Of a stretch of 38,123 nt of DNA, positions 1 through 38,123 are shown piece by piece; the first letter of the stretch is position 1, and each line of letters starts with the position of its first letter. The DNA is from Christensenellaceae bacterium. GTDB lineage: Bacteria; Bacillota; Clostridia; Christensenellales; Aristaeellaceae. The translations under genes were made by a program, and so were the position numbers. Below the pieces are notes generated by a model. The model saw nothing but the letters and a program-made list of their open reading frames with translations. It had not been told where the DNA came from and made no database searches. The stretch spans positions 1 through 38,123 of the forward strand of contig JAFLST010000027.1 of assembly GCA_022510815.1 (NCBI GenBank). The letters are read 5' to 3'.

Positions 1-2234
1 ACGGCACCGTCGGCGCCAACAAGAACTCCATCAAGATCATCGGCGACCACACCGACCTGTACGCTCAGGCTTACTTCGCCTATGACTCCAAGAAGTCCGG
101 CGGCCTGACCGTCAGCCACCTGCGCTTCGGCAAGACCCCCATCAAGTCCCCCTATCAGATCGACGCGGCGGACTTCGTGGCCTGCCACAACCCGGCGTAT
201 GTGACCGCCTATGACATGGTGTCCTCCCTGAAGGACGGCGGCGTGTTCCTGCTCAACTGCCAGTGGACGCCCGAGGAGCTGGACGCGAACCTGCCCGCTT
301 CCATGAAGCAGCTTCTGGCCAAGAAGAACGCCCGCTTCTACACCATCAACGCCATCGCGCTGGCCGCGAAGGTCGGCATGGGCAACCGCATCAACACCAT
401 CATGCAGGCTGCCTTCTTCAAGCTGGCCGACGTGATCCCCTACGATCAGGCCGACGAGTACATGAAGGCCTATGCCAAGAAGACCTACGGCAAGAAGGGC
501 GACGCCATCGTCCAGAAGAACTGGGACGCCATCGACATCGCCATCTCCGGTCTGGTCGAGGTGAAGGTGCCCGCTGAGTGGGCCACCGCCACCACCGGCG
601 CCGTGGCCGCCAAGGTCGAAGGCACCACCAAGTACTTCGACGAGTTCGTGGCTCCCGTGCTGGCTCAGGAAGGCGACAAGCTGCCCGTCAGCGCGCTGGA
701 TCCCCGCGGCATCGTGCCCACCGGCACCACCAAGTATGAGAAGCGCGGCATCGCCGTCAAGGTTCCCGCGTGGATCGCTGACAACTGCGTGCAGTGCGGC
801 AACTGCTCTCTGGTCTGCCCGCATGCCTGCATCCGTCCCATCTACACCGCTGACGGCACCGAGCTGCCCGAGGGCTATGTGACCAAGAAGGCCACCGGCA
901 AGGAGTTCGCCGGCATGCAGTATCGCATGCAGGTCTCTCCGCTGGACTGCACCGGCTGCGGCAACTGCGTGGAAGTCTGCCCCGCCAAGGAGAAGGCCCT
1001 CGTCATGGAATCCCTCGAGAGCCAGATGCCCGAGCAGGACAACTGGTCCTTCGCGATGACTGTGCCTGAGGTCACCACCGTGGTGAACAAGGCCACCGTC
1101 AAGAACAGCCAGGCCCTCAAGCCCCTGTTTGAGTTCTCCGGCGCCTGCGCTGGCTGCGGCGAGACTCCCTATGTCAAGCTCGTTACCCAGCTCTTCGGCG
1201 ACCGCATGATCATCGCCAACGCCACCGGCTGCTCCTCCATCTACGGCGGCTCCGCCCCGACCTGCCCCTACACCGTCAACGATGAGGGCCATGGTCCCGC
1301 TTGGGCGAACAGCCTGTTCGAGGACAACGCCGAGTTCGGCTTCGGCATGAATCTGGCCGTGACCCAGCGCCGCGCCAAGCTCGCCGACACCGTGAGCAAG
1401 CTGATCGCTGTCGAGTGGGCGCAGGCCGACATCAAGGCCGCCGGTCAGGAATGGCTGGACAACATGGAAGACGCCGAGGGCTCCAAGGCCGCTGGCAAGA
1501 AGCTCCTCGCTGCCTGCAAGGACGGCGTGGAAGAGGGCTGCGAGTGCGACGCCTGCAAGCTGGCCCGTGAAGTCATTGCTTCCTCCGATCTGCTGACCAA
1601 GAAGTCCGTCTGGATCTTCGGCGGCGACGGCTGGGCCTATGACATCGGCTACGGCGGCGTGGACCATGTGCTGGCCCAGAATCAGGACGTCAACATCCTC
1701 GTGCTCGACACCGAGGTGTACTCCAACACCGGCGGTCAGGCCTCCAAGGCGACGCCCACCGGCTCCGTGGCGAAGTTCGCTGCCGCCGGCAAGCGCACCA
1801 AGAAGAAGGACCTGGGCATGATGGCCATGAGCTATGGCTACGTGTACGTGGCGACCGTCGCCATGGGCGCCAACCCCGCTCAGCTCCTGAAGGCCATGAC
1901 CGAAGCCGAAGCCTATCACGGCCCGTCCCTGATCATCGCCTACGCACCCTGCATCAACCATGGCCTCAAGTCCATGGGTCAGGCGCAGGCCGAGATCAAG
2001 AAGGCTGTGGAGTGCGGCTACTGGCCTCTGTACCGCTTCAACCCCGAGAACGAGAACCCCATGACCATCGACAGCAAGGAGCCCACTGGCAACTACCAGG
2101 AGTTCCTGCAGGGCGAAGTCCGCTACACGTCGCTGGCCAAGCAGTTCCCCGAGGCTGCGAAGGTTCTGTTCGAGCAGTGCGAAGAGGACGCCAAGGCCCG
2201 CCGCGAAGCCTACAAGAAGCTCGCTGGCGTATAA
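1..2234 (+). CDS. nifJ: Pyruvate:ferredoxin (flavodoxin) oxidoreductase, C-terminal part (5' end outside window)
   Basis: This enzyme oxidises pyruvate with CoA to acetyl-CoA and CO2 and passes electrons to ferredoxin or flavodoxin; it is cytoplasmic and central to anaerobic metabolism. The reading frame is open from base 3, so the gene starts upstream and roughly the last 744 codons are present. The first residues, GTVGANKNSIKIIG, are a typical internal PFOR stretch. Two ferredoxin-type 4Fe-4S motifs follow (CVQCGNCSLVCPHAC near base 787 and CTGCGNCVEVCP near 949). Next come the CAGCGETPY segment that binds the proximal cluster and the thiamine-diphosphate site (GDGWAYDIG, then DTEVYSNTGGQ). 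All key cysteines in the visible part are intact. It ends just before a strong terminator, so it is the last gene of its transcript. The assignment to the single-chain PFOR family is firm. Confidence 0.97.
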   Translation, partial: GTVGANKNSIKIIGDHTDLYAQAYFAYDSKKSGGLTVSHLRFGKTPIKSPYQIDAADFVACHNPAYVTAYDMVSSLKDGGVFLLNCQWTPEELDANLPASMKQLLAKKNARFYTINAIALAAKVGMGNRINTIMQAAFFKLADVIPYDQADEYMKAYAKKTYGKKGDAIVQKNWDAIDIAISGLVEVKVPAEWATATTGAVAAKVEGTTKYFDEFVAPVLAQEGDKLPVSALDPRGIVPTGTTKYEKRGIAVKVPAWIADNCVQCGNCSLVCPHACIRPIYTADGTELPEGYVTKKATGKEFAGMQYRMQVSPLDCTGCGNCVEVCPAKEKALVMESLESQMPEQDNWSFAMTVPEVTTVVNKATVKNSQALKPLFEFSGACAGCGETPYVKLVTQLFGDRMIIANATGCSSIYGGSAPTCPYTVNDEGHGPAWANSLFEDNAEFGFGMNLAVTQRRAKLADTVSKLIAVEWAQADIKAAGQEWLDNMEDAEGSKAAGKKLLAACKDGVEEGCECDACKLAREVIASSDLLTKKSVWIFGGDGWAYDIGYGGVDHVLAQNQDVNILVLDTEVYSNTGGQASKATPTGSVAKFAAAGKRTKKKDLGMMAMSYGYVYVATVAMGANPAQLLKAMTEAEAYHGPSLIIAYAPCINHGLKSMGQAQAEIKKAVECGYWPLYRFNPENENPMTIDSKEPTGNYQEFLQGEVRYTSLAKQFPEAAKVLFEQCEEDAKARREAYKKLAGV

Positions 2235-2248
2235 TCCCAAAAAAATGG

Positions 2249-2274
2249 AGCGGCCCCGAAAGGGGCCGCTTTTT
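2249..2274 (+). terminator. Rho-independent terminator of the PFOR gene
   Basis: A perfect 9-bp stem (AGCGGCCCC / GGGGCCGCT) with a GAAA tetraloop is followed by a run of T. It starts 15 bases after the PFOR stop codon. Confidence 0.93.
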
Positions 2275-2302
2275 CTGTCGGCAGAAGATCATCAATTTGT
2301 CC

Positions 2303-2330
2303 GAACAAAACCCTTCTTTTTTCCGTCTAA
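2303..2330 (+). promoter_or_regulatory. Candidate ECF-type promoter for the sigma factor gene
   Basis: GAACAA (2303-2308) and GTCTAA (2325-2330) are separated by 16 bases. This resembles the GAAC/GTC-type promoters used by many ECF sigma factors, and no good housekeeping promoter is visible here. It would allow the sigma factor to transcribe its own gene. Autoregulation is inferred from the pattern only. Confidence 0.4.
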
Positions 2331-2353
2331 TCTAAAGAAGGAGGTGCGTGCCG

Positions 2354-2869
2354 ATGCAGCATGGCGCTCAGATGACCGAAACGCGGGAAGAGACTCTTGC
2401 CAAGCTGGTTCGAGAGCATCAATCGGCGCTGACCCGGCTGTGCTTTCTCTCCCTGCGGGATGAGGAACTGGCCCGGGACGCGGTGCAGGAGACGTTTCTC
2501 AAGGCATTTGAGGCGCTCAGCAGGTTCCGGGGCGACAGTTCCGAGAGGACGTGGCTGTTCAGCATTGCGCTGAATGTCTGCCGGGACATGCACCGCGCGA
2601 ACTGGTTCCGCTTTGTCGACCGCCGGATCACGCCGGAGATGCTCGAGCACATGGCTGATTTCACAGACAGCGGCGTTGAACTGAGCATTGCCATCTCGGG
2701 GCTGCCGTACAGGCTGCGGGAGGCGGTGCTGCTGTACTACTATCAGGGCATGACAGTGGAAGAAATGGCCGAGGTGCTGCATGCGGCGAAGTCAACGGTA
2801 TCCGTTCGGCTCAAGCAGGCGCGGGACAGACTGCACATCACGCTGGAAGGGGGCGACGACCATGACTGA
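2354..2869 (+). CDS. ECF-subfamily RNA polymerase sigma factor
   Basis: A 171-residue sigma-70 family protein with only regions 2 and 4, the size of an extracytoplasmic-function sigma factor. Region 2 is recognisable (DEELARDAVQETFLKAFEAL, then FRGDSSERTWLFSIALN). Region 4 carries a helix-turn-helix (LPYRLREAVLLYYYQGMTVEEMAEVLHAA). The start at 2354 is chosen because AAGGAGG lies 9 bases upstream; an in-frame GTG at 2348 is too close to that site. Its last 8 bases overlap the next gene, a membrane protein that looks like its anti-sigma factor, so the two are probably translationally coupled. The signal it responds to cannot be told from the sequence. Confidence 0.9.
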   Translation: MQHGAQMTETREETLAKLVREHQSALTRLCFLSLRDEELARDAVQETFLKAFEALSRFRGDSSERTWLFSIALNVCRDMHRANWFRFVDRRITPEMLEHMADFTDSGVELSIAISGLPYRLREAVLLYYYQGMTVEEMAEVLHAAKSTVSVRLKQARDRLHITLEGGDDHD

Positions 2870-3602
2870 TCGCGAACTGAAGCTCCAGATGCGGCAGGCT
2901 CTTGACATGGCGATGCCTCCTCTGCCGGACGACCCTGACCTGACCGCGAAGGTACTTGAGCGCTACGCCAAGAAACAGCGGGTCAGACGCAGCATGACGG
3001 TCGGGCTGCGCGTGGCGGCGGCGCTGATCATGGTACTGCTGGTCATGTCCAGCGGGGTGATCGCACGTCCTTATACCTATATGGATGCCCACCAGTCGGA
3101 AGACGGCGAGCAATATGTCCTGCAGGGCGTAAGCGTGACCCCGTCCATCAGCCAGAGCGCTGATGCCGCGCTGTCAATTGGGTGGAGTGAGTTAACCACC
3201 ACGGACTTTGACGAGGCGGTCGAGACCTTGGGGGAAACGCCGCTGATACCGGTCTGGCTTCCTGAGGGCTGGGAAATCGAGGATTATTATGTCCTTATCA
3301 CAAAAACCCAGAGAGAGCTGGCCGTTTTCGGCGGGCAATCCCCTGACGGTGTTACAGCCTCCAACCGGATGGTTTACAGCACCACGACGTTCGACGACAT
3401 AAGGGATTTCTATCTGTCCATCGAGGTCAACGGCGAGGGCAAATATGTGGAACTGGAGAATGGCCTGAGCATCTATGTGGACATGAATGTGAACCGCATC
3501 ACATCCATGTGGTACGACGGTCTCACGGGCTACTCTCTGTCCGGCGATTTCAGCGAGGAGGAGCTGCTGCACATCATCCGCTCCATGTACGGCCTCGATT
3601 AA
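2862..3602 (+). CDS. Membrane-anchored anti-sigma-like protein, DUF4367-type C-terminal domain
   Basis: A 246-residue protein with a short cytoplasmic N-terminal part (about residues 1-45), one membrane segment (about 47-67) and an extracytoplasmic domain. The outer domain has the pattern of DUF4367 proteins (IPVWLPEGWEIEDYYV near the start, EEELLHIIRSMYGL at the end). Membrane proteins of this layout directly after an ECF sigma gene usually hold the sigma factor until an envelope signal arrives. No classical zinc-binding anti-sigma HxxxCxxC motif is seen, so the binding mode is unknown. The ATG overlaps the sigma gene by 8 bases. The stop codon overlaps that of the convergent asparaginase gene by 4 bases, with no terminator between them. 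Confidence 0.75.
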   Translation: MTDRELKLQMRQALDMAMPPLPDDPDLTAKVLERYAKKQRVRRSMTVGLRVAAALIMVLLVMSSGVIARPYTYMDAHQSEDGEQYVLQGVSVTPSISQSADAALSIGWSELTTTDFDEAVETLGETPLIPVWLPEGWEIEDYYVLITKTQRELAVFGGQSPDGVTASNRMVYSTTTFDDIRDFYLSIEVNGEGKYVELENGLSIYVDMNVNRITSMWYDGLTGYSLSGDFSEEELLHIIRSMYGLD

Positions 3603-4567
3603 CCCCGCATCTCCCCGCAGAGGCTCCGGCTAAGCAGCGCGTCGGTGTCCTCCTGCGCCAGCGCCCACATCATCTTGGTGACGGCGGCCTCGGTGGTCAT
3701 GTCCATGCCGGAGATCACGTCCGTCCTCAGGAGCTGCATGCCAACCTCATAGATCGAGAGGTCGGCTTTTTCGTACATGCACTGGGTGACCACGAGGATT
3801 CGCACGCCGAGCTCCCGCAGCATCCGCAGCTTCTCCACCAGATTGCGGCGGATGTAGTGCAGTCCTCCCAGACCGAAGGCCTCGATGACCAGCCCCCGGT
3901 AACCCGCCTGCGCCACGAAGTCCAGCACGTCCGGCTGGGTTCCGGGCACCAGCTTGAGCAGGAAGACCCGGCTGTCCACCTCCGGGCGGCAGCGATAAGG
4001 CTCCTCGGTGAACACGGGCCGCTGGAAACGCACGCCGCCGCTGTCGATCACGCCCGCCAGCTCCTGATTCACGCTGTCGAAGGCGTCGAAAGACATGGTG
4101 CGCGTCTTGACCGCCCGGGCGCCATGGATCAGCTTGCGGTGAAAACACACATACGTCCCCGGCACGCCCTGACAGGCCGCTTCGATGGCGCAGGATAGGT
4201 TTTCCTCCGCGTCGGACAGCGGCGCGCCAAGGGGGAGCTGGCTCCCGGTGAGGATGACGGGCTTCTCCTGCCCCAGCAGCATGTAGCTGAGAGCCGCCGC
4301 GGTGTAGCCCATGGTATCCGTGCCGTGGGTGACGACCACGCCGTCTGAGTCCCGCATGGCGGCGTCCGCCGCGAGGGCAAGCTGGGACCACTCCTCCGGC
4401 TGGATGTTGCTCGAGTCCATGGAGAATACGTCCCGGCAGACGATCTCGACGTCCGCGCGATGGGGCACACCCTCCAGCAGCTCCCCGGCACGCAGGGCCG
4501 GAACGAGTCCCTCGGGCGTCTGGCGGCAGGCGATGGTTCCGCCCGTGGCAAGCAGCGTGATGCGCAT
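3599..4567 (-). CDS. ansA: L-asparaginase, type I-like
   Basis: It hydrolyses L-asparagine to aspartate and ammonia. The 322-residue protein has the two family signatures: ATGGTIA with catalytic Thr at about residue 11, and THGTDTMGYTAAAL with the Thr-Asp pair at about 83-84. A Lys near residue 154 (AVKTRTMSFDAF) fits the third catalytic element. There is no signal peptide, so it is expected to be cytoplasmic. The start at 4567 follows an AGGAGG site 6 bases upstream; a longer frame to 4621 lacks a ribosome site and would run into the promoter. It is transcribed alone from a promoter that overlaps the one for the divergent phosphodiesterase gene. Confidence 0.93.
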   Translation of the reverse strand: MRITLLATGGTIACRQTPEGLVPALRAGELLEGVPHRADVEIVCRDVFSMDSSNIQPEEWSQLALAADAAMRDSDGVVVTHGTDTMGYTAAALSYMLLGQEKPVILTGSQLPLGAPLSDAEENLSCAIEAACQGVPGTYVCFHRKLIHGARAVKTRTMSFDAFDSVNQELAGVIDSGGVRFQRPVFTEEPYRCRPEVDSRVFLLKLVPGTQPDVLDFVAQAGYRGLVIEAFGLGGLHYIRRNLVEKLRMLRELGVRILVVTQCMYEKADLSIYEVGMQLLRTDVISGMDMTTEAAVTKMMWALAQEDTDALLSRSLCGEMRG

Positions 4568-4598
4568 AACAGGCCTCCTGCAATTTTTCCTGCTTCGG

Positions 4599-4628
4599 AT
4601 GATACCACGACACTGGCGCAAAGGTCAA
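4599..4628 (-). promoter_or_regulatory. Promoter of the asparaginase gene
   Basis: On the minus strand TTGACC (4628-4623) and TATCAT (4604-4599) are 18 bases apart, with a TGG extension before the -10 box. Confidence 0.7.
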
Positions 4629-4636
4629 GCCTGTGC

Positions 4637-4642
4637 TATAAT
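4637..4642 (+). promoter_or_regulatory. Extended -10 promoter of the phosphodiesterase gene
   Basis: TGCTATAAT ending at 4642 is a full extended -10 element; the -35 position has no good match. It begins 9 bases from the -35 box of the opposing asparaginase promoter, so the two polymerase sites overlap. Confidence 0.65.
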
Positions 4643-4672
4643 GAGCCGGACAAAAGACACGGAGGCTTCGCC

Positions 4673-5503
4673 ATGCTGTTTTACATCGTGCTGATTCTGG
4701 TGCTGCTCGCGGCCTATCCCATGCTCATCGCGCCGAACCGCTACCGCTTTGCCAAGAATACTGAACCGCTGAAAAACCGCGACTATGCTCATCGGGGCCT
4801 GTGGAACGACGAGCGCCCGGAGAACAGTCTCGCTGCCTTTGCCGCCGCCCGGGAAGCGGGATACGGCATCGAGCTGGACGTGCATCTGACGGCGGACGGA
4901 TGCCTTGTGGTGCATCATGACGACAGCCTGAAGCGCATGTGCGGCAAGGACATCAAGATCGGCTCCTCGACCGCGGCGGAGGTTTGCGCCTGCCGCCTCA
5001 GGGACACGGACGAGCTTGTTCCGACCTTCGACGAGGTGCTGGCGGTGGTTGACGGGAAGATCCCCATGATCGTCGAGCTCAAGACCGAGGATAATGTGGA
5101 CGCGCTGTGCCGGGCGGTCCATGAGCGCATGCAGCGCTATGAAGGCGTATGGTGCATGGAGAGCTTTGATCCCCGGGCTGTGCGGTGGTTCAGGAAGAAC
5201 GCCGATCACATCATCCGAGGCCAGCTTGCCAATGGCGGCTCCATCCTTAAAGCAAAGCCCGGCAAGCGGCTGGGGCTGTTTGTGCTCAAGAGTCAGCTCG
5301 GGAATGCGCTGGGCCGTCCGGACTTCGTGGCTTATCAGGCGGCGACGGACAACAACCTGCCTATGCGGCTCATTCGCCTCATGCGCCCGCTGCTGGTGTG
5401 CTGGACCATCCGCTCGCAGGAGATGATGGATCGCCAGCGCAGCCGCTATGATATCCAGATTTTCGAGGGTTTTATCCCCCGCGAACCATCGCCCCGCGGT
5501 TGA
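4673..5503 (+). CDS. Membrane-anchored glycerophosphodiester phosphodiesterase
   Basis: It is expected to cleave glycerophosphodiesters to glycerol-3-phosphate and an alcohol. The 276-residue protein begins with a hydrophobic segment (about residues 2-20) that should anchor it in the membrane. A GDPD TIM barrel follows: AHRGLWNDERPENSLAAF (His40, Glu50), IELDVHLT (Glu67, Asp69) and VVHHDD (His81/82). These are the metal and catalytic residues of the family and all are present. A GGAGG site lies 7 bases before the chosen ATG. The stop codon overlaps the -35 box of the greA promoter. The natural substrate, phospholipid head group or teichoic-acid fragment, cannot be told. Confidence 0.9.
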   Translation: MLFYIVLILVLLAAYPMLIAPNRYRFAKNTEPLKNRDYAHRGLWNDERPENSLAAFAAAREAGYGIELDVHLTADGCLVVHHDDSLKRMCGKDIKIGSSTAAEVCACRLRDTDELVPTFDEVLAVVDGKIPMIVELKTEDNVDALCRAVHERMQRYEGVWCMESFDPRAVRWFRKNADHIIRGQLANGGSILKAKPGKRLGLFVLKSQLGNALGRPDFVAYQAATDNNLPMRLIRLMRPLLVCWTIRSQEMMDRQRSRYDIQIFEGFIPREPSPRG

Positions 5504-5528
5504 CAAAGCCCCGTCTTTCCTATATAAT
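5500..5528 (+). promoter_or_regulatory. Consensus promoter of greA
   Basis: TTGACA (5500-5505), 17 bases, then TATAAT (5523-5528): a perfect sigma-A consensus. The TGA stop of the preceding gene lies inside the TTGACA box. Confidence 0.9.
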
Positions 5529-5551
5529 TGGCTGGTATCGTTCATCCAGAC

Positions 5552-5584
5552 GCACCCGGCCCCGCGCGGGCTGTCAAAGGGTGC
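5552..5584 (+). other. Hairpin in the greA mRNA leader
   Basis: The ~90-base leader holds an outer stem GCACCC (5552-5557) / GGGTGC (5579-5584) and an inner stem GCCC (5559-5562) / GGGC (5568-5571). There is no T run, so it is not a simple terminator. Any regulatory role is unproven. Confidence 0.35.
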
Positions 5585-5626
5585 TTCTTTGCGACTTGCG
5601 ACCATCACCGAAAGGAGTGCATCCCC

Positions 5627-6106
5627 ATGGCAGAGGAAAAGCGCACCGTTATTACCGAAGAAGGCATGCGGAAGCTGCAGGAGCAGCTTGACTACCTCGT
5701 TGGCACCCGCCGCAACGAGATTGCCCATCAGATCGAGGTTGCCCGTGGCTTCGGCGACCTGTCTGAAAACGCCGAGTATGACGCGGCCAAGGCCGAGCAG
5801 GCCAAGGTGGAGGAGGAAATCGCCCGCCTGACCAACATCGTCCGCACGGCGGTGGTCGTCTCCGAGAGCGAAATCTCTACCGATCATGTCTCTATCGGCA
5901 CCACCGTGGAGGTCGAGAACGTGGCCACTGGCGACGTGATCCGCTTCTCCATCGTCGGCGCGGATGAGGCCGATCCCTACGAGTCCAAGATTTCCACTGA
6001 GAGCCCCATCGGCGCGGGTCTCGTCGGCGCCACCGTGGGCCAGACCGTGACCATCGAGGTGCCCGTCGGCACGCTGACGTACAAGGTGCTGGATATTACG
6101 AGGTAA
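5627..6106 (+). CDS. greA: Transcription elongation factor GreA
   Basis: GreA rescues backtracked RNA polymerase by stimulating cleavage of the extruded transcript. At 159 residues it has the normal family length. The N-terminal coiled coil (about residues 5-75) carries the acidic tip motif GDLSENAEYDAAK. The C-terminal FKBP-like domain ends with PIGAGLVGATVGQTVTIEVP, typical of GreA. The start follows AAAGGAG 9 bases upstream; the open frame extends further but without a ribosome site. It lies directly before lysS on the same strand, a common arrangement in Firmicutes, and is driven by a consensus promoter. Confidence 0.96.
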   Translation: MAEEKRTVITEEGMRKLQEQLDYLVGTRRNEIAHQIEVARGFGDLSENAEYDAAKAEQAKVEEEIARLTNIVRTAVVVSESEISTDHVSIGTTVEVENVATGDVIRFSIVGADEADPYESKISTESPIGAGLVGATVGQTVTIEVPVGTLTYKVLDITR

Positions 6107-6114
6107 GGAACGGC

Positions 6115-6174
6115 GGGAGAGGGCTTTGGAGCCCAAAGCAATCTCCCCAAGGGCGGCGCGCAGCCTGACGGCTG
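6115..6174 (+). other. Two hairpins between greA and lysS
   Basis: The first is long and imperfect: GGGAGA (6115-6120) / TCTCCC (6142-6147) enclosing GCTTTGG (6123-6129) / CCAAAGC (6133-6139). The second is CAGCC (6161-6165) / GGCTG (6170-6174). Neither has a T run. They may tune processing or readthrough between the two genes, which is inference. Confidence 0.4.
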
Positions 6175-6223
6175 TGTGTAAGCCCCGCTGATTGACTGAC
6201 TATTTACATAGGAGACGTGTTCC

Positions 6224-7711
6224 ATGGCTGATTATCCCGTGACCCCGCTGACCCCGCCGCTGTCCGAGCAGGAGATCATCCGCCGGCAGAAGCTGCAGGG
6301 CCTGATCGACGCCGGTCAGAACCCCTATGAGATCACCCGCTATGACGTGACCCACCACAGCCGCGACATCATTGATGGCTTCGACGCGCTGGAGGGACAG
6401 ACGGTGTCCCTTGCGGGCCGCATGACCTCCCGCCGGGTGATGGGCAAGGCTTCCTTCGCCCACATGCTGGACGGACAGGGCGATATCCAGCTCTATGTCA
6501 CCCGTGACGATCTGGGTGAGGAGCCCTACGCGGTCTTCAAGAAGTATGATATCGGCGACATTCTCGGCGTGAAGGGCACCGTGTTCCGCACCAAGACCGG
6601 CGAGATTTCCGTGCATGTCACGTCGATGACGCTGCTGTGCAAGTCCCTCAAGGTGCTGCCGGAGAAGTTCCACGGCCTGCAGGACACCGACCTGCGCTAC
6701 CGTCAGCGGTATGTGGACGCCATTGTCAATCCTGAGGTGCGCGACACCTTCCGCAAGCGCAGCGCGATCATCTCCGCGGTCCGGGAGTTCCTCGACGGCC
6801 GGGGCTATCTGGAGGTCGACACGCCCGTGCTGCACACCCTCGAGATCGGCGCGGCGGCGCGGCCCTTCCGCACCCACCACAACGCCCTTGATCTGCCCAT
6901 GTTCCTGCGCATCGAGACGGAGCTGTACCTGAAGCGCCTGATTGTCGGCGGCTTCGAGCGGGTGTATGAGGTGGGCCGCATCTTCCGCAACGAGGGCATG
7001 GACGCCACCCACAACCCGGAGTTCACCTCCGTCGAGACCTATCAGGCCTATGCCGACTACAACGAGATCATGGAGATGGTTGAGCAGCTCTATGAGTTCG
7101 TCGCCATGAAGGCCCTCGGCACGACCGACGTGACCTATCAGGGTCAGGTGATCCACCTCAAGGCGCCGTGGAAGCGCATCACCATGGCCGACGCGGTGAA
7201 GGAAGCCTGCGGCGAGGACTGGAAGACGTGGCAGAGCGACGAGGAAGCCCGTGCCGTCTGCGACAAGCGCGGCGTGCATGTGGAGAAGACCGCCACCCGC
7301 GGCGACTGTTTGGCAGCGCTGTTTGACGAGTACGTCGAGGCGTCGCTGGTGCAGCCGACCTTCATCACGGACTACCCGGTGGAGATTTCTCCGCTGGCCA
7401 AGCGCAAGCCCGAGGACCCGACGCTGACCGAGCGCTTCGAGTTCTTCATCACGGGCCACGAGATGGGCAACGCCTTCTCCGAGCTGAACGACCCCATCGA
7501 CCAGCGCCGCCGCTTCGAGGAGCAGGTCGCCGCCCGCGCCGCGCAGGGCATCAAGGCCGAGGTGGACGAGGACTTCGTCAACGCCCTCGAATATGGCATG
7601 CCGCCCACCGGCGGTCTGGGCTTTGGTCTGGACAGGCTCGTCATGCTGCTGACCGATAGCCCCACGATCAGGGACGTGCTGCTGTTCCCGACGATGAAGC
7701 CTTTGGATTAA
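6224..7711 (+). CDS. lysS: Lysyl-tRNA synthetase, class II
   Basis: It charges tRNA-Lys with lysine using ATP, in the cytoplasm. The 495-residue protein has an N-terminal OB-fold anticodon-binding domain (about residues 60-165; VSLAGRMTSRRVMGKASFAHM). The class II catalytic core has motif 2 (VYEVGRIFRNEGMDATHNPEF) split as VYEVGRIFRNEG then HNPEFTSVE, and motif 3 (PTGGLGFGLDRLVMLLT) near the end. Length and motif order match bacterial LysS. AGGAG lies 9 bases before the ATG. It follows greA by 117 bases and is closed by its own terminator, so the pair probably forms one transcription unit. Confidence 0.97.
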   Translation: MADYPVTPLTPPLSEQEIIRRQKLQGLIDAGQNPYEITRYDVTHHSRDIIDGFDALEGQTVSLAGRMTSRRVMGKASFAHMLDGQGDIQLYVTRDDLGEEPYAVFKKYDIGDILGVKGTVFRTKTGEISVHVTSMTLLCKSLKVLPEKFHGLQDTDLRYRQRYVDAIVNPEVRDTFRKRSAIISAVREFLDGRGYLEVDTPVLHTLEIGAAARPFRTHHNALDLPMFLRIETELYLKRLIVGGFERVYEVGRIFRNEGMDATHNPEFTSVETYQAYADYNEIMEMVEQLYEFVAMKALGTTDVTYQGQVIHLKAPWKRITMADAVKEACGEDWKTWQSDEEARAVCDKRGVHVEKTATRGDCLAALFDEYVEASLVQPTFITDYPVEISPLAKRKPEDPTLTERFEFFITGHEMGNAFSELNDPIDQRRRFEEQVAARAAQGIKAEVDEDFVNALEYGMPPTGGLGFGLDRLVMLLTDSPTIRDVLLFPTMKPLD

Positions 7712-7717
7712 TCAATA

Positions 7718-7745
7718 CGCCCGCCATATGGCGGGCGCTTGTTAT
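7718..7745 (+). terminator. Terminator of lysS
   Basis: An 8-bp stem CGCCCGCC (7718-7725) / GGCGGGCG (7730-7737) with an ATAT loop, followed by a moderately T-rich tail. Confidence 0.8.
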
Positions 7746-7795
7746 TTGTGGATGGGATAAAGCAGCGACAAATTGGAGTTTAGGGGGCAATATCT

Positions 7796-8596
7796 ATGAA
7801 ATATATGACCTTTTATTCGTCATGCTCTTATGCAGGACTCGCCAATCTTCTATCGTTCTATGGTATAGATACGGAGGACAGAAAAATTGCACTTGAAATG
7901 GGCTTGCCGTTCTTGTTTGATTTTGAGGATGGCTGCTATGTTTCAGGACCAATGCTACAGAGCAAAAAATGGTTTAATCTCTACTTAAATACAATCGTCT
8001 ATACAATGGCTGAAGAGAAAATATGCAGAGAACAACTCTGTGCTTATCTTCGCAATTTGCAGTATGCCATGTTGGGAATTTATGTGAGTGAAATAAATAA
8101 GCACGCTGTTATATACACAGGGATAAAAGATGGCAAATTCTGTGTGCTCAATAATAAATGGGAGCATGTGAACGAACCAGATACATTGTTGCTTTCGGAG
8201 CAAGAGCTTCTGGAACGAGTGGACGAAACGGTAATGGTAGCGGTTTTGAATAAAACAGCTTATGAAACCGTTAAAACCGAACCCCTATTAGAACACTCTA
8301 TATCTGTCCTTCATTCGCTGAGCAAGGACATCACGAATTTCTGTTCACAAGAAAAATCCGCAGTGGATATTCGTTCATCTATGAATACCCTATTCCGAGC
8401 AATTCTTCTTGATGGAATCACAATGCTGGGTTTAATTGGAGAAACCGCAATAGCCCACAAACTGAAAGTCGTACAGAGTCAGTTCATGAATGCAGTAAAG
8501 GGAAATAAGCCTTTGCAGCTCGATCGGTACCTTGATGTTGCACTGTTGAATGCTGCAATTTCAGAATACGCTGATTTAATTCGCGCTCATATATGA
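7796..8596 (+). CDS. AT-rich orphan protein with a possible C39/BtrH-like cysteine-protease fold
   Basis: The function of this 266-residue protein is not recognised with certainty. Its N-terminal half resembles papain-like C39 or BtrH-type domains: CSYAGLANLLSFYGI with Cys10 at the head of a helix, then NKHAVIYTGIKDGKFCVLNN with His103 and Asn119/120 where such folds place the His and the Asp/Asn. The C-terminal half (about 160-266) looks helical. There is no signal peptide or membrane segment. Base composition and codon use (ATA, TTA, AGA) are clearly more AT-rich than the flanking genes, which suggests acquisition. AGGGGG lies upstream of the ATG. It has its own unit between two terminated genes. 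It might process or transfer a peptide or acyl group; this is inference. Confidence 0.7.
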   Translation: MKYMTFYSSCSYAGLANLLSFYGIDTEDRKIALEMGLPFLFDFEDGCYVSGPMLQSKKWFNLYLNTIVYTMAEEKICREQLCAYLRNLQYAMLGIYVSEINKHAVIYTGIKDGKFCVLNNKWEHVNEPDTLLLSEQELLERVDETVMVAVLNKTAYETVKTEPLLEHSISVLHSLSKDITNFCSQEKSAVDIRSSMNTLFRAILLDGITMLGLIGETAIAHKLKVVQSQFMNAVKGNKPLQLDRYLDVALLNAAISEYADLIRAHI

Positions 8597-9031
8597 ATGA
8601 TTCCAGTTTGGTGGGTTTCTATTTCGGTTTCTGAAGGTGCAGGCTTCTGGCTGCAATAAAAACAATCCTGCGGAATTCGTATAAACAGAGTGGTTGGAAG
8701 TGCGAAAAGCATTGATATATCAAGGGAAATCAATAGTATTATGTTTTTTCGACGATGAAGCCGATTGACTGAGATGTTTTATCCCTGATTCGCAAGGATC
8801 GGAGTTTTTATATGCGTATCATGAAAAAGCGTATGGCGCAGGTGTCGGGTCATGTTTTTCCGCACCTACGCTGTCGTTTCGTACCTGAGCGTCATATCAT
8901 GATTCTGATCGAAGGGCGATCATCCGACATTTTTCCAGCATCCTCTTGTATACAAATGGAATACGTGGTATAATATAAGCCTTATAATCTATCGTTGACC
9001 CGAAAACGAAAAAGCAAGGGGTTGAGGCGCG
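8597..9031 (+). other. Gene-free AT-rich stretch before mgtC
   Basis: No convincing gene is seen in these 435 bases. They hold a perfect 12-bp palindrome TTGATATATCAA (8712-8723), an imperfect hairpin with AGGTG / CACCT and GCG / CGC arms around 8836-8871, a small stem TGATCG / CGATCA near 8907-8923, and the mgtC promoter at the right end. The low GC continues from the orphan gene, so the stretch may belong to the same acquired segment. I saw no match to the Mg2+ (M-box) riboswitch. Confidence 0.5.
8946..8974 (+). promoter_or_regulatory. Promoter of the MgtC family gene
   Basis: A weak -35 (TTGTAT, 8946-8951) is 17 bases from a perfect extended -10 (TGG then TATAAT, 8969-8974). It gives a leader of about 50 bases. 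Confidence 0.7.
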
Positions 9032-9733
9032 ATGGCATGGTGGGTAATTGGATTACGGATGTTGCTGGCTGTGTCGGTGGGCTGCGTGATCGGCGTGGAG
9101 CGGGAACGCAAAAACCGTCCCGCAGGCATGCGTACCCATGTGCTGGTGTGCGTGGGCGCGGCGATGATCGCGCTGATGGACTGCCTCAATGCCGATCGGG
9201 CCTTCGCCTATAACCTGCTGGGACAGGCGGAGGACATGAGGAACACGGGTGTCGCGATCAGCGTGGGACGGATGAGCGCGCAGGTGGTCAGCGGTATCGG
9301 TTTCTTGGGAGCGGGCACCATTTTCATCGCGCAGAAGAAGATTGCCGGCCTGACGACGGCGGCGTCGCTCTGGGCTTCGGCGTGCCTTGGGCTGGCGGCC
9401 GGCATGGGCTACTACCTGTTGGTCATCCTTGGCTGCGGGCTGGTCATGGGCACCCTGACAGTGATGCAGCGGGTTGTGCACGTCAATCAGATCAAGAACC
9501 TGGAGGTCAAGTACGTCCACCGTCAAGTTACCCAGCCGCTTCTGGCCTCGTACTTTGAGGAGAAGGGCGTGCGCGTTATGGACGTCAACTTCCATATGGA
9601 AGTGGTGGACGGCCGGAACGTGTATACCAACCTCTACACCATTGACCTGCCCAACCACACCGCGTATCGAGACGTGATCGTCCACCTGTCGGAGAACGAG
9701 AATATTCTGGGCGTGCGCACTCGTAACGTGTGA
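9032..9733 (+). CDS. MgtC/SapB family membrane protein
   Basis: A 233-residue integral membrane protein. The MgtC/SapB core is clear: GCVIGVERERKNRPAGMRTH, then GIGFLGAGTIF and AGLTTAASLWASACLGLA, which are the conserved motifs of the family. Four or five membrane segments cover about residues 1-150, and a soluble ACT-like tail follows (about 155-233). Known MgtC proteins help cells cope with low Mg2+ or modulate the F-type ATPase, but many family members have other or unknown roles, so no specific function is claimed. It is transcribed alone, with its own promoter and terminator. Confidence 0.9.
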   Translation: MAWWVIGLRMLLAVSVGCVIGVERERKNRPAGMRTHVLVCVGAAMIALMDCLNADRAFAYNLLGQAEDMRNTGVAISVGRMSAQVVSGIGFLGAGTIFIAQKKIAGLTTAASLWASACLGLAAGMGYYLLVILGCGLVMGTLTVMQRVVHVNQIKNLEVKYVHRQVTQPLLASYFEEKGVRVMDVNFHMEVVDGRNVYTNLYTIDLPNHTAYRDVIVHLSENENILGVRTRNV

Positions 9734-9777
9734 CGGGTTGACGTTATGCGCGTACATAAGGATACGATACCCTGCGG

Positions 9778-9813
9778 GCCGCTGCCATGTCTATGGCTGC
9801 GGCTTGTTTATTT
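9778..9813 (+). terminator. Terminator of the MgtC family gene
   Basis: GCCGC-T-GCCAT pairs with ATGGC-T-GCGGC around a GTCT loop (9778-9803), followed by a T-rich tail (TTGTTTATTTG). Confidence 0.75.
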
Positions 9814-9873
9814 GCTGCGAGGCTTCCCGGCTCATGACAGCGACGCCGGCTTCATCCCGATCAATGAACAGAT

Positions 9874-9908
9874 GAAAACAAACGACGTGACCGAAGTCAC
9901 GTCGTTTG
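9874..9908 (-). terminator. Terminator of the ABC transporter operon
   Basis: A perfect 13-bp stem (CAAACGACGTGAC, 9879-9891, with its complement 9896-9908). On the minus strand the loop is a C-TTCG-G tetraloop and a TTTTC tail follows. It lies 60 bases past the ATPase stop codon. Confidence 0.9.
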
Positions 9909-9968
9909 CTTAAGCCATGATGGTTTCAATAGCAACGCACTGCCTTTCGGCGCGCCTTGTTTTGTCCA

Positions 9969-11045
9969 TCAGGTCTTGATCTTGAGCTGTTCCTCCAGTG
10001 AGCCGTCGTCGTCAAAGACGATGAACTCACGCACGTTCAGCAGCACCTCGTCGCCGACGGCAAACTCCCTGTGGCTGTAGCCCTCGGCGATCACGCGAAC
10101 CAGCGCGTCGCCCACGCGGACGCGGCAGTCGTTGACGTCACCCAGATAGTACATCGTCTCGATCACGCCGCGCAGGGTGCCCTCGGTCTTGCTCATGCGG
10201 ATATTCTCGGGACGGATGGCCACTTCCACCTTGCCCTGACGCTCCATGGCGGGGTAGGCGATGGCCTGCTTCCAGTCGCCGATGGTGATCTGACCGTCCG
10301 CGGCGACGCCTTTGAAGAATTCCACCTTGCCAAGGAAGTCGGCCACGAACTGGTTAGCGGGGCGGTTATAGATTTCATCGGGCGTGCCGGACTGCTGTAC
10401 GACGCCATTGTTGATCAGGAAGATGCGGTCGCTCATGGCCATGGCTTCGGTCTGGTCGTGGGTGACGTACACCACGGTGATGCCTAACTCCTTGGCGATC
10501 TCCTTGATCTCAAAGCGCATGGATTCGCGCAGCTTCGCGTCCAGATTGGACAGCGGTTCGTCCAGCAGCAGCACCTTCGGCTGGGCCACTAAGGCGCGGG
10601 CGAGGGCGACGCGCTGCTGCTGTCCGCCAGAGAGCTGGTTGGGCAAGCGCTGGGCGTATTGGGACAGATGGACGATGGAGAGCACGCGCTCCACCTTCTG
10701 CTTGATCTCGGCCTTGGGCTTGTGCTTGATCTGCAGGGGGTAGGCCACATTGTCGAACACATTCATGTGGGGCCACACGGCGTAGGACTGGAACACCATG
10801 CCGATGTCGCGCTTCTCGGGGGGCAGGAAGGTCTTGCCGCCGGAGACGAGCCGGTCGCCGATGTAAATCTCGCCCGTGGTGGGGGTCTCAAAGCCGGCGA
10901 TGGTGCGCAGCATGGTGGTCTTGCCGCAGCCGGAGGGGCCCAGCAGGGTGATAAATTCGCCGTCGTTGAAGACCTCGTTGAATTCCTTGAGGACCTGCAC
11001 GCTCCCGTAGCTCTTGGTCAGATTCTTAATCGTAATGCTGGACAT
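9969..11045 (-). CDS. ABC transporter ATP-binding protein (Fe3+/polyamine/phosphonate class)
   Basis: This 358-residue protein powers the importer encoded by the two genes before it. It has Walker A GPSGCGKTT (about residues 36-44), the Q-loop (VFQSYAVWPHM), the signature LSGGQQQRVALARAL, Walker B VLLLDEPLSNLD and the H-loop VTHDQTEAM. A C-terminal TOBE-like regulatory domain fills about residues 240-358. This layout matches FbpC, PotA and related ATPases. It starts 19 bases after the permease stop, with AAGGAG upstream. The substrate cannot be decided from the ATPase. Confidence 0.93.
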   Translation of the reverse strand: MSSITIKNLTKSYGSVQVLKEFNEVFNDGEFITLLGPSGCGKTTMLRTIAGFETPTTGEIYIGDRLVSGGKTFLPPEKRDIGMVFQSYAVWPHMNVFDNVAYPLQIKHKPKAEIKQKVERVLSIVHLSQYAQRLPNQLSGGQQQRVALARALVAQPKVLLLDEPLSNLDAKLRESMRFEIKEIAKELGITVVYVTHDQTEAMAMSDRIFLINNGVVQQSGTPDEIYNRPANQFVADFLGKVEFFKGVAADGQITIGDWKQAIAYPAMERQGKVEVAIRPENIRMSKTEGTLRGVIETMYYLGDVNDCRVRVGDALVRVIAEGYSHREFAVGDEVLLNVREFIVFDDDGSLEEQLKIKT

Positions 11046-11064
11046 AGCTTACGGCTCCTTTTCA

Positions 11065-13560
11065 TCAAATCGAGAATTCGCCCTTGGTCAGGCGGTTGAG
11101 GACGAAGTTGAGGAAGACGACGATCAGCAGGATACCGAAGGCCATCGCGCAGGACTGCGGCTGACTGGTGAAGGTCCAGTACTCGTAGAGCTGGAAGCCG
11201 ATGGTCTTGGTGGAGTTGGAGTAGAGCAGCGTCGTCATGGAAAGCTCGTAGAAGCTGGGGATGAAGATCAGGAACCAGCCGGCCGCGATGGACGGGAAGA
11301 TCAGCGGGCCGGTGATCTTGAACATGGTTTTCGTCCAGCTTGCGCCTGAAATCTGAGAGCACTCCTCCAGCGAGGCGTGGATCTGGGACATGGCGGATAC
11401 CACGGTGCGCATGCCCATCATCAGGTACTTGATCAGGTAGGCGATGATGATGATGTACGCGGTGTTGTAGATGTTCACGCCATAGTTGCCGCGCATGGTC
11501 ATGATCAGGCCCAGAGCGATGACCACGGACGGGGTGCCGGAGCCGAGGGTGATGAGGAAGTCCGGCAGCTTGCGGCCGCGGATCTTGGTGCGCTGGAGCA
11601 GATAGCTCATCACGCATGCCACCACGATGCCCACCGTAGCTGTCACCGCGCCGAAGATCAGGGAGTTCTTGAGGCAGGCCAGCGTCTCTGAACGGGAGAA
11701 GATGGTCGTCCACTGGCCCAGGGTGAAGTTCGTCGGATCAAAGACCGACTTGCCTACGTCGATCTTGAAGGAGGTGACCAGAATCGTCGTGAAGGGGATC
11801 AGGATTACCACCACCGCGAACAGGGACACTAGGATGGTCAGCGGGATGCGCCAGCCGCGCAGGTCCACGATATTGGGCCGCATGGACTTGCCCGACACGG
11901 TGATGTACTGCCGCTTGGCGATCACGAAGTCGGAGATGTAGAGCACGATGATGGCGATCACCATCAGGAAGACGGCCATGCCCGTAGCGTCGTTGACGCC
12001 CTGAGTGCCGCGGCCGTAGTACTCAATGATGCGGGTGGTCACCGTGTGCACGCGGCCCGGCGCGCCGATGATGGACGGGATGCCGTAGCAGCTTGCCGCG
12101 CAGACGAACACCAGCAGCGCGCCGGCGATCAGCGAGGGAGTCATCATGGGCAGGGTGACGCGCAGCACCGTTATCACGGGGTTCGCGCCGGAGATGCGGG
12201 AAGCCTCCTCCAGAGAGGGATCCATCTTCTCCATCGCGCGGGAGATGGTGATGAAGGCGTAGGGGTAATAGAAGGTGGTCAGCACCCAGATCAGGCCGCC
12301 GAGGGTGTAGATGTTGAGCGGGCCTGTGGTGGTGTCCAGCTGGAAGAGGAAGCGGAAGAACACGTTGATGGTGCCCACGTTGTTATTGAGCAGCCGCAGC
12401 CAAGCCATCGCGCCCACATAAGGAGGCACCATGTAGGTGAGCACGAACAGGCTACGGAAGAACTTCTTGCCGTAGAGGTTGGTGCGGCCCACCAGCCATG
12501 CCAGCGGGAAGGCCAGCAGCGTGCCAAGCACCATCGTGGCCGAGGCGGCAATGAGGGTATTCTTCAGCGCGTTCCAGTTGAGGGAGTAGGTGTAGAGCCG
12601 CGTGAAGGTTTCCAGCGAGAAGGAACCCTCCGGGAAGAAGGCCTTTCCAACCAGATAAATCAGCGGCAGCACTTGGAACACCAGCAGGAAGTCGATGATC
12701 AGCAGGATCATGATCCACTTGAAGTCCAGCTTCCACACCCGCTCCGTGGCCATGAGGAAGGCCAGCAGCAGAATGTCGATGGCCAGCAGCACGCCCAGCA
12801 GAATCGTGGTGCGGGAGTGCTCGATGACCATCGCCTGCACCAGCGACACCGAGCCGCTGACCGCCATCAGGTAGCTGGTCACCTTCTGCTCGTCGCCGCG
12901 CACAGCACGCTTATAGGTGGTCACCACGTCGTCGCTCACCGGCGTATAGTCGGCGTTGATGGTGGTGAAGAAGAGCTGCATCATCAGCGAGGGGTCATAG
13001 GCCTTGGTCAGAGCTTCCACCTGCGCGAGGCCGTTCTCCTCGCTGGCGGGGCTGCCTGTGGCCACGGCGGAGAGCAGCGCCAGACGGAACGCAGGCATAT
13101 CCTCGACTGCGTCCAGACCGCGCTTGATGGAGCTGGTCACCCGGGGGCCATCGATGGCATAAGTCGCTGCCAGCAGCTGATAGAGCGCCTCCTCGGTATC
13201 GACGCGCTCGCCAAGGGTCTCCTGGGCGGTGGCGGTCATCTGCGCCTCATCCATGCCCCATGCGTCTGAGAGCAGGGTGCGGACAGCACCGCCCAATGCC
13301 TCGCGCTCGCCGCCGTCCAGCTGGTCCAGCATGGCCGCGGTATCAGCACGGTAGTTCCGCGCGACCTCTGTGCCCAAGCTGCGGATGCTGGCGTAAGCGT
13401 TCTCCGCGTCAAAGCCTGAGGCGTTGAAGGTCCGCATGCTCAGGAAGCCCGCGACGATCATCGCTGTGCTCAGCACAAAGACCAGAACCAAAGCGATCTT
13501 GACGATCGTCTGGCTGCGCTTCATGCTGTCCTGCTCGTTCTGCTGAAGGGTCTTGATCAT
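11065..13560 (-). CDS. ABC transporter permease with two fused permease domains and an extra N-terminal outer region
   Basis: An 831-residue FbpB-type permease in which both membrane domains sit in one chain. The two EAA loops are visible: EEASRISGANPVITVLRVTL in the first half and EECSQISGASWTKTMFKITG in the second. Ahead of the first domain there is one membrane segment (about residues 20-40), then about 200 mostly polar residues, then more membrane segments. Standard FbpB proteins are about 500-700 residues, so this N-terminal region is an addition of unknown role. The start at 13560 has GAGGAG 9 bases upstream; the ATG at 13566 is only 3 bases from it. It lies between the binding protein and the ATPase genes. 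Confidence 0.9.
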   Translation of the reverse strand: MIKTLQQNEQDSMKRSQTIVKIALVLVFVLSTAMIVAGFLSMRTFNASGFDAENAYASIRSLGTEVARNYRADTAAMLDQLDGGEREALGGAVRTLLSDAWGMDEAQMTATAQETLGERVDTEEALYQLLAATYAIDGPRVTSSIKRGLDAVEDMPAFRLALLSAVATGSPASEENGLAQVEALTKAYDPSLMMQLFFTTINADYTPVSDDVVTTYKRAVRGDEQKVTSYLMAVSGSVSLVQAMVIEHSRTTILLGVLLAIDILLLAFLMATERVWKLDFKWIMILLIIDFLLVFQVLPLIYLVGKAFFPEGSFSLETFTRLYTYSLNWNALKNTLIAASATMVLGTLLAFPLAWLVGRTNLYGKKFFRSLFVLTYMVPPYVGAMAWLRLLNNNVGTINVFFRFLFQLDTTTGPLNIYTLGGLIWVLTTFYYPYAFITISRAMEKMDPSLEEASRISGANPVITVLRVTLPMMTPSLIAGALLVFVCAASCYGIPSIIGAPGRVHTVTTRIIEYYGRGTQGVNDATGMAVFLMVIAIIVLYISDFVIAKRQYITVSGKSMRPNIVDLRGWRIPLTILVSLFAVVVILIPFTTILVTSFKIDVGKSVFDPTNFTLGQWTTIFSRSETLACLKNSLIFGAVTATVGIVVACVMSYLLQRTKIRGRKLPDFLITLGSGTPSVVIALGLIMTMRGNYGVNIYNTAYIIIIAYLIKYLMMGMRTVVSAMSQIHASLEECSQISGASWTKTMFKITGPLIFPSIAAGWFLIFIPSFYELSMTTLLYSNSTKTIGFQLYEYWTFTSQPQSCAMAFGILLIVVFLNFVLNRLTKGEFSI

Positions 13561-13604
13561 CAGCATGCACTCCTCACTGTCATATGCGCCGGATCATAAG
13601 CCTT

Positions 13605-13643
13605 AAAAAGGGGGAAGCTGTTGTCGGCACAACAGCCTCCCCC
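13605..13643 (-). terminator. Intra-operon terminator or attenuator between binding protein and permease
   Basis: On the minus strand GGGGGA and GCTGTTGT arms pair with ACAACAGC and TCCCCC (13610-13643) with one mismatch, followed by TTTTT. It lies 22 bases past the binding-protein stop. Partial termination here would yield more binding protein than permease; this is inferred. Confidence 0.8.
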
Positions 13644-13665
13644 AGCGGGTAAACCTGAATGAAGA

Positions 13666-14706
13666 TTACTCGGCGGTCACGCGCTCGTTCCACTCGGTCT
13701 GGATGGCTTCGCGCTGGGTGTAGCAGCGGACCCAGTCAACGCCCATGTCCTTCTCGATCAGGCCGTCGGTATCCACGGAGTCATAGGGGAACTCGGTCAT
13801 GCCGGCGAACACGGAGTGCATGTAGCCTTCCATGATCAGCTTCTGGGCCTCTTCGGTCAGCAGCCAGTTCTCGATGGCCTCGCAAGCCTCGATGCTCATG
13901 TTGGCGCTGCGGTTCTCGGCCACGGTCATGACGGTGGAGGGGATCAGGATGACGCCGTCTTCGGGATAGATGCAGGCGATCTGGCTGCCCTGCTCCTTAC
14001 GGGCCTGCAGCACGGACTCTTCCAGAATCATGATGACCTTGCACTCGCCGGTCTGGAGCTTGGCCAGAGCGGTGGAGCCGGACTCGATCATGACGCCGTT
14101 CTTGCCCAGACCGTCCAGATACTCATAGCCGTACTTGTCGGTCAGCGCCGCGATGGCAGCCATGGTGGTGCCGGAGGTCAGGGGGTTGCCCATGGAGATG
14201 AGGCCCTTCAGGCTCTCGTCGTTGGCGAACTCCTCAAAGGTCTTGGGCAGCTCTTCGGGGCTGTACATCTCGGGGTTGTAGGCCAGCACCATGTTGCACA
14301 CGCGGACAGGATACCAGTAGCCGTCCTCGTCATAGGGGAAGCGGAGCAGGCTGTCAGCGTTCTCGATCTCGATGGGCTCCAGCCAGCCGCCCTCCTTGAG
14401 CTCCAGAGAGTAAGCGGGCTCGGCAACGAGCATCATGTCGCAGCCCAGAGAGCCGGTTTCCATCTCGCCCGCCAACTTCTGCTGCAGGGCGCCGGTGCCG
14501 CCGTAGAAGAAGAAGGAGTCGCCGTTGCCGGGGGTCAGGTTCGGGAATTCAGCCTTGAGGGCCTCGTCCATCATGTCGATGACGAACTGGTACATGGACG
14601 TGTAGATCATCACGGTGCCTTCCACGTCCTCGTTGACGGCCAGCGCGCTGCTGCCGAAGGACATCAGCATGACCAAGGCCAGAACCAGAGCAAGGATTTT
14701 CTTCAT
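13666..14706 (-). CDS. ABC transporter substrate-binding protein, Fe3+-type
   Basis: A 346-residue periplasmic-type binding protein of the extracellular solute-binding family that serves iron, polyamine and phosphonate importers (GTVMIYTSMYQFVIDMMDEA near the N terminus; FFFYGGTGALQQKLAGE). A signal peptide of about 23 residues ends SSALA-VNED. There is no lipobox cysteine, unlike most binding proteins of Gram-positive cells. GGAGG lies 9 bases before the ATG. It is the first gene of the operon, followed by a hairpin terminator and then the permease. Iron is the likeliest substrate by family resemblance, but this is not proven. Confidence 0.88.
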   Translation of the reverse strand: MKKILALVLALVMLMSFGSSALAVNEDVEGTVMIYTSMYQFVIDMMDEALKAEFPNLTPGNGDSFFFYGGTGALQQKLAGEMETGSLGCDMMLVAEPAYSLELKEGGWLEPIEIENADSLLRFPYDEDGYWYPVRVCNMVLAYNPEMYSPEELPKTFEEFANDESLKGLISMGNPLTSGTTMAAIAALTDKYGYEYLDGLGKNGVMIESGSTALAKLQTGECKVIMILEESVLQARKEQGSQIACIYPEDGVILIPSTVMTVAENRSANMSIEACEAIENWLLTEEAQKLIMEGYMHSVFAGMTEFPYDSVDTDGLIEKDMGVDWVRCYTQREAIQTEWNERVTAE

Positions 14707-14794
14707 GAAACGATACCTCCATTTTTATTTCTACGCCGTCTTGGCGGCGCAGGGTCCCGGTTTCTTTTGATGAACGATGATTAAATCTGTCTTT

Positions 14795-14823
14795 ATAGTA
14801 CCATCCTTTGACCGTTTCGTCAA
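14795..14823 (-). promoter_or_regulatory. Promoter of the ABC transporter operon with an overlapping inverted repeat
   Basis: On the minus strand TTGACG (14823-14818), 17 bases, TACTAT (14800-14795). The inverted repeat TTGAC-N6-GTCAA (14808-14823) covers the -35 box and could be an operator. Confidence 0.65.
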
Positions 14824-15136
14824 GGCCAACAATACAATATCATACAAATTTCCATTGTTTTCTGTTGGTTTTCGTTTGAGAGAAGGGATGATTTTTGATC
14901 AATGGCAGAGTTTTGCGTAAGGAAAAGGTCGAAAATGCGCTGCGAGGGCACCGTTTTGCGGGATTGGAGGCGTGCGGCATCCCGGTCCAAGGAAATCCCG
15001 GCGACGAAGCTGATGGAGTGGACGTTGCTTTTTGCGGCCGGGTATGGTATAACAAAGAAGATCGTCAATCAGCGTTCACAACGCTTTCTTCAGCCCCTTA
15101 TCAGCGTCAACGCTTAATATAGAAAGGAACGTACCC
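14824..15136. other. Gene-free stretch between the ABC operon and the GNAT gene
   Basis: No recognisable gene is present on either strand in these ~310 bases. The right end holds the promoter of the acetyltransferase gene. Its leader contains two short, similar hairpins: AGCGTT / AACGCT (15071-15085, followed by TTCTT) and AGCG / CGCT (15103-15114). Their role is unknown. Confidence 0.45.
15025..15053 (+). promoter_or_regulatory. Promoter of the GNAT acetyltransferase gene
   Basis: TTGCTT (15025-15030), 17 bases, then TATAAC (15048-15053) with a TGG extension. Confidence 0.6.
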
Positions 15137-15655
15137 ATGACACTGGAAACTCCGCGGCTTATCCTGCGCGAAATGACGCAGACCGATTACCCGGCCCTGA
15201 GCGCGATCCTGCAGGACGAGGCGGTCATGTACGCTTACAATGGCGCGTTCAGCGACGAGGAGACGCAGGCTTGGCTCGACAGGCAGCTTGCCCGATATGA
15301 TGAATACAGCCACCGCTTCGGCCTGTGGGCCGTGGTGCTCAAGGAGACCGGCGAGATGATCGGGCAATGCGGCCTGACCATGCAGCCGTGGAAGGACAGG
15401 CAGGTGCTCGAGATCGGTTATCTGTTCCGGAAATCCTGCTGGCATCAGGGATATGCGACGGAAGCCGCCGCTGCCTGCCGGGAGTACGCTTTTACGGCGC
15501 TGGACGCCAGCGAGGTCTGCTCGATTATCCGGGACACCAACACCGCCTCCCGCAACGTTGCCCTGCGAGGCGGCATGAGGGTTGTCGATCACTGGGTCAA
15601 GCACTATCGCGGCGTGGACATGCCCCATGAGCTGTTTGCCGTCAGGCGGGGATGA
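15137..15655 (+). CDS. GNAT family N-acetyltransferase, RimJ/RimL type
   Basis: A 172-residue acetyltransferase expected to move an acetyl group from acetyl-CoA to an amine. The N terminus (LETPRLILREMTQTDY) is typical of the RimJ/RimL group. The acetyl-CoA loop is visible as HQGYATEA (about residues 114-121), and the last part (NTASRNVALRGGMRVVDHW) fits motif B. The substrate may be a protein N terminus, an antibiotic or a small amine and cannot be told. AGAAAGGA lies before the ATG, and it has its own promoter. Confidence 0.88.
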   Translation: MTLETPRLILREMTQTDYPALSAILQDEAVMYAYNGAFSDEETQAWLDRQLARYDEYSHRFGLWAVVLKETGEMIGQCGLTMQPWKDRQVLEIGYLFRKSCWHQGYATEAAAACREYAFTALDASEVCSIIRDTNTASRNVALRGGMRVVDHWVKHYRGVDMPHELFAVRRG

Positions 15656-15741
15656 TCTTTTTTTCTCCATCCGCCTAACCGGCTGCTTCTCCGCGGCACA
15701 ATCAGAGTGAACCAACCCAAAGCACATCAGGGAGGATGTCC

Positions 15742-16524
15742 ATGAGCATTTTATCTTTTGAAGAGCTTTCACCGCGCCTCGGCGCGTCCGTGTCCGCGTG
15801 GACGAGGCTGATGAATTACCTGCGCACCCACTATGTGATGGATGAGGTTTTCGACGGCAAGGATGAGCTGAAGTTTCGCCGGAGCGGCAAGACGCTGGTG
15901 ACGCTCTATCTGCATGAGGGCTATTTTGCCGTGATGCTCATCTTCGGCAGGAAGGAACGGGAAGCCTTCGAGGCCCAGCGTGAGGCATTTCCGCAGGCTG
16001 TCCGGGAAATCTACGACGCCAGCCGCACCTATCATGACGGCAAGTGGATGCTGTTCAACGTTTGCGATGAGTCTCTGATCGAGCCTCTGACGCGGCTGCT
16101 GACCATCAAGAAGAAGCCCAACCGCAAGCCGGAGAACCGCGAGGGCATGATTCTCAGCGTGTGCGGCAACCGCTGCGATCAGTGCCTGCTCTACCATCGC
16201 AACAGCGGAAATGGCGGCAACCTGCGCTTTCAGGAGGGAGACGCCCGCTGCTACCGGCGCTCCGATGAGCCTGCTCCCGACTATTCCGGCATGCATTGTC
16301 CCGGCTGCCGGGAGGACTGCGCGGTGTCCCGCTGCGCCCGGTCGAAGGGCTATGCAAGCTGCATTGAATGCGACTATGAGCAATGCGGCACCCGGGAGAG
16401 CAACTTTACCGAGCCGGGCAACATCAGCGTCGGCGTGTCCGCGGAGGATATCGAGCTGTTCGTGCTGCCCTACTGCGGGCGGGAGCGGTTCGACGATATG
16501 AAGCGCCGAGGCGAGGCACCCTGA
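15742..16524 (+). CDS. DUF3788-DUF3795 fusion protein
   Basis: A 260-residue protein of unknown function built from two parts. Residues about 1-125 match the DUF3788 pattern (AWTRLMNYLRTHY, LKFRRSGKTLVTLYLHEGYF, then an FGRKEREAFE motif). Residues about 138-235 form a cysteine-rich DUF3795-type region (CGNRCDQCLLYH, then CPGCREDCAVSRCARSKG and CIECDYEQC). The cysteines suggest a zinc or Fe-S site. The ATG at 15742 has GGAGG 6 bases upstream; the ATG at 15736 abuts that site. A second, stand-alone DUF3795 protein lies 1.1 kb further on the opposite strand. Confidence 0.8.
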   Translation: MSILSFEELSPRLGASVSAWTRLMNYLRTHYVMDEVFDGKDELKFRRSGKTLVTLYLHEGYFAVMLIFGRKEREAFEAQREAFPQAVREIYDASRTYHDGKWMLFNVCDESLIEPLTRLLTIKKKPNRKPENREGMILSVCGNRCDQCLLYHRNSGNGGNLRFQEGDARCYRRSDEPAPDYSGMHCPGCREDCAVSRCARSKGYASCIECDYEQCGTRESNFTEPGNISVGVSAEDIELFVLPYCGRERFDDMKRRGEAP

Positions 16525-16595
16525 CGGCTGTTCATGCTGTCTTCACACAGGCGTGGTATGCTCATGCCATCGACAGGATAAGGAAGGTTGACTGA

Positions 16596-17240
16596 ATGAA
16601 AACGCCGATTACCCGGCAGCTGATCCGCAATCATATGACCTATTCATGGTGGAAATATGCGCTGCTGATCGTCATCGCTGTCTTTGGATGGAATATCGTC
16701 TATACGGTGACGCGCTACCAGCCGCCGGAGGACAAGCGGATCGTCATGAACATCTATGTGGATGCCGATCAGCCCGCGCTGAACGAATACATGGCCCAGG
16801 TCAACGCGACGCTGATGCCCGAGATGGAAGAGATGACCACTGTGTACAACGCGCTTGACAGCATGTATGGCGACATGGTCTTCTCCGCCCATATTGCCGT
16901 GGCGGAGGGCGACGTCTACCTGATCAGCCGGGACTACTTCCAGCGGTATGCTTCCTCCGGCCTGTATCTTGCGCTGGAGGATCAGTCCGAGCTGGTTGCC
17001 GAGCTGGAGGAGGCGGGCGTGTCCCTCAGTCAGGGCTGGCGCCTGCTCAACGAGACCAGCGAGCGGCACCTGTACGGCATTCCCTGTGCCAATCTGCCGG
17101 GCATGGCCGCCTATGTGTATAACCCTGCCGACTGCTATCTGGCTGTGCTGGCCGCGAACGGCAACGACGAGAATGTCCTGCGGTTCCTGACCATCTTCGT
17201 TGGCGATTTGCTCCAGCCGGTCGAGACCGCCGAGGAATGA
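16596..17240 (+). CDS. Membrane-anchored extracytoplasmic protein of unknown function
   Basis: The family of this 214-residue protein is not recognised. A short charged N terminus is followed by one membrane segment (about residues 22-41) and an outer domain. The stretch GDVYLISRDYFQRYASSGLY resembles the ligand-cleft strands of solute-binding proteins, but the protein is too short for one. AGGAAGG lies upstream of the ATG, and an extended -10 (TGG-TATGCT, 16554-16562) without a clear -35 is seen before it. It is followed after 13 bases by the Dabb gene and is probably co-transcribed with it. Confidence 0.72.
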   Translation: MKTPITRQLIRNHMTYSWWKYALLIVIAVFGWNIVYTVTRYQPPEDKRIVMNIYVDADQPALNEYMAQVNATLMPEMEEMTTVYNALDSMYGDMVFSAHIAVAEGDVYLISRDYFQRYASSGLYLALEDQSELVAELEEAGVSLSQGWRLLNETSERHLYGIPCANLPGMAAYVYNPADCYLAVLAANGNDENVLRFLTIFVGDLLQPVETAEE

Positions 17241-17253
17241 GGAGGACGCAAGC

Positions 17254-17538
17254 ATGAAGCATCATATCCTCGTCAAGTGGAACGAGCACGCTCCGGATCA
17301 CGATCAGCTCCGCCGGGACATCGAGACGCTGTTTCAGGAGGTTCTCAAGGTGCCGGGCGTTCACCGGGTGGACGTACTGCCCAATGTGGTCGACCGCCCC
17401 AACCGTTATGACCTGCTGATCCTCCTGACCATGGACAGGGAGGCACTCGACGCCTACGACGGCTGCGCTCCGCACCATGCCTTCAAGGAGACCTATACGC
17501 CTTACATGGCGCAGAAGGCTATCTTCGACTGTGACTGA
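17254..17538 (+). CDS. Dabb (stress-responsive A/B barrel) family protein
   Basis: A 94-residue protein with the ferredoxin-like Dabb fold. It starts MKHHILVKWNEHA and continues with helix DQLRRDIETLFQEV, strand RYDLLILLTM and the closing LDAYDGCAPHHAFKETYTP, which fits the His-rich end of the family. Such proteins form dimeric barrels, and their functions vary from unknown to cyclisation enzymes. The ATG at 17254 follows GAGGAGG that overlaps the stop of the preceding gene, so the two are coupled. A strong terminator follows. Confidence 0.82.
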   Translation: MKHHILVKWNEHAPDHDQLRRDIETLFQEVLKVPGVHRVDVLPNVVDRPNRYDLLILLTMDREALDAYDGCAPHHAFKETYTPYMAQKAIFDCD

Positions 17539-17550
17539 CAATCTGCAAAG

Positions 17551-17581
17551 AAGACCTCCGGCAAAGCCGGAGGTCTTTTTA
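17551..17581 (+). terminator. Terminator after the Dabb gene
   Basis: A perfect 12-bp stem AAGACCTCCGGC / GCCGGAGGTCTT around AAA, followed by T. It sits between two convergent genes. Confidence 0.92.
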
Positions 17582-17953
17582 TCTTGTACCTGTCTGGATG
17601 AAGCGGATCAGCGCTTCCACGTCGTCGAAATCGTCATAGTCGCCGGTGATGCCGCTGCGGTGATAGACCACGCCGTGCTTCTCGTTGGCTTCGAGGCAGT
17701 CGAGCAGCGCCTCCTCGCCATAGCGCCGGACGAACAGGTTGAAGGCCTGCGGCTTGATCTTCGTCAGCAGGCCCTTCCGGCAGTCCTCCGCGCAGTCGTG
17801 GCAGCGGCGCAGGCCTTTCTCCAGCGAGCAGCGGCGGTTTTCACACCAGCTCTGACCGGGGCAATCCCCACTGTCGCAGCCGCCGCAGCGGTCGTTCTCC
17901 GAGCAAAGGCAGCAGGCCAGACCGCACCTTGCGATGCCCAGTTCACGCTTCAT
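17579..17953 (-). CDS. Cysteine-rich DUF3795 family protein
   Basis: A 124-residue protein with about 16 cysteines in its first 60 residues, in DUF3795-like order (CGLACCLCSENDRCGGC, then CPGQSWCENRRCSLEKGLRRC). The cysteines suggest metal or Fe-S binding; the function is unknown. The C-terminal half is a small helical region ending DDVEALIRFIQTG. The ATG at 17953 is preferred over an upstream TTG because GGGTGA lies 7 bases before it. It starts 7 bases after the stop of the GyrI-like gene, so they form one operon. Confidence 0.8.
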   Translation of the reverse strand: MKRELGIARCGLACCLCSENDRCGGCDSGDCPGQSWCENRRCSLEKGLRRCHDCAEDCRKGLLTKIKPQAFNLFVRRYGEEALLDCLEANEKHGVVYHRSGITGDYDDFDDVEALIRFIQTGTR

Positions 17954-17960
17954 GGCGCGT

Positions 17961-18455
17961 TCACCCTTCAATGGCGATGCCGTAGTCGAGGATGACCCGG
18001 CCTTCTTCGTCAGGCGTGGTGTAGCGCGGGCACTGGTAGCGCTCGAAGCACCAGTCGTCCTCCTTGCGGATCATGCCCTGCCGGGCCAGTTCCTCCAGAC
18101 AGCGGTTGTGTGTCTCGAAGCTGGTGAGCTCGGGGCTGTTCTCCTTGTCGCGGACCCAGCACACCGCGAAGCTCAGCGGCTCCACGTCGACGCTCTCGTA
18201 GCCCTCCGGCGCCTCCGTCGACGGCTCGAAGAACATGCCGATCCAGTACTCCAGATCGCCGTTCACAATCCGTTTCGCACCGATGTAGGAATCCTGATTG
18301 AGGGCTGCGCGGCCCTCCAGCTCGTCCAGCGGGCCGAACCAGCCGTTCTGCCACCACTGCCCCCACATCGCGCCAAAGTTCTCGCTGGCGGAATATTTCT
18401 TGCCGATGAAGCGCACCGCGGGGGTGTCCTCCCTGAGAATGCTGACGATCTCCAT
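17961..18455 (-). CDS. GyrI-like small-molecule-binding (AraC effector-binding domain) protein
   Basis: A 164-residue protein made only of a GyrI-like domain, without a DNA-binding part. It begins VSILREDTPAVRFIGKKY and contains LEYWIGMFFEPSTEAPEGYE and a final WCFERYQCPRY. These are typical strands of the family, which binds small hydrophobic or cationic molecules. Possible roles are sequestering or hydrolysing a toxic compound or acting as an effector-binding partner. AAGGAGGAG lies before the ATG. It leads an operon with the DUF3795 gene from a near-perfect promoter flanked by two similar sites, so tight control is likely. Confidence 0.85.
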   Translation of the reverse strand: MEIVSILREDTPAVRFIGKKYSASENFGAMWGQWWQNGWFGPLDELEGRAALNQDSYIGAKRIVNGDLEYWIGMFFEPSTEAPEGYESVDVEPLSFAVCWVRDKENSPELTSFETHNRCLEELARQGMIRKEDDWCFERYQCPRYTTPDEEGRVILDYGIAIEG

Positions 18456-18479
18456 GCTGCTCCTCCTTTGTCGACAATG

Positions 18480-18492
18480 CGACCATTTGTTC
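18480..18492 (-). repeat. Operator-like site 2, just past the transcription start of the GyrI-like operon
   Basis: CGACCATTTGTTC on the plus strand. It matches the site at 18537 in 11 of 13 bases, in direct orientation 57 bases away, and has imperfect two-fold symmetry (GANCA-NN-TGNTC). Confidence 0.5.
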
Positions 18493-18500
18493 TTGTTTCA

Positions 18501-18529
18501 ATTATAAGGCGAAGCGCGGCGATTGTCAA
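18501..18529 (-). promoter_or_regulatory. Consensus promoter of the GyrI-like operon
   Basis: On the minus strand TTGACA (18529-18524), 17 bases, TATAAT (18506-18501): a perfect sigma-A promoter, lying between the two operator-like sites. Confidence 0.9.
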
Positions 18530-18536
18530 CAGAAAA

Positions 18537-18549
18537 CGAACATTTGATC
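18537..18549 (-). repeat. Operator-like site 1, upstream of the -35 box
   Basis: CGAACATTTGATC on the plus strand, the partner of the site at 18480. It lies just past the maturase stop codon and, with flanking AACGA/TCGTT and a TTTTC run, could also act as a weak terminator for that gene. Confidence 0.45.
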
Positions 18550-18550
18550 G

Positions 18551-19906
18551 TTAATCTTTTTTGTGTTCCCGGGCATAGATCGCCATGGCGCACTCGAGGC
18601 GCTTGCGCTCCATCTGGCATTCCATGTCATAGGGCTGGGAGATGTCGCCGTGGAAGGCCTCGGCGTTGGCCGCGCAGCCGCCGGAGCAGTAGAATCTCGC
18701 CCAGCACTCGCGGCACTTCTCCTTGTGCAGCACGTCGTTGGCGGCGAACTTCTGCTGAATGTTCCGGTCAAAGCTGCCGTCCAGCACGCTGCCCATGCGG
18801 TAGCCCTCGCGGCCTACGAACTGGTGGCAGGGGTAGATGTCGCCGTCGGGGGTCACCGCGACATACTCGTTGCCCGCGCCGCAGCCGGTCAGACGCTTGC
18901 GCAGGCAGGGGCCGCCCTGCAGATCCACCATGAAGTGGAAGAAGTTGAACCACTCGCCGTTTGCGCGCCTGTCGAGATAGATCTGCGCCAGCCGGTCGTA
19001 CTCAGCCTTGATTTCCGGCAGATCCTCTTCCCGCAGCGCGTACTCGCAGTCGGGACTGGTGACCACCGGCTCCACGGAAAGCTGCTCAAAGCCCTCGTCG
19101 GCGAGGAACAGCACGTCGTTGCCAAAGTCCTTGTTGTAGCCCGTGAAGGTGCCGCGGATATAGTATTCCTTGTCGCCGCGCTTCTTCGCGAATTCCTTGG
19201 CCTTCTCGGCGATGATCGCGTAGCTGCCCTTGCCGTTGACTGTGGGGCGCATGCGGTCATGAACCTCGGGCCGGCCGTCGATGGAGATGACCACGTTGCC
19301 CATCTCCCGGTTCAGGAAGTCGATGATCTCATCGTTGAGCAGCACGCAGTTGGTGGTGGTGGTGAACTTGAAGCGCTTGTTCTTCTCCTTCTCGATGGAA
19401 CGGCCGTACTCCACCAGCCGCTTGATTACCGGGAAGTTCATCAGCGGTTCGCCGCCGAAGAAGTCGACCTCCAGATGCACGCGGTTGCCGCTGTGCTCGA
19501 CCAGCCAGTCCAGCGCAGCCTTGCCGACCTCGAAGGGCAGCAGCTTCCGCTCGCCCATGCAGAAATCGCCCGTCGCCGCGAAGCAATACTTGCAGCGCAG
19601 GTTGCAGTCATGGGCCGCGTGCAGGCACATCGCCTTGACCACGCCAGGCTCCTGAAGCTGCCTGACGTCGTCATAATTGTCCGGGGCGTTCAGCGCGCCG
19701 ATCTCCTCGAGCTGCCGGAGCTCCGTGATGACCTCGTCCAGCTCCTCCGCGGCGTACTTTTCCGACAGCTCAGCCTTGATCTCTTCCGCCGTTTTATCGT
19801 TCCACAGGGACAGCACGTCATAGGCCAGCTCGTCCACGGCATGTACCGCGCCGCTGCCAACATCCAGCAGCATCGGCTGTCCCACAGCCTTAAAAGTGTG
19901 TATCAT
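18551..19906 (-). CDS. scfB: SCIFF peptide maturase, radical SAM/SPASM enzyme
   Basis: A 451-residue radical SAM enzyme that should install thioether bridges in the SCIFF peptide encoded just upstream. An N-terminal peptide-recognition region (about residues 1-85) precedes the CNLRCKYC motif (Cys101, 105, 108) that binds the SAM-cleaving cluster. The C-terminal SPASM region has many cysteines (GCGAGNEYVAVTPDGDIYPC, then CRECWARFYCSGGC) for auxiliary clusters. The start at 19906 follows AAGGAGG; the frame is open further up without a ribosome site. The SCIFF precursor ends 186 bases upstream on the same strand. This pairing is nearly universal in Clostridia. Confidence 0.95.
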   Translation of the reverse strand: MIHTFKAVGQPMLLDVGSGAVHAVDELAYDVLSLWNDKTAEEIKAELSEKYAAEELDEVITELRQLEEIGALNAPDNYDDVRQLQEPGVVKAMCLHAAHDCNLRCKYCFAATGDFCMGERKLLPFEVGKAALDWLVEHSGNRVHLEVDFFGGEPLMNFPVIKRLVEYGRSIEKEKNKRFKFTTTTNCVLLNDEIIDFLNREMGNVVISIDGRPEVHDRMRPTVNGKGSYAIIAEKAKEFAKKRGDKEYYIRGTFTGYNKDFGNDVLFLADEGFEQLSVEPVVTSPDCEYALREEDLPEIKAEYDRLAQIYLDRRANGEWFNFFHFMVDLQGGPCLRKRLTGCGAGNEYVAVTPDGDIYPCHQFVGREGYRMGSVLDGSFDRNIQQKFAANDVLHKEKCRECWARFYCSGGCAANAEAFHGDISQPYDMECQMERKRLECAMAIYAREHKKD

Positions 19907-19953
19907 GGGTGTTCCTCCTTTGGTCAGGGTGGGCCGTCCTCCGACAACCCCTG

Positions 19954-19980
19954 CCAGAGAGCCATTGGGCCTCTGGGCTC
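19954..19980 (-). other. Alternative stems in the leader of the SCIFF maturase gene
   Basis: CCAGAG (19954-19959) can pair with CTCTGG (19971-19976), or GAGCC (19959-19963) with GGCTC (19976-19980), but not both at once. Whether this controls maturase expression is unknown. Confidence 0.25.
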
Positions 19981-20041
19981 CCTCCTTGCGACAGAGTACG
20001 CTGCCTTCTGGCAAAATACTTCCGCGTGAAAGAAAATCTAT

Positions 20042-20076
20042 AACATAAGAAAAGGGCAGAGCAAACCTCCGCCCTT
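20042..20076 (-). terminator. Terminator or attenuator after the SCIFF precursor gene
   Basis: On the minus strand AAGGGC and GAG pair with CTC and GCCCTT (20076-20052), followed by TTCTTATGTT. It is imperfect, so some transcripts may continue into the maturase gene. Confidence 0.6.
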
Positions 20077-20092
20077 GACAGGTGTACCGCTC

Positions 20093-20287
20093 TTACTTGA
20101 CAGTGCGGCGAACCTTGCCCTCATTGCCGTTCAGGACGTCCTTGTTCTCCTTGTTGGCGCAGGACTGATTAGCCACGGTGCAGCTGGTCTTGCAAGCGCT
20201 CTGGCAGGAAGCCTGACACTCGCCGCAGCCGCCATGGACGAGGGAATCCTTCAGGCAGGGGGACTGAATGGTTTCAATATGCTTCAT
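20093..20287 (-). CDS. scfA: SCIFF ribosomal peptide precursor (ranthipeptide), extended form
   Basis: A 64-residue precursor with the SCIFF core GGCGECQASCQSACKTSC then TVANQSC. The usual six cysteines are at 21, 24, 28, 32, 36 and 43. This one has a seventh, Cys11, in the leader part, and about 21 residues after the last core cysteine, where typical SCIFF peptides stop soon after it. The maturase gene follows on the same strand. In the family, cysteines become linked to other residues by thioethers; the final product here is unknown. The start follows GGAGG, and a good promoter lies upstream. The family assignment is firm; the meaning of the extension is open. Confidence 0.94.
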   Translation of the reverse strand: MKHIETIQSPCLKDSLVHGGCGECQASCQSACKTSCTVANQSCANKENKDVLNGNEGKVRRTVK

Positions 20288-20326
20288 TGGCTGGTTCCTC
20301 CGTTCGTGTTCTGGTCTACACAAGGC

Positions 20327-20356
20327 ATTATACACCATATGCCCCGGCAAAGTCAA
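20327..20356 (-). promoter_or_regulatory. Promoter of the SCIFF precursor gene
   Basis: On the minus strand TTGACT (20356-20351), 18 bases, TATAAT (20332-20327). Confidence 0.8.
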
Positions 20357-20376
20357 TATCAAGGACGCAGGCGGCG

Positions 20377-20967
20377 TTATTCATCCTCCAGCGTCAGCTC
20401 GTCATCCAGCTCCTCGCTCACCAGCGGACTGATCATGTCCTTCTCCGCGTTGGCCTCGTCGATGGGCCGCCACGCCTGACCGAACTGCGTGTCCCGGAAC
20501 AGCGCCGCCAGCCCGGTGATCTGCTTGAGCCGGAGAATCTCGTCCTTGCTCATCCCGAGATTCTTGGCGATCCACGCGTCGGAGCGGCCGATCTCGTGCA
20601 GCTCCTTAACGATGTTGCTCATCAGGTCGACGTTATGGCTCCCACGGGCGCGGTTGTGCCGGATCGTGCTGGCCATGCGGTGATCCAGCGGCTTGTTGAT
20701 GACCGACACGGGCAGCAGCCCGCCCTCGCGCTCGTAGATGTCCGGGTTTTCCAGCATCACGCGGTAACGGTGGAAGCCGTCGACGATGATGTACACGTCC
20801 TGCTTCTTCACATAGTAGCACACCACGGGCATGGTGTAGCCGTCCGCCTTGATGCTCTCATAGAGCAGCCTCATCTCTGGCGGCGCGACGGAATTGGGGT
20901 TGTAGGTATTCGGTTTGATCTTCTCGATCGGCACGGCAATCACGCCGTAAACAGGACTATTACTCAT
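20377..20967 (-). CDS. IbrB-like ParB-domain protein
   Basis: A 196-residue protein with an N-terminal ParB/sulfiredoxin-like domain: IKPNTYNPNSV, then IIVDGFHRYRV with the family G-x-HR motif (Gly64, His66, Arg67). A helix-turn-helix-like region follows (SDAWIAKNLGMSKDEILRLK, about residues 128-147), as in ParB-type proteins, with an acidic C-terminal tail. It overlaps the stop of the PAPS-reductase-like gene by 8 bases. This two-gene arrangement matches ibrB/ibrA, known in E. coli as activators of immunoglobulin-binding surface proteins. What the pair does outside enteric bacteria is not settled. Confidence 0.85.
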   Translation of the reverse strand: MSNSPVYGVIAVPIEKIKPNTYNPNSVAPPEMRLLYESIKADGYTMPVVCYYVKKQDVYIIVDGFHRYRVMLENPDIYEREGGLLPVSVINKPLDHRMASTIRHNRARGSHNVDLMSNIVKELHEIGRSDAWIAKNLGMSKDEILRLKQITGLAALFRDTQFGQAWRPIDEANAEKDMISPLVSEELDDELTLEDE

Positions 20968-22294
20968 TCAGCTCAAACTCCTCTATCTTGCCGTATTTTC
21001 TGCGGATGATCTCCACCCGCCTCTGCTGCTCGCGCGTCAGGCCGAAGCCCATGAAGCGGCAGGTATGGTCGTTTTTCAGGATGCAGTAGCACATGCGCTT
21101 CCAGCTCGGCACGTCCTTGGATGACCTGATGTCGTCCGTCTGATCGGGGATCGGGCCGATGAACACCACGCGGGACTTCTTCGCCAGCGTGTAGTTGGAA
21201 ACGCCGTTGCGCCGGATGTTGTATCCCCGGTCGATCAGCTCCTGAATGGTCTCCTCGTCCAGTCCGCCGCCGGTCTCATGCCAGAACTCAATGGATGTGC
21301 GGAATTTCTTGATGTAGTTGTCGCGCACCCGCGCGGGCAGGGTGTCCAGCAGGAACTTGGTGAAGCTCTCCCATGTATGTCCCTCCGGCAGGGTGATGTT
21401 GCGATAGCCCATGGCCTTGGTGCGCCCGTAGATCGCCGCGAAATTCGCGCCCCGCACGCGGCCCACCAGCTTGATCCACACGTCCGGGTCAATGACTCGG
21501 TACAGGTTCAGGCTGTCCTTGGAATAGTCGTTGAAGGGTGAGGCGACCCGCATCTGCCCGGCGTTCAGACCGGCCATGTAGTAGAGGTCGTAGAGGCGGT
21601 TGTAGTCGTATCCGAAGGCGAAGTTGGCGTGCCAGACGTCCTCGCAGGACCAGTCGTAGAGCGGCGAGGCGCAGTAGACGTCCTTGAACTGCTGGGTGAT
21701 CCAGCAGCTATCCTTATAGCAGTAGCGGCGGTTGAGAAATCCATTATACCGCCATAGCGATTCATCTGCGCGGATACCCAGCAGGCAGACGGTCTTTTTC
21801 CGGCCGTGGCTCAGGCGATACCAGCGGCTGAACTGCTTCGCCAGATCCTCTTGGTGCATCCGGTAGCGGTAGGTGGTGATGGGGTTGTTTTCCAGATTGA
21901 TCACATAGGGGTGGTTGGGCATGGGGCGCACCCACGCCTCCCTTTTGCTGTTATCCCAAGGATACCAGAACATCTCATAGCTGCTCAGCGCCGTGCGGGT
22001 AGCCATCGGCAGGCAGACCCAGTAGGGTTCCACCTCGCCCTTGATGCGCTCAAAGGTGCGCTCAATGTACTCCGTGGTCACGGTATACTGCGCCTCAAAG
22101 TCCTGATGAAACACGCCGATGCGCCGGTTGGGATAATGCCGCCGCTGGAAGTCCAGCACAAGGTTCAGCAGCAGACCGCTGTCCTTGCCGCCCGAAAAGG
22201 AAACATAGATATTGTCAAACTCCTGAAAGATAAATTCCAGTCTCTCCTGAAGCGCGGTATATACGTCCTGCTGCAGGTATTCCCGTTTCATCAT
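20960..22294 (-). CDS. IbrA-like PAPS-reductase family protein
   Basis: A 444-residue protein of the phosphoadenosine-phosphosulfate reductase superfamily with the ATP-pyrophosphatase loop SGGKDSG (residues 34-40). A DUF3440-like C-terminal part contains a cysteine/histidine group, MCYCILKNDHTC (Cys402, Cys404, His410, Cys412), that could bind a metal. The classical catalytic cysteine tail of true PAPS reductases is not seen, so sulfate assimilation is unlikely. The start at 22294 is chosen by homology and a GGTGAG site; longer starts at 22345 and 22363 are possible. It is the first gene of a coupled pair with the ParB-like gene. Confidence 0.85.
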   Translation of the reverse strand: MMKREYLQQDVYTALQERLEFIFQEFDNIYVSFSGGKDSGLLLNLVLDFQRRHYPNRRIGVFHQDFEAQYTVTTEYIERTFERIKGEVEPYWVCLPMATRTALSSYEMFWYPWDNSKREAWVRPMPNHPYVINLENNPITTYRYRMHQEDLAKQFSRWYRLSHGRKKTVCLLGIRADESLWRYNGFLNRRYCYKDSCWITQQFKDVYCASPLYDWSCEDVWHANFAFGYDYNRLYDLYYMAGLNAGQMRVASPFNDYSKDSLNLYRVIDPDVWIKLVGRVRGANFAAIYGRTKAMGYRNITLPEGHTWESFTKFLLDTLPARVRDNYIKKFRTSIEFWHETGGGLDEETIQELIDRGYNIRRNGVSNYTLAKKSRVVFIGPIPDQTDDIRSSKDVPSWKRMCYCILKNDHTCRFMGFGLTREQQRRVEIIRRKYGKIEEFELNE

Positions 22295-22335
22295 GCGTAT
22301 CTCACCATCCTTGAGAGCGTTCGTTGCATTGAACC

Positions 22336-22363
22336 ATTTTACCATATTTTTTCCAAAAAGCAA
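22336..22363 (-). promoter_or_regulatory. Promoter of the IbrA/IbrB-like pair
   Basis: On the minus strand TTGCTT (22363-22358), 16 bases, TAAAAT (22341-22336) with a TGG extension, within a very AT-rich stretch. Confidence 0.55.
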
Positions 22364-22429
22364 ATAAAATCAGAAAATTATATTTATTATTTTTTTATAG
22401 CAAAATTTAGAAAAGAATAAGGCCAAAAA

Positions 22430-22486
22430 CAAAAAAAGCGCCCCTTTGTCAGACGGCAAAGAATCATGCCTGACAAAGGGAACGCT
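22430..22486 (-). terminator. Terminator of the kinase-like/secreted protein operon
   Basis: On the minus strand an 11-bp stem CCCTTTGTCAG / CTGACAAAGGG, extended by AGCG / CGCT, is followed by seven T. Confidence 0.92.
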
Positions 22487-22507
22487 GTGAGAGCTGGCGT
22501 GTTTTGC

Positions 22508-23233
22508 TTATGGCTCGTTGGCGGCGGAATCCGGTTCGGGAGTCGGGGTGAGGAAGACCTCAAGGTGCTGGTATTCCTCCTCGTAGGTGCGGGTGTTCAT
22601 GCTGTAGACCTCATTGCTGTCCGCGTCCAGCGCCACGGCGGGCTCCGGGGTGACGGCCACTGGCGCGTCCTCACTGCCGGGCAGCGGGAACACCAGCGTC
22701 AGCTGCCGCCAGTCCACGCCGTCGCTGTACTGATTCGGGTAGTAGGCGTAATACACCCGCGGCGACGCGCCCTGCACGACGTTGACCGTATCCTCGATGA
22801 TCGTGTAGGGTTCGCTGAGGGTCTGCTGAACGAATTGCGTGGTTTCCGTCAGCGCGGTTTCCAGCGCGATGGCCGTGGGGCTGGACGCCTGAACGCACGC
22901 CGCCGCGATGGCCGCGAACCTGCCCGCGTCGCTGACCCGAAGCTGCAGGGTCTGCGGTCCGTCGGCGCTCAGCAGAAAGGTCAGCTCAACGCTCTCGGGA
23001 ATATCCGCGTTGTCCGCTGATGTGACACCCATGGTCGCGAAGGTCTCGTAGAACTCAAAGATCGAGTTGACCGCCGGCTGGCCTTGGACGGTCATGTTTC
23101 CGTTCACCCGCGAGATGTAGTCCCGGAGCTGCTCCTGTCCGGCCGTGGTCAGCTTGGGCCAGTTCATCTCCGCCAGCGCCGTCGCCGACGACATCATCAT
23201 CAGTGCAAGCAGCAGCGCTGCCAGCTTCCGCAT
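22508..23233 (-). CDS. Secreted protein of unknown function
   Basis: The family of this 241-residue protein is not recognised. An N-terminal signal peptide (about residues 1-21, ending ATALA-E) with no lipobox suggests export. The mature part is mostly polar and ends in a low-complexity acidic and proline-containing tail (VFLTPTPEPDSAANEP). GGGAGG lies before the ATG. It follows the cytidylate-kinase-like gene by 17 bases and shares its promoter and the terminator downstream, so the two are probably co-expressed for reasons that cannot be seen. Confidence 0.75.
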   Translation of the reverse strand: MRKLAALLLALMMMSSATALAEMNWPKLTTAGQEQLRDYISRVNGNMTVQGQPAVNSIFEFYETFATMGVTSADNADIPESVELTFLLSADGPQTLQLRVSDAGRFAAIAAACVQASSPTAIALETALTETTQFVQQTLSEPYTIIEDTVNVVQGASPRVYYAYYPNQYSDGVDWRQLTLVFPLPGSEDAPVAVTPEPAVALDADSNEVYSMNTRTYEEEYQHLEVFLTPTPEPDSAANEP

Positions 23234-23250
23234 TCAGTTGCCCTCCCGGT

Positions 23251-23889
23251 TTATTTGTTCTTCAAATACGCTTCCCGGAGCTCCACATGGCGGCAGATCA
23301 GGTCGACCGCGCCCTCCACGCCCAGCTTGCCCGTGTCCACGCACAGGTCGTAGTTGTTGATATCGCCCCAGTCGGAGGTGGCGTAGTAGCTATAGTAGCT
23401 GGCGCGCTGCTTGTCGGCTTTGCGGATGATCTCCTCAGCCTTCAGCTTATCCACGCCGTAGTAGGTCACCGCGCGCTCGATCTTGCTGGGCATATCCGCC
23501 TTGACGAAGACGTGCACCGCGTTCTGCTTATCCCGGAGCACATAGTCGGCGCAGCGGCCCACGATGACGCAGGGCCCCTCGCTGGCGATGCGGCGGATCG
23601 CGTCGAACTGCGCGAGGAAAATCTTGTGATTCAGCGGCATGTCCATGTACACGCTGGCGCTGTCGGAGTGCATCTGCATGCCCATGACCATCGAGAAAAG
23701 CAGCGAGCGCGTCGGCTTCTCATCGTGATCCTCGAACAGCTCCTCGCAGATGCCGCTGTCCTTGGCCGCTTCCGCCAGAAGCTGCTTGTCGTAGTACGGA
23801 ATGCCCAGCTTCTCCGCCAGCAGCCTGCCCACATACCGTCCGCCGGAACCGAACTGCCTGCCGATGGTGATGACCGAACTCGTCGCCAT
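23251..23889 (-). CDS. Cytidylate kinase-like family protein
   Basis: A 212-residue P-loop protein of the cytidylate-kinase-like group. The nucleotide loop is GRQFGSGG (residues 10-17), followed by LAEKLGIPYYDKQLL. The segment PCVIVGRCADYVLRD and a lid-like stretch KADKQRASYYSYYATSDWGD also fit. These proteins are common in gut Clostridia and are distinct from the housekeeping CMP kinase; their substrate is unknown. The ATG at 23889 follows GAGGG. It is the first gene of a two-gene unit with the secreted protein. Confidence 0.87.
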   Translation of the reverse strand: MATSSVITIGRQFGSGGRYVGRLLAEKLGIPYYDKQLLAEAAKDSGICEELFEDHDEKPTRSLLFSMVMGMQMHSDSASVYMDMPLNHKIFLAQFDAIRRIASEGPCVIVGRCADYVLRDKQNAVHVFVKADMPSKIERAVTYYGVDKLKAEEIIRKADKQRASYYSYYATSDWGDINNYDLCVDTGKLGVEGAVDLICRHVELREAYLKNK

Positions 23890-23954
23890 GTTTTTCCCTC
23901 GCTTTCTATCTTGCATCAAACGCTGCCTGCCGCGCAGACCTTTATCCTGATGCC

Positions 23955-23983
23955 AGTATAGCACAATTTGCCACGCTGTTCAA
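23955..23983 (-). promoter_or_regulatory. Promoter of the kinase-like operon
   Basis: On the minus strand TTGAAC (23983-23978), 17 bases, TATACT (23960-23955) with a TGC extension. Confidence 0.8.
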
Positions 23984-24070
23984 TGCCCTTTCCAGAAAAA
24001 TGTCATGATCGGTCACTCTTTTTGCCATCAAGCCCTGTTTTTGCGGATTTTGTCCTCCTTTGGCAGCCCG

Positions 24071-24100
24071 GCATAAGGGCCTTTTTTCGGTGCCATAATC
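24071..24100 (+). promoter_or_regulatory. Sigma-G/sigma-F type promoter of sigG
   Basis: GCATA (24071-24075), 18 bases, CATAATC (24094-24100). It fits the sigma-G pattern (GMATR-N18-CATNMTA) except for the last base, and partly the sigma-F pattern. No sigma-A promoter is seen. Confidence 0.6.
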
Positions 24101-24139
24101 ACAGTGACGATCGGGAAAACCGAAGCGGAGGCGATCAGG

Positions 24140-24922
24140 ATGGCTTACGGCAAAGTGGAAATCTGCGGCGTGGATACCTCCACGCTGCCCGTGCTCTCAC
24201 AGGAGCGGATGCGGGAGCTGTTCCCGCTGGTGAAGGGCGGCGACAGGGCCGCGCGGGACGAGTTCATTCAGGGCAACCTGCGGCTGGTGCTGTCGGTCAT
24301 CCAGCGGTTTTCCGGGCGGGGCGAGAACATCGACGATCTGTTTCAGGTGGGGTGCATCGGCCTGATGAAGGCCCTCGACAACTTCGATACCTCCCAGAAC
24401 GTGCGCTTCTCGACCTACGCGGTGCCGATGATCATCGGCGAGATACGCCGCTATCTGCGGGACAACAACGTGATCCGCGTCAGCCGCTCCATGCGCGACA
24501 CCGCCTACAAGGCGCTGCAGGCCCGGGACAGGCTCCAGCAGAAGTGGAACCGGGAGCCCACCGTCACTGAGATCGCCGAGGAGATGCAGGTGCCCCGGGA
24601 GGACGTGGTCTTCGCGCTGGAGGCCATTCAGGACCCGGTGTCGCTCTTCGAGCCGGTTTACAACGACGGTGGCGACGCGCTCTACATCATGGATCAGGTG
24701 CGCGACGAATCCGCCCGGGACGAAGCATGGCTGGAGGACATCGCCATCAAGGACGCGATGAACCGCCTGAACGAGCGGGAAAAGAAGATCCTCCGCCTGC
24801 GCTTCTTCGAGGGCCAGACCCAGATGGAGGTCGCCGGGGAGATCGGCATCAGTCAGGCGCAGGTGTCCCGGCTGGAGAAGAACGCCCTGCTCCATATGAG
24901 AAAGCACATTCAGGTTACATAA
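24140..24922 (+). CDS. sigG: Sporulation sigma factor sigma-G
   Basis: The late forespore sigma factor, which directs genes for spore DNA protection, cortex and germination. The 260-residue length equals that of known SigG proteins. The N-terminal KVEICGVDTSTLPVL is the SigG hallmark. Regions 2 (NIDDLFQVGCIGLMKALDNF, then FSTYAVPMIIGEIRRYLRDN), 3 and 4 (QTQMEVAGEIGISQAQVSRLE) are intact. GGAGG lies 8 bases before the ATG. In many Clostridia sigG follows spoIIGA-sigE, but here it stands alone with a sporulation-type promoter and its own terminator. It is strong evidence that the organism forms, or recently formed, endospores. Confidence 0.97.
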   Translation: MAYGKVEICGVDTSTLPVLSQERMRELFPLVKGGDRAARDEFIQGNLRLVLSVIQRFSGRGENIDDLFQVGCIGLMKALDNFDTSQNVRFSTYAVPMIIGEIRRYLRDNNVIRVSRSMRDTAYKALQARDRLQQKWNREPTVTEIAEEMQVPREDVVFALEAIQDPVSLFEPVYNDGGDALYIMDQVRDESARDEAWLEDIAIKDAMNRLNEREKKILRLRFFEGQTQMEVAGEIGISQAQVSRLEKNALLHMRKHIQVT

Positions 24923-24924
24923 TC

Positions 24925-24963
24925 AAACCGGGAAGGCGGCGCAAACCGCTTTCCCGGTTTTTC
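24925..24963 (+). terminator. Terminator of sigG
   Basis: AAACCGGGAA (24925-24934) / TTCCCGGTTT (24951-24960) with an inner GCGG / CCGC stem, followed by T. It lies between two convergent genes. Confidence 0.92.
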
Positions 24964-24971
24964 ATATTCGC

Positions 24972-27275
24972 TTATCTGCCCTTGAGCGATTCGGTCAGCG
25001 TGCAGGAGGCCCGCAACCCGGTCTTCGTATAGGCGTGCAGCGTCACGGCGCCGGGGAGCGTCCCGGCCCGCAGGTACACGATGGCCCGGCCGTCCAGCGT
25101 AGCGCGATACGGCGCGGCGTAGGGGGTCAGGTCGTCAGGCGCGCCGTTCTCAATACCGAGGATGACCGCGTCGCCCGTCACCTGATAATAGACGGGTTCC
25201 TCGTTGGCGATGGCTGTGCGGCCCTCCGCGTCCCGCAGCGTGACTTCCACCTGCGCCACGTCCTGACCGTCGAAGATCAGGTCGGTCTTGTCGGGCGTCA
25301 GGGTGATGGCGGCGGGCTTTCCGGCGGTCTCCAGCGTGTCCTGCGCGCCGAGGACGACAGCCTTGAGCGTGCCGGGAGCATAGGGCACCTGCCAGACGGC
25401 GCGATAGCCGTTCTCAAGCCCGGCGGGCTGCTTGCCCAGCGACATGCCGTTCAGGAACAGCTCTGCTTCCGGGGCATTGGTGGCGACGCAGACGGTCAGC
25501 TCCTGTCCGGGCTCACCGCTCCAGACGTGCCGGGCGTGCCACACATTGGCATTGGGGGCCACGCTGATGCGCGCGAAGGGCTCCGTCGTCCACATGGCGC
25601 GGCGCTGATCGTACAGCGGCTTCTCGAAGCCTGCCAGATTCAGCATGCCCGCCTGCGAGATGCGCACCGGCCAGCCGCGGCATTCGCCAAGGAAATCGAC
25701 GCCCGTCCACAGGAACTGCCCGCAGATGAAGTCCCGCTCCGCCACCGACTGCCACGCGCGGGGATGGTGGCTGTTCTCGCTGCCGTAGATCACCCGGCCC
25801 GGATAGGCGGCGTGATCCTCGTCGTAAAACTGCTCCTTGTAGTTATAGCCGACCACGTCCAGCGCGTCGGAGAAGCCTGTGCGGTTGGACAGCTCCGGGA
25901 AGGACACTGCGCTGGTCACAGGCCGCGTGTCGTCGACCTGATGAACGATCTCCGTCAGCTCCCGCGCCAGCACCGCCAGACGGCCCGCGTCGGGTTTCCG
26001 GGCGTCGTAGAGGCGCTCAGCCTGCGGCTTGTTGTGGTCGTTGTTGCCCAGCACCTCCTTGAACAGCGGCGTAACATAGGGATCGTTGGGGTAATCAATC
26101 TCGTTGCCGATGCTCCACAGGACGATGCAGGGGTGATTGCGGTCGCGCTTGACCATGCCCTCCAGATCAGCGCGGTACCACTGGGGGAAATCCTCGCCGT
26201 AGCCGAAGCGCTTGGGCGGATAGACGTTGTGCCCCTGCCACCACTTGTTTTTGACGCCCTCCCACTCGTCGAAGGCCTCGTCCATGACCAGAAAGCCCAG
26301 CTCATCGCACAGGTCCAGCAGCGCCGGGTCCGGGGGATTGTGAGCCGTGCGCAGGGCGTTGCAGCCGGCGGCCTTGAGCTTGCGCAGGCGGCGGGCCCAG
26401 ACGGTCTTCGGCACAGCGGCGCCCAGCGCGCCCGCGTCGTGATGGACGCACACGCCCTTGAGCTTCATGTTCTCGCCGTTGAGGAAGAAGCCCTTGTCGC
26501 CGTCAAAGCGGAAGGTGCGGATGCCGACGGGAATCTCGATTTCGTCCACGCCGACGCGGTCCAGCATCGCGCAGCACTTGAGGATATAGAGGGTGGGGGA
26601 GTCCGGGCTCCAGAGCCGGGCGCCGGGAACGACAATCTCCACCTCGCCGGACTCGCCCTGCGCCTGCTCCATGCCGCATACACGGCCCTCCCGGTCCATC
26701 AGCAGGAAGGCGGCGCCATGACCGCCCTCGGTCTGATATCGGACAGTCAGCAGCGCCGTACCGTCCTCCTCAATGGCCTTGGTGGTGACGAACACGCCGT
26801 CCACCGCGAAGCCGTGCCTGCCGGTAACCTCCAGCGTCACGTCCCGGTAGATGCCGCTGCCCGTGAACCAGCGGGAGTCCGCCACCTCGCTGTGCTCCAC
26901 GCGGACGCTGATGACGTTCTCGCCCGGGCGCACGAAGTCGCTCACGTCGTAGGTGAAGGTGCTGTAGCCATAGGCGCGCTCGCCTAAGTAATTGGAGTTG
27001 ACCCACACCCGCGCATGCTTGTACACGCCGCCGAAGGTGATCCGGACGCGCTGGCCCGCGGCGCTCTCCGGCAGGGTGAAGTGCTTGCGATACCATGCGG
27101 TGCCGCCGGGCAGGTAACCCGTGCCGCTGGCGTTGGAACGGTCAAAGGGATGCTCCACCGACCAGTCGTGGGGCAGCGTCACCTGACGCCATGCGCGGTC
27201 ATCCCAGCCCATCAAGTCCGCACCGGGCTCGTCGCCAAGGTGGAAGCGCCAATCGGTGTTTAAGCTCATGCGCAC
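24972..27275 (-). CDS. Beta-galactosidase-like glycoside hydrolase, family GH2
   Basis: A ~767-residue retaining glycosidase with the GH2 layout: sugar-binding domain (about residues 1-160; WYRKHFTLPES, GSGIYRDVTLEV), an Ig-like domain, the TIM barrel and C-terminal Ig-like domains. The acid/base Glu is in WSIGNEIDYP (about residue 392) and the nucleophile Glu in YGSENSHHP (about 500). There is no signal peptide, so it acts on sugars brought into the cell. Beta-galactosidase is most likely; other GH2 activities are possible. GGAGG lies 8 bases before a GTG at 27275, with an ATG six bases further as the alternative. It has its own promoter. Confidence 0.92.
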   Translation of the reverse strand: MRMSLNTDWRFHLGDEPGADLMGWDDRAWRQVTLPHDWSVEHPFDRSNASGTGYLPGGTAWYRKHFTLPESAAGQRVRITFGGVYKHARVWVNSNYLGERAYGYSTFTYDVSDFVRPGENVISVRVEHSEVADSRWFTGSGIYRDVTLEVTGRHGFAVDGVFVTTKAIEEDGTALLTVRYQTEGGHGAAFLLMDREGRVCGMEQAQGESGEVEIVVPGARLWSPDSPTLYILKCCAMLDRVGVDEIEIPVGIRTFRFDGDKGFFLNGENMKLKGVCVHHDAGALGAAVPKTVWARRLRKLKAAGCNALRTAHNPPDPALLDLCDELGFLVMDEAFDEWEGVKNKWWQGHNVYPPKRFGYGEDFPQWYRADLEGMVKRDRNHPCIVLWSIGNEIDYPNDPYVTPLFKEVLGNNDHNKPQAERLYDARKPDAGRLAVLARELTEIVHQVDDTRPVTSAVSFPELSNRTGFSDALDVVGYNYKEQFYDEDHAAYPGRVIYGSENSHHPRAWQSVAERDFICGQFLWTGVDFLGECRGWPVRISQAGMLNLAGFEKPLYDQRRAMWTTEPFARISVAPNANVWHARHVWSGEPGQELTVCVATNAPEAELFLNGMSLGKQPAGLENGYRAVWQVPYAPGTLKAVVLGAQDTLETAGKPAAITLTPDKTDLIFDGQDVAQVEVTLRDAEGRTAIANEEPVYYQVTGDAVILGIENGAPDDLTPYAAPYRATLDGRAIVYLRAGTLPGAVTLHAYTKTGLRASCTLTESLKGR

Positions 27276-27331
27276 GATGATGTCCTCCCTCTTCAATCAA
27301 TTGCAGAACGGTCATGGAAATAGCTGCCATG

Positions 27332-27360
27332 ATTATACCGTAACCGTGATGGATTGGCAA
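27332..27360 (-). promoter_or_regulatory. Promoter of the GH2 gene
   Basis: On the minus strand TTGCCA (27360-27355), 17 bases, TATAAT (27337-27332). Confidence 0.8.
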
Positions 27361-27392
27361 GGCCGGATGGCGGGAATGGCACCCGGCCCATC

Positions 27393-27424
27393 AAAAAAAG
27401 CAGCGCCCCTCAGGAGCGCCGCCG
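27393..27424 (-). terminator. Terminator of the GNAT pseudogene unit
   Basis: On the minus strand GCGCTCC / GGGGCGC around a TGA loop (27419-27403), then a run of seven T. Confidence 0.8.
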
Positions 27425-27425
27425 T

Positions 27426-27982
27426 TCAGAGCGCCTTGCGCATCACAAGGCACCAGCTGGTTTCGCGGTAAGTCTCGAACTTGTATTTCCGGTACAGTCT
27501 GATGGGGCCGCGGCACTGGCAGGGGAAGTCCGTGTCCCTGCTCGGATGCGCTTCGGCGTAGAGATAACCCTCCTGCTTCGCGTCGGCCAGAACACGCTCG
27601 ACCAGCAGGGCGGCGCAATGTCAAAGCAGTACAGCAGCTTGGTTTTGCCGCGCTCGTGAGGCTCCGTGATAAGCTGCTCCTCCCGGCAGACGGGCAGGTA
27701 GTCTCGCTTGTCGCCCGCGTTGCACCAGCCGATGACGCAGGAACCGTCATAGACCGGATACCCGTTTGTCACGCCCTGTTCGACCATCGCCATGGCCATC
27801 CAGCGGCGGGTTTCCAGCACGCCGGCAAAGGGCATCAGCCGCTCGTTCTTCTTCGGGTCCAGATGACTCTCGAGGCAATAGCAGCCCGCCCACTCCTCAT
27901 GACCGGAGAAGGCGTCGCCATCGAAGAATTGCTGGAAATCATCGAGCAGTTCAGGGGTCAGCCTTCTGATGGTCAGCTCCAT
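27426..27982 (-). pseudogene. GNAT family acetyltransferase, broken by an internal deletion and frameshift
   Basis: The first ~120 codons read as an intact GNAT N-terminal half (MELTIRRLTPELLDDFQQFF up to LLYCFDIAP). Then the frame shifts near 27610-27620. The remainder continues cleanly in another frame (ALLVERVLADAKQEGYLYAE, ending ETSWCLVMRKAL) to a stop at 27426. In related proteins this junction holds the RxxGxG/A acetyl-CoA loop (pattern DIAP-xYRGKGI-ALL), and it is missing here. About seven or eight codons appear deleted, so the product cannot bind acetyl-CoA normally. The ribosome site (GGAGA), promoter and terminator remain, so the loss may be recent. A sequencing error would not remove the whole motif. 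Confidence 0.82.
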
Positions 27983-28020
27983 GGTCGTTTCTCCGCGCGG
28001 GCGCTGTATTCGTTGGGCTC

Positions 28021-28049
28021 ATTGTATAATGGCCGTGTCGGCTTGTCAA
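28021..28049 (-). promoter_or_regulatory. Promoter of the GNAT pseudogene
   Basis: On the minus strand TTGACA (28049-28044), 17 bases, TACAAT (28026-28021). Confidence 0.75.
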
Positions 28050-28056
28050 TGGCAGG

Positions 28057-28090
28057 AAAAAGCCGCCTGCACGCGCATGGTGCAGACGGC
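28057..28090 (-). terminator. Terminator of the flavoprotein gene
   Basis: On the minus strand an 11-bp stem (arms CTGCAC / GTGCAG extended by GCCG / CGGC with one G-T pair), then TTTTT. Confidence 0.88.
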
Positions 28091-28109
28091 CTGTTGCCGG
28101 TGCGGAAGT

Positions 28110-28655
28110 TCAGATTTTCTCCGCCAGCGCAGCGGCCTGAGCGACGCCGTCGGTCTTGTCGATGTCACCCTCGTTCAGCACGCCGGGGATCAGCACCTCG
28201 CCGACCATCTTCCACTTAAGCAGCGCCGCCGAGCGCTCGATCGGGATGCGCACGCCGTCCATGACGGTCATGTCTTCTTCTTCGCAGCAGGTGATGAGCG
28301 CGCACTCCTTGCCCGCGACGTCCCTCCCGGCGATGCAGAAGGAGAAGAGCCGGTCGATCACGCCCTTGACCTGCGCGGGGATGGAGTACCAGTAGACAGG
28401 CGTGACGAAGACCACGGTGTCCGCCGCCTCGATGACCGGGGCGATGGCGTTGAAGTCGTCGTCAAAGGAGCAGGCCTTGCCGGTGGAGAAGCAGGTCTGG
28501 CAGGCGCGGCATCCGCCCACCTTGCTCAGGGCCGCGTCAAAGCGGGTGACGGTGTGCCCCTTGGCCTCGGCGGCCTTGATGAAAGCCTCGGTCATGGCGA
28601 AGCTGTTGCCCTTCCTGCGCGGGCTGCCGGTGATCACAACGATGTTCTTGCTCAT
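28110..28655 (-). CDS. NADPH-dependent FMN reductase/iron-sulfur-flavoprotein-like protein
   Basis: A 181-residue flavodoxin-fold protein. The FMN phosphate loop is at the N terminus (VITGSPRRKGNSFAM). A cysteine group, CRACQTCFSTGKACSFDDDF (about residues 49-68), resembles the cluster-binding motif of iron-sulfur flavoproteins. TPVYWYSIPAQVKGVIDRLF is the family's flavin-contact segment. It probably reduces quinones, disulfides or metal compounds with NAD(P)H. The start at 28655 follows GGGAG; the open frame further upstream crosses the promoter. It is divergent from an HxlR regulator, a common arrangement in which the regulator controls the enzyme. Confidence 0.88.
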   Translation of the reverse strand: MSKNIVVITGSPRRKGNSFAMTEAFIKAAEAKGHTVTRFDAALSKVGGCRACQTCFSTGKACSFDDDFNAIAPVIEAADTVVFVTPVYWYSIPAQVKGVIDRLFSFCIAGRDVAGKECALITCCEEEDMTVMDGVRIPIERSAALLKWKMVGEVLIPGVLNEGDIDKTDGVAQAAALAEKI

Positions 28656-28698
28656 CGGATTCACTCCCTCAGATGGATTGACTTTTTGGGTCGGCTTC

Positions 28699-28727
28699 AT
28701 TATAATCAGGCGTGATTGATATGGCAA
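28699..28727 (-). promoter_or_regulatory. Promoter of the flavoprotein gene
   Basis: On the minus strand TTGCCA (28727-28722), 17 bases, TATAAT (28704-28699). Confidence 0.8.
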
Positions 28728-28742
28728 GTACGCACATTGAAG

Positions 28743-28751
28743 TGATATACT
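28743..28751 (+). promoter_or_regulatory. Extended -10 promoter of the HxlR gene
   Basis: TGA followed by TATACT (28746-28751); no good -35 box is seen. It lies about 16 bases from the opposing promoter. Confidence 0.5.
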
Positions 28752-28772
28752 AACCTGAAGGGAAGTGCCTTG

Positions 28773-29120
28773 ATGGACATGCAATGCATCCGGGAGAGCA
28801 GGCTGGAGGAAACGGGGTTTCACTACACGATGTCGCTGATACAGGGCAAATACAAGATGACGGTTCTCTACGCGCTGATGGAGTTCCGCGTGGTGCGGTT
28901 CAATGAGCTCAAGCGCTACCTGAACGGCATCTCCTTCAAGACGCTGAGCCTGACGCTCAAGGAGTTAGAGGCGGACGGACTGGTGCACCGGGAGGAGTAT
29001 CCGCAGATTCCGCCGAAGGTGGAGTACAGCCTGACGGAGCGCGGACAGTCGCTGATCCCGATTCTCGACCAGCTCTGCGCGTGGGGCGACGCGCACCGCC
29101 CGCCGCGGATCAGCGGGTGA
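28773..29120 (+). CDS. HxlR family transcriptional regulator
   Basis: A 115-residue winged-helix regulator. The HxlR signature is clear: LIQGKYKMTVLYALMEF, RFNELKRYLNGISFKTLSLT and LEADGLVHREEYPQIPPKVE. The N terminus has a cysteine at residue 5, the position used for redox sensing in several HxlR proteins. With the divergent flavoprotein it probably forms a regulator-target pair reacting to electrophiles or disulfide stress; this is inferred from context. The ATG at 28773 follows AAGGG. Its stop overlaps the 3' end of the convergent MATE gene by 11 bases. Confidence 0.9.
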   Translation: MDMQCIRESRLEETGFHYTMSLIQGKYKMTVLYALMEFRVVRFNELKRYLNGISFKTLSLTLKELEADGLVHREEYPQIPPKVEYSLTERGQSLIPILDQLCAWGDAHRPPRISG

Positions 29121-30474
29121 CGGAAGCGGTCAGGTCGAGCTTGCGCCAGAAGGGGATGAACAGCGCCAAAGCGGCGAACATTGCCAGCAGATCGGCGATG
29201 GGGGTCGCCCACGCGATGCCTCCCGCGCCCAGCAGAGCGTTCATCAGGAACATGAAGGGCACGTCCAGCCCGCCCTTGCGCAGCAGGGACAGGATGGTTG
29301 GCTGCAGCTTGCGCCCCGTGGCCTGAAAGACCGTGATGAGCATGATGGTCACGGATACGGTGGGGCAGGTGAGACAGATCACCCGCAGGAAGTGCCGCCC
29401 GAAGGCGACGGTGGCGTCGTCGTCGATAAACAGCCGGGACACGGGCGCGGCCCCCGCAAACAGCAGCACAGTACCCGCGCAGGCGATGACGAGGCTGTAG
29501 GTCAGCGCGGTTCGGATGGCGGCTCGCATGCGGGCCGCGTTTTTTGCTGCGTAGTTGTAGCCGATCAGCGGCAGCACGCCCTGCGTCATGCCTCCGGCGA
29601 TGGCGAAGGCCACCATGTCGATCTTCTTGGCGACGCCCATGCCCGCGATGGCCTCGCTGGCGTAGGAGGCGACCAGCCGGTTCAGGATAACGTTGGAGAG
29701 GATGCTCATGCCGTTCATCACAAAGCTGGGGAAGCCCACCAGCAGGATTTCCGCGGGGATGCGCCGCCGGAGGGTGTAGTGCCGCGGGTGCAGGGAGATG
29801 ACGGTAGCCCCGTGCTTCCTGCGCAGCAGCAGGAGGAAATAGCCCATGGCGGCGAGGTTGGAGAGCATGGTCGCAATGGCTGCGCCGGTGATGCCCAGCC
29901 GGAAAGCAAAGATGAACAGCGGGTCCAGCAGGATGTTGAGCACCCCGCCCATGCCGATGCCGAAGCTGGCCTGCTTGGCGTATCCCTCGGCTCTGATCAG
30001 GTGCGCCAGCTCAGCGCTCAGGACGGTGGGCAGCGCGCCGACGGTGATGGTCCAGAAGACGTAACGGTACAGCGCGTCATAGGTGTCCGCTCCTGCGCCG
30101 ATGGCCGGGAGAATCGCCGGGCGGAAGATCATCATGATCAGCCCGTAGAGCAGTGCCGCAGCGGCGCCCGTCCACAGGCTGAAGGATGCGCACTGCCGGG
30201 CCTTGTCCGGGTCGCCTGTGCCGAGGCTGCGGGACACGAGGCTCGCGCCTCCGATGCCGAACAGGTTGGCAATGCCTGTCAGCAGGATGAAGGGCGGCAT
30301 GGCAAGGGTGGCGGCGGCGACCTGCGCGGGATCGCCCAACTGACCGATGAAGAAGGTGTCCGCCACATTGTAGACGACGGTGATGAGCTGGCTGATGACG
30401 GTGGGCACCGCAAGGGTCAGCACGGCGCGGCGGATCGGCGCGCGCTCGAAGAGTTCTGTATTGATGGCTGTCAT
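29110..30474 (-). CDS. MATE family efflux transporter
   Basis: A 454-residue integral membrane protein with about twelve membrane segments in two repeats, typical of MATE exporters, which use Na+ or H+ to expel drugs and metabolites. The N-terminal repeat shows VPTVISQLITVVYNVADTFF and IGGASLVSRSLGTGD. The second repeat has GVLPLIGYNYAAKN. The substrate cannot be told. The second ATG (30474) has a better-placed GGGTG site than the first (30480). It is transcribed alone from a good promoter, with no clear terminator before the convergent HxlR gene. Confidence 0.92.
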   Translation of the reverse strand: MTAINTELFERAPIRRAVLTLAVPTVISQLITVVYNVADTFFIGQLGDPAQVAAATLAMPPFILLTGIANLFGIGGASLVSRSLGTGDPDKARQCASFSLWTGAAAALLYGLIMMIFRPAILPAIGAGADTYDALYRYVFWTITVGALPTVLSAELAHLIRAEGYAKQASFGIGMGGVLNILLDPLFIFAFRLGITGAAIATMLSNLAAMGYFLLLLRRKHGATVISLHPRHYTLRRRIPAEILLVGFPSFVMNGMSILSNVILNRLVASYASEAIAGMGVAKKIDMVAFAIAGGMTQGVLPLIGYNYAAKNAARMRAAIRTALTYSLVIACAGTVLLFAGAAPVSRLFIDDDATVAFGRHFLRVICLTCPTVSVTIMLITVFQATGRKLQPTILSLLRKGGLDVPFMFLMNALLGAGGIAWATPIADLLAMFAALALFIPFWRKLDLTASVTR

Positions 30475-30492
30475 AAGCATTCACCCGCCTCT

Positions 30493-30521
30493 ATTGTAGA
30501 AGGGGAGAGGGCGGCTGTCAA
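30493..30521 (-). promoter_or_regulatory. Promoter of the MATE gene
   Basis: On the minus strand TTGACA (30521-30516), 17 bases, TACAAT (30498-30493). Confidence 0.8.
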
Positions 30522-30576
30522 GGCGGCTGCGCCCGGAGCTCCGTTTGAAAAGCGGGCGTTCCTTTTTTGCTGCCAC

Positions 30577-30605
30577 TTGACAAATGATTCCTGCTGCCGT
30601 ATTAT
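30577..30605 (+). promoter_or_regulatory. Promoter of the peroxidase operon
   Basis: TTGACA (30577-30582), 17 bases, then TATTAT (30600-30605). The -10 box overlaps the inverted repeat of the candidate OhrR operator. Confidence 0.88.
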
Positions 30606-30625
30606 TAAATTGTAAGCAATTAAAT
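30604..30625 (+). promoter_or_regulatory. Candidate OhrR operator
   Basis: An inverted repeat with arms ATTAAATTG (30604-30612) and CAATTAAAT (30617-30625), one mismatch, 4-base spacer. It resembles the AATTGTA/CAATT repeats of OhrR-regulated promoters as I recall them. The position over the -10 box and start site fits repression. An OhrR-type gene is encoded in the same operon. Confidence 0.6.
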
Positions 30626-30657
30626 GTTGCAAAATCTGTCGAATGGAGGCATGCTTG

Positions 30658-31203
30658 ATGAATGTCTACGAATTCACCGTGACGGCCCGGGATGGCAGCG
30701 AGGTGGGTCTGTCCGATTATCAGGGCAAGGTGCTGCTGATTGTCAACACAGCCACGGGCTGCGGCTTCACGCCCCAGTACAAGGAGCTGCAGGAGCTCTA
30801 CGAGGCCCATCACGCGGACGGGCTGGAAATTCTCGACTTCCCCTGCAACCAGTTCGGCGAGCAGGCCCCCGGCAGCGACGAGGAGATTCACACCTTCTGC
30901 GCGGGGCGCTTCGGCATCACCTTCCCGCAGTTCGCCAAGGTGGACGTGAACGGCGACCATGCCATCCCGCTGTTCCGGTGGCTGACGGCGAACACGAAGT
31001 TCGAGGGCTTTGATAAGCTGCATCCCATCGGCATGCTGCTGAGCACAATGCTCAAGAAGCAAGATAAGAACTACAAGGAGTCCAGCAGCGTCAAGTGGAA
31101 CTTCACCAAGTTCCTTATCGGCCGCGACGGCGAGATCATTGCCCGCTTTGAGCCTACCGCGAACATGAAGAGGGTGAAGGCCGCGGTTGAGGAGGCGCTC
31201 TGA
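30658..31203 (+). CDS. Glutathione peroxidase family protein (thiol peroxidase)
   Basis: A 181-residue peroxidase that reduces hydroperoxides. The catalytic Cys35 is in NTATGCGFT. The second signature, FPCNQFGEQAPG, holds the Gln (about residue 65), and WNFTKFLIG the Trp147 and Asn148 of the catalytic tetrad. Cys81 (HTFCAGRFG) is in the place of the resolving cysteine, so the enzyme probably uses thioredoxin rather than glutathione. The start at 30658 has GGAGG 8 bases upstream; the ATG at 30643 lies ahead of it. It is the first gene of a five-gene unit and is separated from the next gene by 1 base. Confidence 0.93.
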   Translation: MNVYEFTVTARDGSEVGLSDYQGKVLLIVNTATGCGFTPQYKELQELYEAHHADGLEILDFPCNQFGEQAPGSDEEIHTFCAGRFGITFPQFAKVDVNGDHAIPLFRWLTANTKFEGFDKLHPIGMLLSTMLKKQDKNYKESSSVKWNFTKFLIGRDGEIIARFEPTANMKRVKAAVEEAL

Positions 31204-31204
31204 T

Positions 31205-32326
31205 ATGCCGGAAGCGTTTGATCTCGAACGGTATCTGACCGGCGGTGTGGAGCAGATTGTCAAGGGTCTGGTGAAGGGCGCGGCGTTTCATCCGCGGGCA
31301 GGCCTGTTCATGGCGCAGTACGCGCTGGCCAGCAAGCGGGCGTCGGCCTTGCGGCAGGATGCGGAGGAGCGGGGCGAGCACATCCCGCCGTTCCTCATCG
31401 CCAGCATCACCAGCCTGTGCAACCTGCACTGCGCGGGGTGCTATGCCCGGTCGCTGGATACCTGCGTGGACGGCGTGCCCACGGAGCAGATGACAGGCGA
31501 CGATTGGCTGCGGGTCTTCACAGAGGCCCGGGAGCTGGGCATCGGGTTCATCCTGTTAGCGGGCGGCGAGCCGATGGTGCGGCGGGACGTGCTGGAGGCC
31601 GCCGGGCAGGTGCCGGAAATCCTTTTCCCCATCTTCACCAACGGTACGCTGATGACCGGTGACATGCTCAATCTGCTGGAGCGCAGGCGGAACCTTGCGC
31701 CGGTGATGAGCATTGAAGGCGGCGAAACGGAGACCGACCGCCGGCGCGGCAAGGGCGTCTGGGCGCAGGTCAGCGAGGCCATGGCGCAGATGAGGCGCAG
31801 GCATATCCTCTTTGGCGCGTCGGTGACGGTGACCACAGAGAATCTGGCGGAGGTCACTTCGGAGGCTTTCCTGCGCGGCATTGCCGGGATGGGCTGCAAG
31901 GCGGTCGTCTTTGTGGAATATGTCCCCACCGAGGACGGCACGGACAGCCTCGCGCTGGACGATGCGGGCAGAGAGACCCTCGCGCGGAAGCTGGACCTGC
32001 TCCGGCAGCAGGAAGATCTGCCGCTGATGATTTCCTTCCCCGGTGATGAAAAGAACTCCGGCGGCTGTCTCGCGGCGGGGCGCGGGTTCTTCCACATCAA
32101 TTCCCATGGCGGCGCGGAGCCCTGTCCCTTCTCGCCCTACTCGGACTTCAACGTGAAGGAGCACTCCCTGCGGGAAGCTCTGCAGTCGAAGCTCTTCCGG
32201 GCGCTGCGGGACGAGGGCCTGCTCATGGAGGAGCATGACGGCGGCTGCGTGCTGTTCCGGCAGCGGCGGCAGGTGGAGGCGCTGCTTGGCGCGGTGACAC
32301 AGAAAAGCGAAAAGGAGATATCGTGA
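31205..32326 (+). CDS. Radical SAM protein of unassigned function
   Basis: A 373-residue radical SAM protein with the CNLHCAGC motif (Cys72, 76, 79) and the following GGEPMVRRDVL, FTNGTLMTG and MSIEGGETETDRRRG stretches of the SAM-binding barrel. The C-terminal part has a short SPASM-like group of cysteines (GGCLAAGRGFFHINSHGG, then EPCPFSPYSD, and GGCVLFRQ). The first ~60 residues are a helical region. The function is not known. It lies between glutathione peroxidase and a flavin-binding-type protein and shares an OhrR-linked promoter, so a role in peroxide or thiol metabolism, or in modifying a small molecule made under such stress, is plausible but unproven. Confidence 0.88.
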   Translation: MPEAFDLERYLTGGVEQIVKGLVKGAAFHPRAGLFMAQYALASKRASALRQDAEERGEHIPPFLIASITSLCNLHCAGCYARSLDTCVDGVPTEQMTGDDWLRVFTEARELGIGFILLAGGEPMVRRDVLEAAGQVPEILFPIFTNGTLMTGDMLNLLERRRNLAPVMSIEGGETETDRRRGKGVWAQVSEAMAQMRRRHILFGASVTVTTENLAEVTSEAFLRGIAGMGCKAVVFVEYVPTEDGTDSLALDDAGRETLARKLDLLRQQEDLPLMISFPGDEKNSGGCLAAGRGFFHINSHGGAEPCPFSPYSDFNVKEHSLREALQSKLFRALRDEGLLMEEHDGGCVLFRQRRQVEALLGAVTQKSEKEIS

Positions 32327-32718
32327 TGAACGAGGTCTATGAATTCCTCAAGAAGTGCGGAACCTACTATCTGGCGACGGCAGAGGGCGATCAGCCCCGG
32401 GTGCGGCCCTTCGTCACCATCGACCTGTTTGAGGGCAGGCTGTACATCCAGACGGGCAGGGTCAAGCCTGTGGCAAATCAGATGAAGAAGAATCCCAAGG
32501 TGGAGCTCTGCGCCATGAACGGAGGCGAGTGGATCCGCGTGACGGCTGAGGCGGTGCTGGATGAGCGCGTCGAGGCGCAGGAGCACATGCTGGCGGCGTA
32601 TCCGTCCCTGCAGGCGATGTACAGGCCCGGCGACGGCAACACTGAGGTGTACTGGCTGCGGAATGGCACCGCGCAGATCTGCTCCTTCGCGGCGGAGCCC
32701 AAGTCGGTTCAGTTTTGA
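32326..32718 (+). CDS. Pyridoxamine 5'-phosphate oxidase family protein
   Basis: A 130-residue split-barrel protein of the PNPOx-like superfamily. It starts MNEVYEFLKKCGTYYLATAE, followed by QPRVRPFVTIDLFEGRLYIQ, the usual flavin-binding strands. It is shorter than true pyridoxamine phosphate oxidase, so it is more likely a small FMN- or F420-type reductase or a haem-binding relative. Its ATG overlaps the stop of the radical SAM gene by one base, and AAGGAGA lies upstream. It belongs to the peroxidase operon. Confidence 0.85.
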   Translation: MNEVYEFLKKCGTYYLATAEGDQPRVRPFVTIDLFEGRLYIQTGRVKPVANQMKKNPKVELCAMNGGEWIRVTAEAVLDERVEAQEHMLAAYPSLQAMYRPGDGNTEVYWLRNGTAQICSFAAEPKSVQF

Positions 32719-32787
32719 CCTGCCGGCAAAGGTGTGATACAGTACAAGGGAAGGGACCGGATGAATCCGGCTGAGTGGAGGTCTTGC

Positions 32788-33237
32788 ATGGACAACCGTA
32801 CCTATGACGCGCTGAAGCTGGAAAATCAGCTCTGTTTTCCCCTGTATGCCTGCTCCCGGGAGATCATCCGGCAGTACAAGCCCTTTCTGGATGAGCTTCA
32901 GCTGACCTACACCCAGTATATCGTGATGATGGTACTCTGGGAGCGGCGCTCGGTCACGGTGAAGGAGCTGGGGGACTGCCTGTATCTGGACTCGGGCACG
33001 CTGACGCCGCTGCTCAAGAAGATGGAGGCGAAGGGGCTGCTGACCCGCGTCCGGTCGACGAAGGATGAGCGCAACCTTATCGTGACCATCACGGCAGCGG
33101 GCGAGGCGCTCAGGAAGCAGGCAATTCGTGTGCCCGCGCTGATGGCGCAATGCTCGCCGCTGGAGCCGCAGGAGGCCGCGACGCTTTATCGCCTCCTGTA
33201 TAAGCTGCTCAGGCAGGATCAGGCTCCGGGCGAATGA
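32788..33237 (+). CDS. OhrR-type MarR family regulator
   Basis: A 149-residue winged-helix regulator of the OhrR branch. The N-terminal LENQLCFPLYACSREIIRQY carries the peroxide-sensing Cys16 in the OhrR context, and LTYTQYIVMMVLWE and GTLTPLLKKMEAKGLLTRVR are the family's core and recognition helix. OhrR proteins repress peroxide-defence genes until their cysteine is oxidised by organic hydroperoxides. GGAGG lies 6 bases before the ATG. It is the fourth gene of an operon led by a peroxidase whose promoter bears an OhrR-like operator, so it probably represses its own operon. Confidence 0.92.
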   Translation: MDNRTYDALKLENQLCFPLYACSREIIRQYKPFLDELQLTYTQYIVMMVLWERRSVTVKELGDCLYLDSGTLTPLLKKMEAKGLLTRVRSTKDERNLIVTITAAGEALRKQAIRVPALMAQCSPLEPQEAATLYRLLYKLLRQDQAPGE

Positions 33238-33253
33238 ACCGGAGGGATATGCG

Positions 33254-33976
33254 ATGGAACTCAAGGATATGATCGGGCGGCGCAAGTCCGTCCGCAGCTA
33301 TGCAAGCGAACCGGTGACCGGAGAAACGCTGGCGGAGATCGAAGCCTTTATCGCGCGGATGAAGCCGCTGGACCCGAGTCTCCGCGTCGGCTGGGAGATC
33401 GTGCCGGGCAATAAGGTGAAGTGCATTCTGCCGTGGAAGGCGCCGCAGCTCGTTGCCATCTATGCCGGGGACGAGGAAGGCGCGCTGGAGAACGCGGGCT
33501 TCCTGTTCCAGCAGCTCGATCTGTATTTGCAGGGCCGGGGGATCGGCGCCTGCTGGCTGGGCATGGGCAAGCCGGAGCAGCAGCTTGCCGCAAAGGACGG
33601 CCTGCCCTTCTGCATACTGCTGGCCTTTGGCTATCCCACAGGCGAAGCGCTGCGGGATAGCATGGCGGAGTTCAAGCGCAAGGAGCTGGGAGAGATCGCG
33701 GACGAGCCTGACAGGCGGCTTGAGGCAGCCCGGCTCGCGCCCTCCAGCGTGAACAGCCAGCCGTGGTACTTTACCCATGAGGAGGGCGTAATCCATGTGT
33801 GGCGCGCGATTCGCGGCGGGCTGATGCGTAAGGCCTTTGAGAAGATGAACCGCATTGACATGGGCATCGCGCTCGCGCATCTCTACGCGGCAAATCCGGA
33901 AGGCTTCCGCTTCTTCAGGGCGGAGCAGCCGCCGGAATTAAAGGGATATGTTTATACGGGCAGCGTTGTCTTATAA
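33254..33976 (+). CDS. Nitroreductase family protein
   Basis: A 240-residue FMN-dependent reductase of the nitroreductase fold. RRKSVRSYASEPV is the N-terminal FMN phosphate motif. GRGIGACWLGMG is the helix-loop of the family, and SSVNSQPWYFTHEEG marks the C-terminal half. It probably reduces quinones or nitro compounds with NAD(P)H; the substrate is unknown. It follows the OhrR-type gene after 16 bases with GGAGG at the start and closes the five-gene operon before a terminator. An OhrR-controlled flavin reductase fits a peroxide-stress role. Confidence 0.88.
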   Translation: MELKDMIGRRKSVRSYASEPVTGETLAEIEAFIARMKPLDPSLRVGWEIVPGNKVKCILPWKAPQLVAIYAGDEEGALENAGFLFQQLDLYLQGRGIGACWLGMGKPEQQLAAKDGLPFCILLAFGYPTGEALRDSMAEFKRKELGEIADEPDRRLEAARLAPSSVNSQPWYFTHEEGVIHVWRAIRGGLMRKAFEKMNRIDMGIALAHLYAANPEGFRFFRAEQPPELKGYVYTGSVVL

Positions 33977-33981
33977 CATGC

Positions 33982-34011
33982 AAAAGCCCCTTTCGTCATG
34001 AAAGGGGTTTT
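33982..34011 (+). terminator. Terminator of the peroxidase operon
   Basis: CCCCTTTC (33987-33994) / GAAAGGGG (34000-34007) with flanking A and T runs, 6 bases after the nitroreductase stop. Confidence 0.92.
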
Positions 34012-34175
34012 GAATGTCCGGGTTTCTCTCTCCGCGGCGCGATGCGGCAGGCCGGAACGCTATGGGCAGCCGGATGGACAACAAAAACAGCGACGGGCTA
34101 AGGCTTTGCCCGCGTTGCCCTTATCAAACTGGCAAAGCACGCCTTCGCAGTCATGGGGCAATGCAACCAAATGTC

Positions 34176-34217
34176 AAAGAAAAGCCCGGATCGACAATTC
34201 ATCGTCCGGGCTTTTCT
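34176..34217 (-). terminator. Terminator of the FIST-GGDEF gene
   Basis: A long stem with arms AGAAAAGCCCGGA / TCCGGGCTTTTCT, and a T-rich tail on the minus strand. The stretch 34012-34175 to its left holds no recognisable gene. Confidence 0.88.
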
Positions 34218-34230
34218 TGCGAGAGGCGAA

Positions 34231-35997
34231 TTATTCATCCGTCTTCACTAATTGTACAGTGCGGTTTCTTCCGTTATATTTGGCAATGTACAGGGCCTTA
34301 TCCACCCTTGTATAAAGCGTGTCGGCAGTTTCGCCCTTCACCGCCTGCGTCACGCCAAGGCTCACCGTTTGGCAACCGGCGGTTTCATAGGATATGGACG
34401 AAAACTCTGTCCGTATCCTTTCCGCGAGCTCCACGGCCCTTTCCATAGGAACGTTGGGCAGCATCACCATGAATTCCTCGCCGCCCCAACGGCCGACAGC
34501 GGAGGATTCCACCTCGCCGATCACCTTGCGGAGGACGTCGGAGATGGTCATGATCACGCGGTCGCCTTCCTTGTGACCATAGACATCGTTGACCCTCTTG
34601 AAGTTGTCAATATCCAGCATGATCAGGGACAGGTCGCAGGAGGTTTCCTTCTGCGCAAGCTCTTCCACATTGCTGCGAATTCTCTTCTCGATCTCCGCGC
34701 GGTTATACAGTTTGGTCAGACCGTCCGTAATGGAGGCGATCGCAAGCTCTGCGGTGGTGGTCTCGATGAAGGAGACAAAGCGCCGGATGAGCGGCAGTCT
34801 GTCGCTTTCAATGTTGTCCAGCTTGCTGTCAGAAATATTGACAATCTCGCTGTTCTTCGGCTCGCCCTCTCTCATGGCCGCAATGACCAGCGTAACATTG
34901 AAATTGAGCATATCGCCGCCGATGCGGATAAACTCGCCATGCGTGTAGAAGCCCGCCGTGGGCGCTACGCTGCGGAACAGGATCGTCTCATCGCTGATGT
35001 TCTCGTCACCCCAGAAGGCTCTCCGGGCCGCGCAGGAAAAGGTCTGGATGATCTCCGGCTGGAAATTGGCAATGTTTTGGCCGTCGTGCCGGATGCTGCT
35101 GAGAATGGTCGCGGGATCACCGTAAGCAAGCCGGACGGTGGCATTTTCCACCATGTCGGAGGACATCACAAGGGAGTCGTCGTCATTCACGGCGAGGGGG
35201 CAGCGCAGCAGGTCAATGCCGCTGTGATCCATAAAGAGCGGAAATTCCAAGGTGTTGGAAAAGAATTTGTCTGATCGCCTGATGCTCAAGAACTTCTGAT
35301 AGACGTTAAACGCAGGCTCCCCGTTCAGCTCATACAGGATCTCCTTGTCCGCCTTCGTGACGGTGAATCGCCTCGTCAGCGGCTTCCAGCCGGAAATGAA
35401 CGTGCTGTATACATGGAAGTCGCTGCCGCCCAGAAGCAGGAAAACGATGCCATGCTCCAGGAAACCGTTTCCCTTTGAAAAGACTGCCGCTGTTTCATCG
35501 TCCATGTCAGGGTTGAAAGCGCCGCCGCCGAATACCTGAATGTCACTTCTCAGGCTGGTCATTTCGTCGCAGAACTCCCGCATGGACATATCCATGATCG
35601 TGGCGTGCATTTCCACCGCGCCTACCCATGGGTTGGCGTCGCAATACTCCTTCAGTACGCGTACATCTTCCTTCACGTTTTCCTCGAGGAAAGGGAATTG
35701 CAGCACCTTGATCTGCGTGGTTTCACGCTCAAAAACGGTGCATGTGAGAATGATGTTCGCGTCCGTCAGAGCGCCGTCGATAATGTTCGCGTTCGAGGTG
35801 CAGCCCAGATAGAGGGCGTCGGGCATCTTCTCGTCCAGCAGATCGCAGACGTGCCGGATATGCCCCAGATCCATATCATCTGAGTAAATCCTGAACAATG
35901 TGGCATAGGCCGCGTTCTCCGCGCGCCATTGTTCAATTTTTCCCAAATCCTCGCAGAATGTCCAGTCATTCTTGTACACGATCTGAAACTGCTTCAT
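34231..35997 (-). CDS. FIST-domain diguanylate cyclase
   Basis: A 588-residue soluble protein that should make cyclic di-GMP. The N-terminal FIST and FIST_C sensor regions (about residues 30-380; LYLGCTSNANIIDGALTDAN, VFGGGAFNPDMDDETAAVF) may bind small ligands such as amino acids. The GGDEF domain has DGLTKLYNRAEIEKRI, LDIDNFKRVND and the catalytic GGEEF loop (505-509), so it should be active. An inhibitory RxxD site before the loop is not seen. The start at 35997 follows GGAGG; the longer frame upstream runs through the promoter. It is divergent from an EAL phosphodiesterase, giving a synthesis-and-breakdown pair. Confidence 0.9.
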   Translation of the reverse strand: MKQFQIVYKNDWTFCEDLGKIEQWRAENAAYATLFRIYSDDMDLGHIRHVCDLLDEKMPDALYLGCTSNANIIDGALTDANIILTCTVFERETTQIKVLQFPFLEENVKEDVRVLKEYCDANPWVGAVEMHATIMDMSMREFCDEMTSLRSDIQVFGGGAFNPDMDDETAAVFSKGNGFLEHGIVFLLLGGSDFHVYSTFISGWKPLTRRFTVTKADKEILYELNGEPAFNVYQKFLSIRRSDKFFSNTLEFPLFMDHSGIDLLRCPLAVNDDDSLVMSSDMVENATVRLAYGDPATILSSIRHDGQNIANFQPEIIQTFSCAARRAFWGDENISDETILFRSVAPTAGFYTHGEFIRIGGDMLNFNVTLVIAAMREGEPKNSEIVNISDSKLDNIESDRLPLIRRFVSFIETTTAELAIASITDGLTKLYNRAEIEKRIRSNVEELAQKETSCDLSLIMLDIDNFKRVNDVYGHKEGDRVIMTISDVLRKVIGEVESSAVGRWGGEEFMVMLPNVPMERAVELAERIRTEFSSISYETAGCQTVSLGVTQAVKGETADTLYTRVDKALYIAKYNGRNRTVQLVKTDE

Positions 35998-36063
35998 GCC
36001 AATCCGCCTCCATATGGAAAACCCATATACTTCCAATTCATCAATACAAACTAAATCATAGTC

Positions 36064-36092
36064 ATTATAACCGCCTGAAACCAGATTTGCAA
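36064..36092 (-). promoter_or_regulatory. Promoter of the FIST-GGDEF gene
   Basis: On the minus strand TTGCAA (36092-36087), 17 bases, TATAAT (36069-36064). No cyclic-di-GMP riboswitch was recognised in the short leader. Confidence 0.75.
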
Positions 36093-36201
36093 GAGGGAAT
36101 ATCCATCGGCCGGCATTTTGCCGGGCACGCGATGCCATGGGCATGCGCCTGTGAAAACAGGATTTTCACAAAGGGCGCTGAGAGAATCGGTCGAATAGTG
36201 C

Positions 36202-36230
36202 TTGCATTATTGGCGCGCTATGTGTATACT
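36202..36230 (+). promoter_or_regulatory. Promoter of the EAL gene
   Basis: TTGCAT (36202-36207), 17 bases, TATACT (36225-36230), about 57 bases before the ATG. Confidence 0.75.
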
Positions 36231-36286
36231 AAAACAGTTAAAGACACAATGAGTGCGGCTGGCGCTGCTTGGGAGAAGACGAACGG

Positions 36287-38123
36287 ATGAACATTAACGT
36301 ACAGTGCTGCGGTATCGTATTGCTGCTATGGATCATTTTCCTGTATAATCGCAGTCGGCGGCTGCCGCTGAGCTCGAACAAGGCATTTCGGAACAGCCTG
36401 TATGCGACGCTGGCCAGCCTGCTGCTGGATGCGGCGTCCATCTTCGGAATCGTATACGGGGATCGGCTGCCGGCGGGGGTTCCGGAGTTTATCTGCAAGA
36501 CGTATGTTGCCTCGCTGCTGCTGGTCGCCATGATGGCCGTGTCCTATGTGTTTACCAGCGTGATGTATCATCTGCCGTCCTATAAGCGGACCATGTTGGG
36601 CACCTCGATCATTGGCACGCTGGAGATCATCCTGATCTACCTTCTGCCCATCACCATCCACTATGATCCGGTCAATAATCTGTCGTGGACCAGCGGGCCC
36701 AGCACCATGGTGACCTATGTCGGCGTGGGTACATTAATCATATTCAACCTGATTCAGATTCACAATTACAGAAAGCATATTTACGACCGGCAGCGCAAGA
36801 TCGTGACCATTTGGATGTACATGTGGGTTGCGGCGGCTCTGATTCAGTTTTTTAACAACGAGCTGCTGGTGGTGGGCTATGCCGCCGCCCTGAGCATCAT
36901 GCTGGTGTTTATTCAGTTCGAGAACCCGGAGCTGTATCTGGACCGCAATACCGGCCTGTTCAACGTCGTTGCCTATAAACGCTATGTGGAGCAGCTCTAC
37001 AGCAGGGGAAAGGCATTCTCTGTGGTGGGCATCAGCTTCGCTGAGACGCCGTGGCAGGACGACCTGCAGCCAGCCCACAGCGTCGAGGAATCCCAGCAAC
37101 TCTACAACGCCTTTTTGAAGATTCCGGGCGCCTATGTGTTCAAGATTCAGGACAATGAGATTATGCTGGTTTTCCCCAAGCTGGATTCGGCAAAATACGC
37201 ATGGGGGATCGTAAACTCCCAGCAGCATATGCCGAATATCGACGCGCTGCCCAGCCGTCCCTCCATCTACTATGTGCCTGACCCCCGCTGCGTCAATTCC
37301 CCCAGAGAAATCCTTGAGCTTCTTCGGTATGTCGGCATGCGGAAGAGCAATTCTCAGGAGGAGCTGTTCCACACCATCGACAGCGCCATGGTGGAGCAGA
37401 TTCTTGCGGATCGCGCCACAGCGCAGATGATCCGGGACGCTCTGGTCGAGGATCGGGTGGTGGTCTATTACCAGCCTATTTATTCTGTGAGTCAGAAGCG
37501 CTTTACGAGCGCCGAAGCCTTGGTACGCATCGTGGATCAGGAGGGCAAACTGGTGCCTCCGGGCGCTTTCATTCAGGTGGCGGAGGACAACGGCCTGATC
37601 ATCGACATCGGCAGGCGTGTGCTTGAGAAGGCGTGCCAGTTTTACCAGAGCAATGGTCTGGAGAGCTACGGGCTGGAGTACATCGAAGTGAATCTGTCCG
37701 TGGCGCAGTGTGCGGACGCCAAGCTGTCGGAGGACTATATCGGCGTCATGGAGAACGCCCGCATTGAACCCCGGCATATCAATCTGGAGATCACGGAGTC
37801 GACCTCCGCGCGGCAGAAGCAAACGCTGATTTCCCATATGGAGCGGATGATCAGCCGCGGCGTCAATTTCTCGCTGGACGATTTCGGTTCAGGGGCGTCG
37901 AACCTTAATTATATCTTGGATATGCCGGTGCAGATCGTCAAGTTTGACAAGGAGATGATTCAGGCATATTTCTCCAGCGGCAAGGCGAAATATGTAATGG
38001 ACGCAGCCATGCACATGATTCACGGAATGGGATTGGAGATCGTGGCAGAGGGCGTCGAGACGGAAGAACAGTATCGCAAGATGGAAGAGATCAAAATCAA
38101 CTATATTCAGGGCTTCTACTTCT
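36287..38123 (+). CDS. Membrane EAL-domain cyclic-di-GMP phosphodiesterase (3' end outside window)
   Basis: At least 612 residues; the frame is open to the window edge. The N-terminal ~210 residues hold six or seven membrane segments. A degenerate GGDEF domain follows (LDRNTGLFNVVAYKRYVEQL is recognisable, but the GGDEF loop is replaced by FKIQDNEIMLVF), so it should not make cyclic di-GMP. The EAL domain has AEALVRI, VNLSV, LEITES, LDDFGSG, VKFDKEM, AEGVETEEQ and QGFYF, the metal and catalytic residues of active phosphodiesterases. It should degrade cyclic di-GMP at the membrane. It is divergent from the FIST-GGDEF cyclase. The start follows a weak GGAGAAG site. Confidence 0.9.
   Translation, partial: MNINVQCCGIVLLLWIIFLYNRSRRLPLSSNKAFRNSLYATLASLLLDAASIFGIVYGDRLPAGVPEFICKTYVASLLLVAMMAVSYVFTSVMYHLPSYKRTMLGTSIIGTLEIILIYLLPITIHYDPVNNLSWTSGPSTMVTYVGVGTLIIFNLIQIHNYRKHIYDRQRKIVTIWMYMWVAAALIQFFNNELLVVGYAAALSIMLVFIQFENPELYLDRNTGLFNVVAYKRYVEQLYSRGKAFSVVGISFAETPWQDDLQPAHSVEESQQLYNAFLKIPGAYVFKIQDNEIMLVFPKLDSAKYAWGIVNSQQHMPNIDALPSRPSIYYVPDPRCVNSPREILELLRYVGMRKSNSQEELFHTIDSAMVEQILADRATAQMIRDALVEDRVVVYYQPIYSVSQKRFTSAEALVRIVDQEGKLVPPGAFIQVAEDNGLIIDIGRRVLEKACQFYQSNGLESYGLEYIEVNLSVAQCADAKLSEDYIGVMENARIEPRHINLEITESTSARQKQTLISHMERMISRGVNFSLDDFGSGASNLNYILDMPVQIVKFDKEMIQAYFSSGKAKYVMDAAMHMIHGMGLEIVAEGVETEEQYRKMEEIKINYIQGFYF

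What the first reader, a model, noticed from the sequence alone, without database searches (positions are those of the whole stretch)
30577..33976. OhrR-linked operon joining a peroxidase with a radical SAM enzyme
Glutathione peroxidase, radical SAM protein, PNPOx-like protein, OhrR-type regulator and nitroreductase are packed with gaps of 1 to 69 bases between one promoter and one terminator. A radical SAM enzyme under peroxide control is unexpected, since its Fe-S cluster is peroxide-sensitive. It may make or repair something needed in peroxide stress. This is the best candidate for a new system in the window.
Basis: partly seen in the sequence, partly recalled or inferred. Interest (0 to 1): 0.75.

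Follow-up and report, generated by a model that had tools for sequence, protein, structure and literature searches.

The report
Peroxide-controlled operon with radical SAM enzyme
A bacterium related to gut and rumen anaerobes seems to keep a peroxide-destroying enzyme and an uncharacterised radical SAM enzyme under one organic-peroxide switch, and related bacteria repeatedly bring the same kinds of genes together in different orders, which suggests an unstudied step in how anaerobes deal with organic peroxides.

Summary
Five co-directional genes (Cys-type glutathione peroxidase, radical SAM, PNPOx-like, OhrR-type repressor, TM1586-type nitroreductase) lie at 30643-33976 behind a near-consensus promoter and before a strong hairpin. 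The -10 overlaps an OhrR box (12 of 14 positions); the genome has one other site as good, at a gene's 3' end. The radical SAM link recurs: of 37 family genomes (of 150) with the orthologue, 9 have it within 5 kb of OhrR (0.15 expected) and 11 of GPx (0.18 expected), always co-directional; a paralogous family shows 0 of 35 for both. In 104 dereplicated loci gene order is shuffled, and flavodoxin, nitroreductase and HxlR regulators also recur, though 62 of 104 show no such partner. PNPOx and this nitroreductase subtype are local additions. The radical SAM family is unnamed; its substrate is unknown and no conserved RiPP precursor was found. I rate it a new variant of the known OhrR-peroxidase operon, with an uncharacterised, possibly damage-related radical SAM enzyme. 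Peroxide response was not testable.

The parts
30577..30605 (+). sigma-70-type promoter TTGACA-17-TATTAT
   Evidence: 11 of 12 consensus positions
30600..30614 (+). OhrR box TATTATTAAATTGTA overlapping the -10; a weaker second repeat follows to 30629
   Evidence: 12 of 14 positions of TACAATTNAATTGTA (consensus quoted in a passage of PMC6034001)
30643..31203 (+). glutathione-peroxidase-type peroxidase (C40, C68, C86 in 21, 20 and 21 of 21 aligned GPx proteins of linked loci, not dereplicated)
31205..32326 (+). radical SAM protein of an unnamed family, 373 aa; C72, C76, C79 (CX3CX2C) and C288, C307, C348 invariant in 21 aligned members
32326..32718 (+). PNPOx-like protein, 130 aa
   Evidence: PNPOx_N 36.9 bits, cut-off 28.1
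32715..32743 (+). possible internal promoter before ohrR
   Evidence: 9 of 12, TG before the second hexamer; consensus match only
32788..33237 (+). OhrR-type MarR repressor, 149 aa; C16 (reactive by alignment) and C122 (candidate resolving)
33254..33976 (+). nitroreductase of the TM1586 type, 240 aa
   Evidence: TM1586_NiRdase 147.4 bits
33983..34011 (.). terminator-like hairpin, usable from both strands
   Evidence: z -5.8
29110..30480 (-). divergent MATE family transporter (neighbour, not part of the operon)
28776..29120 (+). HxlR-type regulator resembling RrpA (neighbour)
   Evidence: RrpA model 149 bits, cut-off 185 not reached
28110..28655 (-). FMN-reductase/NAD(P)H-oxidoreductase-like flavoprotein (neighbour)
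   Evidence: best 47.2 bits, below all cut-offs

Best explanation
This is an OhrR-repressed organic-hydroperoxide response operon of a probable anaerobe of the Bacillota (placed by its named relatives). Reduced OhrR sits on the box over the -10 and keeps the unit off. Organic hydroperoxides oxidise C16, which then probably forms a disulfide with C122 of the partner subunit; OhrR leaves and the unit is transcribed. The thiol peroxidase reduces the hydroperoxide to an alcohol. The radical SAM protein, a twitch-like enzyme with one radical SAM cluster and probably one auxiliary cluster held by C288, C307 and C348, acts as an accessory enzyme on a product or a target of the damage and draws electrons from flavodoxin-type partners that recur beside it; in the window the nitroreductase or another flavoprotein may serve. 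Shown by sequence: the genes, box, promoter, hairpin, conserved cysteines and recurrent linkage. Inferred: repression, induction, disulfide switch, peroxidase activity, auxiliary cluster, electron supply. The substrate of the radical SAM enzyme is not known; damage from lipid hydroperoxides is my first guess, on weak grounds.
For: OhrR: best solved match over residues 3-142; C16 in 24 of 24 and C122 in 22 of 24 OhrR proteins of linked loci, window included, not dereplicated. Box: 2 places in the 2.74-Mb genome within 2 mismatches (reversed control pattern 0); one is this promoter, the other overlaps the stop codon of a 136-aa ORF just before a hairpin. In dereplicated relatives, directons with rSAM plus OhrR or GPx have a box of at least 12 of 14 in 7 of 20 (two of the seven are close Ruminococcus flavefaciens copies), against a mean of 0.017 in 60 shuffles and 0 of 20 for the reversed motif; other directons 6 of 407; before dereplication 9 of 25 against 6 of 447. 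Linkage: 9 rSAM-OhrR pairs (0.15 expected) and 11 rSAM-GPx pairs (0.18 expected) within 5 kb among 38 matches in 37 of 150 genomes, all same strand; the paralogous radical SAM family 0 and 0 of 35. Linked state: fewest changes 17 on a quick tree of 104, at least 9 forced by starred branches. OhrR-GPx is the common core: 59 pairs in 49 genomes, all same strand. Partners in 104 loci: OhrR 20, GPx 18, nitroreductase 13, Flavodoxin_5 protein 10, divergent HxlR 9.
Against: 62 of 104 dereplicated loci show none of the redox partners tested; in 21 of these 62 one side of the gene has under 2 kb of sequence. Such cut loci also inflate the count of changes on the tree, and changes may be losses as well as gains. 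Only 9 of 28 genomes that carry both rSAM and OhrR, and 11 of 30 with rSAM and GPx, have them within 5 kb. The 80 named loci were the best 80 of 545 candidates, so biased to close relatives. rSAM directons without OhrR or GPx show no convincing box (at least 12 of 14: 1 of 70; at least 11: 10 of 70, shuffle mean 3.2 and maximum 8, reversed motif 6 of 70). In a phylum-wide draw, 14 of 14 loci under 50% identity have no OhrR, GPx or nitroreductase hit. The model has low confidence at residues 73-92, the radical SAM cluster loop. Expression, binding and activity were not tested.
Confidence: 0.65

Rival explanations
1. The radical SAM gene is a passenger: OhrR-GPx is the real unit, and the radical SAM, PNPOx and nitroreductase genes are local insertions with unrelated work, kept because the shared promoter suits them.
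For: OhrR-GPx pairs are found in 49 genomes but rSAM near OhrR in 9; 62 of 104 rSAM loci lack the tested partners; the exact order was seen only in the window; PNPOx and the window's NR type are rarely linked.
Against: Repeated same-strand joining in different orders, at least 9 changes forced by starred branches, about 60 times the expectation, and 0 of 35 for a paralogous radical SAM family in the same genomes. Divergent HxlR regulators also stand beside it in 9 of 104 (one of them tested as RrpA-like).
Confidence: 0.2
2. The radical SAM enzyme serves detoxification of nitro- or quinone-type electrophiles rather than peroxides; OhrR and HxlR sense electrophiles and the flavoproteins are the main effectors.
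For: Nitroreductases, flavodoxins and FMN reductases recur; RrpA of Campylobacter jejuni activates mdaB, a quinone reductase gene (start of the abstract of PMC8765430 in the listing).
Against: OhrR (20 of 104) and the peroxidase GPx (18 of 104) are the most frequent partners, and the box is of the OhrR type.
Confidence: 0.12
3. The radical SAM enzyme is a RiPP maturase that makes a peptide under peroxide stress.
For: Several of the nearest folds are peptide or protein maturases (SuiB, SkfB, PqqE, anSME), and the window holds another radical SAM gene that is a SCIFF peptide maturase with its precursor.
Against: No convincing precursor: of 18 groups of small frames found in 4 or more of 104 loci, 17 overlap GPx, OhrR, nitroreductase, flavodoxin or metallo-beta-lactamase genes; one antisense group of 5 loci, at or near the start of the radical SAM gene, is not explained so; 23 groups of 3 loci were not inspected. 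None of the 25 NCBIfam families shown of 46 reaches its cut-off. Only three C-terminal cysteines are invariant.
Confidence: 0.07

Closest known systems
OhrR-ohr operons (Bacillus subtilis, Agrobacterium and others)
   Same: OhrR-type repressor with the reactive cysteine; a box like TACAATTNAATTGTA at the promoter (consensus from a passage of PMC6034001)
   Different: No Ohr-type peroxidase in the unit; a GPx takes its place, and radical SAM, PNPOx-like and nitroreductase genes are added
OspR-gpx of Pseudomonas aeruginosa
   Same: An OhrR homologue that controls a glutathione peroxidase gene and responds to organic hydroperoxides (start of the abstract of PMC4999210 in the listing)
   Different: No radical SAM gene is mentioned in that abstract start; the paper itself was not read
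Twitch/SPASM radical SAM enzymes (SuiB, SkfB, PqqE, anSME, MoaA)
   Same: Radical SAM fold and CX3CX2C (Foldseek E 5.2e-13 and query TM 0.62 for SuiB)
   Different: 11-20% identity in the 50 rows shown, three invariant C-terminal cysteines, no known substrate, no cut-off reached among the 25 of 46 NCBIfam families shown
RrpA/RrpB and other HxlR regulators
   Same: An RrpA-like HxlR gene lies about 1.5 kb upstream in the window; HxlR genes stand divergent to the radical SAM gene in 9 of 104 relatives
   Different: Below the curated cut-offs in the two proteins tested; not part of this operon

Membership tests
OhrR repressors | overall similarity to a characterised OhrR | tested here: met
   1z91 E 2.9e-41, 2pfb (OhrR) E 4.3e-33; that these are the Bacillus subtilis and Xanthomonas proteins is recalled
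OhrR repressors | reactive N-terminal cysteine | tested here: met
   C16 in 24 of 24; it aligns with a Ser of 1z91 (a Cys-to-Ser construct, recalled) and with the Cys of 2pfb
OhrR repressors | resolving cysteine of the 2-Cys subgroup (Cys127 in Xanthomonas, passage of PMC5201249) | tested here: inconclusive
   C122 in 22 of 24; one column off in the pairwise alignment; disulfide not tested
OhrR repressors | NCBIfam OhrR model at its curated cut-off | tested here: not met
   NF052638 (TransRegOhrRVib) 169.1 bits, cut-off 200
OhrR repressors | OhrR box at the controlled promoter | tested here: met
   12 of 14 positions, over the -10
OhrR repressors | release from DNA by organic hydroperoxide | not testable with these tools
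   needs a binding assay or a reporter
Glutathione peroxidases | GSHPx domain and a conserved Cys (or Sec) at the active site | tested here: met
   activity not testable; no NCBIfam equivalog cut-off reached
Radical SAM superfamily | CX3CX2C and Radical_SAM domain above cut-off | tested here: met
SPASM radical SAM enzymes | SPASM domain above cut-off with its full set of cysteines (seven, recalled) | tested here: not met
   21.0 bits, cut-off 21.5; three invariant C-terminal cysteines
Twitch radical SAM enzymes | half-SPASM with one auxiliary cluster | tested here: inconclusive
   three cysteines and a similar fold; cluster not shown
RiPP maturases | linked precursor peptide | tested here: not met
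   none convincing among 2949 small frames around 104 loci; groups in only 3 loci not inspected

The most novel reading that the evidence does not exclude
Anaerobes of the Bacillota carry a dedicated radical SAM enzyme of organic-hydroperoxide defence, switched by OhrR or by HxlR (RrpA-like) regulators, that removes or repairs a lesion left by lipid peroxides; the Pr6Pr membrane-protein fusion (L155) and the OhrR-GPx-Pr6Pr unit of G006 would point to oxidised or esterified membrane fatty acids as the substrate.
Probability: 0.25. Interest if true: 0.8.

Novelty: new variant of a known kind. Interest (0 to 1): 0.55.

Why it matters
Radical SAM enzymes are usually thought of as victims of oxidants. 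A family repeatedly wired to peroxide sensors in anaerobes would mean that radical chemistry is used in recovery from organic peroxides, and would point to a function for an unnamed enzyme family found in many gut and rumen Bacillota. It makes the question testable: one box, one operon, one family with defined cysteines.

Tried and rejected
RiPP reading: no convincing precursor. Known radical SAM equivalogs (AhbD, NirJ, PqqE and others): all 25 families shown of 46 fall far below cut-off. PNPOx and nitroreductase as core parts: rejected by rarity. OhrR box at unlinked rSAM genes: not convincing. Papers: four searches for the combination gave 2, 1, 10 and 12 papers; from titles and abstract starts none describes this unit; passages of one (PMC12288474) were unrelated. 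This covers only the held open-access library. Pr6Pr: no paper in that library and no convincing solved relative (best E 0.13); its kinship to eukaryotic AIG1/FAR-17a hydrolases of fatty-acid esters is recalled and untested. Against a strong Pr6Pr link: of 20 family genomes with a Pr6Pr match, 1 has it near OhrR and GPx and 1 near a radical SAM fragment. The fold search gives no substrate.

Rows dropped and choices: I split the 75 matches by hand into orthologues (38, 47% identity or more, fragments included) and the paralogous family (35, 32-39%; one of these, G106 at 39%, may be intermediate); two rows that I had not placed are not in either list. G121 has a truncated OhrR beside rSAM at a contig end that is not counted in the 9. 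L125 (no radical SAM ORF kept by my gene caller) left 112 of 113 loci; a length limit of 330 aa left 111 and a crude 93% identity filter 104. One search used only directons with 200 or more bases in the upstream stretch. Gene calling was a simple ORF script, so directon limits are approximate, and the shuffles keep dinucleotides only approximately. A1 holds the window and 20 of the 29 other loci. Only one HxlR of the relatives was tested for RrpA likeness.
Full report
What is there. The window holds five co-directional genes: a Cys-type glutathione peroxidase (30643-31203), a radical SAM protein (31205-32326), a PNPOx-like protein (32326-32718), an OhrR-type MarR regulator (32788-33237) and a TM1586-type nitroreductase (33254-33976). 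Spacings are 1, -1 (overlap), 69 and 16 bases. A near-consensus promoter lies at 30577-30605 and a strong hairpin follows the last gene. A weaker promoter-like site lies before ohrR, so a separate ohrR transcript is possible.

Control. The regulator's best solved relative is 1z91, an organic hydroperoxide resistance regulator (B. subtilis OhrR by recall). C16 is present in 24 of 24 OhrR proteins of linked loci, the window included, and C122 in 22 of 24 (not dereplicated), which suggests the 2-Cys type. The -10 hexamer overlaps TATTATTAAATTGTA, 12 of 14 matches to the OhrR box consensus TACAATTNAATTGTA (passage of PMC6034001). Against a 30-base operator that I recalled, the site scores 23 of 30 on one strand and 21 on the other, while the next best place in the window scores 17. 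In the genome (95% complete) two places come within two mismatches, with 0 for the reversed control: this one, and one that overlaps the stop codon of a 136-aa ORF just before a hairpin, with a gene facing it beyond, so not a promoter by its position. In dereplicated relatives, directons that hold the radical SAM gene with OhrR or GPx carry a box of at least 12 of 14 in 7 of 20 cases (mean 0.017 in 60 shuffles, reversed motif 0 of 20), other directons in 6 of 407 (reversed motif 1 of 407), and radical SAM directons without OhrR or GPx in 1 of 70. Two of the seven are close R. flavefaciens copies. So OhrR control is well supported where OhrR or GPx is linked, and not shown where neither is.

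Is the radical SAM link real? Among 150 genomes of the family, 37 carry an orthologue or a piece of one (38 matches at 47% identity or more); 9 are within 5 kb of an OhrR gene and 11 of a GPx gene, all on the same strand, against 0.15 and 0.18 expected (the expectation assumes 2.8 Mb a genome). Twelve of 37 genomes have either. A second radical SAM family of 32-39% identity, 35 genes in 29 of the same 150 genomes, has 0 of either. Genomes with the orthologue also carry GPx (30 of 37 against 41 of 113) and OhrR (28 of 37 against 36 of 113) more often, not corrected for kinship. In 112 loci with flanks the order of radical SAM, OhrR, GPx and nitroreductase genes varies. After dereplication, 104 loci: OhrR in 20, GPx 18, nitroreductase 13, a Flavodoxin_5 protein 10, divergent HxlR 9, and none of the redox partners tested in 62, of which 21 have under 2 kb on one side of the gene. 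On a quick tree of these 104, linkage to OhrR or GPx (24 of 104) needs at least 17 changes, 9 forced by starred branches; the label is clustered (shuffle mean 22, 1 of 500 as low), as inheritance within clades would give. Cut contigs inflate this count, and it cannot tell gain from loss. In a phylum-wide draw of 398 genomes, 19 including the window's own have a relative at E 1e-80; of the 18 others fetched, 2 have OhrR and a nitroreductase beside it, 1 is fused to Pr6Pr, 1 more above 50% identity shows nothing, and 14 of 14 below 50% show no OhrR, GPx or nitroreductase hit (one has an FMN-reductase-like hit 1.9 kb away).

What varies. OhrR-GPx is the core (59 pairs in 49 genomes). PNPOx (near OhrR in 4 of 150 genomes, the window's included) and the window's nitroreductase type (the window's genome only) are local additions. 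Some loci have a flavodoxin directly beside the radical SAM gene, a plausible electron donor (inference).

The radical SAM family. 21 aligned members share C72, C76, C79 and C288, C307, C348. Pfam SPASM falls just under its cut-off (21.0 against 21.5). The AlphaFold model (mean pLDDT 77.6, under 50 at residues 73-92) resembles SuiB, SkfB, viperin, PqqE, anSME and MoaA, which speaks for a twitch/SPASM-like enzyme and not for a substrate. No convincing precursor peptide sits beside it. One relative carries a 587-aa natural fusion of a Pr6Pr membrane protein to it (L155; Pr6Pr model 55.9 bits, cut-off 30). Separate Pr6Pr genes stand in its directon in 6 loci (4 of 104 after dereplication), and in G006 Pr6Pr follows OhrR-GPx where no orthologue was found. 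But of 20 family genomes with a Pr6Pr match, only that one has it near OhrR or GPx, and one near a radical SAM fragment. Kinship of Pr6Pr to AIG1-type hydrolases of fatty-acid esters is recalled and untested; it is the only hint towards lipid.

Mechanism. See Best explanation: hydroperoxide oxidises OhrR, the unit is made, GPx reduces the peroxide, the radical SAM enzyme handles a product or lesion. The last step is inference.

Novelty. OhrR-type control of a peroxidase is known, also of gpx (OspR; abstract start of PMC4999210). In four searches of the held library I saw no paper on the radical SAM partner, judged from listings. I call it a new variant of a known kind, with an unnamed enzyme family as the interesting part.

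Noticed in passing
window 18551-20014 (-) and 20093-20362 (-): A SCIFF peptide maturase (TIGR03974, 664.6 bits, cut-off 425) with a Cys-rich SCIFF-like precursor ORF upstream, named by eye. Ordinary.
   Followed up: partly
window 28110-29120: An RrpA-like HxlR regulator next to an FMN-reductase-like gene and a MATE transporter, directly upstream of the operon: a second redox-type unit within 2.5 kb.
   Followed up: partly
window 34231-36144 (-): A sensor region resembling NosP (56.5 bits, below cut-off) joined to a GGDEF domain (133.7 bits).
   Followed up: no
L155:1498-3261 (-): Natural fusion of a Pr6Pr family membrane protein to the radical SAM protein, 587 aa.
   Followed up: partly
L144:7264-8655 (-), L145:6727-8169 (+): A related radical SAM family of about 460-480 aa in these two loci (32-39% identity over 35 matches), with no member within 5 kb of OhrR or GPx.
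   Followed up: partly
L046, L056, L083 (and in part L096): Upstream stretches of radical SAM directons that face a divergent HxlR gene share TATAAT..CATTATAGCAGG, possibly the HxlR operator (seen in the listing).
   Followed up: no
L151:1501-1515: The genome's second OhrR-box-like site lies between convergent genes beside a hairpin; the facing gene's visible end looks like rubrerythrin by eye.
   Followed up: partly
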